Made by a program: the position numbers and the translations under genes
Source: Flavobacteriales bacterium
Lineage (GTDB): Bacteria; Bacteroidota; Bacteroidia; CAIKAF01
Length of the DNA: 64,000 nt
Reading direction: 5' to 3'
Assembly (NCBI GenBank): GCA_018401695.1
Contig: JAGYKD010000001.1
Coordinates: forward strand, 784,016 to 848,015
In this document: positions 1 to 64,000 of the stretch, one piece after another
How the letters are laid out: every line of letters begins with the position of its first letter
Position numbering within the stretch: position 1 is the stretch's first letter
Notes under the pieces: generated by a model
Seen by the model: only the letters and a program-made list of their open reading frames with translations
Databases searched by the model: none
What the model was told of the DNA's origin: nothing

Positions 1-1
1 T

Positions 2-562
2 GCCCAAAGTGGCTACGAAGCCCCATACCAGGGCGATAAAGAAGTGGTTTTTTACGACGGAGGGGCCTTTCCCTTCGAAGACGGTGCTTTCGACTATGTA
101 GTGTGTTCGCATGTGGTAGAACACGTTCCGGATTTGCCCTTTTTTGTAGCAGAAATGTGTCGGGTTGCCCCGCGCGGTTATCTTGAGTTCCCCAGGGTTT
201 ACTATGATTTTATTTATAAAATCGAGGAGCACCTCAACCTTATTCAATGGAAAGGCGATACGCTGATGTATATGAAGCATGCCAATACGCCATTGGATTA
301 TTTTGCACCCTTACGCAGGCAGTTTAAAAAGAGTTTGGACCAAGGGTATTTTGGACTAGTAAACGCGTTGCAGCCGGTGTTTTTTTGCGGAGCAGAATGG
401 GAGGGCGTTTTAAAGGTAAAAGAAGTAGAAGATCTTTCACTTTTACTGCAAGAAGATACCGAGTGGAAATTAAAAGCTCAAACGCCTATGCGGCCGGAAG
501 ACCAAGTGAGTTTGGCCGGAATGTTGCGTTACAAACTCCAGAAAAAACTTAGGCGGTCTTGA
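2..562 (+). CDS. class I SAM-dependent methyltransferase, C-terminal part
   Basis: The reading frame is open to the left edge, so the start and the glycine-rich SAM-binding motif lie outside the window; about 186 residues are visible. The segment FDYVVCSHVVEHVPD near visible residue 31 is the acidic/'EH' region typical of Methyltransf_11/_25 enzymes. The rest is a basic C-terminal tail ending KLQKKLRRS. The stop codon overlaps the TTG start of the fucosyltransferase by 4 bases (TTGA), so the two are translationally coupled. It probably methylates a sugar or glycan end in the polysaccharide pathway, but the substrate cannot be read from the sequence. Confidence 0.75.
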   Translation, partial: AQSGYEAPYQGDKEVVFYDGGAFPFEDGAFDYVVCSHVVEHVPDLPFFVAEMCRVAPRGYLEFPRVYYDFIYKIEEHLNLIQWKGDTLMYMKHANTPLDYFAPLRRQFKKSLDQGYFGLVNALQPVFFCGAEWEGVLKVKEVEDLSLLLQEDTEWKLKAQTPMRPEDQVSLAGMLRYKLQKKLRRS

Positions 563-1440
563 TTATAGCAGAAATTACCGGAGGCTTGGGAAACCAAATG
601 TTTCAATATGCCAAAGGCCGTGCGGTTGCCGAAGCCTTGGGCGAAGAATTGAAGCTGGACATCCACAGCTACCATTGGGACTCCTTGCGCAGCTATGGTT
701 TGGATGTGTTTTGTTTGGATGTGCCCTTTGCCGACCGGGGCGAAATTGACCTTCAGCAAGGCAAAATAGAAGCGCCCCAAAGCCGTTGGAAACGCCTGCT
801 TCGTCCTTTTGAAAAAAAGCCCAGCCATGGCATTTGGCAAGAGGCTTCTTTTGCTTTTAATCAAAAAGACCTCCATATTCCTGACGGAAAATACCTGCGG
901 GGCTATTGGCAAAGTCCCAACCATTTTGAGCACATTGGCCCAATACTCCGCAAAGATTTTGCCTTTAAAGCAGCTCCGCCTGCGCCGGTAGCCCAGCTTT
1001 TGGCGCGTATGGAGGGCTGCAGCTCGGTGGCCCTGCATGTGCGGCGGGGAGATTATGCCCAAAACAAGTCTACCCAAGCTTTTCATGGCTTGTGCAGCCT
1101 TAATTATTTTAAAAAAGGCATTACTTACATGCGCGAACGGCTAGAGAATCCTATGTTCTTTGTGTTTAGCGACGACCCGGACTGGGCACAAAGCAGCTTT
1201 TCTGAGGCGCAAGATGTGGAGGTGGTGCGTTTAGACGTGCCGGATTATGAGGACTTGAGAATGATGCAGCATGCTCAGCACCAAATCATTTCGAACAGCA
1301 CCTTTAGTTGGTGGGCGGCTTGGCTTAACCCGAACTCCAACAAACGGGTAGTTGCTCCTGAGCCCTGGTTCGAAGACCCTGTGATTCAAGCGCAAACCCA
1401 AAGTCTATACCTTCCCTCATGGCATAGGTGCCCAAAGTAA
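559..1440 (+). CDS. alpha-1,2-fucosyltransferase, GT11 family
   Basis: It transfers L-fucose from GDP-fucose onto a hydroxyl of a nascent glycan on the cytoplasmic side. The 293-residue length is normal for GT11. Seen directly: N-terminal GGLGNQMFQYAKG (residues 8-20), the donor-binding HVRRGDY motif (160-166) and the C-terminal NSTFSWWAAWL block (about 246-256), all GT11 hallmarks. I use the TTG start at 559 because the MIIAEITGGLGNQ start matches where GT11 proteins usually begin and because it overlaps the preceding stop. The donor is supplied by gmd and fcl at 31516-33578. The alpha-1,2 linkage is inferred from the family. Confidence 0.9.
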   Translation: MIIAEITGGLGNQMFQYAKGRAVAEALGEELKLDIHSYHWDSLRSYGLDVFCLDVPFADRGEIDLQQGKIEAPQSRWKRLLRPFEKKPSHGIWQEASFAFNQKDLHIPDGKYLRGYWQSPNHFEHIGPILRKDFAFKAAPPAPVAQLLARMEGCSSVALHVRRGDYAQNKSTQAFHGLCSLNYFKKGITYMRERLENPMFFVFSDDPDWAQSSFSEAQDVEVVRLDVPDYEDLRMMQHAQHQIISNSTFSWWAAWLNPNSNKRVVAPEPWFEDPVIQAQTQSLYLPSWHRCPK

Positions 1441-1507
1441 CGCCTAAACGAGCTCCCAAACACAACAAACAATTAGTTAGCTTGCATCTGCAAACCCCTA
1501 AAATGCT

Positions 1508-2533
1508 ATGGAAAGCCTTGCTAAAAGTCCCCAAACGCCTTTGATTTCCATTGTACTCCCGGTATACAACGGCGAAAATTACCTGGCACAGGCCATACAG
1601 TCTCTACTGAACCAATCTTTTACGGATTTTGAGCTGATCGTAATCAACGATTGCTCTACCGATGCCACCGAGGAAGTGATTCGCTCGTTTTCCGACCCTC
1701 GAATCGTGTATGCCAAAAACGAGCGCAATATGCATTTGATTTACTCCTTAAACAAGGGTTTAGACTTGGCTAAAGGTAAATACATCGCCAGAATGGACCA
1801 CGACGATATTGCCTTGCCCGACCGGTTAAAAAAACAAGTGGAGTTTCTCGAAGCGCATCCGGAAGTCATGGTTTTGGGTACGCTCATTGAGCGCTTTTCT
1901 GACCAAGGCCGCAGCTTCCTTCCAAAGTTTCCATTTGAAGCCGACGACGTGGCAGTTTCCATGCTGTTTTTCAACCCCATTTCGCATCCTTCGGCCATGT
2001 TTCGGTCTTGGCCGGTAAAAGCGCATGGCTTGCGGTATAACCCCGATATTTTTAATGCCGAAGACTATGCCCTTTGGTGGGATATGCGCCAATTTGGAGA
2101 AATTAAAAACTACCCGGAAGTTTTGCTTAGGTACCGGGAGCATGCCAACCAAATTACAAGGGCACAAGCCGTCACCGTTAGTTCGGGCCACCGCAATGCC
2201 TTAGCGCATTTCTTTGCAGACATGGGCTTAGATAGCGTGTCCGAAGTGCAACTGGACCGTTGGATGGCCTTATGCCTAGGCCAACCTATACCAAAGGTTC
2301 TGCCCGTTTTGCAATTCTTGGATTCGATAGCACTGGCAAATACCAAAAGCCAAAAGCTTCCGGAGGAGGCCTTAAATCAGCGGCTTCAAAAGATGTGGAG
2401 AAATGTGCTTCTGGAAGCCAAGCCGCAGGCCGGTATTTGGAAAGCATTTAAAGCCTCCGCTTGGAGCAAACAATCCTTATTGAGTCCAAAACAACAACTG
2501 CGTTTGTGGGTCAAATCAAGCCTTAGGTGCTAG
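1508..2533 (+). CDS. glycosyltransferase family 2
   Basis: A GT-A fold enzyme of 341 residues. The N-terminus shows ISIVLPVYNGENYLAQAI, then FELIVINDCSTDATEEV, and the metal-binding motif DHDD at residues 97-100. The C-terminal 100 residues are basic and helical, probably membrane-associated. Donor and acceptor cannot be told. It follows the fucosyltransferase by 67 bp in the same direction and is probably the last gene of that transcript. It ends against a gene on the other strand: the two stop codons share the palindrome CTAG at 2530-2533. Confidence 0.85.
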   Translation: MESLAKSPQTPLISIVLPVYNGENYLAQAIQSLLNQSFTDFELIVINDCSTDATEEVIRSFSDPRIVYAKNERNMHLIYSLNKGLDLAKGKYIARMDHDDIALPDRLKKQVEFLEAHPEVMVLGTLIERFSDQGRSFLPKFPFEADDVAVSMLFFNPISHPSAMFRSWPVKAHGLRYNPDIFNAEDYALWWDMRQFGEIKNYPEVLLRYREHANQITRAQAVTVSSGHRNALAHFFADMGLDSVSEVQLDRWMALCLGQPIPKVLPVLQFLDSIALANTKSQKLPEEALNQRLQKMWRNVLLEAKPQAGIWKAFKASAWSKQSLLSPKQQLRLWVKSSLRC

Positions 2534-3228
2534 TTGGTTGCCCAGATTTTGGTATTTCGGGATTGCTTCTGAACATAGGTATGGAATTTTTCCAACATCT
2601 CTTGTTCTGTTTCAGATCCCATGCGACGGGTAGCCGGTTCTGAAGGTAAATGCTCGAATGGGTTATGGGCTTCCTCCATATGCCGCTCAAAATCTACCAA
2701 CATTCCTATTTCTAGGGCGTAATGGCGTCGTGCCAAAGACTCTGGAGTATCGGAAGGGTACACCGGCGTTGGAAGCACCGAAACCACCTCCCCCTTATCG
2801 ACCTCTTTGTCTATAAAATGTAGGGTATTTCCCAAAGGGCGTTGGTGGTATATAGCCCATTTAAATGAATCTAAGCCTCTGGAAATAGGAATAATGCCGG
2901 GATGTACGTTCAACACCTTTTTCCCTTCCAGGCACGCTTCGGATAGGATTCCCCCGCCTAGAACCATATATAAGTCGCATGCATTATCCATTTCTGCGTC
3001 TGAATTGCAGGCACACAAGGGCAATTGGTGGTGTTGGGCCATTTCCTTTGGGGGAATTCCTTGTAAAGGTTTGGGACGATGTTGAAACTTCGGTTTTCGC
3101 GGTTTTCGTGGTACAAAGGGAATGGTATAGAGCTTAATCTTGAAAGATTTCGCCAGCAGTTGCTCCAAGACTTGCTGGGTTTTTAAATGGGGAAGATTGT
3201 ATGTGATTAAACCTAGGGTGTAATTCAT
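2530..3228 (-). CDS. formyltransferase-fold protein (PurN/Fmt-like)
   Basis: 232 residues carrying the N-x-H-x(n)-D catalytic set of N10-formyltetrahydrofolate-dependent formyltransferases: N107 and H109 in NVHPGIIPISRG, and D144 in VDKGEVV. The spacing equals that of glycinamide ribonucleotide formyltransferase. The first 60 residues are atypical and very basic (VPRKPRKPKFQHRPKP). Its place in a glycan cluster suggests it formylates an amino sugar, but purine or other use is not excluded. It is the only minus-strand gene in the first 34 kb. A near-consensus TATATTTA lies just upstream of its start on the minus strand. Confidence 0.7.
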   Translation of the reverse strand: MNYTLGLITYNLPHLKTQQVLEQLLAKSFKIKLYTIPFVPRKPRKPKFQHRPKPLQGIPPKEMAQHHQLPLCACNSDAEMDNACDLYMVLGGGILSEACLEGKKVLNVHPGIIPISRGLDSFKWAIYHQRPLGNTLHFIDKEVDKGEVVSVLPTPVYPSDTPESLARRHYALEIGMLVDFERHMEEAHNPFEHLPSEPATRRMGSETEQEMLEKFHTYVQKQSRNTKIWATN

Positions 3229-3806
3229 GCCTTTCCTTGGGTTAAAATCCCTAAATATAACCAGATTTTTACTTTTATAGGTGTTTTAACTCCTTGGCTC
3301 AGCCAGCCTAGGCACCCGCCCCCCGGCAAAAAGTGCGCCCAATGCTTAACCTTGTGTCCGAGAAAACAAAGGCAAGCTACAGACGTTTCTACCCCACAAG
3401 TGCACCATTTTGTAGGCAACACAAAAAAAACAGGGCATAATCCGAGACCTTTGCGGCCTTAGGTTTTCAAGACAGAGGCCATTACTCAAACCTGCTGACC
3501 ACAGCGGCAGGAAACCTAAAATGTCGACCGAATCTTCGGAAAAACTTGCAAATGATTCTAATAGAAGGCAGCAGGGGCAAATGTATTGGCCTCTGATGCT
3601 ATAGGCAGGCTACCATGAGGCAACAGAATAGCAGCGCATCAACAATCCCATGCTTATGCCTTGGCCTATTCGGGCCCGGGGCTTTCTGTGCCGCACAAAA
3701 TAAGTACTTCTTAAACCTTAAAGGCATGCCTCTTCTTGAGGCAAAGAGCCTTACCTTTGCTTGGTTGGTTAGCGCAAAAAACAACACCAAACCAAGATTG
3801 GAACCC
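3229..3806. other. intergenic region between divergent genes
   Basis: 578 bp without a convincing gene. It separates the minus-strand formyltransferase from the + strand operon at 3807. It contains an inverted repeat, ttaggttttc near 3460 against ggaaacctaa near 3512, enclosing the hairpin cctgc...gcagg. A perfect Bacteroidota -7 element lies at 3752-3759. Short open frames here have no recognisable protein features. Confidence 0.6.
3752..3759 (+). promoter_or_regulatory. -7 promoter element TACCTTTG
   Basis: A perfect match to the Bacteroidota TAnnTTTG -7 element, 48 bp before the ATG at 3807. It is the likely promoter of the 3807-11466 operon. No TTG lies at the preferred 19-20 bp spacing, so the -33 element is weak. 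Confidence 0.5.
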
Positions 3807-4178
3807 ATGCCTACCGGATACCTTTACGTACTGCTTACCTTGCTGTTTACCGTATACGGTCAGCTCATTCTCAAATGGCGACTCAACCAATTGCAACTCA
3901 CCTTTGGGCAGGGCCTATTGGAAAAAGCCAAAGGTTTGCTGACCTTACTTATTGACCCCTATATTTTTTCCGGCTTCTTTGCCGCCTTTTTAGCCGCCAT
4001 GTGTTGGATGGTGGCCATGAGCAAATTACCCATAACCCTTGCTTATCCTTTCATGAGTCTTGCTCCTGCTCTGGTGTTTATATTTGGTGTTTGGTTTTTA
4101 AACGAAGATTTTAGCTGGGGCAAAGTATTTGGCTTAGTTTTGATTGGCTTAGGCATTTTTGTAACTGTAAAATATTAG
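3807..4178 (+). CDS. SMR/EamA-type four-helix membrane protein, probable lipid-linked sugar flippase
   Basis: 123 residues with four hydrophobic segments (about 5-23, 45-66, 73-93, 100-121), the size and layout of EmrE/ArnE-like small multidrug-resistance proteins. The frame stays open upstream to 3615, but ATG 3807 (MPTGYLYVLL) gives the normal SMR N-terminus, with QLILKWRLN after helix 1. In glycan loci such proteins (ArnE/ArnF; GtrA is a functional analogue) move undecaprenyl-phosphate sugars across the inner membrane. That fits the GtrB/ArnC-like transferase two genes downstream. The next gene starts 3 bp after this stop. Confidence 0.75.
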   Translation: MPTGYLYVLLTLLFTVYGQLILKWRLNQLQLTFGQGLLEKAKGLLTLLIDPYIFSGFFAAFLAAMCWMVAMSKLPITLAYPFMSLAPALVFIFGVWFLNEDFSWGKVFGLVLIGLGIFVTVKY

Positions 4179-4181
4179 CAC

Positions 4182-4904
4182 ATGTCCACCGAAACTTCTC
4201 ACGAATCGCTTGTTCATGCCTGCGTTGACCTAATCCACTCCAACCGCATTTCGAGCACCGAAGTCGCCGATGCTCTAGGAAAAAAAGGGGTAATCCCTCA
4301 CATGAAGCCCATCCGTGAAGGCTCCTTTTTGGTCGGAAAGGTGCATTATATCTTTGCCCATTCCGGCTCCAACTGGCCCATCCACGAACAGGCCGAACAA
4401 CTGCCGCCCGACCATGTGGTGTTTGTAGATGCCTTCGATTGCGGCGACAAAGCCATCTTTGGCGACCTGGTAGCCAAGTTTATGATGCTTTACCGCAAAA
4501 CGAGAGGTATTGTGGTCAACGGAACCCTCCGAGACATTCCCGACCTCAAAAAATACGGCTACCCCATTTGGTGCACCGGACACACTCCCCTGGGTTGTTC
4601 CAATAAAAACATTGCTCCCTCGCCCGAAATCCTGGCGCTTGCCGAGCAACGCAGGCAACGCTTTCAAGGCGGAATTCTAGTCAGCGACGATAGCGGAAGC
4701 ACCCTCATTGAGCCAAGTGAAATCAACGAAACGCTCTTTAAAAAACTAGAGTTTATAGAACTCCAAGAAGACGTGTGGTCCTATTGCATCAACACCCTCA
4801 AATGGAGTACCTACAAAACCATTTGTCAAAAACATTATTTGGAAGAACCCGAAGTGCTTCCTCCCTTTTTACGCGAAAAAATTCGTGACTTCAAACTGGA
4901 ATAA
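4182..4904 (+). CDS. RraA-like / HMG-CHA aldolase family protein
   Basis: 240 residues with the RraA-like barrel signature: GDKAIFGDLVA near residues 88-98, then RGIVVNGTLRD (108-118). R117 and D118 are the conserved arginine and metal-liganding aspartate of the 4-hydroxy-4-methyl-2-oxoglutarate / oxaloacetate aldolase family. Known members cleave or decarboxylate short keto acids, or (RraA itself) bind RNase E. Inside an operon of sugar and amino-acid-type enzymes a lyase role on a small acid is more likely. The ATG of the next gene overlaps its stop by one base (taATG). Confidence 0.75.
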   Translation: MSTETSHESLVHACVDLIHSNRISSTEVADALGKKGVIPHMKPIREGSFLVGKVHYIFAHSGSNWPIHEQAEQLPPDHVVFVDAFDCGDKAIFGDLVAKFMMLYRKTRGIVVNGTLRDIPDLKKYGYPIWCTGHTPLGCSNKNIAPSPEILALAEQRRQRFQGGILVSDDSGSTLIEPSEINETLFKKLEFIELQEDVWSYCINTLKWSTYKTICQKHYLEEPEVLPPFLREKIRDFKLE

Positions 4905-5896
4905 TGGCTACTCCTCCGGAAATAAGCATTGTTATTCCCCTTTACATGGGGGCCGGCACCATTGAGGCGCTGTGTCAAAACATTCGCAAGGCCTTGGAAA
5001 AAGCTTCGCTTGATCCCTACGAAATCTTGCTCATCGACGACCGAAGTCCCGATGCGTCTTGGGTCATTGCCTCAAATCTTGCAAAACAAGACCCTAGCAT
5101 AAAAGCCCTTAGGTTTTCGCGAAATTTTGGCCAACATACGGCCCTAAGTGCCGGTATTCGCTTGGCACAAGGCAAATTTATTGCTCTAATGGATTGCGAT
5201 GGCCAGGACGACCCCTCCCACCTTCCCGAAATGCATGCCGCCTTGGTTCAAAAAAATGTGCATTTGGTCTATGCTATCCGAAAGGAACGACAAGACCCAC
5301 CGCTCAAAAAACTAAAGTCCAAACTCATTTATGGACTCATTTCTGCCCTTAGCGGCAGCCGCCACGACCACCGCATCGGCACCTACCGCATGTTTAGCCG
5401 TCTGGTTGGGCAAGCTTTCGTAAGCCTCCCCGAACGACGACGCTTTGTAGGTGGGATGTTTCATTGGATGGGCTTCAGTGCCGAAACCATAGAAATTGAA
5501 CACAAAGTCCGCTACGCCGGAAAGTCAAGTTACTCCCTAAAAAAACAACTCAAACTGGCCCGTCTCGGCATTTTAGGCAGCTCCACACGACTGCTCTCTT
5601 TAGGAACCTTGCTTAGCTTGGCCGCTGCCTTTGCCTCCCTTATATTTGGCTTAGTAAGAGTCTGGATGAAATGGCAGTACGAAATTCCTCTCGGCTACAC
5701 CTCCATCATCGTTACCATACTGCTTGCCGCCAGCGCCATCCTTTTCGTTCTTGGAATTATGGGCGAGTACCTGCGCGAAGTGGTCGAAGAAGTAAAACAA
5801 CGCCCGGTATATTTGGTAGAAGACGCCGTGAATATTGATCCGGAACAGGCCAACGGCTTTGCAAACCAGGAACAAAAATTCCATGGAGCCAATTAA
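4904..5896 (+). CDS. polyprenyl-phosphate glycosyltransferase, GT2 (GtrB/ArnC/DPM1-like)
   Basis: 330 residues. The N-terminal GT-A domain shows ISIVIPLYMGAGTIEAL, EILLIDDRSPD, RNFGQHTALSAGI and the MDCDGQDDP motif, the pattern of dolichyl/undecaprenyl-phosphate sugar transferases. Two transmembrane helices follow at roughly 226-247 and 264-287, as in GtrB and ArnC. It should load a sugar onto undecaprenyl phosphate at the cytoplasmic face, for flipping by the SMR protein and use by the membrane transferase at 9838. The donor is unknown. Confidence 0.85.
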   Translation: MATPPEISIVIPLYMGAGTIEALCQNIRKALEKASLDPYEILLIDDRSPDASWVIASNLAKQDPSIKALRFSRNFGQHTALSAGIRLAQGKFIALMDCDGQDDPSHLPEMHAALVQKNVHLVYAIRKERQDPPLKKLKSKLIYGLISALSGSRHDHRIGTYRMFSRLVGQAFVSLPERRRFVGGMFHWMGFSAETIEIEHKVRYAGKSSYSLKKQLKLARLGILGSSTRLLSLGTLLSLAAAFASLIFGLVRVWMKWQYEIPLGYTSIIVTILLAASAILFVLGIMGEYLREVVEEVKQRPVYLVEDAVNIDPEQANGFANQEQKFHGAN

Positions 5897-6102
5897 GGTC
5901 TTTTTTGGGGGCCAATTCCTGCTGTCCGCGGTAGGTGCAGCACTTCCAAGCACGGCCTGCCGCTGCTCCGGGGTCCCTGACCGAAGTGTCAGGGCCTCCT
6001 CGCTAGCCGCATGCCGGCTTGCAAGCACCACACGCTACCTGCCTCCATCAGGGGCCCGGTTCCTTCTTCCAATGTTCATCTGCCTCCCCAAAATTTTGGC
6101 TC
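5897..6102. repeat. G+C-rich palindromic intergenic element with short hairpin
   Basis: A noncoding 206-bp gap inside the operon. It contains the perfect hairpin ccctga-ccgaagtg-tcaggg (5975-5994) nested in weaker inverted arms: ggtaggtg...ttccaagc near 5930-5950 against gcttgcaagc...gctacc near 6016-6039. The same hairpin motif recurs in inverse orientation at 36910-36926. It may attenuate or stabilise the operon mRNA. Confidence 0.55.
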
Positions 6103-6756
6103 ATGGAAAATAAAGACCTGCAACAAACCATACAACGATACAATCAACGACTCGACACCCTCGGCCCAACAGATAAAGCCTTGGGATGGACCCGCGAAAA
6201 CAACCAGGTACGACTCAAAGCCCTGGTAGCCGATTTTTGGAACGAAATCCCCAATAGCTCCATCCTCGATGCCGGCTGCGGTTTTGGCGATTTGCTGGGA
6301 ATTCTTCAAAAAGAAAACAATAGTCCTGCCTCTTATATAGGATACGACATCAACCCCAGGCTTTTGGATGAGGCAAAAAAAAGGTATCCTCAGGGCCATT
6401 TTCAGGTGGCCGCTCTCGAAAATATCCCCGGCGACATACTACCAGATTTTGTCTGCTGTTCCGGAGTATTTAACCACAAACGCTCCGACGGAAAAGAGTT
6501 TGAGGCCATCAAAAACGCCCTACACCACCTCTTTGCCATTTGCCAAAAAGGCCTAACTGTAAACTTCCTCTCCGATAAAGTTGAGTACAAAACCGAACAC
6601 AACCACAACTCCAACCCGGGTCAGTTGCTCGAATTTGCCTTTGAACTTAGCAACCACGTGGTGCTTCGAAACAACTACATGCCCTTTGAATTTACCATCA
6701 CCATCCGAAAAGAGGTACCTATGGATCGCGAACGTTTGGTGTTTGTTAAGCCATGA
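6103..6756 (+). CDS. class I SAM-dependent methyltransferase
   Basis: 217 residues from ATG 6103 (MENKDLQQTI). Motif I is ILDAGCGFGDLLG (residues 54-66), followed by YIGYDINPRLLDEAKKR with the ribose-binding acidic residue. The short loop VCCSGVFNHKRSDGKEF lies where the catalytic region of these enzymes sits. An upstream TTG extension to 6019 would read through repeat DNA and is rejected. The stop overlaps the ATG of the ATP-grasp gene (ATGA). The substrate is unknown; it may be an acid or sugar made by its neighbours. Confidence 0.8.
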   Translation: MENKDLQQTIQRYNQRLDTLGPTDKALGWTRENNQVRLKALVADFWNEIPNSSILDAGCGFGDLLGILQKENNSPASYIGYDINPRLLDEAKKRYPQGHFQVAALENIPGDILPDFVCCSGVFNHKRSDGKEFEAIKNALHHLFAICQKGLTVNFLSDKVEYKTEHNHNSNPGQLLEFAFELSNHVVLRNNYMPFEFTITIRKEVPMDRERLVFVKP

Positions 6757-7976
6757 AAAAAATTCTGTTTCTGTGCGGAGGCCCCTGGCAAACGCCATGG
6801 GCTTCGTTTTTAAAAAACAAAGGGCATGAACTCCTCTTGGTGGACCCCAATTCCCAACCGCCGGTTTTGCCTTGGGCGGATCACCACATCGCTTTAGATG
6901 TAAAAAATGTGGATGGAATCATACACGCTTTAAATAAACTGGGCTGGACTCCCGATTTGGTTACCTCGGAACAAACCGACGTTAGCGTTATTCCTGTAGC
7001 CATGCTCAACCAACACTTTGGGCTATCCGGAATCCCGGTAGAAACGACCCGATTGTTCTCCAACAAGCTGTTGTCACGTCAATTCGTTAAAAAAAGAGTA
7101 CCTAGCCTTGCTCCCGATTTTCAAAAAATATCTTCTGCCGAAACCCTTCAAGACTTTATTGCCGCAAACCCTAAAAAAACCTACATCTTAAAACCGGCCG
7201 ATGCCCAATCGTCTCGTGGAATTCAAAAACTGCTTCCCGGCTTAACTTCAGAGGCGCTTAGTCGTGCCTTTGAAAGCTGCCGTAGCAATAGCCCTACCGG
7301 TGAGGTTCTAGCAGAAGAAATGCTTCAAGGAATCGAACTTACAGTCGAAGGAATAAGCATTCAAGGTCAACATCATATATTGGGCATAAGCCAAAAGAAA
7401 CACTTCCGTTTCGGAATCGCTTCTGAGCTTTGCTACCCTCCACAAAGTATTCCCGAAGCCGATCTAATCCGGCTGGAATCGCAACACAACCAGCTTATTG
7501 ATGCCTGTGGCTTAGACAAAGGCCTTAGCCACTCCGAGTATTTTTGGAACCCGGAAACCGGCTCTTTTGCCTTAGTGGAGTTGAGTTGCCGTGGGGGAGG
7601 AACCTTAATTCCCTCCACCATTATTCCGGCACATGCCGGATTGGATGTATACGAACTTTGGTACCAACTTTTAGTAAACGACAAACTGCCGGAGCGCTTA
7701 CCGCCCTGGAACAGCAAAGAAAGACCTGCCGTGGCTCTCTGCTTTTTTGAGTTTGCGGCAGGAAAAGTCTTGGAAATTGTTGGAGAAAATAGAGCCCAAA
7801 AACTGCCTGGCGTGCTTCATTTGCAAATAGACATTCAACCCGGACATGTCATTAAAGAAGCCTTAGACGACAGAGGAAGGCATGGCTTTGTAATTCTTAC
7901 TGGCATCAATGGAAAAGAAATAGAAGAACGTTTCCGGGCCATTCAACAAAGCATTAAAGTAAACTATGCATCCTGA
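6753..7976 (+). CDS. ATP-grasp domain carboxylate-amine ligase-like protein
   Basis: 407 residues with a Rossmann-like pre-ATP-grasp domain (MKKILFLCGGPWQTPWA...), the ATP-grasp lysine region YILKPADAQSSRGIQKL (about 144-160), and the metal-binding end FALVELSCRGGGTLIPS. The layout resembles PylC/CarB-like ligases that join a carboxylate to an amine through an acyl phosphate. With an aminotransferase and an amidohydrolase next to it, it probably adds an amino-acid-like group or forms an amide. It overlaps the previous gene by 4 bp and the next by 11 bp. Confidence 0.75.
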   Translation: MKKILFLCGGPWQTPWASFLKNKGHELLLVDPNSQPPVLPWADHHIALDVKNVDGIIHALNKLGWTPDLVTSEQTDVSVIPVAMLNQHFGLSGIPVETTRLFSNKLLSRQFVKKRVPSLAPDFQKISSAETLQDFIAANPKKTYILKPADAQSSRGIQKLLPGLTSEALSRAFESCRSNSPTGEVLAEEMLQGIELTVEGISIQGQHHILGISQKKHFRFGIASELCYPPQSIPEADLIRLESQHNQLIDACGLDKGLSHSEYFWNPETGSFALVELSCRGGGTLIPSTIIPAHAGLDVYELWYQLLVNDKLPERLPPWNSKERPAVALCFFEFAAGKVLEIVGENRAQKLPGVLHLQIDIQPGHVIKEALDDRGRHGFVILTGINGKEIEERFRAIQQSIKVNYAS

Positions 7977-9096
7977 TTTTACTTTTTCACCAGCTGCTAA
8001 TTCCGTTCAGCCCTCCTTATCCATGGTGCGTGGGCTTGGAGAAACAGCACCCTTATACAACTTGGCAGTCGGTAGCCCGGACCTTGCTCCTCCAAAAGAA
8101 GTGAGCACACTAATGAACGCATTTGCGCAACAAAACAGATACGGTTACGCGCCATCCAAAGGCAGCCTTAAGGCACTTGAGGCCTTGCATAGCGTGGTGC
8201 TTGGTAACGACCACAGCATTGACCCCAACCAAAACCTCATGCTTCTTCCGGGAGCCAAGTACGCAATTTACTTGGCCTTAAAAACATTGGTTTCTCCAAA
8301 AGAACAAGTATTCCTCTTTGCTCCTTATTGGCTCAGTTACCCGGAAATTTGTAAAAGCTTGGACATTGCTTTTCAGGAGTTGGAAATGCCTGCGCCGTCC
8401 CAAAAGAAAAGCATGCATGCCTTTTTAACCCAAGCCGCAAAAGTGCATGGAAAACCAAAAGCCATTATCCTTAACAACCCCAACAACCCGGGAGGTTGGA
8501 TTCACACAAGCAAGGAACTTGAAGCATGTGTAGAATGGTGCCAAAAAGAAGGGGTTTGGCTCATTTACGATGAAGTATATAAAGACTTGGTGTTCCCCGG
8601 TGAAACCTTTCCTTCGGTTCCCCCCTTTCAAGGACTGGTGCGCATTGGCTCTCTTTCAAAAAGCTTATGCCTTGCCGGTTTGCGCTTAGCCTACATGGCG
8701 GGGCCGGCTGCATTCATTCAAAAAGCTGATGCCCTTGGGCAGCACATCCACACCTGCATTTCCCAACCCTCCTTGTGGCTTTGTGAGCATTTGAACGATT
8801 TGCCGTTTGCTCAATTTACACACGATTGTGCTCAAACCTATCAAGAACGCTACTTGCTGTTTTCTGAGGTCCTAAGAAACAAAGGATATGCCGTTTGGCC
8901 TATTCAAGCCTCGTTTTATGTTCTAACCCACGCAAAGAATCAAGAAACAGCCGGAGATCAACTCGCCAACCGGCTGGAAAATCGTGGCCTTATGGTCACC
9001 CAGGGAAGCGCTTATGGAAAAAGTGTAGGACATACTGTTCGGGTTTGCCTTACTTTGCCAAAAGAAAAATTAGTCGCCGCTGCAGAATTGTTTTAG
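7966..9096 (+). CDS. PLP-dependent aminotransferase, class I/II fold
   Basis: 376 residues of the AspC/HisC-like fold. Seen: NNPNNPGG (residues 170-177), IYDEVY (200-205, with D202 pairing to the PLP ring), the Schiff-base lysine K232 in GSLSKSLCLAGLR, and R240 for the PLP phosphate or substrate carboxylate. This is the amino-acid aminotransferase type, not the DegT sugar type found elsewhere in the window. The operon substrate is therefore likely a keto acid. The start overlaps the ATP-grasp gene by 11 bp. Confidence 0.85.
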   Translation: MHPDFTFSPAANSVQPSLSMVRGLGETAPLYNLAVGSPDLAPPKEVSTLMNAFAQQNRYGYAPSKGSLKALEALHSVVLGNDHSIDPNQNLMLLPGAKYAIYLALKTLVSPKEQVFLFAPYWLSYPEICKSLDIAFQELEMPAPSQKKSMHAFLTQAAKVHGKPKAIILNNPNNPGGWIHTSKELEACVEWCQKEGVWLIYDEVYKDLVFPGETFPSVPPFQGLVRIGSLSKSLCLAGLRLAYMAGPAAFIQKADALGQHIHTCISQPSLWLCEHLNDLPFAQFTHDCAQTYQERYLLFSEVLRNKGYAVWPIQASFYVLTHAKNQETAGDQLANRLENRGLMVTQGSAYGKSVGHTVRVCLTLPKEKLVAAAELF

Positions 9097-9106
9097 ACCC
9101 ATTGCT

Positions 9107-9841
9107 ATGCCTTTCGATTGCCACCTACATGTTGAAAAAGGACTGGAAGCCTACCCGTTTAAAGCCCTTGAGGCCAATGTCATTTTTAATTCTTTGGACT
9201 CCTACCAAAAACACCACGGCCAATACGCCCAGTTTTACCATTCCCTGATTTTTGATTTTAAGCACGAATGGGAACAAGTAAAGTCCATTGCAATGTCCGG
9301 TAAAATCCGTGCCTTTAAGGTGCATAGCCGCATTCAGCAACTTACCGAAGATGACTTAGAGCCTTTAGTGGGGGCGTACCAAGAGCTAAACCGTCCGATT
9401 CCCATCATATATGATGCCTTTTACTATGGAAGTGCATTGGAGCATCAACCCAGTCTTTCCTTTTTAATAAAGCTACACCAGGCCCTACCCAAAACCCGCT
9501 TCATTATTGCCCATGCAGGGGGCTACGAATTGCTCAAATACTTTTTTCACTTACGCGGACTAAAACGGGTGGGTTTTGACCTTTCGTTTTCCCTTCAATA
9601 TTTGCAGGATTCAAGCGTAGCTGCCGACCTAAAGAAACTTATTCGTTTTACCCCTGCCAATCGCTTGTTTTGGGGCTCTGATTTTCCCAGCGCCGACCCT
9701 CAATTGCAGTGGGACCTGCTTCAAACCTATTTTAGTGACTTAGATATAAGCGAACAAGACCGTCACACCATTTGCCATACTTCGTGGGAGCGTTTCACCA
9801 GCCTCCAAAACGATGGCTCCTACACCTGCTCCATGTTATGA
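9107..9841 (+). CDS. amidohydrolase-family TIM-barrel hydrolase
   Basis: 244 residues. The N-terminus PFDCHLHVEKG gives the HxH metal motif (H6, H8). AHAGGYELLKYF supplies the strand-6 histidine, and LFWGSDFPSADP near residue 190 the C-terminal aspartate, all as in Amidohydro_2 proteins (PF04909). The reaction could be a hydrolysis or decarboxylation of a small acid. It starts 10 bp after the aminotransferase, and its stop lies in the ATGA that opens the membrane gene at 9838. Confidence 0.75.
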   Translation: MPFDCHLHVEKGLEAYPFKALEANVIFNSLDSYQKHHGQYAQFYHSLIFDFKHEWEQVKSIAMSGKIRAFKVHSRIQQLTEDDLEPLVGAYQELNRPIPIIYDAFYYGSALEHQPSLSFLIKLHQALPKTRFIIAHAGGYELLKYFFHLRGLKRVGFDLSFSLQYLQDSSVAADLKKLIRFTPANRLFWGSDFPSADPQLQWDLLQTYFSDLDISEQDRHTICHTSWERFTSLQNDGSYTCSML

Positions 9842-11466
9842 AAACTCCTTTACTTTTTTTTGCGCTATTGGTTTGGTCGGCAATAATCTCCTGGTGGGGG
9901 GGAGAACGTTCCCAAAACTTTACCAGCCACAACGTTAAGGTATTCGACGGGGTCATGTACGAATACCAACAAGTGCGCCGGCATCAAAAATTTCAAGAGA
10001 ACTTTGGATTGGGCAACCGCTTACATTCTGCCTACAACGAGCTTTTGGCCAACCCAAATGCGGGGGCATATCATGCCCTCATTTGTTTGTTTTGGCCACA
10101 ATCGCTCCTTACCGACCAGGACCTTTGGCTACGCGGCACCATAGGGCTCTTTATTTTCTTTTGCCTGTTGTATTTGCTGCTAAGAAATCACCAAAAGTGG
10201 CTTTGGATTAGTGTAGTAATTCTGTGGGGCTTGCTGCCCGGTCATGTCCATGCCCGCTATGGAATCGGTTCATATATCCCTGATGGAATTGGCCTAGTTT
10301 GGTTAATGTCCGGCCTACTTGCCTTATACCAATTCCAAAATTCCGGAAATCGCCTTTGGTTTTTAGCCGCACCTTTGCTCTTGCTTTTAGGCATTGGCAT
10401 GCGGCTCAATTTGTTCGTTTACACTGCATTAATGATTTTGCCTTTGCTTTGGCCAAGCTTTAAAACTATGCGGCAATTTTCGCTTCGGCAGCAAGGGTTC
10501 CTTTGGGCTTGGCTGGCCATTAATTTGCTGGCTTTTGGTTTGTATCTGTACACTCGTTTCGACTGGTTTTGGGTATACAATACCCAGTTGGGCTATGGAA
10601 AAACAGGGCTCGGAGAGGCAATAACCCGCAGCCTCGAATGGTTTATGCTACTTCAGGGAACCGAAGGAATCGCCTTACATATTTTCTTTTTATTATTGGG
10701 CTTAATGGCCTTTCCCAAAGAACATATCCGTCTTTGGCGCATCTTATCCTTACCCTTTGTAATTATTTATGCCTTAAGCATACTAATTCTGCATGCACCC
10801 GAAAATCCGCACGTGCTCAATGCCGCTTTCCTCTCTTCTCCTTTCTTTTGCTTGAGCATAGGCCAACTTCTTAGTAAATACTTAACTGTAGGAAGAGGAC
10901 TAAAACCGGTGCTTTTCCCTGTAGTACTTAGTATTGCTTTAGTGTCTGCAATTGCCAACCAATCGGTGCTCTGGTCCCTCGAAAAACAAACCATGAATTT
11001 GTACCTCGCCCCCAAAAAGGCGGGAGAAGTCTTATTAAACGAATGGCAAGAAAAGAACAGCCCCTCCTTTCAATACTTGTTCTTTTTTGATGAGATGCTC
11101 GCAGTACCTCTTCAAGCCGAACTTTACAAATCCAAAGGTATTTGGATTCCAGAGCAAAAAAGCTTCTTCTTTAAGCGCCCATTTTTAGAACACAACGCAT
11201 CGTGCGCAACTCTAAACGACTGCATTTCGTACTACCTCGAATTGGCCAAAGGAATGGACCTTGTCGCAATTAACCGCCCCAATGGCCAAAGCAACAAGCT
11301 TAGAGCCGATTACCCCTTTGCCGACAGCACGGCACTCAGGGTTGAAGCCCTTATTTGGCAAAACCAGCAATGGCAGGTAGTAGACAGCATTACCTCCCCC
11401 ATTCACGGTTCTGTAGTGTTTTTACGAACTTCCAAAAAACAAGCCCACCTTGAGCAGAGTAGCTAG
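9838..11466 (+). CDS. multi-pass membrane protein, probable GT-C-type glycosyltransferase
   Basis: 542 residues from ATG 9838, which forms ATGA with the preceding stop. About ten hydrophobic helices fill residues 1-390, and a soluble C-terminal domain of about 150 residues follows. The first long loop is acidic and aromatic (VFDGVMYEYQQ), the place where ArnT/PMT-like GT-C enzymes carry catalytic acidic residues. No close family was recognised. With an SMR flippase and a GtrB-like loader in the same operon, the simplest reading is a three-part periplasmic side-chain glycosylation system in which this protein is the transferase. Confidence 0.6.
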   Translation: MKTPLLFFALLVWSAIISWWGGERSQNFTSHNVKVFDGVMYEYQQVRRHQKFQENFGLGNRLHSAYNELLANPNAGAYHALICLFWPQSLLTDQDLWLRGTIGLFIFFCLLYLLLRNHQKWLWISVVILWGLLPGHVHARYGIGSYIPDGIGLVWLMSGLLALYQFQNSGNRLWFLAAPLLLLLGIGMRLNLFVYTALMILPLLWPSFKTMRQFSLRQQGFLWAWLAINLLAFGLYLYTRFDWFWVYNTQLGYGKTGLGEAITRSLEWFMLLQGTEGIALHIFFLLLGLMAFPKEHIRLWRILSLPFVIIYALSILILHAPENPHVLNAAFLSSPFFCLSIGQLLSKYLTVGRGLKPVLFPVVLSIALVSAIANQSVLWSLEKQTMNLYLAPKKAGEVLLNEWQEKNSPSFQYLFFFDEMLAVPLQAELYKSKGIWIPEQKSFFFKRPFLEHNASCATLNDCISYYLELAKGMDLVAINRPNGQSNKLRADYPFADSTALRVEALIWQNQQWQVVDSITSPIHGSVVFLRTSKKQAHLEQSS

Positions 11467-12778
11467 ATGGATGGGGCCTCACATCCCCGCTATAACCCAA
11501 TTTCTGATTCGACACTATGCCGGTAAAAACACCCCTGTAATCAACCCAAAGGCAAGTGGTACGGCTTTTTTTAACACCCATGACCTTTCAGGGGGCGCAG
11601 CCAAAATTGTCCGAGCTCTTTTTTATGCACAAAAAGTTTCGGAGCCTGCCCATTTCTTTGTTCGCTACAAAAGAACGGAAGACTCCTCCATTCTTTGCAT
11701 TCCACCATTCAATAAAATCCCTTCGCGACTTAAATTTTATTTAGAATACGCAGCATTAAAAGAGGGTTGGTTGGATTACAACGCCCTTGACCCTTTGTCT
11801 ATTTTAACAAATAAAGCCTTCCAAAGCGCTGACTTGGTTCATTTCCATAACCTCCATGGAGGCTACTTTTCTTACGAGCTTTTGCCCTATCTGAGCCGCG
11901 GCAAAAAAGCCGTTTGGACCATCCACGACATGCACCCCCTCACCGGACATTGTGGCTTTTCTATGGAATGCGAAGGGTGGAAAACCGGCTGTGGAAACTG
12001 TCCGGACTTGAACATTTATCCAAGCATAAAAAAAGACCGCACCAAATATTTACACCAAAGAAAAAAAGCATTAATCCAACAGGCAAATCCGGTGTTGGTA
12101 AGCCCATCCATTTGGTTGGCCAAAAAACTTGAACGCGCCTTTCCGAAACTCCGTGTGGAGACCATACCAAATGGAGTAAATACCATGGTATTTTGTCCCG
12201 GCTCCAAAGAGAAAGCAAGGGCTGAATTAAACTTGCCCCAAGATGCCTTTCTATTGGTTTATGCTTCGGAGTTAGCCACCCAAAATCCGTACAAAGGAGG
12301 CGATGTAGTACGCGAATTGATTGGCTCAGAGCTCCCTCCCAACACTAAAATCATAACCATTGGAGGAAACGAGGCCAAACAATCGGAACAACATCTGCCC
12401 TATGGCTACATTGCTTCAGAACCAGAGATGGCCAAGCTGTTCCGGGCGGCAGACCTTATGGTCTATCCCACCAAAGCCGACAACCATCCCTTGGTGGTAA
12501 TGGAAGCTCTGGCTACCGGACTCCCGGTCCTTGCAACCGCCGAAGCCGGCATCCCCGAAATCATCGAAGACGGCGTGCAAGGTTGGCTAATGCCAAGAAC
12601 TACCGGTGCGGCTCCGTTTTTGCAGCGCATTCAAGAAATGGCCACTCAGCCTCAAAGCAGATGGACGGAAGCCCAAAACGCGGCCAGGAAACACGCTGAA
12701 GAAAACTTTACCTTGCAGGCCATGATTCAAGCCTATCAAAAACTTTACTCCTCTCTCCGAACTGAATCCCATGAATGA
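11450..12778 (+). CDS. glycosyltransferase family 4 (WcaC-like)
   Basis: 442 residues if the TTG at 11450 is used. ATG 11471, 4 bp after the previous stop, is an equally good start. Motifs: FNTHDLSGGAAKIV near the N-terminus, then WTIHDMHPLTGHCGF and a cysteine-rich CEGWKTGCGNCPDL seen in WcaC-like colanic-acid transferases. The C-terminal GT-B nucleotide-binding part has PTKADNHPLVVMEALATGLP with the EX7E-type region. It should act in the cytoplasm on the lipid-linked repeat unit. Confidence 0.85.
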   Translation: MSRVARWMGPHIPAITQFLIRHYAGKNTPVINPKASGTAFFNTHDLSGGAAKIVRALFYAQKVSEPAHFFVRYKRTEDSSILCIPPFNKIPSRLKFYLEYAALKEGWLDYNALDPLSILTNKAFQSADLVHFHNLHGGYFSYELLPYLSRGKKAVWTIHDMHPLTGHCGFSMECEGWKTGCGNCPDLNIYPSIKKDRTKYLHQRKKALIQQANPVLVSPSIWLAKKLERAFPKLRVETIPNGVNTMVFCPGSKEKARAELNLPQDAFLLVYASELATQNPYKGGDVVRELIGSELPPNTKIITIGGNEAKQSEQHLPYGYIASEPEMAKLFRAADLMVYPTKADNHPLVVMEALATGLPVLATAEAGIPEIIEDGVQGWLMPRTTGAAPFLQRIQEMATQPQSRWTEAQNAARKHAEENFTLQAMIQAYQKLYSSLRTESHE

Positions 12779-13604
12779 AGCTCCTCTTATTTCAGTAATT
12801 CTGGTGGTGCTTAACAACAAAGACTTTATTGGTCAAGCCATCGACAACTTTTTGGAACAACAGTGTCCGGAAGCCGAACTCGTAGTGGTAGATGGTGCAA
12901 GCACAGATGGTACCAAAGAGATTATTTGGGAATACGCTGCTAAGCACCAAAACATTAGTGCACTGAGCGAAAAAGATTCCGGGCAGTCCGACGCCATGAA
13001 CAAAGGAATCAACAGGGCCAGAGGAACCTATATTTCCTTTTTGAATGTAGACGACTTTTACCATCCCAATGCCCTAAACCAAGCCGTTGCAGCCATTAAA
13101 TCGCATAATTTTCCCAACTTTTTGGTGGCCAACTGCCACGTTTGGGCCGCCGACGGCTCCCTGGTTTTTCACAATAGACCTTCTAACCCCAGCCCACATG
13201 CCATAATTAGTGGCGAAACCCTGCTGGTGAACCCTTCGGCATACGTTTATAAAAAAGAGCTTCACGAAAAAGTGGGGCTGTATGCCCAAGACAACCACTA
13301 CAATATGGACCTGGAGTTTGTCTACAGTGCTGCTCTTATTTGCCCCTTTATTTACATAAATCAAGATTGGGGGAATTTTAGGATGCTTCCCAACACCAAA
13401 ACCTCCGAAGACATGGAGGCCGGGCGCTTAGAAAAGCGAAAAAAAGACCTCGCCAAACGTATTTTGACCAAAGCTCCTGCCCATATTCGATTAAAAGTCT
13501 ACGCCATCTGGACCCTTAAAGCCCTTAAAAAGAAAAAGTTTGCGTTTGCGAAAAAGGGTAAAGGCTATGCGCAAGCCCTCGCTTACAAATTTGGAATAAA
13601 ATAA
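12771..13604 (+). CDS. glycosyltransferase family 2 (WcaE-like)
   Basis: 277 residues. Motifs in order: ISVILVVLNNKDFIGQAI, ELVVVDGASTDGT, SEKDSGQSDAMNKGI and FLNVDDFY. The 'DGASTDGT' plus 'D.GQSDAMNKGI' pair is typical of the WcaE-like GT2 subgroup. The ATG overlaps the previous stop by 8 bp. The basic C-terminus (LKALKKKKFAFAKKGKG) may bind membrane lipid. Donor unknown. Confidence 0.85.
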   Translation: MNEAPLISVILVVLNNKDFIGQAIDNFLEQQCPEAELVVVDGASTDGTKEIIWEYAAKHQNISALSEKDSGQSDAMNKGINRARGTYISFLNVDDFYHPNALNQAVAAIKSHNFPNFLVANCHVWAADGSLVFHNRPSNPSPHAIISGETLLVNPSAYVYKKELHEKVGLYAQDNHYNMDLEFVYSAALICPFIYINQDWGNFRMLPNTKTSEDMEAGRLEKRKKDLAKRILTKAPAHIRLKVYAIWTLKALKKKKFAFAKKGKGYAQALAYKFGIK

Positions 13605-13615
13605 GGACCACTACC

Positions 13616-14647
13616 ATGCCTCAATATCCCGATCTTCCTCTTGGCGTTACTGTGCTTATCTCTACCTACAATGGAGCGCATAGACTAGCGCCCACTTTAA
13701 AGGCACTTGCCCATCAAAACTTGGATGGAATTCCGGGTGTGGAATTGTTGATTGTAGATAATGCCTCTACCGACGACACCAAGCAAACGGCCCTGGACTT
13801 ATGGCAAAAGCTTGAGGAACCCTACCCCTTAACTGTGCTAAATGAACCCAAACCCGGGAAACTAAACGCCCAGGAAACCGGGTTCAAGCATGCCCGTTAT
13901 GCCTTTATTATAACCTGCGACGATGACAATGCCTTTGTATCCGATTACCTGCAAATGGGCTACCAGTGCTTGGTGCAAAACCCCAAGGTGGGAGTTCTGG
14001 GCGGACAGGGCTTTCCAAAAACTACGGTGCCCCTCCCAAAATGGTTTGACACCTACGCCTACCGCTTTGCCTGTGGCCCCCAAGCTCCACGCTCCGGCAA
14101 TGTAAACCCCACCCGAAATGTGGTGTATGGCGCCGGCATGTGGGTCCGAATGAAGGCCTACCACCAAATGAAAGCTCTGGACTACCGCTTTTTAATTACC
14201 AGCCGTACCGGAAAAAAACTCAAAGGTGGTGGCGAAGACGGCGAACTGTGTTGGGCCATTCGCTTCTTGGGATACCAAGTTTGGTACCTCGAAGAAATGA
14301 AATTCGACCACTACATTCCGGCAGAACGCCTTAACGACGAACACCTAAAAAGGCTCTTGATTGGCCAAGGAGCTAACGGCCCCCTAAACAATTTGCACTA
14401 CCGCATCGCTTATGGCGATTTAAAAAAGGTTCCCTCCTTTTTTTGGCTCCGGGAGTGGCTCTATAACTTAAGAGACTTTTTTAGGCTTCATACCATTGCC
14501 GATAAAAAGATACGCAGCAACGAAAAACAAAGGCTGTTGGTCAACTTATCTTTTATCCTTCAAGCCAGAAGTACCTACGACAAACAAGCCAAACAAGTAC
14601 TAGATTACTACAAACGATGCGAAAGTCTCCGTTCTTCTCTGTCGTAA
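13616..14647 (+). CDS. glycosyltransferase family 2
   Basis: 343 residues: VTVLISTYNGAHRLAPTLKA, ELLIVDNASTDDT, GKLNAQETGFKHAR and the metal site TCDDDNAF. The middle part (YGAGMWVRMKAYHQM, then GGGEDGELCWAIRFLGYQ) has the ED..L acceptor-site pattern of inverting GT2 enzymes. It starts 11 bp after the previous gene and overlaps the next by 31 bp. Confidence 0.85.
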   Translation: MPQYPDLPLGVTVLISTYNGAHRLAPTLKALAHQNLDGIPGVELLIVDNASTDDTKQTALDLWQKLEEPYPLTVLNEPKPGKLNAQETGFKHARYAFIITCDDDNAFVSDYLQMGYQCLVQNPKVGVLGGQGFPKTTVPLPKWFDTYAYRFACGPQAPRSGNVNPTRNVVYGAGMWVRMKAYHQMKALDYRFLITSRTGKKLKGGGEDGELCWAIRFLGYQVWYLEEMKFDHYIPAERLNDEHLKRLLIGQGANGPLNNLHYRIAYGDLKKVPSFFWLREWLYNLRDFFRLHTIADKKIRSNEKQRLLVNLSFILQARSTYDKQAKQVLDYYKRCESLRSSLS

Positions 14648-15555
14648 TTCCGGTCTACAACCGGAAGCATCGCATCGAAAAGGCGGTGAAATCCATGCTA
14701 GACCAGACTTTTAAGGATTGGGAGCTGTTGCTTATAGATGATGCTTCCACCGACGGGAGTTTTGAATTCATGCAAGGTTTTAAAGACCCCAGAATAAAAG
14801 TTTTTCAAAACCAAACCAACCAAGAACGCTGCCGTACCCGAAACCGGGGAATAGAACTTGCTTCCGGTAAATACATTGCTTTCTTAGACAGCGACGACTA
14901 CCACCTTCCTCAACACTATCAAGAATTGTATGAGGCCATTGAGGCTGCCGGCTTTCCTAAGGCCTTCTTTTTTACCAACGCTTGGAACGAAACCGAGGAG
15001 GGTGAACGATCCGAACGCTTATGCCCCCCATTGGAATCCATGCCAATTCCCAATTATTTTTTGAGGCATACCGTTAATCCTCAACGCTGGGCCGTTCATG
15101 CCGATTTAATGAGGGAACACCCCTTTGACCCCAACATACAAATTGCCGAGGATATGGAAACCAGCCTTCGAATTTGCTTTTCGGGTGCTCCAGTTCACCA
15201 AATCCCCAAAAGAACCACCGTGTATGTGGCAGCATCCGACAGCTTTACCCATGGGGCAAGCAACAAATGGGAGCGGGAACTGGACGCATTGAAAAAAATT
15301 TTCAAAAAACCGGCTTTCAAAGGCAAACTTCCCAAAAAGGAAACCCACCGATTAATCAGTATGTGCTTTTTTCATTTGGCCATGAAAGCCTTTCAAAACC
15401 AAGAGTCTACAAAGGTCCTAAGCTTTGGACTCCGTTCTTTTTTCCTTTGTCCTGCAGGCTATAACAGAAAAACCAACAAACCCCTGTTTGTAGCTTTAAT
15501 TTACAATATTCCTTTGCTTGGCCCTGTGCTGCAAAAAATTAAAAAAAGCCCCTAA
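14617..15555 (+). CDS. glycosyltransferase family 2
   Basis: 312 residues: FFSVVIPVYNRKHRIEKAV, ELLLIDDASTDGSFEF, RCRTRNRGIELASGKYIAFLDSDD. The DSDD metal site sits near residue 91, and IAEDMETSLRI gives the acceptor-side ED. The start lies 31 bp inside the previous frame, which implies coupled translation. The hydrophobic C-terminus ends in a lysine cluster (KIKKSP). It is the last gene before a 146-bp gap in which nothing was recognised. Confidence 0.85.
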   Translation: MRKSPFFSVVIPVYNRKHRIEKAVKSMLDQTFKDWELLLIDDASTDGSFEFMQGFKDPRIKVFQNQTNQERCRTRNRGIELASGKYIAFLDSDDYHLPQHYQELYEAIEAAGFPKAFFFTNAWNETEEGERSERLCPPLESMPIPNYFLRHTVNPQRWAVHADLMREHPFDPNIQIAEDMETSLRICFSGAPVHQIPKRTTVYVAASDSFTHGASNKWERELDALKKIFKKPAFKGKLPKKETHRLISMCFFHLAMKAFQNQESTKVLSFGLRSFFLCPAGYNRKTNKPLFVALIYNIPLLGPVLQKIKKSP

Positions 15556-15701
15556 TGCATCTTTTGGCAAAACAAAAACCACCCCCTTAAAAGACTTGGA
15601 AAAAGAAAATACCTCCTTTCTGCCCAAAAAGTCCTTGGATTCGCTCCATTTCATCGAAGAAAACCTTTAATTAGCGTCTCAAGAACATGAGCAACTAACC
15701 T

Positions 15702-16472
15702 ATGAAAGCTGTAATCTTAGCCGGAGGTCTTGGCACCCGCATTTCCGAAGAAAGCATGTACAAACCCAAACCCATGGTCGAAATTGGTGGTAAACCCATC
15801 CTTTGGCACATTATGAAAATTTACAGCACTCATGGAATCAACGATTTTATTATCTGCTGCGGCTACAAGGGGTACCAAATCAAAGAATATTTCGCCAACT
15901 ACTTCTTGCATATGTCCGATGTCACTATTGACATGGCCAACAACAACATGGAAGTGCACCACAGAAATGCCGAACCCTGGAAAGTAACCTTGGTAGACAC
16001 CGGAGAAAGCACACTCACCGGCGGCAGATTAAAAAGAGTCGCCGACTATTTAGGAAACGAAAGCTTTTGCTTTACCTACGGCGATGGCGTTGCCGATATC
16101 GACATTCAAGCCTTGGTAAAATTCCACAAAGAACAAGGCAAATTGGCTACCATTACGGCCATTCAACCCCAAGGCCGCTATGGTGCCCTTGGCCTAAATG
16201 GAAATTTAGTAGAGCAGTTTCAAGAAAAGCCCGCAGGAGACGGAGCTTGGGTAAATGGCGGATTCTTTGTGCTCGAACCCTCCGTGGTTCATTACATCAA
16301 AGACGACAAAACCAGCTGGGAACTCGAACCTCTCCTTAAAATTACCGCCGAAAAGCAACTTGCCGCCTACTACCACAACGGATTCTGGCAAGCCATGGAT
16401 ACCCTACGCGATAAAAACCAGCTGGAAAAGCTTTGGCAAGAAGGAAACGCCCCATGGAAAATTTGGAAATAA
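15702..16472 (+). CDS. rfbF: glucose-1-phosphate cytidylyltransferase
   Basis: It makes CDP-glucose from CTP and glucose-1-phosphate, the entry step to CDP-6-deoxyhexoses. 256 residues, as usual for RfbF. The N-terminal signature [20 protein letters not shown] with [23 protein letters not shown] is diagnostic, and [11 protein letters not shown] is the metal-binding stretch. The dehydratase gene starts 19 bp inside its 3' end. Confidence 0.93.
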
Positions 16473-17527
16473 AAAAGCTGCTCCAACTATTTGAAGGAAA
16501 ACGCGTCCTTGTAACCGGCCACACCGGATTCAAAGGAAGCTGGCTCGCTCTTTGGCTCCACCACCTAGGTGCCAAAGTCTCCGGTATTGCCTTAGATCCC
16601 GACCAAAAGCCCAATCACTTTTCCCTCTTGAACCTCCCTATTCAAGACCTAAGAATCGATATTCGGAATCGCCCCGACCTGGAAAAGGCCGTAAAAGGAA
16701 TCAACCCCGAAATGGTTTTCCACTTGGCGGCTCAACCTTTGGTCCGCCGAAGTTATCGGGAACCGGTAAACACTTGGGAAACCAATGTAATGGGGTCCAT
16801 CCACCTCTTAGAAGCCATCAGAGGCTGCTCAGCCACCAAAGCCGCTGTTTTTGTTACTACCGACAAGGTCTATAAAAACCAGGAATGGGACTGGGGGTAT
16901 AGAGAAAACGACCCCTTAGGAGGCCACGACCCTTACAGCTACTCCAAATCTGCCATGGAATTCGCCATCGATTGTTACCGGCAATCCTTTTTTCAAGAAT
17001 CCACTGCTCCTGCCATTGCTTCTGCACGTGCCGGAAATGTAATTGGAGGAGGAGACTGGTCCGAGGACCGGCTAATTCCGGACTTGGTAAGGGCCGTAGC
17101 CATGGGCAACCCCATTCAATTAAGGTATCCCCAGGCAACCCGCCCCTGGCAGCATGTCCTGGAATGCCTATGGGGCTATTTGATGCTTGCCGGCAAGCTT
17201 TGGAACGGTGAAAGAAATTTTGCTCAAGCCTGGAACTTTGGCCCCGTGCCGGAAGACAATAGAATGGTTATTGAAGTGCTCGCTTCCTTAAAAAACCACT
17301 GGCCCGATTTGGATTGGAAAATGCCTGAACAAAAACCAGACTTGCACGAGTCGGGAATGCTGTATTTAGACCACTCCAAAGCAAAACGCGCCTTAAATTG
17401 GAAACCCGTTTGGTCGCTTGATGAAGCCCTAATGCATACTGCCCAATGGTACAAAGCCTACTACCAAAGCCAACACGTGCTTTCCATGCAACAACTTCAG
17501 CGCTTTCTGAATGAGCTTAGCTCCTGA
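16454..17527 (+). CDS. rfbG: CDP-glucose 4,6-dehydratase
   Basis: An NAD-dependent SDR enzyme converting CDP-glucose to CDP-4-keto-6-deoxyglucose. 357 residues from ATG 16454 ([20 protein letters not shown]); the typical length is about 359. Seen: [16 protein letters not shown] (NAD motif) and [11 protein letters not shown] (YxxxK). Its start overlaps rfbF by 19 bp. The upstream ATG 16433 would extend deeper into rfbF and is less likely. Confidence 0.93.
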
Positions 17528-17532
17528 CTTCT

Positions 17533-18057
17533 ATGACTCTAGAAAAAACCCCACTGAAAGACCTGTATTTAGCCAAAGGAAACGCCATTGGAGACCATAG
17601 AGGCAGTTTTGAACGCTTGTTTTGCTCCAAGGAGCTTGAACTACCCTTGAAAAATCGTACCATAGTACAAATCAATCAGTCCATTACCACTAAGGTGGGA
17701 GCTGTTAGGGGTTTGCACTACCAAAAAGCTCCATTTCAAGAAATGAAATGGGTGCGCTGCCTCGAAGGAAAAGTCTTCGATATCGCTCTAGATATTCGTC
17801 TCGACTCCCCAACTCGATTTCAATGGTTCGCCACAGAACTTTCGCCACAAAACCATACCATGATGATCATTCCCGAAGGGTTTGCCCATGGGTTTCAAGT
17901 GCTCGAAGGCCCTGCAAGACTGCTTTACCTGCATACCGAATTTTATACCCCCGAAGCCGAAGGAGGATTTCACCTCCTCGATCCCAAACTTAAGATTCAA
18001 TTACCTTTGCCGGTATCGGAAATGTCCGAACGTGACCAACAACACCCCTGGATTTAG
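17533..18057 (+). CDS. RmlC-like NDP-4-keto-6-deoxyhexose 3,5-epimerase
   Basis: 174 residues of the RmlC cupin family: GAVRGLHYQKAPFQEMK (catalytic His in LHYQ, Lys in the following strand), IPEGFAHGFQVL, and YLHTEFYTPEAEGG with the catalytic Tyr region. It lies 5 bp after rfbG and 16 bp before the C-methyltransferase. It therefore probably epimerises a CDP-4-keto-6-deoxyhexose, not the dTDP substrate of true RmlC. Whether it acts at C3, C5 or both is not visible. Confidence 0.85.
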   Translation: MTLEKTPLKDLYLAKGNAIGDHRGSFERLFCSKELELPLKNRTIVQINQSITTKVGAVRGLHYQKAPFQEMKWVRCLEGKVFDIALDIRLDSPTRFQWFATELSPQNHTMMIIPEGFAHGFQVLEGPARLLYLHTEFYTPEAEGGFHLLDPKLKIQLPLPVSEMSERDQQHPWI

Positions 18058-18073
18058 CACCAACACCCCAACG

Positions 18074-19303
18074 ATGAACTGCCGACATTGCCACAGCCCG
18101 CTCTCCCTTTCTTTTGCAGACCTGAATACCGCTCCTCCTTCCAATGCCTACCTTAAACCGGAGGACCTCTCCAAGCCCGAGCCTTTCTACCCTTTGCGTA
18201 CCATGGTTTGCACCCAATGTTGGCTGGTTCAAACCCAGGATTTTACCTCCGCAGAAGATGTCTTTACTCCGGAGTATGGATACTTCTCCTCCATGTCTTC
18301 CAGCTGGTTGGAGCATGCAAAAACCTACGTAAACCAAATTACCCAAAGGTTGGAGCTCAACAACCACCATTTTGTGGTGGAAATAGCCTCGAACGACGGA
18401 TACCTCCTCAAAAACTTTAAAGAAAAAAACATCCCCTGCCTGGGCATTGAACCAACGCACAGCACCGCTGAAGCCTCCAGAGCCCTTGGTATTGAAACCC
18501 TTGAATCGTTTTTTGGAAAATCCCTGGCCGGGGAGCTGGCTCAAAATGGAAACCAAGCCGATTTAATTATTGGCAATAATGTGTATGCCCATGTCCCCGA
18601 CTTAAATGACTTCACCGCAGGGCTAAGGCAGTTACTAAAACCCGAAGGCACCATAACCCTTGAGTTCCCGCACCTTAAAAACCTGGTGGACCTAAACCAG
18701 TTCGATACCATTTACCACGAACACTTCTCCTATTTTTCGCTGTGCTCGGTTTGTGGCGTTTTGGAGTCCCACGCACTTAGGGTATACGATGTAGAACAAA
18801 TCCCTACCCATGGCGGCTCTTTACGCTTGTTTATTTGCCATAAAGACGCGTTAACCCTGCCCGAAAAACCTGCCGTTGCACAACTCCTTACTGCCGAAAT
18901 GGAGGCGGGAATGCAAACAGAAGCCTACTATACCAACATGCAATCCAAAATCCGTAAGGTACGGGCTCAGCTTTGGCAATTTTTGCTCGAAAAAGAAGCG
19001 CAAAACGCCAAGGTTGCTGCTTATGGTGCCGCTGCGAAAGGAAACACCTTGCTTAATTACTGCGGGGTTAAAGACCACGATATTATTCGCTACGTGGTAG
19101 ATGCTTCCGAATACAAAAAAGGACGCTTTATGCCCGGCTCTCGGATCCCAATTGTAGCCTTAGATCATCTTTTGGAGGACAAACCCGATTTTATCCTTAT
19201 TTTTCCTTGGAACCTGAAAAAGGAAATCCAAATTGTTCTGCAAGATGCGCGCTCCTGGGGCGCACAATTCGTTACCTTTATTCCTGAACTCAAGGTAGAT
19301 TAA
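18074..19303 (+). CDS. sugar C-methyltransferase with N-terminal zinc site
   Basis: 409 residues from ATG 18074 (MNCRHCHSPL), the normal size for TylC3/NovU-type NDP-sugar 3-C-methyltransferases. A zinc site is formed by C3/C6 and C46/C49 (CTQC). The SAM motif VVEIASNDGYLLKNF and YHEHFSYFSL, with the catalytic Tyr/His/Glu region of this family, follow. The C-terminal third (AYGAAAKGNTLLNY, then FILIFPWNLKKEI) is the family's second Rossmann-like domain. A 5' extension to 17882 would lie entirely in the epimerase gene and is rejected. Confidence 0.9.
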   Translation: MNCRHCHSPLSLSFADLNTAPPSNAYLKPEDLSKPEPFYPLRTMVCTQCWLVQTQDFTSAEDVFTPEYGYFSSMSSSWLEHAKTYVNQITQRLELNNHHFVVEIASNDGYLLKNFKEKNIPCLGIEPTHSTAEASRALGIETLESFFGKSLAGELAQNGNQADLIIGNNVYAHVPDLNDFTAGLRQLLKPEGTITLEFPHLKNLVDLNQFDTIYHEHFSYFSLCSVCGVLESHALRVYDVEQIPTHGGSLRLFICHKDALTLPEKPAVAQLLTAEMEAGMQTEAYYTNMQSKIRKVRAQLWQFLLEKEAQNAKVAAYGAAAKGNTLLNYCGVKDHDIIRYVVDASEYKKGRFMPGSRIPIVALDHLLEDKPDFILIFPWNLKKEIQIVLQDARSWGAQFVTFIPELKVD

Positions 19304-19306
19304 TCT

Positions 19307-20416
19307 ATGGCCCATATCCCCATCAATAAACCTTACACAACAACCAACGAAGTTGCATTGGTGGCGGACGCGGTGCTTACAGGGCACGGGGCAGAGCGCA
19401 ACAAATACCTCGATCGCTTTGAACAAGAGTTTGCGCATTTTGCCGGAACCTCATTAGCCCACTGCACCTCCTCCTGTACCGGTGCCATCCATTTAGCACT
19501 CGCCGCCATGGGTATCGGACCCGGCGATGAGGTAATTGTCCCGGAAATTACATGGATTGCAACCGTAGAACCCGTGCTTTACTTGGGCGCAAAACCAGTC
19601 TTTGTGGACGTTTTGCCCGACTCCTGGTGCATAGACCCTGAAGCCGTAGAACAAGCCATTAGTCCAAAAACCAAGGCCATCATTGCGGTGCATGTCTACG
19701 GCAACCTCTGCGCTATGGAAACCCTCCTCCAAATCGCCGAAAACCGAGGCATTTATGTGCTCGAAGACGCCGCTGAAGGTATTGGCTCCTATCGAAAAGG
19801 TAAGCATGCCGGATCTATGGGCCTTGCCGGCACTTTTTCTTTCCATGGCACCAAAACGATTTCCACCGGGGAAGGTGGAATGGTCATTTCTTCAAACCCT
19901 GAATTCATGCACAAACTTCGGGTACTCAACGATCACGGCCGAGACCCCAAAGACCCGGAAGCCAAAATGTATTGGATGAGAAACTACGGGTATAAATACC
20001 GCATGTCCAATACACAGGCCGCTCTTGGCGTGGCGCAACTCTCTATAGTTTCTGACCTTATCCAAAAAAAACGAGACATTTTTCTTGCCTACCAACAAGA
20101 ACTTAAAAACCTTCCCTTGCATTGGAATCCTGAGGAACAAGGCGACCAAAACGGCTACTGGCTGCCCACCTTTGTGGTAGACTCCAAACAGCCTTTTGAC
20201 CGGGCCAAACTCTTTGAAGCAATGGCTGCTAACCATATTGAAGCCAGACCTTTTTTTTACCCCTTGTCCAGCCTCCCCATGTTCCAAAGCAAAACCCAAA
20301 ACAAAGTGGCTTACCAAATATTTGAGCGGGGAGTTAATCTCCCCAGCTTCCATGAACTCTCAAACAGCCAAATAGACCGCATTTGCCAAACCATTCGAAA
20401 TTATTTCCATGGCTGA
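19307..20416 (+). CDS. DegT/DnrJ/EryC1/StrS sugar aminotransferase (perosamine-synthase-like)
   Basis: 369 residues. The PLP lysine is K183 in FSFHGTKTISTGEGG. A lysine here excludes the RfbH-type 3-dehydratases, which have histidine. CTSSCTGAIHLAL and ITWIATVEPVLYLGAKPVFVD are DegT signatures; the overall pattern is closest to PerA-like 4-aminotransferases. Two substrates are available in the window: the CDP-4-keto sugar from the genes just upstream, or GDP-4-keto-6-deoxymannose from gmd (31516). It overlaps the formyltransferase by 8 bp, so the product is probably N-formylated. Confidence 0.85.
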   Translation: MAHIPINKPYTTTNEVALVADAVLTGHGAERNKYLDRFEQEFAHFAGTSLAHCTSSCTGAIHLALAAMGIGPGDEVIVPEITWIATVEPVLYLGAKPVFVDVLPDSWCIDPEAVEQAISPKTKAIIAVHVYGNLCAMETLLQIAENRGIYVLEDAAEGIGSYRKGKHAGSMGLAGTFSFHGTKTISTGEGGMVISSNPEFMHKLRVLNDHGRDPKDPEAKMYWMRNYGYKYRMSNTQAALGVAQLSIVSDLIQKKRDIFLAYQQELKNLPLHWNPEEQGDQNGYWLPTFVVDSKQPFDRAKLFEAMAANHIEARPFFYPLSSLPMFQSKTQNKVAYQIFERGVNLPSFHELSNSQIDRICQTIRNYFHG

Positions 20417-21191
20417 TTTTCGGGTTTCTGTCTTTGCCGACCAACAGGTAGGGCTCCAAACTTTGGAGTTTCTTTTTCAACTCTTCCCGCAAGATTTGCT
20501 TTCGGTAATCACTACTGGGAATTACACCCCCATAGAAAAGCTGCTTAACGACCAACAATTCCCGGAAAACAAAAGGTTCGTTGCCAAAACCAAAGCGCAA
20601 AAACCCTTGCTGGATTTTTTAAAACAAAACAGCCCCCCGGATTGGATTATCCTAGCTTGGTGGCCTTTCCTTATAAAAAAAGAAACCATCGCCTGGCCCA
20701 AACAAGCCTGCATGAATTTTCACCCAAGCCTACTGCCACACAACCGAGGAAAACATTACAATTTTTGGACTTTAGTAGAAGATAGCCCATTTGGCGTCTC
20801 CCTTCATAAGGTCACCGAAGGCATCGATGACGGCGATATTCTGTTCCAAAAACCCATAGAAAAAGATTGGACCGATACCGGTGCCTCGCTCTACCATAAA
20901 GCCCAATCGTCTATGGTTGAACTTTTTAAAGCGTCATATCCCAAATTGCGCAAAGGGGAGTTCCTAGCCAAACCACAACCCACCGGTGAAGGCAGCTTCC
21001 GCTGGGCGTACGAAATGGAAAAACACTCCACCATTGATTTGGAGGAAAGCTACAAAGCACGAGATTTCCTTAACTTACTACGCGCCCGAACCTTTGATCC
21101 TCATCCCGGAATCCGATTCCAAGACCAAGGAAAATGGTACTTCGTTCGGGTGAGTATTGAACCTACTGAACCACCGGAACACAACCCATAA
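20409..21191 (+). CDS. sugar N-formyltransferase
   Basis: 260 residues of the formyltransferase fold: CMNFHPSLLPHNRGKHYNFW gives the catalytic N103 and H105, and VTEGIDDGDILF the catalytic Asp (D140). A C-terminal part with DLEESYKARDFLNLLRART follows, as in amino-sugar N-formyltransferases such as WbkC (about 259 residues). It uses N10-formyltetrahydrofolate. It shares 8 bp with the aminotransferase and so is coupled to it. The formamido product is an inference from this pairing. Confidence 0.82.
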   Translation: MADFRVSVFADQQVGLQTLEFLFQLFPQDLLSVITTGNYTPIEKLLNDQQFPENKRFVAKTKAQKPLLDFLKQNSPPDWIILAWWPFLIKKETIAWPKQACMNFHPSLLPHNRGKHYNFWTLVEDSPFGVSLHKVTEGIDDGDILFQKPIEKDWTDTGASLYHKAQSSMVELFKASYPKLRKGEFLAKPQPTGEGSFRWAYEMEKHSTIDLEESYKARDFLNLLRARTFDPHPGIRFQDQGKWYFVRVSIEPTEPPEHNP

Positions 21192-21199
21192 GACACCCT

Positions 21200-22483
21200 A
21201 TGAAAAGCCCCCTGTTTAGCATCATTATTCCCACCAGAAACCGCTACCACACCTTAGAATTTGCCCTTAAGTCAGCACTCAATCAAGACTTCGAAGACTT
21301 CGAAGTTGTAGTAGCCGATAATTCCGACCCCGAATATCCCATGCCGGAGTCCATGGAAAACTTGCTCCAACACCCCAAAGTGGTCTACCGGCGCTCCGAA
21401 CGCATTTTGGCCATGTCCGAAAACTGGGAATTTGCTTACGGCTTAGCCTCCGGTCAGTACATTAGCTACACCGGCGACGACGACGGCTTACTGCCTAATG
21501 CCCTGCGTTTGGCCCATAAAGCCCTAACGGAATCCGGCTTGCCGGTAGTAAAATCCGTCCAGGCTTCGTTCATTTGGCCCGACGACGCTATTTTCGACCG
21601 TTCCTTTTTCACCTTTCCCCTTATTGTAATTCCAAGCCCAAAACCTGCAGAAACCATTGATTCCCACAGCCTGCTCAAGCGCTTTGCCAACCTGGGTGCC
21701 GTCTCCTACAACCGATTTCCACACCTCTACAACGGCGGCTACGTGCACCGCGACATCCTGGAAAAAATCAAATCCAAAACCGGAAGGCTTTTTGAATCCA
21801 TCACTCCGGATGTGTATTCCGGCTATGCTGTGGCAGCGCACTGCCCGGAATTTGTACTCACAGGCACCCCGCTCAACATTTCCGGACGCTCCGGAAAATC
21901 CAACGGATCGGCCCACACCTACCGCAAAATGTCCGACCAAATCATTCAGGATTTTAAGTCCTTGAATGTACAAAGCTCTATTCCTCACCATCCCCAAATT
22001 CCCTACAACCGAGGCTGGTTTCCCGTAGTGTACGAACCTTACTTTAAGGCGCGCGACCTGTTTTTCCCCAACGATGCCGAACTCAGGGTAAACCGGAAAA
22101 AGCTCATGGAAAAAATCGTAGGCGATATTTACGTCTACGACGAGGCCGAATGGAACGATGCGGTAGAAAAAATCCGAAAATCTGCCCAAGACGACCCCGT
22201 GCTACTCCAATACACCGAACAGCTGCTCAGTCAGCGCCAAAAAGCTTTTGCCGAGGAGGTTACGCGCATCGCCGAACCCAAAACCGGCTTCTATGACTCC
22301 TGTTTGTACCTAAACGGCAACGACTTCAATGCCCAAACCGTAGACCAAGCCGCAGTCCTTATGCAAAAAATTCTTGGTACCGAAGCCGAAAAGCAGGTGG
22401 CACCCACCGCTTCAACTCAAACCAAACTTGAGCTCAAACAACGCATCCGAACTGCTGCTAGGGTGGTAATTAAGGGGTATTAG
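21200..22483 (+). CDS. glycosyltransferase family 2
   Basis: 427 residues. The GT-A start is FSIIIPTRNRYHTLEFALKS, followed by EVVVADNSD and YISYTGDDDGLLPNAL (metal site near residue 95). The protein is about 100 residues longer than its GT2 neighbours, with a helical C-terminal part (about 300-427) of unknown role. It begins 8 bp after the formyltransferase and may be the transferase for the sugar made by the preceding six genes. Confidence 0.8.
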   Translation: MKSPLFSIIIPTRNRYHTLEFALKSALNQDFEDFEVVVADNSDPEYPMPESMENLLQHPKVVYRRSERILAMSENWEFAYGLASGQYISYTGDDDGLLPNALRLAHKALTESGLPVVKSVQASFIWPDDAIFDRSFFTFPLIVIPSPKPAETIDSHSLLKRFANLGAVSYNRFPHLYNGGYVHRDILEKIKSKTGRLFESITPDVYSGYAVAAHCPEFVLTGTPLNISGRSGKSNGSAHTYRKMSDQIIQDFKSLNVQSSIPHHPQIPYNRGWFPVVYEPYFKARDLFFPNDAELRVNRKKLMEKIVGDIYVYDEAEWNDAVEKIRKSAQDDPVLLQYTEQLLSQRQKAFAEEVTRIAEPKTGFYDSCLYLNGNDFNAQTVDQAAVLMQKILGTEAEKQVAPTASTQTKLELKQRIRTAARVVIKGY

Positions 22484-22486
22484 GGG

Positions 22487-22630
22487 CGCATTTCCCGCCC
22501 TCCACTGCAAGTCCGCAGTGGGCCATGCACAGGCAAGGCAAGCCCGGGGTCTCTTTTGAGAGCCCCCGCCCTTGCGCTTGCCTGTAGCATGGCCCACTTT
22601 ACGGGCTTTCCGTTCAGGTCGGGGCGCCAT
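22487..22630. repeat. long G+C-rich intergenic palindrome
   Basis: An imperfect palindrome of about 140 bp between the stop of the GT2 and the deacetylase gene. The arms are about 22493-22550 and 22561-22628. A perfect core pair is gtgggccatgc (22518-22528) against gcatggcccac (22587-22597). The outer part of the right arm holds acgggctttccgttc, the reverse complement of a motif also seen near 25933. It may serve as a bidirectional terminator or REP-like element. Confidence 0.65.
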
Positions 22631-22741
22631 ATGATATAATTTCTCTCCTTTTTGGCTAAGATGTTGTCCCTGGCGGCTTTGGCCGGTAGGAGCTGGTTTT
22701 TTGAAACTATTTTCGTAAAGTAAATCCGAACTTTTAGTCTT

Positions 22742-23731
22742 ATGTTCCGATCCCTAACCCAAAAACTATCGGATGCTTTTTATTTTCACTTTAAAATAAT
22801 TCCTAAAAACACCTTTCAAGCATCCGGAAATTTTTGCCTGATGCTGCACGGAATAACCCAAGGCAATTACGGCCATATAAACTCCAGACAGCTGCCTTTT
22901 TCGCTTTTTAAAGAACATATGGAGCGCTTGGGTAAATATTACCAACCCGTTGACCTCGAAACTTTTTTTCACGAAAAAGATAAAAACCACAAAAAACCCC
23001 TGTTGGCCATAACCTTCGACGATGGCTTTGCCAACAACCTCCACCTGGCGGCTCCATGGCTGGTCCAAAAAAAATGGCCGGCCACCGTTTTTGTTACCGG
23101 CTTAAACCAATCTGCTTATCCCTACATTTGGGCCGACCTGGTAGACCTTGCCGAAAAAAAATGGAACATCCCTGAATTGGAAATTCAAAACCACCGGTTT
23201 ATTAGACAAAAAGGTACGCTTCGGCACGAACAATCCTTTTGTACCCTCAGAGATTTTATCCGATACATAGAACCGGATGCCTCCTTTAAAGAGGAATTGG
23301 CCAAAGCAATGGAATTAAACGACCGTTTGGCCAATTATCGGGAATCTTCCGAATGGTTTACCTTACTTTCAAACCAAGAAATTAAAGCTTTAGATGCTTT
23401 GCCGGGAATCCAGGTAGCTGCGCACTCCGCTTTTCATAACAATTTGGGAAGTTTGCCTCTAAACAAAGTAAAGGCCGAATTAGAAATGCATGCCGATTGG
23501 CTCCAACAATTGCTGGGACGAAAGGTTCCTTTTTTGGCCTTTCCCGATGGGTCCTACCACGAAGCCTTAAAACCCATTTGCCATGCGGCCGGTTTTACCT
23601 ACTTGTTGGCAGCAGGCGGTTTTAGATCGCCTAAAGACCCCGAAGACCCCTCCATTATTGACCGAAAAGAAATTTCCAACTGCGGAAGAGCCGCCACTCA
23701 ATTTTTCGATATGTATCGAAATTTCAATTAA
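22742..23731 (+). CDS. polysaccharide deacetylase family protein (NodB homology, CE4)
   Basis: 329 residues. The CE4 motif 1 is AITFDDGFANN, with catalytic D93 and metal D94. The usual HS(x)xxH second motif appears as AAHSAFHNNLGSL (H-S-x3-H). LAFPDGSYHEAL corresponds to motif 3. It likely removes an N-acetyl group from a sugar in the glycan or its precursor. There is no signal peptide, so cytoplasmic action is more likely. The GNAT gene starts 5 bp downstream. Confidence 0.82.
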   Translation: MFRSLTQKLSDAFYFHFKIIPKNTFQASGNFCLMLHGITQGNYGHINSRQLPFSLFKEHMERLGKYYQPVDLETFFHEKDKNHKKPLLAITFDDGFANNLHLAAPWLVQKKWPATVFVTGLNQSAYPYIWADLVDLAEKKWNIPELEIQNHRFIRQKGTLRHEQSFCTLRDFIRYIEPDASFKEELAKAMELNDRLANYRESSEWFTLLSNQEIKALDALPGIQVAAHSAFHNNLGSLPLNKVKAELEMHADWLQQLLGRKVPFLAFPDGSYHEALKPICHAAGFTYLLAAGGFRSPKDPEDPSIIDRKEISNCGRAATQFFDMYRNFN

Positions 23732-23736
23732 ATGCT

Positions 23737-24675
23737 ATGAGCGAGGACTCATTTTCCATAGTTCGCCTGACGGAGGAGTTATTGCCCAAGGTGCATGCCC
23801 TGTTTGCAGAAGCACGCAATCTGCATTTTCCCGAGGGCTATTTCCTCAGAAAATACGGCTCTAATCCGCCCCATTTGCGCTTTGTTTGCCTGCTGGCCTT
23901 AGACCAAAACCGAGCGCCTGCCGGTTTTGTAGCCATAGTGGCACGGCCATTGAAGCTGGGAGACAACACCTTTTTGGGAGGAGAATTTTTGGACGTGGTT
24001 ACGCACCCAAAGCACCGAGGTAAAGGCCTTTTTGTTCAACTTTCGCAACAAGTAGTAGCGCTTGGCCAAAGCCTTGGAATGGAGTTGCTTTTCTCTACCC
24101 CCAACGATCAATCGGGCCCCATTATGGTGCACAAATTGGGCTGGAAATTACACGAAACCCTAGTTCGCTTTGAATACCTAAGCCCGAGCCCCGATTGGTA
24201 CAGGTACGCTACCCGCTTCGCTTGGACGCGCGGTGTCTATTTTAACCAAATAGAGCATAGGCTAAAACCCTACCTTTTGCCCAATGCTTACCCAAAAGGA
24301 GCCGGCAATCAAAAGGGTGGAGTTGTTTGGGACTCCGTGTTTTTCAAAAGCAAACAAACCGAAAAAAACCGGTTTATTCGTTTTGAAGACTGGCATTGGT
24401 GGTTTAGGTTCGATGGCGGACTTTTTGTAGCCGATGTGCGGCCTGCCACCGAACGTGCCCGTTCGGAAAATTTCCCGGCGGCTCTTCGCTCATTGACCCG
24501 TAGCCTGGGAATAAAGCGGGTGTTTGGCTACTTTCCCAAGGACTCCTATGCAGCCTCGTGCTTTGCACAAGTTGCCGATCCAAATCCGGGGGTGGGCCTG
24601 TACATCTACCCATTAACCGAAAGAGCAACGAAAGGTGCCTGGGAATTTTCCCTTGCCGATTGCGATAGCTTTTGA
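23737..24675 (+). CDS. GNAT family N-acetyltransferase
   Basis: 312 residues. The acetyl-CoA motif A is FLDVVTHPKHRGKGLFVQLSQQ, followed by FSTPNDQSGPIMVHKLGW, the pattern of GNATs found in glycan loci. The C-terminal half (from about residue 170) has FEDWHWWFRFDGG and may bind the acceptor sugar. It could acetylate the amino sugar made by the WecE-like aminotransferase downstream, or re-acylate the product of the deacetylase upstream. Confidence 0.75.
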   Translation: MSEDSFSIVRLTEELLPKVHALFAEARNLHFPEGYFLRKYGSNPPHLRFVCLLALDQNRAPAGFVAIVARPLKLGDNTFLGGEFLDVVTHPKHRGKGLFVQLSQQVVALGQSLGMELLFSTPNDQSGPIMVHKLGWKLHETLVRFEYLSPSPDWYRYATRFAWTRGVYFNQIEHRLKPYLLPNAYPKGAGNQKGGVVWDSVFFKSKQTEKNRFIRFEDWHWWFRFDGGLFVADVRPATERARSENFPAALRSLTRSLGIKRVFGYFPKDSYAASCFAQVADPNPGVGLYIYPLTERATKGAWEFSLADCDSF

Positions 24676-24743
24676 TTCCGGTTTTGCTTCCAATTATTGA
24701 CGCAAGATTTCTACCTTTCCACATCCAAATGCTTCCCTAGATT

Positions 24744-25892
24744 ATGGAATTTGACATTCCCTTCAACAAACCCTATTTGGTGGGCCCTGAAATGGACTAC
24801 ATGCAACTTGCGGTAGAGAGCCTAAAGCTTTCGGGCAACGGAAAGTTTACCCAAAAGTGCCAAGAGTATTTTCAAGACCACTATGGGTTTGGAAAGTGTT
24901 TGCTTACCTCTTCCTGTACCGATGCGCTGGAAATGGCGGCATTATTACTTCGCTTGGAGCCCGGAGACGAGGTGATCCTACCTTCCTTTACGTTTGTATC
25001 TACCGCCAATGCTTTTGTGCTGAGAGGCGCCCATTTGAAGTTCGCCGACTCTTTGAACTACAACCCCAATATTAACCCCGCCGCAATTGAAGCGTTGATT
25101 TCCAACAAAACCAAAGCCATCGTGGTGGTGCACTACGCAGGGATGGCCTGTCCTATGAATGAAATACTAACCATTGGCAGAAAATACAATATCCCCATAG
25201 TTGAAGATGCAGCTCAAGCCATAGACAATATGTACCTAGATCAAAACGGCGCCCGATCCTTAGGCGGCCTGGGCGCTTTATCGGCATTTTCGTTCCACGA
25301 AACCAAAAACATTATTTCCGGAGAGGGCGGTATGTTGGCCATTAACGACCAAGTTTACGAGGAACGGGCCGAAATCCTTTGGGAAAAAGGAACCAACCGC
25401 TCGGCCTTTTTTAGAGGAGAAGTCGATAAATACGGCTGGGTAGACCTTGGTTCTTCTTTTTTGCCCAGTGAATTAACCGCCGCTTTTCTTTATGCCCAAC
25501 TGGAGCATTTAAAACACATACAGGAACATCGGCTAAAACTGTGGTATGTTTACCATGAGGCATTGGCGCCCTTGGAAGAAGCCGGCTACCTAACACGCAT
25601 GCAAGTACCCGAATACAGCGGAAACAATGCCCATATGTACTACGTGCTTTGCAGAAGCGCACAGGAAAGGTCAGAATTGGCGGCCTTTTTAAAATCCAAG
25701 CGCATTTTAGCCGTAACGCATTATTTGAGTTTGCATGCCAGTCCATTTTTTAGCCCCAAACACGATGGAAGAGATTTGCCCGAATCGGACAGGTATACCC
25801 AAACCCTTTTGCGTTTGCCCTTGTATATGGCCTTAAAAGAAGAAGAAGCGCTGCGGGTATGTGCAGAGATGGGTGCCTATTTCAAGGCATAA
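24744..25892 (+). CDS. wecE: dTDP-4-amino-4,6-dideoxygalactose transaminase-like
   Basis: 382 residues of the WecE/RffA branch of the DegT family. The N-terminus IPFNKPYLVGPEMDYM, CLLTSSCTDALEMAALLL and LPSFTFVSTANAFVLRGA are characteristic, and the PLP lysine is K188 in FSFHETKNIISGEGG. WecE aminates dTDP-4-keto-6-deoxyglucose to dTDP-Fuc4N. RmlA and RmlB, which would supply that substrate, are not in the window. A near-consensus -7 element TACCTTTC lies at 24712-24719. Confidence 0.88.
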   Translation: MEFDIPFNKPYLVGPEMDYMQLAVESLKLSGNGKFTQKCQEYFQDHYGFGKCLLTSSCTDALEMAALLLRLEPGDEVILPSFTFVSTANAFVLRGAHLKFADSLNYNPNINPAAIEALISNKTKAIVVVHYAGMACPMNEILTIGRKYNIPIVEDAAQAIDNMYLDQNGARSLGGLGALSAFSFHETKNIISGEGGMLAINDQVYEERAEILWEKGTNRSAFFRGEVDKYGWVDLGSSFLPSELTAAFLYAQLEHLKHIQEHRLKLWYVYHEALAPLEEAGYLTRMQVPEYSGNNAHMYYVLCRSAQERSELAAFLKSKRILAVTHYLSLHASPFFSPKHDGRDLPESDRYTQTLLRLPLYMALKEEEALRVCAEMGAYFKA

Positions 25893-26295
25893 ATGGGCCA
25901 AAAAGAGTAAAAAAACCGGAGGATTTCCCGCCCGGATGGAACGGAAAGCCCGGAGCGGCCAAAGGCTAAAGCCACTTAGCGGGTGGAGGCTGACCGTTTT
26001 TGCGGGCAGACCCAGCACCGCTGCATGGGATAGGGAATGCGTTGCGTTTTCGCGGCAAATTAAGGCGCAGACAAATGGAAAGGCCGCAGTTTACTTGTTG
26101 TAAATGAGGACCTTGAGATTTGGCTGCAACGCAAAGTTGCCGCTAGAATAGCATCGCATTCCCTATCCCATGGTGGATTTGCCTTTGAAAGCGAGGACTT
26201 GAAGGGACAGCCGGAAAAGCGGGCCAAAACATTATGCGACATGATGTACATTTGAAGCAGGGGTGCTATCTTTCCACACCAAAACAAGCCGTTGC
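25893..26295. other. intergenic region with repeat elements
   Basis: 403 bp without a gene. The left part (25928-25957) carries cccgcccgg and aacggaaagcccggagcgg, the motif shared with the palindrome at 22487-22630. The right part is the 149-bp inverted-repeat element at 26024-26172. A near-consensus -7 element TATCTTTC (26267-26274) precedes the fused glycosyltransferase gene. Confidence 0.6.
26024..26172. repeat. 149-bp MITE-like element with perfect 18-bp terminal inverted repeats
   Basis: The ends are catgggatagggaatgcg (26024-26041) and its exact reverse complement (26155-26172). Inside, gcgttgc is answered by gcaacgc. The block cgctagaatagc (26141-26152) matches, inverted, the element at 36863-37013. 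No transposase or open frame lies inside. The size and the ends fit a non-autonomous element. Confidence 0.65.
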
Positions 26296-28239
26296 GTGCC
26301 GAAAAAAATTATTGTTTTTGTTCAGGACTACCCCTTTTATAAAGGAGAACCTTTTTTCCATCTGGAGCTAAAGGAGTTGGTACTCCATGCCGAGCAAGTA
26401 ATGGTGGTGCCGAGGCACATACCCAATAGGCCGGACGAGCCTCCGCATTTTGCCTTACCGGAGGGCGTTAAGGTATTTAACGTGCCCGTTAAAGGCGGAC
26501 TCAAAGCAAAGCTTGTAGCTTTGCTTTACCTCCTGTTTCCCAAAAACTTCAAACGTTTTTGGAACGATTTAAAAAGCAAGGGTCTGTTGTTTAATATTTT
26601 GAGCATAAAGACCGCGCTCATGTACGATGCTCAAGTGTTGGAGCTTTCGGTCGAGCTGAAACGTTGGTTTAAACAAGAAAACGAGGACTCGAAAGATTGG
26701 GTGTTTTACAGCTATTGGTGCGACGACGCAGCCTATTTAATTGCCCAATGGAAAGCCAAAGGGCTCATAGCCCGCAGCCTTACAAGAGCACATGGCGCCG
26801 ACCTTTATGAACAAAGGCATCCAAACCATTATTTGCCCTACCGCAATTACATTATGAAGCATTTGGACGTGGTGGCTTGTATATCGCAGCATGGACAAAG
26901 GCATTTTTGGGAACGTTTTCCAAGGTATTCTTCAAAATTTGTGTTGGCGCGCTTGGGGGTATTGCCCCAAACCCCTTTACAAGCCGATTTGGAATTTCCT
27001 TTCCGGCTTTTGTCCTTGTCGAGCATTGATCGGGTAAAGCATTTGGAGCTGCTGATTGAGGCGCTTGCCGAATGGAAAGGGAGTCCTATAGAATGGCACC
27101 ATTTGGGCAATGGCCGCAATGAGGCATACGAAAAGCAAATAAAGGATTTGGCAGAAACGCTTTTGAAAGGAAAGCCCGAAGTGCGCTACTTTTTTCATGG
27201 CTTTGTAAACCCCTCCAAAGTTATTTCTACCATTTCGGAGCTGAAGCCACATGCCTTAATCAATTGCAGCTTTTTTGAGGGCATTCCTGTTTCTATGATG
27301 GAAGCTGCCTCCTTAGGTATTCCGCTTTTGGGAGGCGCAGTAGGTGGCGTTCCGGAATTGCTATTGGACCAAGAAAACGGTTTTTTGTTTGAACCCGGCA
27401 ACAAAAAGGAGCTTTTGGAAGCCTTGAGTCAAATGAGCCAAATGAGCAAAGAGGATTACGCCGGCATGTGCCAGGCCTCTTTTTTAGTGCATATGAAACG
27501 GTTCAATGCCCTGCATAATTACTACAGTTTCTCTCATCTTTTATTCAATAAAACCGAAGCTTTTGACAAAAGCCATGTGCGAAGGTTAGCAGATTCCGAA
27601 ACGGTGGGCAAACCCGCCAAAGTGGGCATCATACATGCCGGTATGGGAAATGTAGAGGCGGTTCAATCCATGCTTCGTAAGCTAAAAGTGCCCAGTCAGC
27701 TGGTTTCACACCCCGACGATTTAGACTTATTCGAGACTTTATACCTTCCCGGGGTAGGCTCCTTTGACAAGGCCATGGAAAAATTAAACGAAGCCGGCCT
27801 AAGCGCAGGTATTAAACGCTTCGCAAGCAAGGGCGGCCAAGTCATTGGCATTTGCTTGGGCATGCAGCTGCTTTTTGAAGGCAGCGAGGAAGGAAACTTG
27901 GCAGGATTGGGTTTATTGCCGGGAATATCAGTACGTATTCCACAAAAACCCGATGGCCCACAGGTAAAAGTGCCGCATATTGGTTGGTCTAAGGTGTATC
28001 CGGCCCCCGGACATGAGGACGATGGATTTCCGGAAAACATGCATTTGTACTTTACCCACTCCTACACCGTGCGTCCGGAAAACCCGGAACATGTTTTGCT
28101 TTACACCAATTACCCGGAGCCTTTGGTTGCTGCCGTTAGGTACCAAAACATCTATGGCTACCAATTTCATCCCGAAAAAAGCCATACCTTTGGTTTGGCC
28201 TTATTGCGAAGGATACACCAACCCCAACCGCAAGGGTAA
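26296..28239 (+). CDS. GT4 glycosyltransferase fused to HisH-type glutamine amidotransferase
   Basis: 647 residues from GTG 26296 (VPKKIIVFVQDYPF). Residues 1 to about 425 are a GT4 glycosyltransferase: FRLLSLSSIDRVKHLELLIEAL and the EX7E motif EGIPVSMMEAASLGIPLLGG. Residues 441-647 are a complete class I glutaminase of the HisH type: GIIHAGMGNVEAVQ, YLPGVGSFDKAM, the nucleophile C520 in GICLGMQLLFEGS, and H625/E627 in YQFHPEKSH. The frame is open throughout, so this is a true fusion in this sequence. The HisH part should release ammonia from glutamine for the HisF-like and PP-loop proteins downstream. Joining it to a glycosyltransferase is unusual. The HisF gene starts 17 bp after the stop. 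Confidence 0.88.
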   Translation: MPKKIIVFVQDYPFYKGEPFFHLELKELVLHAEQVMVVPRHIPNRPDEPPHFALPEGVKVFNVPVKGGLKAKLVALLYLLFPKNFKRFWNDLKSKGLLFNILSIKTALMYDAQVLELSVELKRWFKQENEDSKDWVFYSYWCDDAAYLIAQWKAKGLIARSLTRAHGADLYEQRHPNHYLPYRNYIMKHLDVVACISQHGQRHFWERFPRYSSKFVLARLGVLPQTPLQADLEFPFRLLSLSSIDRVKHLELLIEALAEWKGSPIEWHHLGNGRNEAYEKQIKDLAETLLKGKPEVRYFFHGFVNPSKVISTISELKPHALINCSFFEGIPVSMMEAASLGIPLLGGAVGGVPELLLDQENGFLFEPGNKKELLEALSQMSQMSKEDYAGMCQASFLVHMKRFNALHNYYSFSHLLFNKTEAFDKSHVRRLADSETVGKPAKVGIIHAGMGNVEAVQSMLRKLKVPSQLVSHPDDLDLFETLYLPGVGSFDKAMEKLNEAGLSAGIKRFASKGGQVIGICLGMQLLFEGSEEGNLAGLGLLPGISVRIPQKPDGPQVKVPHIGWSKVYPAPGHEDDGFPENMHLYFTHSYTVRPENPEHVLLYTNYPEPLVAAVRYQNIYGYQFHPEKSHTFGLALLRRIHQPQPQG

Positions 28240-28256
28240 GCATTATTTTTTAAGAG

Positions 28257-29009
28257 ATGAACCACAGGGTAATTCCGGTATTGGGGCTCTATAATGGCGG
28301 GGTGTACAAAACCAAAAAGTTTGTACACCCAACCTACGTGGGCGACCCCATCAACGCCGTTCGGGTATTCAACGAAAAGCAGGTTAGTGAGCTGGTGGTA
28401 TGTGGGTTTCGAAACAGTCTTGAGGGCATAGACCCCAATTTGCCTGTACTTAAAGAAATTGCTTCAGAAGCCTTTATGCCTTTGGCCTACATTGGTGGAA
28501 TTCGTCATTTGAACAGCGTTGAGCAGTTGGTAAGCATGGGTTATGAAAAGTTGGGGTTTTTAACTGCGGCATTTCTGCAACCCACATTGGTAAAAGAAAC
28601 CGTGAGTGCCATTGGCGCCAGTTCGGTAATAGGATGCCTTGATTTGCGAAAAGATGAAATACACGGCACCCTAAAGCCCTACATTCTCAGTGGAAAACAA
28701 GCCCTGAACCTTTCGGTAGAAGAGGCCATTGATCATTTGCACGCTTTAGGAGTAGGCGAGATTTTGATTAACCACATGGACCGCGACGGCACCCTGGAAG
28801 GCTACGACACCAATGTGATTGAACGCCTTCGCCCTTTGGTGCATGTACCTATGATTTTTTTGGGTGGAGCTAAATCTCAAGCAGACCTCATACAAGCTGC
28901 AAACTTAGGCGTAGAAGGAGTTGCGGCTTCTGCACGTTTTGTGTTTTACGGCAAACATCAAGCCGTACTTATCAATTACCCCAACCCTATTTTTTCCCAA
29001 TCCCCATGA
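28257..29009 (+). CDS. HisF-like acetamidino-modification protein (AglZ/HisF2 type)
   Basis: 250 residues of the HisF barrel: PTYVGDPINAVRVFNEKQ, LAYIGGIRHL, NHMDRDGTLEGYD and C-terminal AASARFVFYG. The N-terminus reads IPVLGLYNGGVYKT where biosynthetic HisF has CLDVKDGRVVKG. The catalytic aspartate equivalent to Asp11 is therefore missing, as in HisF2-type proteins of surface-glycan loci. It should act as the ammonia channel partner of the HisH domain, not make histidine precursors. It overlaps the amidotransferase gene by 4 bp. Confidence 0.88.
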   Translation: MNHRVIPVLGLYNGGVYKTKKFVHPTYVGDPINAVRVFNEKQVSELVVCGFRNSLEGIDPNLPVLKEIASEAFMPLAYIGGIRHLNSVEQLVSMGYEKLGFLTAAFLQPTLVKETVSAIGASSVIGCLDLRKDEIHGTLKPYILSGKQALNLSVEEAIDHLHALGVGEILINHMDRDGTLEGYDTNVIERLRPLVHVPMIFLGGAKSQADLIQAANLGVEGVAASARFVFYGKHQAVLINYPNPIFSQSP

Positions 29010-30109
29010 GCACCAAGGAATGTTCCCGTTGCTTGTTAACAGAAAAAGACCATCCTGAAATTCGACTCGACGGCCAGGGACTTTGCGACATTTGCCAAAC
29101 CTACGACCATAAAGTACATCGGTTAAACGAACGCGGCCTTCCTTCCGAAAAGGCCCTGGATAAACTGGTGGCTCAACTAAAACAGGCCGGCAAAAACCAA
29201 GCCTACGATTGCATTATTGGCTTGAGTGGCGGGGTTGACTCCAGCTATGTGGCTTGGTTGACTTCCGAACTCGGGCTGAGAGCTTTGGCGGTGCATATGG
29301 ACAACGGTTGGAACTCCGAACTGGCCATTTTAAACATCGAACGCATTTTAAGTACCCTCAATATAGACCTCTACACCTACGTAATCGATTGGCAGGAATT
29401 CCGCGATTTACAGCGCGCCTACATTCGTGCCTCGGTAGTAGATATTGAAGTGCTGACCGACCATGCCATTGCAGCAACCCTACAACATGCCGTAAAAAAA
29501 TTTAAGGTAAGTCAAATCATTTCCGGGGAGCACCTAAGGACAGAAGGCATACTGCCTCCCTCCTGGGTGCACAACAAAATGGACCACGCAAACATATTGG
29601 GGATTCACGCCCTGTTTGGTGAAAGGAAACTAAAAACTTATCCGTTTATAAATTACTACCACTACAGAATCCGGCAAAAAACCGCGCCCCTTAGCCGTGT
29701 TGCCCTACTCGATTATGTGCCCTACAACAAGGCCGTGGTAAAAAAAAACCTCACGGAAAAACTGGGATGGCGCGATTATGGAGGCAAGCACCACGAGTCT
29801 ATTTTTACGAGGTTTTACCAAACCTATATTCTCCCTAAAAAATTTGGAATAGATAAAAGAAAGTCCCATCTGAGCACCCTAATCTCGGCAGGCCAAATGA
29901 CCCGTGAAGAAGCCCTTGAAGAACTAAAAACACCCGCTGCAGCACCTGATGTACTTGAAGAGGACAAACGCTACGTGGTTAAAAAACTTGGCTTTTCACA
30001 GGACGAGTTTGACTTTTTTATGAGCCAAGCCCCTGTGCCTCATTTGGCCTATCCTTCCGTACTCCACCAAATGCGCAAAACCAAATCTTTGCTCATGCCT
30101 TGGAAATAA
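29006..30109 (+). CDS. N-acetyl sugar amidotransferase (WbpG/PseA-like)
   Basis: 367 residues. The N-terminus has a four-cysteine site, C6xxC9 and C27xxC30 (CSRCLL, CDICQTYD). A PP-loop ATP pyrophosphatase motif SGGVDS follows at 74-79. This is the layout of the N-acetyl sugar amidotransferase family, which activates an acetamido group with ATP and replaces oxygen with NH to give an acetamidino sugar. Ammonia comes from the HisH domain through the HisF-like protein. The ATG overlaps the HisF stop (ATGA). It is probably the last gene of this module. Confidence 0.9.
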   Translation: MSTKECSRCLLTEKDHPEIRLDGQGLCDICQTYDHKVHRLNERGLPSEKALDKLVAQLKQAGKNQAYDCIIGLSGGVDSSYVAWLTSELGLRALAVHMDNGWNSELAILNIERILSTLNIDLYTYVIDWQEFRDLQRAYIRASVVDIEVLTDHAIAATLQHAVKKFKVSQIISGEHLRTEGILPPSWVHNKMDHANILGIHALFGERKLKTYPFINYYHYRIRQKTAPLSRVALLDYVPYNKAVVKKNLTEKLGWRDYGGKHHESIFTRFYQTYILPKKFGIDKRKSHLSTLISAGQMTREEALEELKTPAAAPDVLEEDKRYVVKKLGFSQDEFDFFMSQAPVPHLAYPSVLHQMRKTKSLLMPWK

Positions 30110-30141
30110 GCACTTTTTTTCGCCACTTTTGAGGCCTACGC

Positions 30142-31434
30142 ATGAAAAAGGTCCTTATTCTTTCTTACTTTTTTCCGCCATGCAACCTTACCGGGGCAAA
30201 CCGACCCATGGGTTGGTTTAGGTATTTGCAAGAGTTTGGTTATTATCCGGTGGTAGTAACCCGCAACTGGAGCACCCCCATCGCCACAGAAACCGACATT
30301 TGCTTAGCTGCCGGCACCCATCTGGAAATCGAAAAAAATGCCATGGGCGAAGTACACCAAGTACCTTTCAAGCCCAAGCTTAGAGACCGACTGGTTACCC
30401 AAAAAAACAAAAGCCTGCCAAGGTTAGTGCTTCAAAAATGGCTCACCCTAGTTGAGTTGATCTTTGGCCGTTGGATTCCTAAAATTAACCCTTGCTACGA
30501 TTTAGGAAAATACGCCGAAACGCTGTGCAAACAAGATCCGGAAATCCTTTGCCTTATTATTTCGGCCAACCCATACCCTCAATTTTATTTTGGGCAAAAC
30601 ATTCATAAAAAAACCGGCGTCCCTTGGATTGCCGATTACCGCGACGATTGGACCACCAATGAATTGGTGGACAGATCCGGATTCATAGGAAAACTATTGC
30701 ACCAACTGGACCGCATATCCGAACGGCGATGGATTAAATCTGCGGCTTACATAAGCTCTGTTTCGCCTTACTACACCCACAAAATCTCAAACGTTACAGG
30801 CAGACCAGGCATAATTATGCTCAACGGCTTCAACCGGGAGGTTCGAAAAAAAGACCACGAGCCAAACCCCTGCTTTCACCTACTCTACAGTGGCAGCTTG
30901 TATAAAGCCCAGCCCATAGAATCTATGATTCATAGCCTGGCTGCGGTTTTGGAAGCATTGGATATTCCTTGGAAAATCAGCTTTCAAGGCATTTTATACC
31001 ACCAAGATCAAGCCCAAAGAGTGCTACATTGCCTTCCCCAAACCTGGAAACACAAGGTGGTGCTTAGCGAACGAACCTCCGCCGAAATAGCTTTTGAAGA
31101 AATGTGCCAAGCCGATGTATTGCTGCTGCCAAGCTACCAAAACCTCAAAGGCGTTCCCTCTTCCAAACTTTTCGAATACATTGCCGCCCGCAGAAGCATG
31201 CTCATTTTCCCCGGAGATCAAGACATTATTGACTCCATTGCCGCTCAACTTACCGGTGCCCTGGTCTGCCCCAACGAATCGGTGTTGGCCCAACAAATTA
31301 AAAAGCTGGCAAGCGCTTGGAAAAACGGAAAAAAACTACCCTTTCCTACTCCTGAAGAAGCACAAACCTTTAGCCGAAAAAGACAAACCGAAACACTTGC
31401 GCAACTCCTGGACCAAATGCGCGCAGGTCCTTAA
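30142..31434 (+). CDS. GT4-like glycosyltransferase
   Basis: 430 residues, start ATG 30142. The N-terminus VLILSYFFPPCNLTGANRP is the donor-side glycine-rich region of GT4 proteins. WIADYRDDWTTNELV and the C-terminal VLLLPSYQNLKGVPSSKLFEYIAARRSM are typical of the family, though the EX7E motif is altered. A one-mismatch -7 element CACTTTTG lies about 15 bp upstream, so it may have its own transcript. No partner-specific clue to its donor was seen. Confidence 0.75.
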   Translation: MKKVLILSYFFPPCNLTGANRPMGWFRYLQEFGYYPVVVTRNWSTPIATETDICLAAGTHLEIEKNAMGEVHQVPFKPKLRDRLVTQKNKSLPRLVLQKWLTLVELIFGRWIPKINPCYDLGKYAETLCKQDPEILCLIISANPYPQFYFGQNIHKKTGVPWIADYRDDWTTNELVDRSGFIGKLLHQLDRISERRWIKSAAYISSVSPYYTHKISNVTGRPGIIMLNGFNREVRKKDHEPNPCFHLLYSGSLYKAQPIESMIHSLAAVLEALDIPWKISFQGILYHQDQAQRVLHCLPQTWKHKVVLSERTSAEIAFEEMCQADVLLLPSYQNLKGVPSSKLFEYIAARRSMLIFPGDQDIIDSIAAQLTGALVCPNESVLAQQIKKLASAWKNGKKLPFPTPEEAQTFSRKRQTETLAQLLDQMRAGP

Positions 31435-31515
31435 AAAAATTGAAGTGCCCAAAAGGAATGGCCTTTGCGTTTAAAGCCGTTTATTTGTGGAACTTTTTAA
31501 TTCTATCCCTCGAGC

Positions 31516-32631
31516 ATGAAAAAAGCGTTAATCACCGGTATCACAGGGCAAGATGGCGCCTACTTGGCCGAACATCTGCTGGGCTTAGGCTACGAAGTGC
31601 ACGGCATTAAACGGCGCGCCTCTTTGTTCAATACCGACCGCATTGACCACCTATACACCGACCTGCATCAAGATGCCGCTCGATTTATTTTGCACTATGG
31701 AGACCTTACCGACAGCTCCAACATCATTCGACTCATTGCCGAAATTCAACCCGACGAAATTTACAACCTTGGGGCCATGAGCCACGTTCAGGTAAGTTTC
31801 AGTGAGCCTGAATATGCCGCCAACGTAGATGCCATGGGGTTGCTCCGCATTTTAGAAGCTGTTCGCTTAGCAGGTCTAAGCCAAAAAACGCGTATCTACC
31901 AGGCATCTACTTCCGAAATGTACGGTATGGTGCAGCAGATTCCTCAAACCGAAAAAACGCCCTTCTATCCAAGATCGCCCTACGGAGTAGCCAAATTGTA
32001 TGCCTATTGGATTGCCGTAAACTACCGGGAAGCTTACAACATGTTCATTTCCAACGGCATTCTGTTTAACCACGAAAGCCCCTTACGCGGCGAAACCTTC
32101 GTAACACGCAAAATCACCCGTGCAGCTGCACACATGGCTCTGGGCCTCGACAAAACCCTGTGGTTGGGCAACCTCAATGCCAAACGCGACTGGGGACATG
32201 CCAAAGACTACGTAAAGGCCATGCACCTGATGCTGCAGCAAGATCAAGCCGACGATTTTGTAGTGGCTACCAACCGCACCACCACCGTCCGCCACTTTGC
32301 CATAATGGCCTTTCAACGCCTTGGCGTTGAACTTCGCTTCGAAGGCCAAAACGAACAGGAAACAGGCATTGTGGTCTCCTCTTCAAACCCCGACTTTGTG
32401 TTTACACCCGAGCAGATAGTTATTCGTATCGACCCCAAATACTACCGCCCCACCGAAGTAGATTTACTCATCGGCGACTATGCCAAAGCCAAAGAAAAGC
32501 TGGGCTGGGAACCCCAGGTAAGCCTCGAAACCTTGGTTGAAGAAATGGTTGATGCTGACCTGGAGCTCGTTAAACGCACCCTCACCCTTAAAAACCAGGG
32601 CCTTAAGTTTTATATCCCCCAACAACAATAA
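31516..32631 (+). CDS. gmd: GDP-mannose 4,6-dehydratase
   Basis: It converts GDP-D-mannose to GDP-4-keto-6-deoxymannose, the first step to GDP-L-fucose and also the substrate for perosamine synthesis. 371 residues, normal for Gmd. Seen: [19 protein letters not shown] (NADP motif), [37 protein letters not shown] and the active site [12 protein letters not shown] (YxxxK). fcl follows after 2 bp. Confidence 0.97.
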
Positions 32632-32633
32632 TC

Positions 32634-33578
32634 ATGCTGCCTGAATCTGCTACCTATTACGTTGCCGGCCACCGAGGCATGGTGGGCGCCGCCATACACC
32701 GAGCGCTCCAAGCCAAAGGCTTTTCCAACATCTTGGGCAAAAGCTCCAAAGAACTCGACCTCCGAAACCCACTAGCCGTTCAGGCCTTCTTTGCAGAGCA
32801 CAAACCCCACTATGTCTTTATGGCAGCAGCTAAAGTAGGCGGCATTGGAGCAAATATGTCCGAACCCGGAAGCTTTATCTACGACAACCTCCAAATCCAA
32901 AACAACATCATGGAAGCCGCCAGAATCCATGGCACCAAAAAACTGTTGTTTCTGGGTTCTTCTTGCATTTATCCAAAGCTTGCTCCTCAACCGCTCAAAG
33001 AAGAATACTTACTCACAGGCCCCCTTGAACCAACCAATGAGCCTTACGCCGTAGCCAAACTTGCCGGAATAACCATGGCCAAAGCCTACCGCAAGCAATA
33101 CGGCTGCAGCTATATTTCTACCTTGCCTTGTAACATTTACGGCACCGGCGACAATTACCACCCCTTCAATTCCCATGTGGTAGGTGCGCTCATCCGAAAA
33201 TTTGTAACCGCTGTAGAACAAAACGCTCAAGAGGTGGAAATTTGGGGAACCGGAAGCCCGCTCCGCGAATTTCTCCATTGCGACGACCTCGCCGCCGCTT
33301 GCCTCCACCTTATGGAACATTACGACGGCGAAGATCCGGTGAATATTGGAAGTGGTACAGACCTGAGCATCCGTGCATTGGCCGAAACCATTGCCGAACT
33401 CGCCGGATTCAAAGGCGCACTAAGCTTCAACGACCAATATCCCGACGGCACGCCACGCAAATTGCTCGACATCAGCCGCCTTAAAAATACCGGTTGGAAC
33501 CAAGCCATCAGCCTCCGTGAAGGTCTTGCACGCAGCATAGAAGAGTTTAAAGGCATCTACGCCACCGAAACGGCCTAA
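32634..33578 (+). CDS. fcl: GDP-L-fucose synthase
   Basis: A 3,5-epimerase/4-reductase completing GDP-L-fucose. 314 residues. Seen: YYVAGHRGMVGAAIHRAL (NADPH motif), LGSSCIYPKLAPQPLKEEYL with the catalytic Ser/Cys, and NEPYAVAKLAGI (YxxxK). It acts with gmd just upstream and feeds the GT11 fucosyltransferase at 559-1440. Confidence 0.97.
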   Translation: MLPESATYYVAGHRGMVGAAIHRALQAKGFSNILGKSSKELDLRNPLAVQAFFAEHKPHYVFMAAAKVGGIGANMSEPGSFIYDNLQIQNNIMEAARIHGTKKLLFLGSSCIYPKLAPQPLKEEYLLTGPLEPTNEPYAVAKLAGITMAKAYRKQYGCSYISTLPCNIYGTGDNYHPFNSHVVGALIRKFVTAVEQNAQEVEIWGTGSPLREFLHCDDLAAACLHLMEHYDGEDPVNIGSGTDLSIRALAETIAELAGFKGALSFNDQYPDGTPRKLLDISRLKNTGWNQAISLREGLARSIEEFKGIYATETA

Positions 33579-33582
33579 ATCT

Positions 33583-34668
33583 ATGCCGCACCTGCACTCC
33601 ATTCAGGTACCTATCCCTCCCGAATTGGAGGCCAAAAACCAAGCCCTCTTTGGGTCTCGAACCCCCTATTCGCTTCCAAAACCCGCCATTAAAAAGCTCC
33701 AAGGGGCTTTTATTAGCTACGAGGGGCTCGTTTTGCACCATGGCCTGTTGGTTAAAGGCTGTGCCTTTAACTTAGACAGCAAACAAGACAAATCGTTTTA
33801 CCGGCCATTTTGGAAACTTGCGTTGGAACAATGGGCCGTGGCCAAATTTGGGAAGAGCTTGCCCGCGCAACATTACCAAAAACCTTTGGTGGTCATCCAC
33901 TCCAAATGGTTCAATTACGCCTTTTGGATCAACGGCTATTTGCCGCGCTTGCGCATGGCCATGCAGGAGGGTTTATTTCCCGAAGCCGCATTGCTACTTC
34001 CCGAAACATTCCGGCAAATCCCCTACGTAATGCAGTCCTTGCAAGCCTTTGACTTGCCCATTGAATGGTTGCCCGAAGGACACCATGCCTTTGCAAAAAC
34101 CCTGTACTTGCCCGAATGCCGCCCTTATACTGCTGCCTTTTTTCCTCCGCAAATGCAAGATACCCGGCAGTGGCTCAAAACCCATTACCTCCCAAAAGAA
34201 GACTCCCCTTCCCGGCGCATTTACCTTACCCGAAAACAACGCGGACTGCGCTGCGTAGAAAACGAAGACGAGGTGCTGGAACTCCTTAAACCCCTAAACT
34301 TTGAGTGCATAAGCTTCGAAGCCCTGAGTTTCGCCGAGCAAATCCAAACCATGCACCAAACCCAAACCTTTGTGTCCCTCCATGGAGCCGGAGCGGCAAA
34401 CCTCATGTTCATGCAACCCGGCGGCCAATTCCTGGAACTCATCAACGGCCCTTACGCCCACACCGAATACACCTTCCCCTTCTGGAAGCTGGCCCATGCC
34501 GTTCAACTTCACTATCAGGCACAGTTCTGCCCCATCGTGGGCGACCAAAACAAGCTGGCGCTGGACTACGGAAAACGCCAAGGCAAAGACACCGATTTCC
34601 TGGTAAACCAAAACGTGGTGGTGGATGTGGAGGAGCTGGAACGTCGACTTTCTTTTTGGAACCGTTAG
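33583..34668 (+). CDS. glycosyltransferase family 61-like protein
   Basis: 361 residues. The C-terminal half has RRIYLTRKQRGLRCVENEDEV and FVSLHGAGAANLMFMQPGGQ, the hallmark of the GT61/DUF563 'capsular polysaccharide biosynthesis' family. The N-terminal half has no clear motif. It starts 4 bp after fcl and is the last gene of the + strand glycan locus, just before a G+C-rich palindrome. Confidence 0.8.
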   Translation: MPHLHSIQVPIPPELEAKNQALFGSRTPYSLPKPAIKKLQGAFISYEGLVLHHGLLVKGCAFNLDSKQDKSFYRPFWKLALEQWAVAKFGKSLPAQHYQKPLVVIHSKWFNYAFWINGYLPRLRMAMQEGLFPEAALLLPETFRQIPYVMQSLQAFDLPIEWLPEGHHAFAKTLYLPECRPYTAAFFPPQMQDTRQWLKTHYLPKEDSPSRRIYLTRKQRGLRCVENEDEVLELLKPLNFECISFEALSFAEQIQTMHQTQTFVSLHGAGAANLMFMQPGGQFLELINGPYAHTEYTFPFWKLAHAVQLHYQAQFCPIVGDQNKLALDYGKRQGKDTDFLVNQNVVVDVEELERRLSFWNR

Positions 34669-34879
34669 GCGGGCCCCTCTTCCAATAAAAAACTGTCTAT
34701 TCTACGGCTGTCCTGCGCAGCCCTGTCTTCAAAAAGCACGTGGGGCTAGGGCCTGCAGGGTCCCCCTCGGTCGGGGGCCGCTTCGCCCCAAACCCCACGG
34801 CTTTTCGAAAACAGGGGCTTGCTTCTCCATCCGGGGGCCATACTTTGCCATACACCCTCCGGATGGCTAACTTTGGCTC
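34669..34879. repeat. intergenic palindromes at the end of the glycan locus, with promoter
   Basis: Outer arms ccctgtcttc-aaaaagcacg (34721-34745) and cttttcgaaaacaggg (to 34816) form a stem of about 24 bp around a G+C-rich loop. A second pair is catccggggg (34828-34837) and ccctccggatg (34855-34865). The perfect -7 element TAACTTTG follows at 34868-34875. The first stem probably terminates the glycan transcript. Confidence 0.6.
34868..34875 (+). promoter_or_regulatory. -7 promoter element TAACTTTG
   Basis: A perfect TAnnTTTG match, ending only 4 bp before ATG 34880. If it is used, the transcript would be nearly leaderless or translation would begin further down. Confidence 0.45.
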
Positions 34880-36817
34880 ATGGACTGGAAACAAAACCTA
34901 CTGCATTTAGAGCAAAGCCCCTATTTGCTTCAACATAAAGACAATCCCGTTTGGTGGCAGGCATGGTCGCTCGAAAGCCTTAGCATTGCCCAACAAAACA
35001 ACCGCTTACTCATTATAAGCATTGGCTATTCGGCCTGCCACTGGTGCCATGTAATGGAGCACGAGTCCTTTGCCGACCAAGAAGTCGCCGCCGTTATGAA
35101 TGCGCGCTATGTGTGCATTAAAGTAGATCGCGAAGAGCGGCCCGACATAGACCACCGCTACATGCAAGCCGCCATGTTGACTTCCCGCCAGGGCGGCTGG
35201 CCGCTCAATGCCATTGCCCTGCCCGATGGACGCCCTGTTTTTGCCGGCACTTACTTCCCAAAGGAACGCTGGTTGGTTATCCTCAACCACTTTCACCGCA
35301 TGTGGGTGGAACAACCGGACAAAATGATAGAAGCCGCAGAACACCTCATGCAAGGCATGGTGCGCTTAGATGCACCTCCCCAAGCCGGTACCAACCCTCT
35401 ACCAAGCCTTGATGCCATTCATGCTTGGAAACAGCAGATGTACGAAAAGCTGGACCCCGAATGGGGAGGCCCTGATCGTGTACCACGCTTCCCCATGCCG
35501 GCTATAGCCCTCTGCTTTTTGGCCGACGAACAGGGCTTGGGCAATCGCATACACACCTGGCTTATGCGCATGGTTGCCGGTGGCATTCACGACCATTTGG
35601 GCGGCGGATTTGCCCGATACTCCACCGACGGAGAATGGTTGGCTCCCCACTTCGAAAAAATGCTCTACGACAACGGTCAACTGCTCGAAGTGTTTGCCCT
35701 AGCCTACAAAAAAGACCCAAATCCACTGTGGAAATGGGCCGCGGAGGGCATTTTATCTTGGGCCAACCGCGAAATGCGTACTCCCGACGGAAGGTTTATG
35801 GCGGCCCTAGACGCCGATTCCGAAGGCGAAGAAGGCCGCTTTTACACTTGGCCTCCCGAAGAAATCAAAGCACTGCCTTCTGAAGCATTCGAAGCCTTTA
35901 CACGCCATTACGAATGGGTGCCTCAGGGAAACTTTGAGGGGCGCCTTATTCTTTGGAATCCAAAAGGAAGGGAGCATGCCCCGGACCAAGCGGACCTTGC
36001 CTGGATGAAGCTGCTTTGGCAAAAGCGGGAACAAAGGCCGCGTCCTGCCACCGACCATAAAATCTTACTTTCTTGGAATGCCCTAATGGCCAGAGGAATG
36101 GCGGTTTGGGCACTTAGTTCAGGAGCCGACAAGAAGCAGCTTGAGCATTTGAACGCATGCATGGAAGCCCTTTGGCAACACCATGCCCAAAGCGAAGGAA
36201 AACAATGGTGGCGGTTGGGAAAGGACCATGGACGTGTAATCCCGGCCTTTTTGGAGGATGTAGCCGCCATGGGTTTGGCCATGACAGCCACAGCACAGGC
36301 CCTGAATAAACCGCTTTGGTGGCAAAGAGCTCAAAACCTGGCTCAAAGCATTATAAACACATTTTCTATGCCGGAAGGAACACTCTTGAGCGACCTTTCG
36401 GAACCGGATCCCATTACCGGGTCAAGACCATTGGAAACGGGAGATAATGTTATACCCTCTGCCAACAGCATGGCGGCCAGGTTCTTTCTGGAACTGGGGC
36501 ATGCCTGTGGACAGACTCGGTGGATAGAACGCGCGGAAGCCATGGCTCAGGCCATGCACGAAAGGGTAAAAACAGACCCCTTCTGGCACTCGGGTTGGGT
36601 ATTGCTTTTTGAACATCTGGCCCGTCCGGTACCCGTACTCAAATATGGAGCAGAAGCTAGAGAAAAGGCCATGGAAATTTGGAAAGAAGCCCCTCTTTCC
36701 CCACTACTAGTGCAGGAAAGTAGCTTGGAACCCGAGCAAATGATGCTCTGCATAGGTACCCAATGCCTCATGCCGGAGACCAGCAAGGTCCCCATCTTGG
36801 CGGCAATCGCCCGATAA
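34880..36817 (+). CDS. thioredoxin-domain protein, YyaL/SPATA20 family
   Basis: 645 residues; family members are about 650-700. N-terminal thioredoxin-like domain: SPYLLQHKDNPVWWQAW, then LIISIGYSACHWCHVMEHES with the CHWC pair. The remainder is an (alpha/alpha)6-type barrel with QGGWPLNAIALPDGRPVFAG and DHLGGGFARYSTDGEWLAPH. The family is widespread and its activity is not settled. There is no signal peptide, so it should be cytoplasmic. The start matches the conserved NPV-W beginning of the family. Confidence 0.9.
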   Translation: MDWKQNLLHLEQSPYLLQHKDNPVWWQAWSLESLSIAQQNNRLLIISIGYSACHWCHVMEHESFADQEVAAVMNARYVCIKVDREERPDIDHRYMQAAMLTSRQGGWPLNAIALPDGRPVFAGTYFPKERWLVILNHFHRMWVEQPDKMIEAAEHLMQGMVRLDAPPQAGTNPLPSLDAIHAWKQQMYEKLDPEWGGPDRVPRFPMPAIALCFLADEQGLGNRIHTWLMRMVAGGIHDHLGGGFARYSTDGEWLAPHFEKMLYDNGQLLEVFALAYKKDPNPLWKWAAEGILSWANREMRTPDGRFMAALDADSEGEEGRFYTWPPEEIKALPSEAFEAFTRHYEWVPQGNFEGRLILWNPKGREHAPDQADLAWMKLLWQKREQRPRPATDHKILLSWNALMARGMAVWALSSGADKKQLEHLNACMEALWQHHAQSEGKQWWRLGKDHGRVIPAFLEDVAAMGLAMTATAQALNKPLWWQRAQNLAQSIINTFSMPEGTLLSDLSEPDPITGSRPLETGDNVIPSANSMAARFFLELGHACGQTRWIERAEAMAQAMHERVKTDPFWHSGWVLLFEHLARPVPVLKYGAEAREKAMEIWKEAPLSPLLVQESSLEPEQMMLCIGTQCLMPETSKVPILAAIAR

Positions 36818-37139
36818 ATACGGGAAGATAGCCTGTCTTTATTGCCTGTCTATACATTTGGCCCAAACCTTGAGACCGTTGATGCGCTGCTATTCTAGCG
36901 CAATCCTGTCCTGACACTTCGGTCAGCGTGTTTCAGTCGGTATTTAAGAACTCCTGACGCCTCGATCAGGAACTACGTTTTGAAAACACAATGCGTCAAT
37001 GGTCTCATCTTGGTTTCAAGGCTCAGCCTTGGCCTTGAGGTATCCTCAAAGCTTATTTCATAGCTCTGAAACGGCAAAACAACTGGGGGGTGCTTTAAAA
37101 TAGTATTTTCATGTTTCAATGTTAAGAAACCGCCTTTAG
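36818..37139. other. intergenic region with repeat element
   Basis: 322 bp without a gene. Most of it is the 151-bp inverted-repeat element at 36863-37013, with two short hairpins (36910-36926 and 36953-36970). The remaining part before the small gene at 37140 is A+T-rich, and no clear promoter was seen. Confidence 0.55.
36863..37013. repeat. 151-bp MITE-like inverted-repeat element
   Basis: The ends are related inverted repeats: ccttgagaccgttgatgcg (36868-36886) against tgcgtcaatggtctcatc (36992-37009). The core gctattctagcg (36889-36900), with flanking atgcg, matches the inverted element at 26024-26172 over 19 bp with one mismatch. It contains the hairpins ctgac-acttcg-gtcag and cctga-cgcctcga-tcagg. 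Confidence 0.6.
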
Positions 37140-37223
37140 ATGGAAAAAATTAAAGCTTTTTTCTCAAGCACCTGGGAATTAGTCGTAGTACTAGTTCTAT
37201 TGATATTTCTCCCAAAAGATTAA
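37140..37223 (+). CDS. putative 27-residue single-helix membrane peptide
   Basis: A short frame, ATG to TAA: MEKIKAFFSSTWELVVVLVL then LIFLPKD. Residues 13-24 are a continuous hydrophobic stretch, flanked by a lysine-containing N-terminus and a KD end. It stands 14 bp before the next gene in the same direction, which would fit a small two-gene unit. No family is recognised. A frame of this size could arise by chance, but the composition is strongly membrane-like. Confidence 0.35.
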   Translation: MEKIKAFFSSTWELVVVLVLLIFLPKD

Positions 37224-37237
37224 AAGAGAAGAAGAGG

Positions 37238-37825
37238 ATGTTGGATTTTATGTCGGTAAGGCAAAAAGGGCTTATTTTAAACTACCATTATACACTCGAC
37301 GAAAGAACGGAGTTAATAGTTAAGCCGAAGGGAGAAGTCTTGGTTAAGATTAGAGGACATTTCCGTGGAGACCATGCCAAAATCAAAGCCTTTAAGACCT
37401 ACGCGCTGCTTTCCTTCTTAGGATTGGCTTTTGTTATTCCTTTGGTGTTTTTTGGGATTTCCGGGTGGGGATATTTGCTGTTTTTAGGAGCTCTCCTATG
37501 CCTAAGTCTAATATTTTTTTGGAAGTGGGCGCACCTCTCTCTGGTTACCAAAATTTTGCGCATAGACCAACATGGTTTTTGTCTTGAGCTAAATATAAAT
37601 ATGGCCAATAAAGACATTTCGGTATTTCGCTCAAGAATAAATCGGCCTTTGCTAGCCATAAACCACCATATACCGAGCCCAACCCTAATTCCAAGGCGAT
37701 CTATTCTTATGAAGGAATTGAGTGTATACCACGAGAACCACGCCAGCTTGTGGTTATCTGAGAAAGCCTATGCCTCATTAGTTGAGATTAGTAAGATAAG
37801 TGGAAAGCAATCGCCAAACAAGTAG
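37238..37825 (+). CDS. hypothetical protein with two transmembrane helices
   Basis: 195 residues, not recognised. The N-terminal 50 residues are polar with a beta-rich look (LILNYHYTLDERTELIVKPK). Two adjacent hydrophobic helices lie at about 51-70 and 76-95, followed by a basic cytoplasmic-type C-terminal part (SRINRPLLAINHHIPSP). The layout resembles small membrane proteins with a PH-like domain, but I could not confirm that. ATG 37238 or the in-frame ATG 37250 could be the start. It is A+T-richer than its neighbours. Confidence 0.55.
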   Translation: MLDFMSVRQKGLILNYHYTLDERTELIVKPKGEVLVKIRGHFRGDHAKIKAFKTYALLSFLGLAFVIPLVFFGISGWGYLLFLGALLCLSLIFFWKWAHLSLVTKILRIDQHGFCLELNINMANKDISVFRSRINRPLLAINHHIPSPTLIPRRSILMKELSVYHENHASLWLSEKAYASLVEISKISGKQSPNK

Positions 37826-38154
37826 ACCCATGGATGAATCGTTCGGCGCTCAAGAAAGGTTTTGAAATGGGTTTGCTTTAAAAATTGCCGGTCTTTAGCA
37901 CCGTTTTCCCCCACCATGCATACACCCCAAAAAATAGCCCCCGCGGCTGGCCGAAGCCCCCGTGCAGGCGGGAGCGCCCAAGGCGGGCCGAGGAGGCGAC
38001 CGCAGGAAGCCCCCGGCAGGCCCATGCCTTGGGCAGCTGCCGCCTGTGCGGGGCGGGAGGCCATAGCCGGCATTGGAAGAAAAACACCTATTGGAACCTG
38101 GGCCCAAAAAAAGAAGGCCCGAAGGCCTTCGCAACATAGTTTGCAGCTGCCGCC
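37826..38154. repeat. intergenic G+C-rich nested palindrome
   Basis: 329 bp between convergent genes. Stem arms: cccccgtgcaggcgg (37957-37971) with ccgcctgtgcgggg (38040-38053), and inside it gcccaaggc (37976-37984) with gccttgggc (38026-38034). To its right is the minus-strand terminator at 38106-38130. No coding potential is supported. Confidence 0.6.
38104..38130 (-). terminator. rho-independent terminator of the minus-strand barrel gene
   Basis: On the minus strand the sequence reads GAAGGCC-TTCG-GGCCTTC followed by a run of seven T, a perfect 7-bp stem with a tetraloop. It lies 25 bp beyond the stop of the gene at 38155-38964. Confidence 0.8.
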
Positions 38155-38964
38155 TTAAAAAGGCAACAGCGTAAGTCCAACTTGAAAGGGCACTACATCG
38201 TCGGCGCCAATGCCGGACTGGAAGAAAGGTTGCAGGCCATATTGAAAGGTGAATCCCCATCGGCCCCAGCCCATGCGCCCATATACTGCATAGCGAAAGC
38301 GATTGATGCCGGGTAGGGCAAAGGTTTTCTGGCGTAATTCCTGATTGAGCATGGATTGATTTCCCTGGCTGTCGTAGCGGTAATCGGGGCCTACGTACTT
38401 GTCCTTGCTGTCCATAACATAGCCGATTTTGAAACCCGCAGCCATTTTAAAGGTGCCTCGTTTGCTGGGCTTTAGGCGGAAACGCACTTCCAGGGGGAGC
38501 TCAATTAGCACCGTTCCGAGCTTGTATTTGCCCCAATCGCGGAGGTTAGCGGTATTGAGGGCGCTATCGGGATTGATTCGGGCATTAATATCGTCCCAAA
38601 ACACACTATCGCTGCCTTGATTTCGGCGCAAAAAAGCATTGGTAAAAATGTTTTCGGTGGCAATGCCCAATCCCCAAGCCAAACTAAAGTTACTACGTCC
38701 TAAGGGGTGGTCACTCATAAGTGCCACGTCAAAGCCTCGGGAAAAGGGGCTTACATCCATGCCATTGGGTTGATTCATCCAACCGTTCCAATTAAAGTTC
38801 AGCAGCAAAAAGTCCTGTTTTTTGGGCTTGGGCTTTTTGTTGTCCTCGTCGGTGGGAGTTTCTGAGGTTTTCTTTTTCCCGAGCTTTTCTAAGGTTTCGG
38901 TGATTTGAGACTGCGCCGGCAGAGCCAGTGCAGCGCAAACAAACCAAGCCATCCATGTTTTCAT
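38155..38964 (-). CDS. outer-membrane beta-barrel protein (porin-like)
   Basis: 269 residues from MKTWMAWFVCAALALPAQSQ, a signal peptide with cleavage near A-Q. A lysine-rich linker (KKPKPKKQ) follows, then alternating strands such as FLLLNFNWNGWM, NFSLAWGLGIA and WGFTFQYGLQPFF, ending in the aromatic VGLTLLPF expected of a barrel. I chose this start over one 11 codons upstream because the upstream one would overlap the -7 promoter element at 38995-39002. The function is unknown. Confidence 0.8.
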   Translation of the reverse strand: MKTWMAWFVCAALALPAQSQITETLEKLGKKKTSETPTDEDNKKPKPKKQDFLLLNFNWNGWMNQPNGMDVSPFSRGFDVALMSDHPLGRSNFSLAWGLGIATENIFTNAFLRRNQGSDSVFWDDINARINPDSALNTANLRDWGKYKLGTVLIELPLEVRFRLKPSKRGTFKMAAGFKIGYVMDSKDKYVGPDYRYDSQGNQSMLNQELRQKTFALPGINRFRYAVYGRMGWGRWGFTFQYGLQPFFQSGIGADDVVPFQVGLTLLPF

Positions 38965-38994
38965 AGGTCCCTGAGGATTAAAATGGTTTCTGAA

Positions 38995-39002
38995 CAAAGG
39001 TA
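38995..39002 (-). promoter_or_regulatory. -7 promoter element TACCTTTG
   Basis: A perfect TAnnTTTG on the minus strand, 30 bp before the chosen start of the barrel gene. Confidence 0.55.
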
Positions 39003-39104
39003 GGCAATTAACGTGCCAAAGCTAGTTTCCATGTGCATTCCTTTCGGAGCTGTGGTCAAAGCTTGTCGGCTCACATGCTGCTTTGCCTGTGCATTGAATT
39101 ATTG

Positions 39105-39112
39105 TACCTTTG
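39105..39112 (+). promoter_or_regulatory. tatA promoter (-33 TTG, -7 TACCTTTG)
   Basis: A perfect -7 element 20 bp before the tatA ATG. A TTG lies at 39083-39085, which gives the preferred 19-bp spacing for the Bacteroidota primary sigma factor. Confidence 0.65.
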
Positions 39113-39132
39113 GTGGCTAATTAAAAGAAACC

Positions 39133-39306
39133 ATGGGAAAATTTGGTGGCTGGGAAATACTTCTCATCGTACTGGCCCTTCTCCTGCTGTTTGGCGGTCG
39201 CAAAATTCCTGAACTCATGAAAGGTTTAGGCAAGGGCATCCGCGAATTCAAAACCGGAGTAAAAGGCGACGATCAATCGGAAGAAAAGAAATCGAGCGAC
39301 ACGTAG
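39133..39306 (+). CDS. tatA: Sec-independent translocase protein TatA
   Basis: 57 residues: one N-terminal membrane helix ([16 protein letters not shown]), the hinge FGGRKIPEL, then the amphipathic helix [14 protein letters not shown] and a charged tail. This is the standard TatA/E layout of the pore-forming unit of twin-arginine export. gatA follows after 6 bp, so the two are probably cotranscribed. tatC is not in the window. Confidence 0.92.
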
Positions 39307-39312
39307 GGAAAC

Positions 39313-40710
39313 ATGCAGCTAGAAAAAGGTTTTGCAGGCGTTCAGGCCTTTTTAGAAACGCATCGGGTAGAGGATTTGGTGCGCATATATTTGGCGCGCA
39401 TTGAGGACAGGGCATCGCTCAATGCCTTTATAGAAGTATATGCGGAAAGTGCGTTGGAAAGAGCGCGCTCCCTCGATGCCCAAGGGCCGGAAGGCCTGCC
39501 TCTTTTCGGTATGGTTTTGGGCGTTAAGGACAATATTGCTTACAAGGGACACCCACTTGGTGCTTCCAGTAAAATTTTAGACGGCTTTGAATCCCTCTAC
39601 ACCGCCACCTGTCTGCAACGGTTAATCGATGCCGGCGCTTTGGTTATCGGCCGCCTCAATTGCGATGAATTTGCTATGGGAAGCGCCAATATTACCTCGT
39701 ATTATGGCCCGGTAAAAAACCCAATAGACCCTGAGCGTGTGCCGGGAGGAAGTTCGGGCGGTTCTGCAGCTGCCCTGGCTGCCGGCTTGTGCACGGTGGC
39801 TTTGGGTACCGACACCGGAGGCTCCATTCGCCAACCCGCTGCTTTTTGTGGGGTAGTGGGCATGAAACCCAGCTATGGCAGGGTTTCGCGCTATGGACTC
39901 ATTGCCTATGGTTCCTCGTTAGACCAAGCCGGTCCGCTTTGCCAGACGGTAGAAGACGCTGCTTTAGTATGGAGGTTTATGGCCGGACCTGATCCTTTGG
40001 ACATGACCAGCAGCGAAGGTTCGGTAATTGACCCCGCTGAAATCGAAAGCAAAGGCCCCCTCCGAATTGGGGTCTTGAAGCAGGTTATGGAAATGGAGGG
40101 CATGCATCCCGAAGTTCGGGAAGCTTTTGACGCATATATTCAGGGTTTACAAGCCAAAGGACATGAGCTGGTTCCCTTAGACTTTCCCTATTTGGACGTT
40201 TTGGTACCTACCTATTACGTCATTTCTACGGCCGAAGCCAGCAGCAATCTTAGCCGTTTCGATGGTGTGCATTACGGGTATCGAAGTCCCGAGGCCAAAA
40301 GCCTGGAAGAAACCTACATCTTAAGCCGAAGTGAGGGTTTCGGAGCCGAAGTAAAGCGGCGCATTATGACCGGCACTTTTGTTTTGAGCGTAGGATACTA
40401 CGACGCCTATTATAAAAAAGGCATGCAGGTACGTCGCTTAATTCAGCAGGCCACCGACTCCTTTTTTGAGGCTTGTGATGTGGTGCTCAGCCCAACAAGC
40501 CCCAACCTTCCCTTTAAAATAAACGATACCGGCAAAGATCCCATTCAAATGTATTTGGAAGATTTGCTCACGGTACAGGCCAACTTGGCGGGAAACCCGG
40601 CCATAAGCATTCCTATCCCCAGTAAGGGAAAACTTCCTGTGGGTTTGCAATTGATGGCCCCCCGTATGCAGGACCACAAGCTGTTTGCCTGGGCCAAAGC
40701 ACTGGGCTGA
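39313..40710 (+). CDS. gatA: aspartyl/glutamyl-tRNA(Asn/Gln) amidotransferase subunit A
   Basis: 465 residues, in the family's range. The amidase triad is at the expected spacing: K72 (LGVKDNIAYKG), S147 (PGGSSGGSAAALAAG) and S171 (LGTDTGGSIRQPAAFCG). GatA hydrolyses glutamine and passes ammonia to GatB to amidate Glu-tRNA(Gln) or Asp-tRNA(Asn). gatB and gatC are not adjacent. It shares the tatA promoter by position. Confidence 0.95.
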   Translation: MQLEKGFAGVQAFLETHRVEDLVRIYLARIEDRASLNAFIEVYAESALERARSLDAQGPEGLPLFGMVLGVKDNIAYKGHPLGASSKILDGFESLYTATCLQRLIDAGALVIGRLNCDEFAMGSANITSYYGPVKNPIDPERVPGGSSGGSAAALAAGLCTVALGTDTGGSIRQPAAFCGVVGMKPSYGRVSRYGLIAYGSSLDQAGPLCQTVEDAALVWRFMAGPDPLDMTSSEGSVIDPAEIESKGPLRIGVLKQVMEMEGMHPEVREAFDAYIQGLQAKGHELVPLDFPYLDVLVPTYYVISTAEASSNLSRFDGVHYGYRSPEAKSLEETYILSRSEGFGAEVKRRIMTGTFVLSVGYYDAYYKKGMQVRRLIQQATDSFFEACDVVLSPTSPNLPFKINDTGKDPIQMYLEDLLTVQANLAGNPAISIPIPSKGKLPVGLQLMAPRMQDHKLFAWAKALG

Positions 40711-40745
40711 TTTTGGAGAACGCAGGCTAAGCCGTATTTTGTGGT

Positions 40746-42665
40746 ATGGCTATACCTTATCAGATTACAAGCATGGAGGCCTACGAGGCCCAATGGAATA
40801 AAGCAAAGGACCAACCGGAGGTCTTTTGGTCAGCAATTGCCGCACATTTTCAATGGAAAAAGCCTTGGAACAAGGTGTTGGAGTGGAACTTTGAAGAGCC
40901 GTGCATACGTTGGTTTGAGGGCGCACAACTCAACATCACCGAAAACTGTTTGGACAGGCACCTGGATTCCATAGGCGATCAAGCAGCCTTGGTTTGGGAG
41001 CCCAACGACCCTTCAGAACCCTTTCAAAGCCTTAGCTACCGAGAGCTGCATCAAGAGGTAGAAACCGCAGCGGCCATGCTGCGTATGCATGGAATTAAAA
41101 AAGGCGACCGGGTCTGTATTTATTTACCAATGGTACCGGAGCTTGCCATTGCTGTAATGGCCTGCGCTCGGGTGGGTGCCATTCATTCGGTGGTTTTTGG
41201 CGGATTTTCAGCGCAATCCATTGCCGACCGAATCAATGATGCCCAATGCAATTTGGTCATTTGCTCCGACGGCGCATTTAGAGGAAGCAAAACCATTCCC
41301 ATGAAATCCACGGTAGACGATGCCTTGGACCGCTGTCCTTCGGTAAATAAGGTGCTGGTGTTGACCCGCAGCCGCTCAGCGGTATCCATGATTAAAACTC
41401 GAGACTTTTGGTGGAAGGAGGAGTTTGAAAAAGCCAAAGAAAAAAGAGCCGAACTAGGCTATGCCGAAGTGATGGAAGCCGAAGACCCGTTGTTTATTCT
41501 TTACACCTCGGGCTCCACCGGCAAACCCAAAGGGGTGGTACACACCACGGCCGGATACATGGTTTGGGCCAATTATACCTTTGTAAATGCCTTTCAGTTT
41601 CAACCCGGCGATGTGCACTTTTGCACCGCAGATATTGGTTGGATTACCGGGCACTCCTACATCTTGTATGGACCTCTAAGCGCAGGTGCTACCAGCCTTA
41701 TGTTTGAAGGGGTTCCCTCCTGGCCCGACGCCCGGCGTTTTTGGCAAATTGTAGAGAAACACCGGGTTCAGTTGTTTTATACGGCACCTACAGCTATTCG
41801 GTCCCTCATGGGCAGCCCTTACCGACCTTCGGAAAACGATTTATCGAGCCTTAGAGTTTTAGGGTCCGTGGGCGAACCCATCAACGAAACCGCCTGGCAG
41901 TGGTATAAAGACGAAGTTGGGGGAGGACGCTTACCCATTACCGACACTTGGTGGCAAACCGAAACCGGCGGCATCATGATTTGCCCCATTCCGGGGATTA
42001 CTCCGGAAAAACCGGGCAAGGCTACTTTACCCCTTCCCGGTATTGTTCCGGTGCTGTTCAACGAAAAAGGAGAAGAGCTCCATGCGCTTCAAAGCTCCGG
42101 AAACCTGTGCATAAAAGCTCCCTGGCCGGGCATGCTCCGTACCACTTGGGGCGATCACGAGCGCTGCAAAAACACGTATTTTTCGGCCTATCCCGGCAAC
42201 TACTTTACGGGAGACGGCTGCGAACGAGATGCCGATGGCTATTATAAAATTACCGGTCGAGTAGACGATGTCTTGAACGTTTCCGGCCATAGAATTGGCA
42301 CCGCTGAACTGGAAAATGCCATAAATCAATTTACCGACGTGGTAGAAAGTGCCGTTGTTGGTTATCCCCATGAAATCAAAGGACAGGGAATTTATGCTTT
42401 TGTAATTCTAAATCGAACTCCGGAAGACCCCGCACTCATTAAACAAGATATTTTAGCCACGGTTAGCCGGCTTATAGGCCCCATTGCCAAACCCGACGAA
42501 ATCTTATTTGTGGAGGCGCTTCCCAAAACCAGATCCGGAAAAATCATGCGTAGAATTCTTAGGAAAATTGCCGAAGGACAGCCCGAGGCCATTGGCGACA
42601 CCAGCACCCTATTGGATCCGGATGTGGTAAAAGCCATACTTGAGGCTTCGCAAAACAAGCCTTAA
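40746..42665 (+). CDS. acs: acetyl-coenzyme A synthetase
   Basis: 639 residues, standard for Acs. It activates acetate to acetyl-CoA through acetyl-AMP. Seen: the P-loop LFILYTSGSTGKPKGVVHTT, TDTWWQTETGG, and C-terminal LPKTRSGKIMRRILRKIA, whose KxRSGK lysine is the catalytic, acetylation-regulated residue. It starts 35 bp after gatA. Its TAA shares the palindrome TTAA (42662-42665) with the stop of the convergent lipoprotein gene. Confidence 0.96.
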   Translation: MAIPYQITSMEAYEAQWNKAKDQPEVFWSAIAAHFQWKKPWNKVLEWNFEEPCIRWFEGAQLNITENCLDRHLDSIGDQAALVWEPNDPSEPFQSLSYRELHQEVETAAAMLRMHGIKKGDRVCIYLPMVPELAIAVMACARVGAIHSVVFGGFSAQSIADRINDAQCNLVICSDGAFRGSKTIPMKSTVDDALDRCPSVNKVLVLTRSRSAVSMIKTRDFWWKEEFEKAKEKRAELGYAEVMEAEDPLFILYTSGSTGKPKGVVHTTAGYMVWANYTFVNAFQFQPGDVHFCTADIGWITGHSYILYGPLSAGATSLMFEGVPSWPDARRFWQIVEKHRVQLFYTAPTAIRSLMGSPYRPSENDLSSLRVLGSVGEPINETAWQWYKDEVGGGRLPITDTWWQTETGGIMICPIPGITPEKPGKATLPLPGIVPVLFNEKGEELHALQSSGNLCIKAPWPGMLRTTWGDHERCKNTYFSAYPGNYFTGDGCERDADGYYKITGRVDDVLNVSGHRIGTAELENAINQFTDVVESAVVGYPHEIKGQGIYAFVILNRTPEDPALIKQDILATVSRLIGPIAKPDEILFVEALPKTRSGKIMRRILRKIAEGQPEAIGDTSTLLDPDVVKAILEASQNKP

Positions 42666-43021
42666 TTCTCGTTAATTTCAGGTGCTTCCAAGTTTACTTG
42701 AAGGCAATCGGCAACCACTTCATACAGCTCCAACATGAGGCTTGGGTCCTCAGAATACCACAAATAGGAAGCCCTGAAAGCTGAGCTGTCCGTGTTATGG
42801 TATTCCAAAATCTCGGCAAACCATCGATCCGGGTCACTCGAATATTTCGGCGGCAGGGTCTGCAATCGAGCGGCCGATTCGGCCAAATGTATGTCCGCAA
42901 GCAAAAGAGCCATACGCTCCTTTTCAATAAGCTCCTTGGGCTGGTTGCGTTCTAAATCGACACAAGCATAAAGTGCGGCAAACAAAACAACCCAAATGGC
43001 CCAAGCGGCAAGACGCTTCAT
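42662..43021 (-). CDS. DUF4296-like lipoprotein
   Basis: 119 residues. The signal WVVLFAALYAC gives a lipobox with Cys20. The body has LIEKERMALLLADIHLAESAA, the DUF4296 signature of Bacteroidota (a short helix with the 'LADIHLAE' motif), and ends in a short acidic tail. Function unknown; probably tethered to a membrane facing the periplasm. It is 3 bp after the coiled-coil gene on the same strand and likely cotranscribed. Confidence 0.8.
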   Translation of the reverse strand: MKRLAAWAIWVVLFAALYACVDLERNQPKELIEKERMALLLADIHLAESAARLQTLPPKYSSDPDRWFAEILEYHNTDSSAFRASYLWYSEDPSLMLELYEVVADCLQVNLEAPEINEN

Positions 43022-43024
43022 GAA

Positions 43025-43927
43025 TTAATAAAGGTGTGTTTTTTGAATCCCGGTAAGGATACCATCTATGTAAAGCTCTACCTTGTAAACTCCTTCAGGA
43101 AAAACCTCTTGTTCCCAAACGACTTCCCTGGTCAATGCAGCTCCTGCAAATTGCACCTTAAGGCTTTTGGAGTAGGGCAGTTCTTCTCCGGATTCGGAAC
43201 GGAATTTTTTCAACTGAGTACCTACATCGGCCATTACATAACCTTCCGGATTAAACATGCGTAAGTATACGGTACGTTCTCCGGGGGGTGCAACCCTGTT
43301 TTCGGCAAGTGTAAAGCTTATACTTAGTCTATCGGTTCTCCTGGCCTTATCGGTTTCTTTTTGTCGGCCTCCGGAACGGATATCCAGGCTTTTAACTTGA
43401 ACAGAGGCAAATTGCAGTTGAGAGGCTATGTTCACCTTGCTTTGCAAAGCCGTATTGGTTTCTTGCGTTTGATTGAGGGCCACGGTAAGCTCCGTGTTTT
43501 CGTATTTCAGTCGCCGATTTTCTTCTTCCAACTCTACAATGCGGGCCAGGTACTCGTCTTTTAGTCTTTGCATTTCTGCAAAGCGCTGCTGCAAAACCTG
43601 GTAGTCTTGATTTTGGTCAATAAGCCTGGAAATCTGCCGCCGTTGCTCTTCTAGCTCCTGGTTGGCTTCGGCCAGCAATGAATCGAGTTGCTCTGACCGT
43701 CCACGATAGGCGTTAAGTTCTTCTACGGCATCGTTGTAATGAAGCTCAAGTTCTTGCTTGCGTTGGGTGAGCGTATCCACTTTGGCTACTTGCACCTGAT
43801 GCTCAAAACTAAGCGTACGGTTATCTAGGAACTGGTAGATATTAAGCCCTACCGATGCCAGAAGCAGCAAACTTAGGATGAGTAGAATTGCACGTTTATT
43901 GTCTTTGGGGTTGGTAACTTCTTCCAT
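43025..43927 (-). CDS. membrane-anchored coiled-coil protein
   Basis: 300 residues. One transmembrane helix (RAILLILSLLLLASVGLNIY, about 12-31) is followed by a long coiled coil (about 40-170, e.g. LDSLLAEANQELEEQRRQI). A C-terminal beta-rich domain (about 185-300) includes RTVYLRMFNPEGYVMADVG and VYKVELYIDGILTG. The topology suggests a periplasmic sensor or tether. The family is common in Bacteroidota but I do not know its role. Confidence 0.7.
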   Translation of the reverse strand: MEEVTNPKDNKRAILLILSLLLLASVGLNIYQFLDNRTLSFEHQVQVAKVDTLTQRKQELELHYNDAVEELNAYRGRSEQLDSLLAEANQELEEQRRQISRLIDQNQDYQVLQQRFAEMQRLKDEYLARIVELEEENRRLKYENTELTVALNQTQETNTALQSKVNIASQLQFASVQVKSLDIRSGGRQKETDKARRTDRLSISFTLAENRVAPPGERTVYLRMFNPEGYVMADVGTQLKKFRSESGEELPYSKSLKVQFAGAALTREVVWEQEVFPEGVYKVELYIDGILTGIQKTHLY

Positions 43928-43947
43928 TCCTGCTATACCATGTGTGG

Positions 43948-43955
43948 CAAAGGTA
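43948..43955 (-). promoter_or_regulatory. -7 promoter element TACCTTTG
   Basis: A perfect match on the minus strand, 20 bp before the start of the coiled-coil gene. Confidence 0.55.
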
Positions 43956-44526
43956 TAACATTTGCCGACAAGGGCTAAAGCAATCCTGTACTCGGCTCAA
44001 GCCATGTTAAACAAAAAGAGGCCGTGAATGCCTTGTGTTTTCCAGGTGGCGCTGCTGACCGAAGGGTCAAGACTAAATACTTGAGATTTGGCCCTAACGC
44101 AGCCCCTGACATTCCAGTTAGGGTTTATAATCCTGACCGAAGCGTTAGAACAAGGTCGCTGCCAGAACAGAGACGCTTCAAGGGTCTCTCTAAAAATCAA
44201 ACAAAACACGTAGCCCCAAAAATTCATTTCCCTAACCAATCCTTTCACGATATTCATCCAAAAAAAATAGTGTTTCACTAGGCGCGTTTTTTAGAGTGTT
44301 GATTTTCAAAAACATATAAAAAGGAAGGGAATACACAAAAACACACAATAAGCATCCATAACCCACATCTTTATTTCAAAAGGCTGGTTTGAGGGCTTTG
44401 CAAAGGAAACCCAAACCTTACACCCTGTTTAGGGAAAAGTTTTCGTAATTATCACAAAATCCGTTAATTTACAGCTTATAGCTCATGCTTAACTTGCGCT
44501 TAATCATTAAAAGGTATCAGATTCAT

Positions 44527-44534
44527 TACTTTTG
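44527..44534 (+). promoter_or_regulatory. -7 promoter element TACTTTTG
   Basis: A perfect match, 19 bp before the ATG of the T9SS protein at 44554. Confidence 0.6.
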
Positions 44535-44553
44535 ACCCAAATCTAGAAGCTTT

Positions 44554-47160
44554 ATGCGAAACAGGTACTTATTTCTTACAAGCCTTGTGTTAATTGGCCT
44601 CTTCTTTGGAAAGCAATTAATGGCACAAGCCACAGACCCTACGCCACAATCTTTGCCATACAGCGAAAACTTCAGCTCTTACAATGGCAGTGCAACCACC
44701 TATCCCGCAGGATGGCAAGGTTGGATTATTCCCGGTGGAAGCTCCTCTTCGTATACCACCGGTGCTGCAAGTGCTGACCAAACCGTTTCCGGAGGAACCG
44801 CCGCCTCTTCGGGCAATGGAGTATATGACTTCTTAGGAAAAATCGGCTGGTTGAATTCAGGTGGAACGGCCAATGGCGTTGCCACAGCAATCGTTACCAC
44901 AGGCCTTTCCAATATTACCGTAAATTATACCATGATGGTCATTCGTGACCCATTCAATGGTTCCAACAATACGCGCATCAATGCCGCCGGCCTGCAATAC
45001 CGAGTAGGTACCACAGGTAGCTTTACCGATGTCCAAGGGACTTCTTATGCCAGCACCGGCATTGGACAAACCAGTGGAACAACGCCTGTTAATCCTAGCA
45101 ACTTCTCTATTGTACTACCTCCTCAATGCGACAATCAGGCGGTGGTGCAATTGCGCTGGATTAGCAAAGATTCTTTGGGCGGTGGCGCACGCCCCAGCTT
45201 TGCGGTAGACTCCCTTTCCGTTTCAGGTTCCGTAAATACAGGCATCCCCGTTTCGCTCTCCTTTTCTTCCAACTTAGGCCTAGAGGCCGCCAGTTCTCAA
45301 ATTACCATCACCGCAACGGCAAACAGCGCTGTAACATCCAACGAAACCGTAGATTTAAACGTATACGGTGCCAACATCACCACCGGTGATTACTCCCTTT
45401 CCAACAGCACCATTTCTATTGCTAATGGACAAACCACCGGCTCGGTAACACTAACCGTTACTGACGACGCACTCAATGAGTTTCCCGAACAGTTGATTGT
45501 TGGTATTCAAAATTTGTCTTCCGGATTAAGTATTGGTACCCCCTCAACCGACACCCTTATTATTATTGATAACGACCAAATCATTGATTTGTTGGCCTTA
45601 GGCACCCCCTCTGCCCTAGAAACTTTCGACCAAATGGACACCGTGGGTACCGGCTTGGGAACTTACCCAAGAGGTATTTATGTCAACGAATCCGGTAACG
45701 GCGATTCCCTATACGATGCCGGTAACGGTAGCTCTTTCTCCGGCGACTCTTACTCTTTCGGCACCAACGGCGTGGCCGAAAGGGCTTTTGGCTCCCTTAC
45801 TACGGGCTCCATCCCTACCATTTTGTTGGGTGCCGCCTTACAAAACAATACCGGCTCCACCATAGACAAGTTGGTGGTTTCCTACAAAGGTGAGCAATGG
45901 CGCACCGGCGGAAATGCCGGAGGTGATTCCCTTTATTTCGAATACTCCCTCAATGCAACCGACCTTAGCAACGGCACTTGGCTTCCTTTTAACCCGCTTA
46001 ATTTTGGCGCCCCTGTCTTTGGTGGCTCTGCTGCCAACCTAGACGGCAATTTGCCCGCCAACGGTCAAGCTTTTTCAGACACCATTTCTCTTATCTCTCC
46101 CGCCCTTAACGGCGATACCATTTGGGTGCGCTGGAGAGACCAAGACGTTCAAGGTAGCGACGATGGACTCGCCATTGATAGCTTGGTGTTTACGCCCATC
46201 TTAACGCCATGTCCCGAACCTACCCAGCAGGCTTCCAACGCATCCTCCTCCAATGTTACCAGTAACTCTGCCAACGTTACTTGGACCAATGGAAATGGAT
46301 CCGGCCGCATTGTGGTTCTTCGCCAAGGCCAAGCGGTTGCCGATTTCCCCGTCGATGGCACCGGCTATACCCCCAATCCTAGCTTCGGCACTACCGGGTC
46401 TGAACTGGGAACAGGGTATGTAGTTTACTCCGGATCCGCAGGAAACTCAGTTAGCGTAAGCAACTTACAGCCTAGCACCACCTACCATGTGGCCATTTTC
46501 GAATTCGATTGCAACCCAGAAGATTACCTTACTACAACGCCTGCGCTGCATAGCTTTACTACCCCATCTGCTTGCCCGGCACCCACTCAAGCGGCCACAA
46601 CGCTAAACTTCACTAGCATTGCCAACACTTCTATGGATGTCACCTGGACCAATGGAAATGGTTCTAGTCGTTTGGTTATCGCACGCGAAGGCCAAGCCGT
46701 TACCGATCTTCCTCAAGACGGCACAAACTATCCGGCCAATGCAGCATACGGCACTACAGGCACCGACTTAGGCTCTGGTTTTGTAGTGTACAATGGTTCC
46801 GCAAACTGGGTAACCGTTACCAATTTGCAGCCCAATACCACCTACCACTTTAGTGTTATTGAATACGACTGCAATCCGGAAGTTTACACCACACAAGCGC
46901 TTACCGGCGATGAAACCACTACCAACTTAAGCATCAATCAGCAAGGTGAAAACCACCTTAGAGTCTATCCTAGTCCTGCTAAAGTTGGAGACATCATCCG
47001 CATGGACGGAATCGATGGTCTCTGGACCTTAAACGACATTTCCGGACGTACGGTACGCCATAACATTCAAGGCCAATTGTCCACGCAAGGACTGCAAGCC
47101 GGCATGTATATCCTGCGCCACAGCAGCGGAAAAGCCGTACGCATACTGCTCCACAAATAA
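44554..47160 (+). CDS. secreted T9SS protein with Calx-beta and two fibronectin III-like domains
   Basis: 868 residues. A signal peptide (YLFLTSLVLIGLFFGKQLMAQ) is followed by a beta-sandwich region of about 200 residues. A Calx-beta domain spans about 228-347 and ends in LIIIDND. A second sandwich region comes next, then two closely related FN3-like repeats starting CPEPTQQASN and CPAPTQAATT, each with VTWTNGNGS and 'LQP.TTYH'. The C-terminal 75 residues (LRVYPSPAKVGD, DISGRTVRHN, LQAGMYILRHSSGKAVRI) are a type A type IX sorting domain. A secreted or surface-attached adhesin-like protein, followed by a terminator. Confidence 0.88.
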   Translation: MRNRYLFLTSLVLIGLFFGKQLMAQATDPTPQSLPYSENFSSYNGSATTYPAGWQGWIIPGGSSSSYTTGAASADQTVSGGTAASSGNGVYDFLGKIGWLNSGGTANGVATAIVTTGLSNITVNYTMMVIRDPFNGSNNTRINAAGLQYRVGTTGSFTDVQGTSYASTGIGQTSGTTPVNPSNFSIVLPPQCDNQAVVQLRWISKDSLGGGARPSFAVDSLSVSGSVNTGIPVSLSFSSNLGLEAASSQITITATANSAVTSNETVDLNVYGANITTGDYSLSNSTISIANGQTTGSVTLTVTDDALNEFPEQLIVGIQNLSSGLSIGTPSTDTLIIIDNDQIIDLLALGTPSALETFDQMDTVGTGLGTYPRGIYVNESGNGDSLYDAGNGSSFSGDSYSFGTNGVAERAFGSLTTGSIPTILLGAALQNNTGSTIDKLVVSYKGEQWRTGGNAGGDSLYFEYSLNATDLSNGTWLPFNPLNFGAPVFGGSAANLDGNLPANGQAFSDTISLISPALNGDTIWVRWRDQDVQGSDDGLAIDSLVFTPILTPCPEPTQQASNASSSNVTSNSANVTWTNGNGSGRIVVLRQGQAVADFPVDGTGYTPNPSFGTTGSELGTGYVVYSGSAGNSVSVSNLQPSTTYHVAIFEFDCNPEDYLTTTPALHSFTTPSACPAPTQAATTLNFTSIANTSMDVTWTNGNGSSRLVIAREGQAVTDLPQDGTNYPANAAYGTTGTDLGSGFVVYNGSANWVTVTNLQPNTTYHFSVIEYDCNPEVYTTQALTGDETTTNLSINQQGENHLRVYPSPAKVGDIIRMDGIDGLWTLNDISGRTVRHNIQGQLSTQGLQAGMYILRHSSGKAVRILLHK

Positions 47161-47187
47161 GTTTAACCCGTTCCTGAACCTTAAAAG

Positions 47188-47214
47188 CCGCTCCATCTTG
47201 GGGCGGTTTTTTTT
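47188..47214 (+). terminator. rho-independent terminator after the T9SS gene
   Basis: ccgctcc-atctt-ggggcgg (47188-47206, one G-U pair) followed directly by eight T. It lies 27 bp after the stop at 47160. Confidence 0.85.
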
Positions 47215-47573
47215 GGGCGCCATTTCCGGTGCTTGGCTTTACTCCGCAGGTCAAATGGCGGTTTTTATAGGCCTGCCAAGCGCTTGCAAGGCTCCGCGTT
47301 GGCAGGCCTTAAAAACCAGCCCTTTGTCCTTTGCGGGGTACCGCCGCGCCCCGGGGCGCTTAAGCTCCGAAATCGAAAGCATGGCCGGGGTTCTAAGCCC
47401 AACAAGGCATTAAAGACCCTAGAAAAATATGCAGGCTTGCGACCACCACATTCCTAGACCATACTCAAGAGTTCAAGCCCGACGCTTTTATCTCCCTTTA
47501 AGGGGTAAATCCCCCCCTAGGCATAATAAACACCCCTTTTCAAAGCAAAAACACAGGATAAGGAATGAAAACC
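47215..47573. other. intergenic region with long hairpin
   Basis: No gene. A strong stem is formed by ggtttttataggcctgccaa (47260-47279) and ttggcaggccttaaaaacc (47299-47317), 19 of 20 positions pairing around a 19-base loop. The rest is G+C-rich, then A-rich, with no recognised feature. Confidence 0.65.
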
Positions 47574-47848
47574 ATGCCCTTTGGCACGCTAAGCATTAAA
47601 CCCGGAACACCAAAGGTTCAGTGTGGAACACTTTTCGTTCAGCTTTGAATACCCAAGCATTCGGACTGGAACGCCGTGCATTTAGCCTTGAACGCCAAAG
47701 GTTCAACCCCAAATAGGGATGCATACCAGCTTGAACGATTTGCGTTCCGTACTGAACGGTTTTTGTTCCAAGCCTATTGATTTCCGTTCCGGGCTGAACG
47801 AATGGCATTCCACGCTGAACGTTTTACGTACCAAAGGAAGAAAAGCCG
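47574..47848. repeat. array of thirteen degenerate 21-bp units
   Basis: Units begin at 47574, 47595, 47616, 47637, 47659, 47680, 47701, 47723, 47744, 47765, 47786, 47807 and 47828, so ten of twelve steps are exactly 21 bp and two are 22. The consensus is [A/G]TTCC, four or five free bases, TGAACG, five free bases, then mostly C. The TTC and GAAC halves are inverted to each other, so the array alternates GTTC and GAAC about every 10 bp. It lies between two convergent transcripts. The 22-bp steps break any continuous reading frame. No known class fits. Confidence 0.75.
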
Positions 47849-48052
47849 GCAAAAACTCCATTTAAGATACGTTTATAAGGATAGGTACGTCTTCAGAATT
47901 GACGGGATTTCAAAAATGTGGTCGTTATCGAGACACGTTTCCCAATGGGCCGTCCATCGTTGGAACGCAAAGGCCAGGAACCCAACGAGAGTAGCCTCCG
48001 GCCTTAGGTCTCTAAGCCAATTGCCAAAACCTAAGCGCAAAACCAAAGGCAA
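47849..48052. other. spacer after the 21-bp array
   Basis: 204 bp before the end of the convergent operon. An open frame runs across it from the array but shows no protein features. No terminator with a T-run was found for the minus-strand operon. Confidence 0.4.
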
Positions 48053-49696
48053 TTAGGGACAAATACGCGTTATGGTCACGTAACCATGTCCCGTATTCAC
48101 CGTATTCAAATTTTGGATAGGCTGGCCACCAAAACTTCCGCTGTTGGCGTACTGTCCATTTCCGGTGGCAACATTGCTTGCCCCACTGGCAATAAAGGAA
48201 CCTCCGCCGCCACCGGAACCCGAACCGCCATTACCGGAGCCGCCTCCGCCCGAATAACCGCCGCCACCGCCGGAGTGACCGCCGTCATTTCCACCGCCGC
48301 CGCCACCAAAACCACCAAAACCAACGTTTGGATTGTTTGAGCCGGCACCACCCGCACCGCCATTAACAAAGGCCAAGCCCGGGGTAGAACTGTAGGTTCC
48401 TTGCGTGCCGTTGGTTAACAAGCCTCCACCGCCTGAATTACCGGTACTTTGAGCTCCATTTCCGCCATTGCCGTTGCAGCCCCCGGATCCCGGTGCTCCA
48501 CCATCTCCGGTTCTACCACATGTGTTGGTGGTGCCGTCGGAAATACTAAAGGTATTCCTTCCACCACCTCCGCCGGCAATAATTATGGGCGTATTGTTCG
48601 ACTGGGTTACAAAACTTCCACCCCCGCCTCCATCTCCGGAGCCTGAGCCACCTTGTTGGCCAACCAAAATTTTAATCGGTTGACCTGAGGTCAAGGAAAA
48701 CACCCCACGAACAACCGCTCCACGACCTCCCGGACCACCTTGAGCTCCGGCGGTTTCAATGGTATAATTCCCGGTGGCAGGCACAGTCCAGGTCTGAATT
48801 CCTCCGGAAACCGTAACCACACCGCTACCATAGGTACTGTTGCATTGGTTTTGGCTGGGTCCCGTTCTGCCGGTCTGCCCGCAGGTAGTGAATTGCCATT
48901 GTGTTGGTGAGCAAGTACTAATTGCTATGCTTTGCAAATTTGTATCGCTGCACCCATTTTGGTTGGTGGCTATCAATTGCACATTTACGGTTGCTGCTTG
49001 AGTCCAGGTGACCGATGGGTTTTGAGCTACAGAGGAGGCCGGCGTACCGTTTTGAAAGGTCCATTGGTAGGTCAAATTGGCTTGGCTTGCCTGAAATTGT
49101 ACCGCATTATTGACGCTGGGGCTGCTAGGGCTATACGTAAATGCGGCCGAAGGATTGCTTACATCTACCGATAGATTTATTGCATTTGAGCTGCCGCAAC
49201 TGTTGACCGCCACCACACTTATGTTTCGAATTCCGGCGCTATTGGAAAAGTTCACCAAAATGGAGTCCCCGGTGGCATTTCCCACCAAGGTATCTTGATT
49301 GTCAATCGTCCACTGGTAAGAAGCTGCTCCCTGAACAGAAGGCACTACAAAAAGTACCAAGGCATCTCCCGGACACACTTGATTGGGACCGTTGATTTGT
49401 GCGGGTGCAGGAGGTGCTTGGTTGCAATCGCAAGAGGTCGCTTTCCAGCCTGTTGGGAAATAGGCCTCAAAACACTCGGTATCTGTGTTGTAAATCTGTA
49501 GACCAACCGCCGGGTTGGCAATTCCGTTGCGCTGTTGATTGCTTAGACGCGGAATCAAAACCCCGGACTGACTGGATTGCATATCCAATACCGCAGAGGG
49601 GTCGGGTGGGTTGTTGCTGCCAATAGTCACCCCTTGTGCGGTTGCGTTTTGCCCAAGCATGCACACCGTAATCATTAAAAAAATAAGACGTTTCAT
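48053..49696 (-). CDS. surface protein with PKD and ALK/LTK-type glycine-rich domain, copy C
   Basis: 547 residues. A signal peptide (RLIFLMITVCMLGQNATAQ) is followed by the head GVTIGSNNPPDPSAVLDM with GVLIPRLSNQQRN and LQIYNTDTECFEAY, common on Bacteroidota surface proteins. Two Ig/PKD-like domains come next (about 100-185 and 185-265; YQWTFQNGTPASSV). From about 275 to the end is a glycine-rich domain: WTVPATGNYTIETAGAQGG, IKILVGQQGG, GGGGGSFV and IIIAGGGGG. That order is the pattern of the ALK/LTK extracellular glycine-rich domain (PF12810). It ends YVTITRICP with no T9SS tail. Last of three paralogues, 12 bp after the next one. Confidence 0.85.
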   Translation of the reverse strand: MKRLIFLMITVCMLGQNATAQGVTIGSNNPPDPSAVLDMQSSQSGVLIPRLSNQQRNGIANPAVGLQIYNTDTECFEAYFPTGWKATSCDCNQAPPAPAQINGPNQVCPGDALVLFVVPSVQGAASYQWTIDNQDTLVGNATGDSILVNFSNSAGIRNISVVAVNSCGSSNAINLSVDVSNPSAAFTYSPSSPSVNNAVQFQASQANLTYQWTFQNGTPASSVAQNPSVTWTQAATVNVQLIATNQNGCSDTNLQSIAISTCSPTQWQFTTCGQTGRTGPSQNQCNSTYGSGVVTVSGGIQTWTVPATGNYTIETAGAQGGPGGRGAVVRGVFSLTSGQPIKILVGQQGGSGSGDGGGGGSFVTQSNNTPIIIAGGGGGRNTFSISDGTTNTCGRTGDGGAPGSGGCNGNGGNGAQSTGNSGGGGLLTNGTQGTYSSTPGLAFVNGGAGGAGSNNPNVGFGGFGGGGGGNDGGHSGGGGGYSGGGGSGNGGSGSGGGGGSFIASGASNVATGNGQYANSGSFGGQPIQNLNTVNTGHGYVTITRICP

Positions 49697-49708
49697 TGTG
49701 TATTCGTT

Positions 49709-51364
49709 TTAAGGACAAATTCTAGTAATCGTTACATAGCCTTGGCCGGAATTTGCACCGGAGCTGTTGGAGGGGTTTGCTCCTGAATTGAAGGAACCGC
49801 CACCACCGCCGCCGGAACTTTGGCCATCGCCGCCGCCACCGGACCAGCCACCGCCGGCTGATGCTCGGTGCCCTACGCCTGCACCACCGCCAAAGCCGCC
49901 TTCTACTCCTCCATTCTGGGTGTCGGCCGGACCGCCGGCTCCACCATTTAAAAAGCTCTCTCCGGCACATTGAAATGACCCACTGCAATGGTATCCGCCC
50001 CTGGTATAAAATCCTCCACCCCCTGCACCGTAAGAACAAGACGAACCATTTCCCCCGGGTTGGGATTGGGTCCCTGCGGAACCTCCTGTTCCGGCTCCCC
50101 CGCCGCCTCCATTAATGCCGCCTTGTCCGGAACCTCCTCCGGAGCTGGTGCCATTTAAACCACTGGTTCCGGGCAATCCATCCTGACTACCTCCGGCTCC
50201 GCCGCCACCGCCGGCTACGATAAGGGGTACATTGCCGGACTGTAAAACTACAAAAGACCCTCCGCTGCCGGCTCCTGAACTGTTGGAACCACTGCCCCCC
50301 CGGTTGGGGGCCTGTTGACCCACCAAAATGCGCAATACATCACCGGCATTTAAACTGAAATCCCCCTGCATTATTGCTCCTAAACCTCCCGGACGACCGG
50401 CTCCCTGACCGCCCTGAGCACCGGCTGCTGTAATTCGGTAAGTCCCCGTTGCAGGAACAGACCATGCCTGTATGCCTCCATTCACCGTCACCACTCCGGG
50501 ACCATAGCTGCTATTGCATTGGCTCTGGCTTGGGCCCAAACGACCTGTTGCCCCGCAAGTGGTAAACTGCCAAGTATTCGGTTGACAATTCACCACCTGT
50601 ATTAAGCTATCGAGTGTATCCTTGCAACCTGCCGGACTTGTAGCAATTAACTGAACCTGAACCTGACCCGTTTGTGTCCAGGTTACCGAAGGGCTGCTGC
50701 TAACCGAGGAGGCTGGAGTTCCATTTTGGAATGTCCAGGCAAAATTGGCATTGGGCGTTGTTGCGTTGAATTGTGCCGGATTGTTAATGACCGGACTGTT
50801 GGGGCTCATGGTAAACGTGGCACTTGGGCTTGCTACCTGAACCGAAAAAGAGGAGGAGGGCGAGACCCCACAAGAGTTCCCTGCAGTTACACTTATGTTC
50901 CTTGCCCCTTGAAGGTTGCTAAAATTCACTTGTATGCTATCTCCCCCGTTTGCGCCAACCAAGGTGTCCTGATTATCAATTACCCATTGGTATTGTACCG
51001 CACCCTGCACAGGAGCAACCGAAAAAGTAGCCAACGTATCGCCCGGACAAACCAAGGCAGGTCCTTGAATTTGACCAGGAGCCGGTGGGGCTGTGCTGCA
51101 ATCGCATCCGGTGGCTTTCCAACCCGAAGGAAACCAAACCTCCACACACTTATTGGTGGTATTGTAAATGTGTAAGCCTTCCGCAGGGTTTTGTATGGCA
51201 TTACGTTGGGCGGTGCTTAGTCTAGGCAATAGCAACCCTTGATTGATGGATTGAAGATCCAGTACGGCCGTAGGGTCAGGAGGGTTCGTTGACCCAATGG
51301 TTACGCCTTGGCTTTGCAATCCCAGGCTTAGGAACAAAAGAACAAAAAGGGGGAAAGGACGCAT
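49709..51364 (-). CDS. surface protein with PKD and ALK/LTK-type glycine-rich domain, copy B
   Basis: 551 residues, same plan as its two neighbours: signal peptide (FPLFVLLFLSLGLQSQ), head GVTIGSTNPPDPTAVLDL, the W-x5-C pair FPSGWKATGCDC, and two PKD-like domains (YQWVIDNQDTLVG, FAWTFQNGTPASSV). The glycine-rich part has WSVPATGTYRITAAGAQGG, LRILVGQQAPN, GGSFVVLQSGNVPLIVAGGG and the end YVTITRICP. Its glycine-rich segment differs most from the other copies in loop lengths and has extra cysteines (YHCSGSFQCAGES). It starts 12 bp after copy A ends. Confidence 0.85.
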   Translation of the reverse strand: MRPFPLFVLLFLSLGLQSQGVTIGSTNPPDPTAVLDLQSINQGLLLPRLSTAQRNAIQNPAEGLHIYNTTNKCVEVWFPSGWKATGCDCSTAPPAPGQIQGPALVCPGDTLATFSVAPVQGAVQYQWVIDNQDTLVGANGGDSIQVNFSNLQGARNISVTAGNSCGVSPSSSFSVQVASPSATFTMSPNSPVINNPAQFNATTPNANFAWTFQNGTPASSVSSSPSVTWTQTGQVQVQLIATSPAGCKDTLDSLIQVVNCQPNTWQFTTCGATGRLGPSQSQCNSSYGPGVVTVNGGIQAWSVPATGTYRITAAGAQGGQGAGRPGGLGAIMQGDFSLNAGDVLRILVGQQAPNRGGSGSNSSGAGSGGSFVVLQSGNVPLIVAGGGGGAGGSQDGLPGTSGLNGTSSGGGSGQGGINGGGGGAGTGGSAGTQSQPGGNGSSCSYGAGGGGFYTRGGYHCSGSFQCAGESFLNGGAGGPADTQNGGVEGGFGGGAGVGHRASAGGGWSGGGGDGQSSGGGGGGSFNSGANPSNSSGANSGQGYVTITRICP

Positions 51365-51376
51365 AATGGTTTGGAT

Positions 51377-53065
51377 TTATGGACAAACCCGGGTTATGGT
51401 TATGGAACATTGACCAGCATTGTAGCTGTTGAGGTTTTGAACGGGCGAACCGTTGAAACTGCTGCTGTTGTTGTACTGCCCATTGGAGGTCGCCACATTG
51501 GTAGCGGTAGACACCACGTAGGAACCGCCACCACCGCCACCATTTCTGCCATCGGTGTTGCCGGAGCCGGTATTGGTGCTGTAGTTTCCACCGCCGCCGC
51601 CGGAATAGCCGCCACCACCGCCGCCGGCATGACTTCCGTCGCGGTTATCGCCGCCGCCACCGAAGCCGGCCACAGAGCCATGACTTCCGGTAATGCCGTT
51701 AAAATTGCCTGAGCCGGACATGCTGTTCCAGCCTTTTCCGCCCCACCCCGATTGAGCATCGCCTCCATTGGTGCCGAAAATGGGGTCATTATTATAGGCC
51801 GGCAAACCGGATGGACCAGTATTGCCTCCTTTTCCGGGTAAAAAAACCGAACTTCCCGTGGTGTTTGTAATGGAACCACCGCCGCCGCCACCGGCAACAA
51901 CCAAAGGTTGAGCCTGGCCTGAAATCCAAACAAAGCTGCCGCCACCACCACGGCCACCACCATTTGCCGTGTTTCCCGAAGAGTTTTGATTGGCCTCTTG
52001 CCCCACAACCATGCGTACTTGATCGCCGGCATTAAGGGTTACATCGGCTTCAATAATAGCTCCGGGCCCCCTGTTTCCTTGACTTACCCCATTGGGGATT
52101 CCTCCTCTGGCGCCCTCGGCACGTATTCGGTAAGTACCCGAGGTGGGCACAACCCAGCTTTGTATTCCATTACTTACAGAAACAACCCCTGTACCGTAAG
52201 TGCTGTTGCATTGGCTTTGGCTAGGACCGGTATTGCCGTTTTGACCACAATTGCTAAAGCTAAAGGTGGCCGGTTGGCAATTGACCACATTCAAAAGGCT
52301 ATCTAATGTGTCCACACAACCAGCGGGGCTGGTGGCAATCAAGCGAACCTGTACCTGACCAATTTGCGACCAAGTAACTTGAGGGTTTTGACTTACCGAA
52401 GAAGCCGGGGTTCCATTTTGAAAGGTCCAAGCAAAGCTAGCGTTGGCCGTGGTGGCATTGAACTGTGCCGCATTATTGATGTTTGGCGAAGAAGGGTTCA
52501 CCGTAAAGGCTGCCAAGGGATTGGCTACTTGCACCTGGAAGGTAGAAGCCGAAGAAACACCACAAGAATTACTGGCCGTTACGCTTATGGTTCTGCTTCC
52601 TTGCCCATTGGAAAAGCTTACCGATATACTGTCTCCTCCATTATTCCCCACTAAAGTATCTTGGTTATCGATTACCCACTGGTATTGAACAGCTCCCTGC
52701 ACTTGTGGAACCGAAAACTGCACTGAAGCATCACCGGGACAAACCAAAGCAGGCCCCAAAATTTGACCGGGAGTAGAAGGCGGGGCTGAACAATCGCAAC
52801 CGGTCGCTTTCCAACCCGAGGGAAACCAAACTTCCACACATTTATTGGTGGTATTATATATTTGAAGACCTTCCGGAGGGTTTTGCAAGGCATTTCGCTG
52901 TGAAGTACTGAGTCGTGGCAACAACAGGCCTCCATTGGTGCCGCTTACCTCAAGCGTCGCATTTGGATTTGGTGGAGTATTGCTGCCAATGTTTACGCCT
53001 TGGGCTTTAGAAGAAAGGCCGGCGAACATGCACAAGGAGAGCATTAAAAGTGAAGTAAAACGCAT
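51377..53065 (-). CDS. surface protein with PKD and ALK/LTK-type glycine-rich domain, copy A
   Basis: 562 residues and the first gene of the three-gene minus-strand operon, with a perfect -7 element upstream (53091-53098). Signal peptide (SLLMLSLCMFAGLSSKAQ), head GVNIGSNTPPNPNATLEV, two PKD-like domains nearly identical in motif to copy B, then WVVPTSGTYRIRAEGARGG, VRMVVGQEANQ, GGGGSFVWISGQAQPLVVAGG and the end SITITRVCP. Export is by Sec; how it stays at the surface is not visible. Confidence 0.85.
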   Translation of the reverse strand: MRFTSLLMLSLCMFAGLSSKAQGVNIGSNTPPNPNATLEVSGTNGGLLLPRLSTSQRNALQNPPEGLQIYNTTNKCVEVWFPSGWKATGCDCSAPPSTPGQILGPALVCPGDASVQFSVPQVQGAVQYQWVIDNQDTLVGNNGGDSISVSFSNGQGSRTISVTASNSCGVSSASTFQVQVANPLAAFTVNPSSPNINNAAQFNATTANASFAWTFQNGTPASSVSQNPQVTWSQIGQVQVRLIATSPAGCVDTLDSLLNVVNCQPATFSFSNCGQNGNTGPSQSQCNSTYGTGVVSVSNGIQSWVVPTSGTYRIRAEGARGGIPNGVSQGNRGPGAIIEADVTLNAGDQVRMVVGQEANQNSSGNTANGGGRGGGGSFVWISGQAQPLVVAGGGGGGSITNTTGSSVFLPGKGGNTGPSGLPAYNNDPIFGTNGGDAQSGWGGKGWNSMSGSGNFNGITGSHGSVAGFGGGGDNRDGSHAGGGGGGYSGGGGGNYSTNTGSGNTDGRNGGGGGGSYVVSTATNVATSNGQYNNSSSFNGSPVQNLNSYNAGQCSITITRVCP

Positions 53066-53090
53066 GGGCGGTTTAAATTTGAATATCTTT

Positions 53091-53098
53091 CAAAGATA
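53091..53098 (-). promoter_or_regulatory. -7 promoter element TATCTTTG
   Basis: A perfect TAnnTTTG on the minus strand, 25 bp before the start of copy A; probably drives the whole three-gene operon. It lies 29 bp from the divergent element at 53128. Confidence 0.6.
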
Positions 53099-53127
53099 AG
53101 GCCTATATAGGGTTAAACTCTGTTTAT

Positions 53128-53135
53128 TACCTTTG
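53128..53135 (+). promoter_or_regulatory. -7 promoter element TACCTTTG
   Basis: A perfect match, 52 bp before the ATG of the potassium channel gene. Confidence 0.55.
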
Positions 53136-53187
53136 AGATTGCCAATATTTAAAGGAAAAATAAAGTACATTCCTTTCATAAGGGCCA

Positions 53188-53991
53188 ATGAATATGACCC
53201 ATAAAGAAACGCTCCACCGCATCATTTTTGGCACCGACACCCCCGCCGGCAGGGCGTTCGATTTGGTCCTCCTGGTTAGTATTTTGTGCAGTGTGCTCGT
53301 GTTTATGTTGGACAGTGTACCGGACATCCAAACCGAGGCCGGGCCTTTACTCAACAGCCTGGAATGGTTCTTTACCTGTATTTTTTCGTTAGAATATTTG
53401 CTAAGGATTTACGTAAGTGCAAAACCAAAGCGCTATGTGTTTAGTTTTTGGGGAGTGGTAGACTTGCTGGCCTTATTGCCCGCCTATCTTAGTCTGTTTT
53501 TGGCCAGCAGTCAGTATTTGGGTGTGGTAAGGTCGCTTCGGTTGCTAAGAGTATTTAGAATTCTCAAACTCGCGCGTTACCTAAGCGAAAGCCAAACCAT
53601 GTTTAGAGCATTACGTGGCAGTGCATACAAAATCATGTTGTTTATGAGCGGCGTTTTGGTTTTGGTAATCTTACTCGGCACCATTATGTATGTTGTGGAA
53701 GGGTCTGAGCATGGGTTCGACAGCATTCCAAAAAGCATTTATTGGGCCATTATAACCATTACAACCGTTGGGTATGGCGACATGGTGCCCATTACCCCCT
53801 TGGGAAAAACGCTGGCTTCTTTTATTATGCTCATCGGCTATTCGATTTTGGCAGTTCCCACCGGCATAGTTTCTGCGGAAATGACCAAACAAGGCTGGAA
53901 ACAAGAAGCCCCGAAAAAGTGTAAGGCATGCCAAACACATTTACCCCCTAAGGCCGCCTTTTGTCCTTCCTGTGGCACAGCGGCATCCTAA
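53188..53991 (+). CDS. voltage-gated potassium channel with C-terminal zinc ribbon
   Basis: 267 residues: six membrane helices of the Kv type. S4 carries regularly spaced arginines (VRSLRLLRVFRILKLARYL, 114-132). The pore has the K+ filter TTVGYGD (192-198). The last 25 residues form a four-cysteine zinc ribbon (C245, C248, C259, C262; CKACQTH...CPSCG) on the cytoplasmic side, an uncommon addition. ATG 53188 is used; MTHKE two codons later is possible. Confidence 0.9.
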   Translation: MNMTHKETLHRIIFGTDTPAGRAFDLVLLVSILCSVLVFMLDSVPDIQTEAGPLLNSLEWFFTCIFSLEYLLRIYVSAKPKRYVFSFWGVVDLLALLPAYLSLFLASSQYLGVVRSLRLLRVFRILKLARYLSESQTMFRALRGSAYKIMLFMSGVLVLVILLGTIMYVVEGSEHGFDSIPKSIYWAIITITTVGYGDMVPITPLGKTLASFIMLIGYSILAVPTGIVSAEMTKQGWKQEAPKKCKACQTHLPPKAAFCPSCGTAAS

Positions 53992-54022
53992 GCTTTTGGC
54001 CTTGGCATAAAGGGCAAAAGCT
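53990..54022 (+). terminator. stem-loop after the channel gene
   Basis: aagcttttg (53990-53998) pairs with caaaagctt (54014-54022) immediately after the stop. No T-run follows, so it may act as an mRNA end stabiliser and not as an intrinsic terminator. Confidence 0.5.
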
Positions 54023-54106
54023 TGTACATTTATAGCTTGCGACCAACAAGTCACAACCGCATAAAACCACCTCCTATTTTCTGTTGTCTTAATTAATTTA
54101 CCTGTT

Positions 54107-56275
54107 ATGAAATTGCTTTATCCGCTCTATGTTTTTTGCCTGATTTTTTTAGCGCTTTCCTTGCGTGGACAAAGCTTTGGCGAGCAAAGAAGCATTCGGT
54201 TAAGTGCCCAAGAAGAACCTGGAGGGGGTGTCCGCCTAAACTGGACCGCTCCCCCCGGAAATATAACCGGCTATAGCCTTCGCAAAAAGCTCGCCCAACA
54301 ACCCACCTATGGTCCGGCTATTGCCACCTTAACGCCTTTGGACACCACATTTCTGGACACCCAAGCCCAAGCAGGGGGGCTCATGGATTACGTATTGCTG
54401 GCCACAGGAAACACCCTTAACCCCAGCAGTATGGTGCGGGTATCTCTGGAAGCCGTACCAGAATTTCCTGGACGAATCTTGGCCATAATCGATAGTAGCC
54501 TAGATTTTAACCTACTCCAAAGTCCTCTCGACCGTTGGCAAAGCGACTTAGAAACCGAGGGCTGGATTGTACACAGAATGTATACCCAACCGGGAGACTC
54601 TATTCCCCTCATAAGGCAATCCATTCAAGCCTTATACCAACAGTTCCCTGACCTGAGTCACCTCTGCTTAATGGGTCATGTGCCTGTGCCCTACAGCGGT
54701 AACATAGCTCCGGATGGGCACAACGATCACCAGGGCGCCTGGCCCGCCGACAATTATTATGCAGAGTTATTTGGTACTTGGACGGACCAAAGCGTGCAAA
54801 ACACCAGCGCCTCTTCCTCGCGCAACCACAACGTACCCGGAGATGGCAAATTTGACCAAAGTGTATTCCCCGCACAGTTGGATTTGGCTCTTGGGCGCAT
54901 CGATTTTGAACAAATGCCTGCCTTTGGAGACAGAACCGCACTCTTAATTCAGTACTTCGAAAAAAACCACCGCTTCAGGAAAGGCATGGTCACACTTCCC
55001 GAACAAGGGATAATAGACGATAATTTCCAAAGTTTTAACGAGGGCTTTTCGGCTCCGGCCTGGCGGGGTTTTGATGCTCTTTTTGGCCCCCAAAGCATTT
55101 TGGAAGCCGATTTTTTTGCAACCGGACAAGCCAATGGCGCCCTTTGGGGCTATGGTTGTGGAGCCGGAACCTACAGCTCTGCTGGGGGCGTAGGCAACAG
55201 CAGTGGATTTGCTTCTGACAGTTTGGCCATTGTTTTTAACATGTTGTTTGGAAGCTATTTTGGCGACTGGGATAACAACAACGCTTTTTTACGCGCTCCT
55301 TTGGCTTCCAAAGGACTTGGCCTTACCAACATTTGGTCGGGACGCCCTTACGTCTACATGCACTATATGGGTGCCGGCGAAACCATTGGCGAAGCCTTTA
55401 GAATTAGTGCCAATGCGCCCGACTTTTCTTATGGAAACCCTTCCGGACTGCGCGGGGTGCACATGGCTTTAATGGGAGACCCCAGCCTTAGACTACATCA
55501 TTATTCCGGCATGGGACCTGCCCAAGCTGACATAAGTTGCGACAGCCTTTCTGTCCTTTGGTCTGTAGGCATGCAAAATCCTCCCCATAGCGTTCAGGTA
55601 GCGGTACGAACCGGACAAGGAGCCTATACAGATTTGGGCACTTTTCCTTACGGAGGAGGACAGGCCTTGGCCCTGCTTCCTCAACCGGGCCAATACCAGC
55701 TATTGGTTCGCCCCCTATATTCAAAGGAAACCGGGAGCGGTACCGTCTTTTTTCCGGGCGAAGGATGGATCGATACTATTGATGTGGACTTTCCTTCGGC
55801 GCAGATTGACACCGTTTGGCAAGACATGAGCGGCAACTGCCCCTACCACCTCCAATGGTCGGCACAGGGAGGAACACCTCCCTACTCCTTTGTGTGGACC
55901 CGAGCCACCAACCAAAGCGATACAACTACCAGCGGACTTTGTCCCGGCACCTATTTTTGGCAAGTAACCGATGCCAAAGGCTGCGTTGGTAAGCTAGACA
56001 CTTTAGTGCTTCAACTGCCCGTGAGCATTGCTGAGGCAGAAAAAAACATGGGCCTCTGGTATCCCAACCCCTTTGAACAACGCATTTGCAACGAAGCGCT
56101 GGAAATTGGACAAAAACTGAGCCTGCAAGACTTACAAGGCCGTACCTTATGGGAAGGAAGAGCAGAAGTAAAAGGCGGATGTATTGCCCCAAAGGACTTA
56201 GCGCCGGGTGTGTACCTGCTAAGCGCCGAAGGAATGGCTCCTCAAAAGGTCGTGTTTAGGTCTGGCATGGAATAA
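54107..56275 (+). CDS. T9SS-exported protein with FN3 domain and C25-like core lacking catalytic residues
   Basis: 722 residues. After a signal peptide (LLYPLYVFCLIFLALSLRGQ) comes an FN3-like domain (about 25-120; VRLNWTAPPGNITGYSL). The core (about 125-470) looks like the gingipain/C25 fold: SHLCLMGHVPVPYS, PADNYYAELFGTW, LALGRIDFEQMPAF, LMGDPSLRLH. Where C25 enzymes have a GHG histidine and a catalytic cysteine, this protein reads GYGCGAG and FGSYFGDWD. It is therefore probably not a C25 protease. A beta-sandwich region follows, and a C-terminal T9SS sorting domain (LWYPNPFEQRI, LAPGVYLLSAEG). The C25 assignment is an inference from motif order. Confidence 0.75.
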   Translation: MKLLYPLYVFCLIFLALSLRGQSFGEQRSIRLSAQEEPGGGVRLNWTAPPGNITGYSLRKKLAQQPTYGPAIATLTPLDTTFLDTQAQAGGLMDYVLLATGNTLNPSSMVRVSLEAVPEFPGRILAIIDSSLDFNLLQSPLDRWQSDLETEGWIVHRMYTQPGDSIPLIRQSIQALYQQFPDLSHLCLMGHVPVPYSGNIAPDGHNDHQGAWPADNYYAELFGTWTDQSVQNTSASSSRNHNVPGDGKFDQSVFPAQLDLALGRIDFEQMPAFGDRTALLIQYFEKNHRFRKGMVTLPEQGIIDDNFQSFNEGFSAPAWRGFDALFGPQSILEADFFATGQANGALWGYGCGAGTYSSAGGVGNSSGFASDSLAIVFNMLFGSYFGDWDNNNAFLRAPLASKGLGLTNIWSGRPYVYMHYMGAGETIGEAFRISANAPDFSYGNPSGLRGVHMALMGDPSLRLHHYSGMGPAQADISCDSLSVLWSVGMQNPPHSVQVAVRTGQGAYTDLGTFPYGGGQALALLPQPGQYQLLVRPLYSKETGSGTVFFPGEGWIDTIDVDFPSAQIDTVWQDMSGNCPYHLQWSAQGGTPPYSFVWTRATNQSDTTTSGLCPGTYFWQVTDAKGCVGKLDTLVLQLPVSIAEAEKNMGLWYPNPFEQRICNEALEIGQKLSLQDLQGRTLWEGRAEVKGGCIAPKDLAPGVYLLSAEGMAPQKVVFRSGME

Positions 56276-56508
56276 AGTTTCGGAGCACCTGCCAGGGATA
56301 GAGCCGACTAGCCTTTTGGGGCCGGGGCGGCAGGGCACCAGGCGAGGAAGTGGAGCGCAGCGAACTCCCGGAGCCGGTTGGCCTGCCAGCCTTGGCACCA
56401 AAAGCTAGTGGGGATAGCCCGGCTGGCAGCCAAATCCTTCTTTAGCCACGCCATAAAAGACTTGAGATTGGAAACCCTTGGGGAGGGTTGTATGTTTGTA
56501 CTACTTAA
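56276..56508. repeat. intergenic palindrome and manC promoter
   Basis: Inverted arms actagccttttggggcc (56307-56323) and ttggcaccaaaagctagt (56392-56409) enclose a G+C-rich loop with its own short inverted repeats. The element gacttgagattgg at 56459 resembles the ccttgagat motif of the MITE-like repeats. The promoter at 56491 lies at the right end. Confidence 0.55.
56491..56498 (+). promoter_or_regulatory. manC promoter (-33 TTG, -7 TATGTTTG)
   Basis: A perfect -7 element 10 bp before ATG 56509, with TTG at 56468-56470 at 20-bp spacing. Confidence 0.6.
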
Positions 56509-57600
56509 ATGTCCATTATGGGTGCACGATATGCTGTTATTATGGCCGGTGGGATTGGATCTCGCTTTTGGCCCCTTTCCAGAAAAAATTACCCCAAGCA
56601 GTTTATTGACGTCTTAGGCACCGGAGAGTCCTTACTGCAAGCCACCTGGCGCCGGCTACTGATGCAGTTTGAGGCTTCTCATATTTTGGTGGTTACCCAC
56701 GAAGATTATGGCCATTTGGTAAAAGAACAGCTGCCACAGCTTCGTGCCACAAACCTGCTTATGGAACCCATGCGAAAAAACACCGCACCCTGCATTGCTT
56801 ATGCCGCGCAAGTGATTGCCAAACGGCAGCCCAATGCCACCATGGGTGTTTTTGCCGCCGACCACCTCATTACCCGCGAAGAAGCCTTTAGCGAAACCCT
56901 AAATTTGGCTTATGGATTTGCCGAAACGGCCCATGCCATGGTCACCCTTGGCATAAAACCCAGCCGACCCGACACCGGCTATGGGTACATACAAAAAGAT
57001 GGGGAAGAACCGGGCACACCACAAGTGTTTCGAGTAAAAACTTTTACCGAAAAACCCAACGAAGAACTTGCCAAAACCTTTTTAAACAGCGGAGAGTTTC
57101 TATGGAATTCAGGCAATTTTATTTGGCCGGTGGATCTGTTCTTAAACGCCTACAAAACACATCAACCCGAAGACGCCCAAATATTTGAAGACTGGGCCAA
57201 AGAGCCCGATGGCGAAGCTTCTTCCGCCGGACTTCGAAAAGCCTATTCCATGGTAAAAAACAATTCCGTAGACTATGCGGTAATGGAAAAAGCCGAGTTG
57301 GTTTATGTGATTGAGGCCGATTTGGGCTGGAGCGACCTAGGCACCTGGGGCTCACTACTCCAAGTGTCTGAAAATAAAGAAGCCGGCAACAGACTGGTGG
57401 GCAATCGCATTTTGGTAGAAGACACCGAAGCTTGCATGGTACACATGCCCAATGGCAAGTTGGTGGTATTGCAGGGCGTTCGCGACCTCATCGTGGCCGA
57501 ACGCGACGGCGTGCTGCTCATATGCCACATCCGCGATGAGCAAAAGGTAAAAAACATTGTTAACGAGGTCCGAATGAAATGGGGCGATCAGTTTCTTTGA
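56509..57600 (+). CDS. manC: mannose-1-phosphate guanylyltransferase
   Basis: It makes GDP-mannose from GTP and mannose-1-phosphate. 363 residues, the single-domain form without the isomerase part. Seen: YAVIMAGGIGSRFWPLSRKN followed by YPKQF (pyrophosphorylase signature), FTEKPNEELA, and WNSGNFIWPVDLFL. The second ATG (56518, MGARYA) is an alternative start. It supplies the substrate of gmd at 31516, although it lies 25 kb away on its own promoter. Confidence 0.93.
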   Translation: MSIMGARYAVIMAGGIGSRFWPLSRKNYPKQFIDVLGTGESLLQATWRRLLMQFEASHILVVTHEDYGHLVKEQLPQLRATNLLMEPMRKNTAPCIAYAAQVIAKRQPNATMGVFAADHLITREEAFSETLNLAYGFAETAHAMVTLGIKPSRPDTGYGYIQKDGEEPGTPQVFRVKTFTEKPNEELAKTFLNSGEFLWNSGNFIWPVDLFLNAYKTHQPEDAQIFEDWAKEPDGEASSAGLRKAYSMVKNNSVDYAVMEKAELVYVIEADLGWSDLGTWGSLLQVSENKEAGNRLVGNRILVEDTEACMVHMPNGKLVVLQGVRDLIVAERDGVLLICHIRDEQKVKNIVNEVRMKWGDQFL

Positions 57601-58086
57601 CCCCTACCCACCGAACGGATGTACCACAAAAAACCAAGCTCCTCGTGGCTGCCTTCGCAACAAATGTTTCCTGTCTTTTGGGCGCCTAATCCGTCTCCCT
57701 TTGCAAGTCCTCGGAGGCAGCCCACTCCGGGCTAAGCGCTGCGGGGTCTGCCCCGATGGTTCGGGTCAGCCTCCGCCCGCCAAGCCCGGCGAGGGCCGCC
57801 TCCTCCGGGCTTTCCAAGTCCGCCGGGGCGCAAAAATAAACCCCGCTAAAAATCCGGTAATTTAGACCATTACTTGCTTTCCATTCCGTTCCCCTCTCCG
57901 GCCCCGGAAACGCAGCAGCCTGTACCCAAGTGGCGCCAGAATGGCAATGCTTCAACAGCCATTTTAGCAGGTAGGCACAAACCTTAATGCGGCCAAAAAA
58001 AACCCTGCCAAATCCGGGATTGGGGGAGCCTAAACAAATTACTTCGCCATTTCTAAAGTGCAGGATATGCACTCCTAAAGCAAAGG
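57601..58086. other. intergenic region with G+C-rich palindrome
   Basis: 486 bp without a supported gene. Left arm aagtcctcggaggcagccc (57705-57723) against right arm gggccgcctcctccgggctt (57793-57812), part of the G+C-rich palindrome family. A 128-codon minus-strand frame covers this palindrome and is not believed to be a gene. Confidence 0.55.
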
Positions 58087-58758
58087 ATGGTACAATTTTT
58101 GGAGTATCTTAACAGAATGAAACGGAGGGTTGTGCGGTTGATGAAATGGACAGGCCTGTTTGGCCTGGTTATAGGGTTGCTGGTCTTTGCTTCAGACGCT
58201 TGGGTGAGCTACCGATATGCCTCTTTCCGTCATCAAAGCTTAGACCAAACAGATAATTTTGAAGTAGCCTTAGTGCTTGGCACCGGCCGAAACCTGGGTA
58301 ACGGCAGAATAAACCTTTACTATAAATATCGATTAGAGGCCGCCGAGACCCTTTACAAATCGGGGAAAGTAAATTACTTGTTGCTCAGTGGCGACAACGG
58401 AAGTATTTACTACAACGAACCCATGGCCATGAAACGCGATTTAGTGGCCAGGGGCATTCCAGCCGAGCGCATTTATCTGGACTATGCCGGTTTTAGGACT
58501 TTGGATTCGGTTGTTCGTTGCCGAGCGGTTTTTGGTCAACAACGATTTTTAATTGTAAGTCAAGGCTTTCATACCGCACGAGCGGTGCATATTGCGCGAC
58601 ATTTGGGCATGGATGCCGAGAGTTTCGATGCACCATCGGTGGCTATGAGTCCTAGAATGTGGTTGCGCGAAAGGCTAGCGCGGTTCAAAATGACCCTGGA
58701 TTTACTTTGGGGCACCCAGCCTAAGTTTTTAGGCCCTAGGGTTCGTATTGGACAATAA
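58087..58758 (+). CDS. sanA: SanA/YdcF-like DUF218 protein
   Basis: 223 residues. An N-terminal membrane helix (GLFGLVIGLLVFASDAW, about 24-40) is followed by the DUF218 fold: ALVLGTGRNLGNGRINLYY, YLLLSGDNGS, ERIYLDYAGFRTLDSVVRC and LIVSQGFHTARAVHIARHLG. This matches SanA, linked in enterobacteria to envelope barrier function and vancomycin resistance; its chemistry is not established. ATG 58117 (MKRRVVRL) may be the true start. Confidence 0.85.
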   Translation: MVQFLEYLNRMKRRVVRLMKWTGLFGLVIGLLVFASDAWVSYRYASFRHQSLDQTDNFEVALVLGTGRNLGNGRINLYYKYRLEAAETLYKSGKVNYLLLSGDNGSIYYNEPMAMKRDLVARGIPAERIYLDYAGFRTLDSVVRCRAVFGQQRFLIVSQGFHTARAVHIARHLGMDAESFDAPSVAMSPRMWLRERLARFKMTLDLLWGTQPKFLGPRVRIGQ

Positions 58759-58802
58759 TGTTCTTGCCGCAGCAATGGTTATCTTGAGCCAAAATTTGCG
58801 CC

Positions 58803-59678
58803 ATGAAAATATTGCTCTTTGGACGCATTGTTCAACCGGAAGACCGGAACTTACTTCCGGAACTGCTGGATTGGTTGCGAAAGCACAACACCACAGCTCT
58901 AATGTTTGGCCCATACAAAGCTTACCTGGAACGGGTGTATGGTTTAGCGCTTGAGGTGGGCACCTTTGAAAAAAACGAAGTGCCTCAGGATGCAGACGCC
59001 CTAATAAGTTTAGGAGGGGACGGCACCATGCTGGAAGCGATGTTGGTGGTTGGTTCCAGCGGCATACCCATGCTTGGCTTTAATTTGGGAAGGCTGGGTT
59101 TTTTGTCGCCCATTTCCAGAGAGGTATTCAAGGAGGCTTTAACGGCACTTGCGAAGCGTGCCTACAGCTTAGAAAAAAGGAGCTTGCTTATGGCCGAGGT
59201 GGCCGGCAAAGGACTTGGAGAACAGGCCTATGCCTTGAATGAGATTACCATAATGAAAAAAGACTCTGCTTCTATGGTTGAAATTCGGTGTTATTTAAAC
59301 GAAGAATTTTTCAACACCTATCGTGCCGATGGTCTTATCATTTCTACCCCAACAGGCTCCACAGGCTATGGGTTAAGCTGCGGAGGGCCGATTGTGCATC
59401 CGGCATGCCCAACCATTACCCTAACGCCCATTGCGCCCCACAACCTAACCCAGCGTCCCTTTGTAATCCCAGACCATGCCACCATTCGTTTGGAGGCTTA
59501 TTCCAGAAACCAAGAATTCCTGGTTTCCTTAGACAGTCGCAGCTATTCTTTAAACGAGGGTACCGCACTCAGCATAAGGCGCGCGCCCTTTGCCATTCAA
59601 TTTATCCAATTACCTTCGGTGCACTACTTAGACACGCTGAGGAACAAACTTTTATGGGGTAAAGACGCAAGAAATTAA
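58803..59678 (+). CDS. nadK: NAD kinase
   Basis: It phosphorylates NAD to NADP in the cytoplasm. 291 residues. Seen: the SLGGDGTMLEA motif with catalytic D73, LGFLSPISREVF, the NE motif in YALNEITIMKK, and GLIISTPTGSTGYGLSCGGPI, all NadK signatures. It begins the nadK / PorG-like / uppS / bamA arrangement often seen in Bacteroidota. Confidence 0.96.
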   Translation: MKILLFGRIVQPEDRNLLPELLDWLRKHNTTALMFGPYKAYLERVYGLALEVGTFEKNEVPQDADALISLGGDGTMLEAMLVVGSSGIPMLGFNLGRLGFLSPISREVFKEALTALAKRAYSLEKRSLLMAEVAGKGLGEQAYALNEITIMKKDSASMVEIRCYLNEEFFNTYRADGLIISTPTGSTGYGLSCGGPIVHPACPTITLTPIAPHNLTQRPFVIPDHATIRLEAYSRNQEFLVSLDSRSYSLNEGTALSIRRAPFAIQFIQLPSVHYLDTLRNKLLWGKDARN

Positions 59679-59707
59679 CTGTTCATCGATTGTTGGAAAA
59701 AAAGTCT

Positions 59708-59715
59708 TACTTTTG
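59708..59715 (+). promoter_or_regulatory. -7 promoter element TACTTTTG
   Basis: A perfect match, 43 bp before ATG 59759. It separates nadK from the outer-membrane gene that follows. Confidence 0.55.
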
Positions 59716-59758
59716 AGCCAAACCCGGGTAAAAAAGACACCTACTAATTAACAACACC

Positions 59759-60703
59759 ATGAAGCGCTTTTTGCTTTTTGTATTCCTTATAGGCTTCGGA
59801 AGTGCCTCGCTTACTGGCCAATCCCGTCGCTACAAAAGTCAAGTAAACTGGCTCGACAACCTCCAAATCGTTACGGGAGTAGGTATGATGAACTTCTTAG
59901 GCGATTTAGGTGGCGCCAACGATATAGGACGCTCATTCCTTGCCGACTGGGAGTGGGAAGCTCTTCGTCCCAATTTTCAAATTGGAGCCCGTTACCAATG
60001 GCATCGTTGGGTGGGGACCAAAGTCTTTTTGAATTATGGTTGGATTACCGGTGATGATGCCTGGACCCAAGACGAGGCAAGAAATGACCGTAACCTTAGC
60101 TTCCGCAGCCACGTAATGGACTGGGGATTTCAAGCTGAATTTTATTTTTTGCCTGATTTGCCCCAAAAGGGACGTTACCGTCGCAGAGGCGTGCGTGGCC
60201 GCAGCGGACGTCCGGTGTTAGGTTATGTATTCACCGGAATAAACGGCTTTTGGTTTGACCCCACCGCTGTTGCTCCTTCTAATGGTATTTCTTACAGCTT
60301 GCAGCCCTTAGGTACCGAGGGCCAGTTTGTATTGCCATCTCGCGATCCATACAGCCGCGTTCAGGTAGCTTTGCCTTTGGGTGTTGGTTTTGCTTTCCGC
60401 ATTACCGACGATATCAATCTCAATGTTGAGCTCTCGTATCGTCGTTCCTTCACCGATTATATGGACGATGTTTCTTCAACTTACGTGAATCCCGCATTTT
60501 TCGAAGATCCCATAGCCGCCGAATTGTCATACTACACCCAAGCCTACTATACCGATCCTGAGTTCCCGGGCGAGACCCCGACCTTTGGGGTAGGTCAGCA
60601 GCGCGGTAACCCACAAGACAACGATGTGTACATGTACCTACAGTTTAACCTGTGCTGGAACCTTGGTGTTTTCGACAATTCTAAGCCTAAGTATCCGAAA
60701 TAA
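59759..60703 (+). CDS. outer-membrane protein, PorG/DUF6089-like paralogue
   Basis: 314 residues. Signal peptide (FLLFVFLIGFGSASLTGQ), then ITGVGMMN-type strand 'VTGVGMMNFLGDLGG', WVGTKVFLNYGWITG, and GYVFTGINGFWFDPTA. The barrel end reads FRITDDINLNVELSYRRSFTDYMDDVSSTYV. These are the motifs of the PorG family (T9SS-associated outer-membrane barrel). A positively charged turn YRRRGVRGRSGRP is unusual. It is a paralogue of the next gene: both share the FTDY(M/L)DDVS(S/T)TY block. Confidence 0.8.
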   Translation: MKRFLLFVFLIGFGSASLTGQSRRYKSQVNWLDNLQIVTGVGMMNFLGDLGGANDIGRSFLADWEWEALRPNFQIGARYQWHRWVGTKVFLNYGWITGDDAWTQDEARNDRNLSFRSHVMDWGFQAEFYFLPDLPQKGRYRRRGVRGRSGRPVLGYVFTGINGFWFDPTAVAPSNGISYSLQPLGTEGQFVLPSRDPYSRVQVALPLGVGFAFRITDDINLNVELSYRRSFTDYMDDVSSTYVNPAFFEDPIAAELSYYTQAYYTDPEFPGETPTFGVGQQRGNPQDNDVYMYLQFNLCWNLGVFDNSKPKYPK

Positions 60704-60761
60704 ATAAAGCAACGCTAACGGACAATTTTTTGAGGAGTTGGCCGTTTATCCGAGATAGTCT

Positions 60762-61628
60762 ATGCGCGTGAATACCATGCTTAAAGGCTGCTTCGGATGG
60801 GCGGCCTACTTTTTTTTAAGCCTTTTACTGCCGGGCCAAACCCATGAATTTGGCATTGGGCCCGGACTCACCTATTATGTGGGAGATGTGAACCCTACCG
60901 TGCATTGGCAGTCTCCGCACCCTGGAGGCCACGCCTTTTACCGCCGGAATTTTGACTGGCACTGGAGCCTTAGGGCGGGTTTGCTTTACGGCCGTATTAG
61001 CGCAGCGGACTCCGTAGGGGTTTACGATTTTCAAACCACACGCAACCTTCATTTCGAAAGCGACATCTATGAATTAAATCTAATTGGAGAGTTCAATTTC
61101 TTGCCTTTTAAACCGGGAAGAAACTCCGGTCGCGACTGGACTCCCTTTCTTTCCTTAGGATTTTCAGGATTTATGTTTTCGCCTCAAGCCAATTACAACG
61201 GAGAACTCATTCCCCTTTCGGCACTGGAAACCGAAGGGCAAACCACGCCTACCTTTCCCGACCGTGAAGAATATGCCACTTGGAGCTTTGCGATTCCCTT
61301 TGGGCTGGGCTTTAAATTTATGCTCAACGACCGGTGGACACTCATGACAGAGTACCAAATGCGCATGACCTTTACCGACTACTTAGACGATGTAAGCACC
61401 ACCTACGGCGATTTGGGCGAAATCACCCTCATTTCCGGCCAAGTGGCCGCCGAACTTTCCGACCAGTCCATTTCGGACTACAATGGTTCCATGCCCAACA
61501 CCTTTTATCAACGAGGAACTCCAAACGACTTGGACTGGTATGGCTTTTTCCATGTATCTTTGGTCTATAAATTCAATGACCCCAACATCTGTTACAGTGG
61601 CGTAGGCTGGCGGAAGGCCCGCCGTTAA
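60762..61628 (+). CDS. porG: PorG-like T9SS outer-membrane protein (DUF6089)
   Basis: 288 residues. Signal peptide (FGWAAYFFLSLLLPGQT), then EFGIGPGLTYYVGDVNP, LRAGLLYGRISAADS, FTPFLSLGFSGFMF-type strand and MRMTFTDYLDDVSTTYGDL. The family and its place next to uppS and bamA match PorG, which anchors the type IX secretion ring to the outer membrane. Two sorting-domain proteins in this window would use that system. Its TAA overlaps the uppS start by one base. Confidence 0.8.
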   Translation: MRVNTMLKGCFGWAAYFFLSLLLPGQTHEFGIGPGLTYYVGDVNPTVHWQSPHPGGHAFYRRNFDWHWSLRAGLLYGRISAADSVGVYDFQTTRNLHFESDIYELNLIGEFNFLPFKPGRNSGRDWTPFLSLGFSGFMFSPQANYNGELIPLSALETEGQTTPTFPDREEYATWSFAIPFGLGFKFMLNDRWTLMTEYQMRMTFTDYLDDVSTTYGDLGEITLISGQVAAELSDQSISDYNGSMPNTFYQRGTPNDLDWYGFFHVSLVYKFNDPNICYSGVGWRKARR

Positions 61629-62380
61629 TGGCTATGGATTTCAAAGCGCAAATAGATAAAAAAAGAGTGCCCGTGCACATTGCCATAATTATGGATGGCA
61701 ACGGGCGTTGGGCCAAAAAACAAGGGCGGCTTCGCACCTTTGGCCACAAAATAGGAGTTAAAGCCGTACGCGAAACTGTAGAGGGAGCCTCTGAAATTGG
61801 AGTGAAGTTCTTGACCATGTATACCTTCTCTACCGAAAACTGGAAAAGGCCGGCAACCGAAATCAAGGCCCTTATGGAGCTGTTGGTTAAGTCTATACAT
61901 AAAGAAACCCCCACCCTAAACCAAAACAACATTAGGCTTCAGGCCATTGGAAACCTAGATCAGTTGCCGGAAAAAGCCCGTCTCCAACTTCAAAAATCCA
62001 TAGACGAAACCAGCCAAAACACAGGAATGCACCTAATTTTGGCGCTTTCTTACAGCGCTCGTTGGGAAATCTTGCATGCCACACGCCAATTGGCAGCCAA
62101 AGTGGCCCGTGGAGAACTAAATCCTAATGATATTTCCGAAGAACTTTTTCAGGCCGAACTTTGCACGGCCCAATACCCCGATCCCGAACTCCTCATCCGA
62201 ACCAGTGGAGAATTGCGCATCAGCAATTACCTGCTTTGGCAAATTGCTTACAGCGAACTTTATTTTACGCCCAAACTGTGGCCCGATTTCACCCGCGAAG
62301 ACCTCTTTGAAGCTATCGTAAACTACCAACAAAGAGAACGACGATTCGGACTGGTCAGTGATCAAATGCTTGTGCACTAA
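61628..62380 (+). CDS. uppS: isoprenyl transferase (undecaprenyl diphosphate synthase)
   Basis: It builds undecaprenyl diphosphate, the lipid carrier for peptidoglycan and for the glycan locus in this window. 250 residues. Seen: IAIIMDGNGRWAKKQG with catalytic D23, RTFGHKIGVKAVRETVE, TMYTFSTENWKRP and the C-terminal DPELLIRTSGELRISNYLLWQ followed by ELYFTPKLWPDF. Start and stop each overlap a neighbour by one base (taATG), so it is coupled to porG and bamA. Confidence 0.97.
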   Translation: MAMDFKAQIDKKRVPVHIAIIMDGNGRWAKKQGRLRTFGHKIGVKAVRETVEGASEIGVKFLTMYTFSTENWKRPATEIKALMELLVKSIHKETPTLNQNNIRLQAIGNLDQLPEKARLQLQKSIDETSQNTGMHLILALSYSARWEILHATRQLAAKVARGELNPNDISEELFQAELCTAQYPDPELLIRTSGELRISNYLLWQIAYSELYFTPKLWPDFTREDLFEAIVNYQQRERRFGLVSDQMLVH

Positions 62381-64000
62381 TGCTTCTACGCTTTTTATAT
62401 ATACTCCTGATTTCCAATGCCATCGGCTGCGTAGCTTCCCTTCATGCCCAAAATAAGGGAAGCTTTTCCGTCGATTATGCCCTGCCCAGAGATGTCGTTA
62501 TCGACACCATTGAGGTTAGCTCATCATCCGAAGCTATCGACGAAAAATACGTGGTGCTGCTCTCCGGACTTAGAGCCGGTCAAAAAATATCCCTCCCCGG
62601 CGAAGAATCCAGCCGAGCACTTAAAAAACTCTGGAACGAAAAGGTCTTTGCCGACATCAAGCTCTTGGCAAGAGAAACCCAACCCGGCCATGTTGCCATT
62701 ATCCTGCAAGTTAAAGAGCGCCCAAGACTTCTTAAACCCATCATTACCGGCATTAAAAAAGGCGAACGCGACGACATCACCGACCTCATCAAATGGTACC
62801 GGGGAGAAGTCCTCACAGAATACCTCATGAAGGTGACCGAGTACCGCATTAAAGACTACCTCGCCGATAAAGGCTTCCTTAACCCTACCATTGATTTCAG
62901 TACCTCCTCCGACTCCACCATGCCGCCAAACTTTGTTAACCTCCAAATCGACGTACAGCGTGGTCAAAAAGTAAAAGTCGCAGGAATCGATATTCAGGGC
63001 AACCGCATGATGCCCACCTCCAAAATTCGCAAAGCACTCAAAGAGGCCATCGTCGAAAAGTCGCGCATAGACATGCACAAAGACTTTTTGCGTTTTTTGG
63101 GAGGACAGCCTAAATTTTCTGCGGTAGACTCTGTAGTGCTTACCGACGGTTTTTTTAAAGCCTCCGCCGAATACCTGCGCAACGCCAACCGAATCAATAT
63201 TTTTACCAAATCGCAATACAACGAATACGAGTGGGAAATGGCCCGCGACCAGGTCATTGCCCTCTACAATTCTAAAGGCTACCGCGACGCACGATTCTTG
63301 CACGATACCGTGTACATGAAGGACAACGAAATCTTTGCAGCATTCCTCATCGAAGAAGGAAATCAATACTTCTTTAGGGACATCAGCTGGTCGGGAAACC
63401 AAAAATATACCTCCGGAATGCTCGACACCCTGCTCGGCATTGAAAAGGGCGATGTTTACGACCAAGAAAGGCTCCAAAAGCGCCTAAACATGGACCCCGA
63501 TGCCCTAGACATAAGCTCGCTGTACCAAAACGACGGATACCTCTATTTTCAAATTCAACCCGTAGAAATGCTGGTGGAAGGCGACTCCATTGACCTCGAA
63601 ATACGCATCTCCGAAGGAAAACAAGCCTATATCCGACGCATTATCCTTACCGGAAATACCAAAACCAACGACCGGGTTATTCTCCGTGAGGTTCGTTCCA
63701 AACCCGGCGATTTATTCCGCCGTTCCGACGTCATTAGAACCCAACAGGCCCTTTCACAATTGGGCATCATAAACCCGCAAACCCTCGAAATTCGCCCCAT
63801 TCCTGACCCCGTAAGCGGCAACGTGGACCTGGAAATTATCATGGAAGAACAGCCTTCCGACCAAATCGAACTTTCGGGCGGCTGGGGCGCAGGCCGGGTA
63901 GTAGGTACCTTAGGCCTATCCTTCCGCAATTTTAGCTTGAGAAATCTACTTCGCCCCAGTACCTGGTCGCCACTGCCCAACGGCGACGGTCAAACCTTGT
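62380..64000 (+). CDS. bamA: outer membrane protein assembly factor BamA, N-terminal part
   Basis: The frame is open from ATG 62380 to the right edge, 540 residues visible. Signal peptide (LLRFLYILLISNAIGCVASLHA) followed by POTRA repeats: about 38-110 (LRAGQKISLPGEE, LWNEKVFADIKLL), then IKKGERDDITDLIKWYRGE, and later IRRIILTGNTKTNDRVILREVR. The barrel begins with LGLSFRNFSLRNLLRPSTW near the edge. BamA inserts outer-membrane barrels such as the PorG-like proteins upstream. It is translationally coupled to uppS. Confidence 0.93.
   Translation, partial: MLLRFLYILLISNAIGCVASLHAQNKGSFSVDYALPRDVVIDTIEVSSSSEAIDEKYVVLLSGLRAGQKISLPGEESSRALKKLWNEKVFADIKLLARETQPGHVAIILQVKERPRLLKPIITGIKKGERDDITDLIKWYRGEVLTEYLMKVTEYRIKDYLADKGFLNPTIDFSTSSDSTMPPNFVNLQIDVQRGQKVKVAGIDIQGNRMMPTSKIRKALKEAIVEKSRIDMHKDFLRFLGGQPKFSAVDSVVLTDGFFKASAEYLRNANRINIFTKSQYNEYEWEMARDQVIALYNSKGYRDARFLHDTVYMKDNEIFAAFLIEEGNQYFFRDISWSGNQKYTSGMLDTLLGIEKGDVYDQERLQKRLNMDPDALDISSLYQNDGYLYFQIQPVEMLVEGDSIDLEIRISEGKQAYIRRIILTGNTKTNDRVILREVRSKPGDLFRRSDVIRTQQALSQLGIINPQTLEIRPIPDPVSGNVDLEIIMEEQPSDQIELSGGWGAGRVVGTLGLSFRNFSLRNLLRPSTWSPLPNGDGQTL

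Follow-up and report, generated by a model that had tools for sequence, protein, structure and literature searches.

Does the even spacing of a series of otherwise divergent 21-bp units reflect selection, as for a protein that reads them, or is it what remains of an old tandem duplication? The locus that raises this question lies within a stretch of 64,000 nucleotides from a Flavobacteriales bacterium (the window, to which plain coordinates refer), taken from a genome of 2.99 Mb (G000). A sequence-only reading had described here thirteen degenerate units in 21-bp phase, two of the steps being 22 bp, with inverted GTTC/GAAC half-sites. It had proposed that the spacing is under selection, as for a cooperative DNA-binding or architectural protein, and that the position between convergent transcripts would fit a barrier or insulator.

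Layout of the array

The array is a real feature, located in the gap between two convergent genes (Table 1). Its units start at 47574, 47595, 47616, 47637, 47659, 47680, 47701, 47723, 47744, 47765, 47786, 47807 and 47828, so ten of the twelve unit-to-unit steps are 21 bp and two are 22 bp (47637 to 47659 and 47701 to 47723), as had been claimed. Identity at a lag of 21 is 0.484 inside the array, whereas other lags average 0.236 and do not exceed 0.310. Measured over 250-bp windows, the 21-bp periodicity of the array (0.492) is the highest found, the mean for the whole stretch being 0.267 (sd 0.037) and the best value elsewhere 0.408. The inverted half-sites also hold up, in the form of a unit rule in which the GAAC half-site lies 10 bp downstream of the first half-site, giving half-site spacings of 10 and 11 bp over all 13 units. 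Column 1 of the unit is T in 13 of 13 cases and column 11 is A in 12 of 13, while several spacer columns are near random. The pattern GTTCN6GAACN7GTTC, with at most one mismatch, has seven matches in the window, all seven within the array, where shuffled sequence gives an expectation of 0.19. The terminal units (47574 and 47828) are weak. Mean likeness between units is 46%, and long identical repeats are absent, unlike in a CRISPR array; Tandem Repeats Finder (score 40), run on the window, did not report the array because its units are too divergent.

Table 1. Coordinates of the array, its neighbours and nearby elements in the window
Feature	Position	Strand	Remarks
Copy of dispersed element	26037-26159		about 140-150 bp, inverted ends
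868-aa protein, fn3/Pur_ac_phosph_N (purple-acid-phosphatase N-terminal) domain (left neighbour)	44554..47160	+	3' end toward array; orthologue in G002
Imperfect inverted repeat	47226-47354		about 130 bp; separate from but close to array; well conserved in G002
Degenerate 21-bp array, 13 units	47574..47848	.	rule RTTC-N6-GAAY-N7; solid core about 47595-47822
First 22-bp unit	47637..47658	.	shifts the reading frame
Second 22-bp unit	47701..47722	.	common to the orthologous G002 array; also shifts the frame
547-aa PKD-domain, glycine-rich protein (right neighbour)	48053..49696	-	3' end toward array
Three consecutive paralogous genes for PKD-type glycine-rich proteins	48053-53065		547-562 aa; order kept in G002

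The imperfect inverted repeat near the array has a 75% identical copy elsewhere in the genome (G000:C13:142617-142764), along with short partial copies. Sampled GC skew was irregular, with no clear switch at the array of the kind expected for a replication origin or terminus.

Orthologous array in a congeneric species

Of five other genomes of the genus searched by pattern, one, that of the congeneric species G002, carries the array, at the same site between orthologous genes. The aligned parts correspond unit by unit, and at least one 22-bp step is common to both genomes. Random spacing between units in relatives, which the sequence-only reading had named as contrary evidence, was not found in this sister species. 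The G002 array is larger than that of G000 by whole-unit blocks, one of 42 bp seen in the alignment and one of about 85 bp taken from a reading of the unit series by hand rather than from alignment output. Aligned stretches of the two arrays appear more alike than the third codon positions of the neighbouring gene (67% identical).

The G002 array is interrupted by an inserted mobile-like element, about 150 bp long and bearing inverted ends. This dispersed element, which appears MITE-like, is represented in the window (Table 1) and at L029 6520-6670 (G002:C49:40519-40669); in the copy within the G002 array its inverted ends are GAGACTGTTGATGCG. With fragments included, 53 matches were found in G000 and 47 in G002, and none in the genomes G001, G003 and G004.

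Tests for selection

The dyad half-sites are non-random. Half-site columns are kept while spacers are near random, with P = 0.0003-0.003 under star decay and P = 0.02-0.05 under decay with tandem duplication, the latter in the version of the simulation matched to the observed identity. The dyad score lies above nearly all simulations, which assume a random founder, so this excess can be explained by a palindromic founder unit. Between species, G000 and G002 differ at 11 of 92 half-site positions (12%) and at 26 of 138 spacer positions (19%), a comparison for which the units were aligned partly by hand and which gives no significant difference (P = 0.20). Constraint on the half-sites is possible.

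Occurrence of the half-site rule

The array pattern has no other match in the 2.99-Mb genome, the array being single copy, and the exact three-half-site site is likewise absent elsewhere. For 21-bp arrays with other half-sites the genome was examined in sampled stretches only, and these (about 444 kb) hold no second non-coding array of that period. They do contain other tandem arrays, with periods of 19, 26, 27, 28/34 and 36/61 bp (L134 3887-4370; L127 16989-17206; L132 5918-6106 and 12191-12444; L136 18894-19206), several of them composed of partly self-complementary units, for example with GCTCCGTAGGAGC cores. Because these periods range from 19 to 61 bp, two helical turns are no general rule for satellites in this genome.

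The exact five-half-site pattern, which fixes 20 bases, occurs in 60 stretches of genome_contigs; our own estimate of the number expected, from base counts over 257 billion bases and both strands, is about 0.5. The hosts include Treponema, Flavobacterium and other Bacteroidota, cyanobacteria, Thermoanaerobaculia, Verrucomicrobia and others. High-GC Actinobacteria also yield single matches, but these fall inside long, weakly periodic reading frames and probably reflect coding sequence or chance. A survey whose pattern prescribes the half-sites is no proof that GTTC/GAAC is preferred to others. In viral contigs a half-site control gave one stretch for GTTC/GAAC and three for CTTG/CAAG, which is uninformative, and no phage relative was found. 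The exact five-half-site pattern had no match in 395 genomes of the phylum and missed even the array of the window, which means that it is too strict for worn arrays and that this null result speaks for the rarity of homogeneous ones.

Most 21-bp arrays sampled without selection from other genomes are non-dyadic, so the common feature seems to be constant size and not dyad symmetry. G030, a genome of another family, follows the same spacing rule in at least two arrays and has one more that is related; a 280-kb sample of it shows several arrays of 21, 22 or 42 bp with differing sequences (L186 155-454, L192 13496-13644, L197 5497-5571, L184 7964-8090). A single Treponema MAG (isolate Gx481_bin55) contains many separate arrays that follow the GTTC/GAAC 21-bp rule (L055, L066, L071, L079, L083, L102, L107). 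The proposed role as a barrier or insulator finds no support in the position of rule-matching arrays, which show no preference for convergent gaps: a crude gene caller, applied to 49 loci, put 17 of them in tandem gaps, 7 in convergent and 5 in divergent ones, with 7 more possibly intragenic and 13 unplaced.

Coding capacity and RNA folding

The array is non-coding. Each of the six reading frames of the window array contains 2-6 stops, both 22-bp steps shift the frame, and the longer part of the G002 array likewise has stops in every frame, so a coding heptad repeat is rejected for the window array and the continuous heptad protein that the sequence-only reading had allowed for was not found. 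A protein-coding heptad repeat (xGTxxVx) that has decayed and lost its frame would account for a period of seven codons, and heptads are indeed legible in part of the minus strand (YGTQIVQ, LGTKTVQ) and in G030 (NGTKLVR). However, the stops and frame shifts just described, the lack of a Pfam match for the 69-aa frame, and the occurrence of open frames in other genomes on both strands and in several phases, as with any 21-bp repeat, make this origin very improbable. Somewhat less remote, and still improbable, is a structured RNA, in which the transcribed array would form a long imperfect hairpin and act as double-stranded RNA or as a bidirectional terminator. The location between convergent genes would suit such a role, and each strand of the array gives a more stable fold than shuffled sequence does (z = -3.3 and -3.8). 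However, the observed fold energy was reached by 105 of 300 shuffles of unit order on the plus strand and 224 of 300 on the minus strand, and shuffles of the spacers fold about equally well too, which shows that no specific long-range pairing is maintained, excludes a long selected hairpin and makes the folding a by-product of the self-complementary units. Moreover, an Rfam search of the array reached no family at gathering score, and arrays elsewhere are not bound to convergent gaps.

Relation to known repeats

Constant-size repeats of 20-21 nt are reportedly the subject of a paper by Subirana and Messeguer in J. Bacteriol. in 2020. Bacterial tandem repeats of this length have been described as constant in size, variable in sequence and mostly non-coding, their length corresponding to two turns of DNA, and a polymerising protein or small RNAs have been suggested, without test, to underlie them (Subirana and Messeguer, PMC8161180). 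The array resembles them in its size of 21, its variable non-coding sequence and its short conserved signal, whereas the published repeats are uniform enough to be picked up by repeat finders, and a genome often has many of them (PMC8161180). In contrast, this array is very degenerate, single copy and built on an alternating GTTC/GAAC dyad instead of one signal. It has the repeat length of the class in at least four copies, stops in all frames and conserved RTTC/GAAY columns; as for the number of arrays per genome, its pattern is unique in its own genome (about 444 kb sampled for arrays of the same size), and G030 has several. The array thus fits as a degenerate member of the 20-21 nt constant-size repeats, with an alternating dyad, that was missed by Tandem Repeats Finder.

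Other known systems bear a more limited likeness. Prokaryotic satellites comprise at least four tandem repeats of 10-200 nt (PMC6749651), and the array exceeds that number with a unit within that range, but it is very degenerate and escapes the standard repeat finder. The palindromic repeat coding elements known as PARCEL encode a 25-residue (75-nt) protein repeat (PMC2996958); they share with the array tandem repetition, dyad symmetry and occurrence in distant clades, but membership is rejected because the array has a period of 21 and no reading frame. Half-sites of the GAAC/GTTC type are also found in operators of the LexA/DinR type. The box of the Gram-positive regulator is GAAC-N4-GTTC; in the array the gaps are 6 and 7 bp and the sites form a long series, so a LexA operator is rejected as well.

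Origin and possible function

On balance we lean towards the array being an old and degenerate non-coding satellite whose 21-bp units are self-complementary, held in a convergent gap that tolerates it, and most likely neutral or weakly constrained. Such a satellite would have begun with a palindromic founder unit that duplicated in tandem, by slippage or by unequal recombination, with the aid of pairing between self-complementary units. Its phase would have been kept since point changes leave spacing alone and changes in size come in whole units; any function may be weak or lost. This reading rests on the whole-unit blocks, of 42 bp and about 85 bp, by which the G000 and G002 arrays differ in size at one site, on orthology in one sister species and on the non-significant half-site constraint between them. 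It further draws on the presence of several other tandem arrays in the genome, some with partly self-complementary units, on the dispersed element accepted by the G002 array, on the stops in all six frames together with the frame-shifting 22-bp steps, on a unit motif that fully explains the RNA hairpin, and on the agreement with the published class (PMC8161180). Against it count the dyad score, the concentration of conservation in half-site columns beyond what plain decay predicts, and the likeness of the two arrays above that of the neighbour's third codon positions.

The main alternative is a phased array bound by a protein, for which a dimeric, helix-turn-helix-type protein would recognise inverted half-sites every 10-11 bp, that is, once per helical turn on one face of the DNA, and form a filament with a local architectural role. 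This idea is close to the published suggestion of a polymerising protein (PMC8161180). It would explain why the half-site spacing of 10 and 11 bp runs through all 13 units, why the conserved columns are the arms of the dyad, and why the rule recurs in genome_contigs so far above expectation. However, there is no known binder, half-site conservation between species falls short of significance, the exact three-half-site site is confined to the array within this genome, the other congeners lack the array by pattern search and the other satellites of the genome differ in period, so we regard such binding as unlikely, if clearly worth considering. More doubtful still is its extension to many phyla, according to which a cooperative DNA-binding protein would read RTTC-N6-GAAY half-sites once in every turn of the helix, this geometry having emerged in them or been dispersed among them. 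Thus the phase and the inverted half-sites of the sequence-only reading stand, whereas selection for spacing and cooperative binding remain hypothetical, given the comparison of half-sites with spacers (P = 0.20), the periods of 19-36 bp in other arrays of the genome and the mostly non-dyadic nature of unselected 21-bp arrays.

The 20-21 nt repeats of bacteria have been described but have no known function. The array shows that members of this class can persist at one locus in two species, changing in size by whole units, even when they are so worn that a standard repeat finder misses them, and it supplies an explicit, testable half-site rule. Should a cooperative protein prove to read these half-sites, it would provide a molecular basis for the unexplained 20-21 nt repeats, and a binding protein, if found, could answer the question that these repeats have left open.
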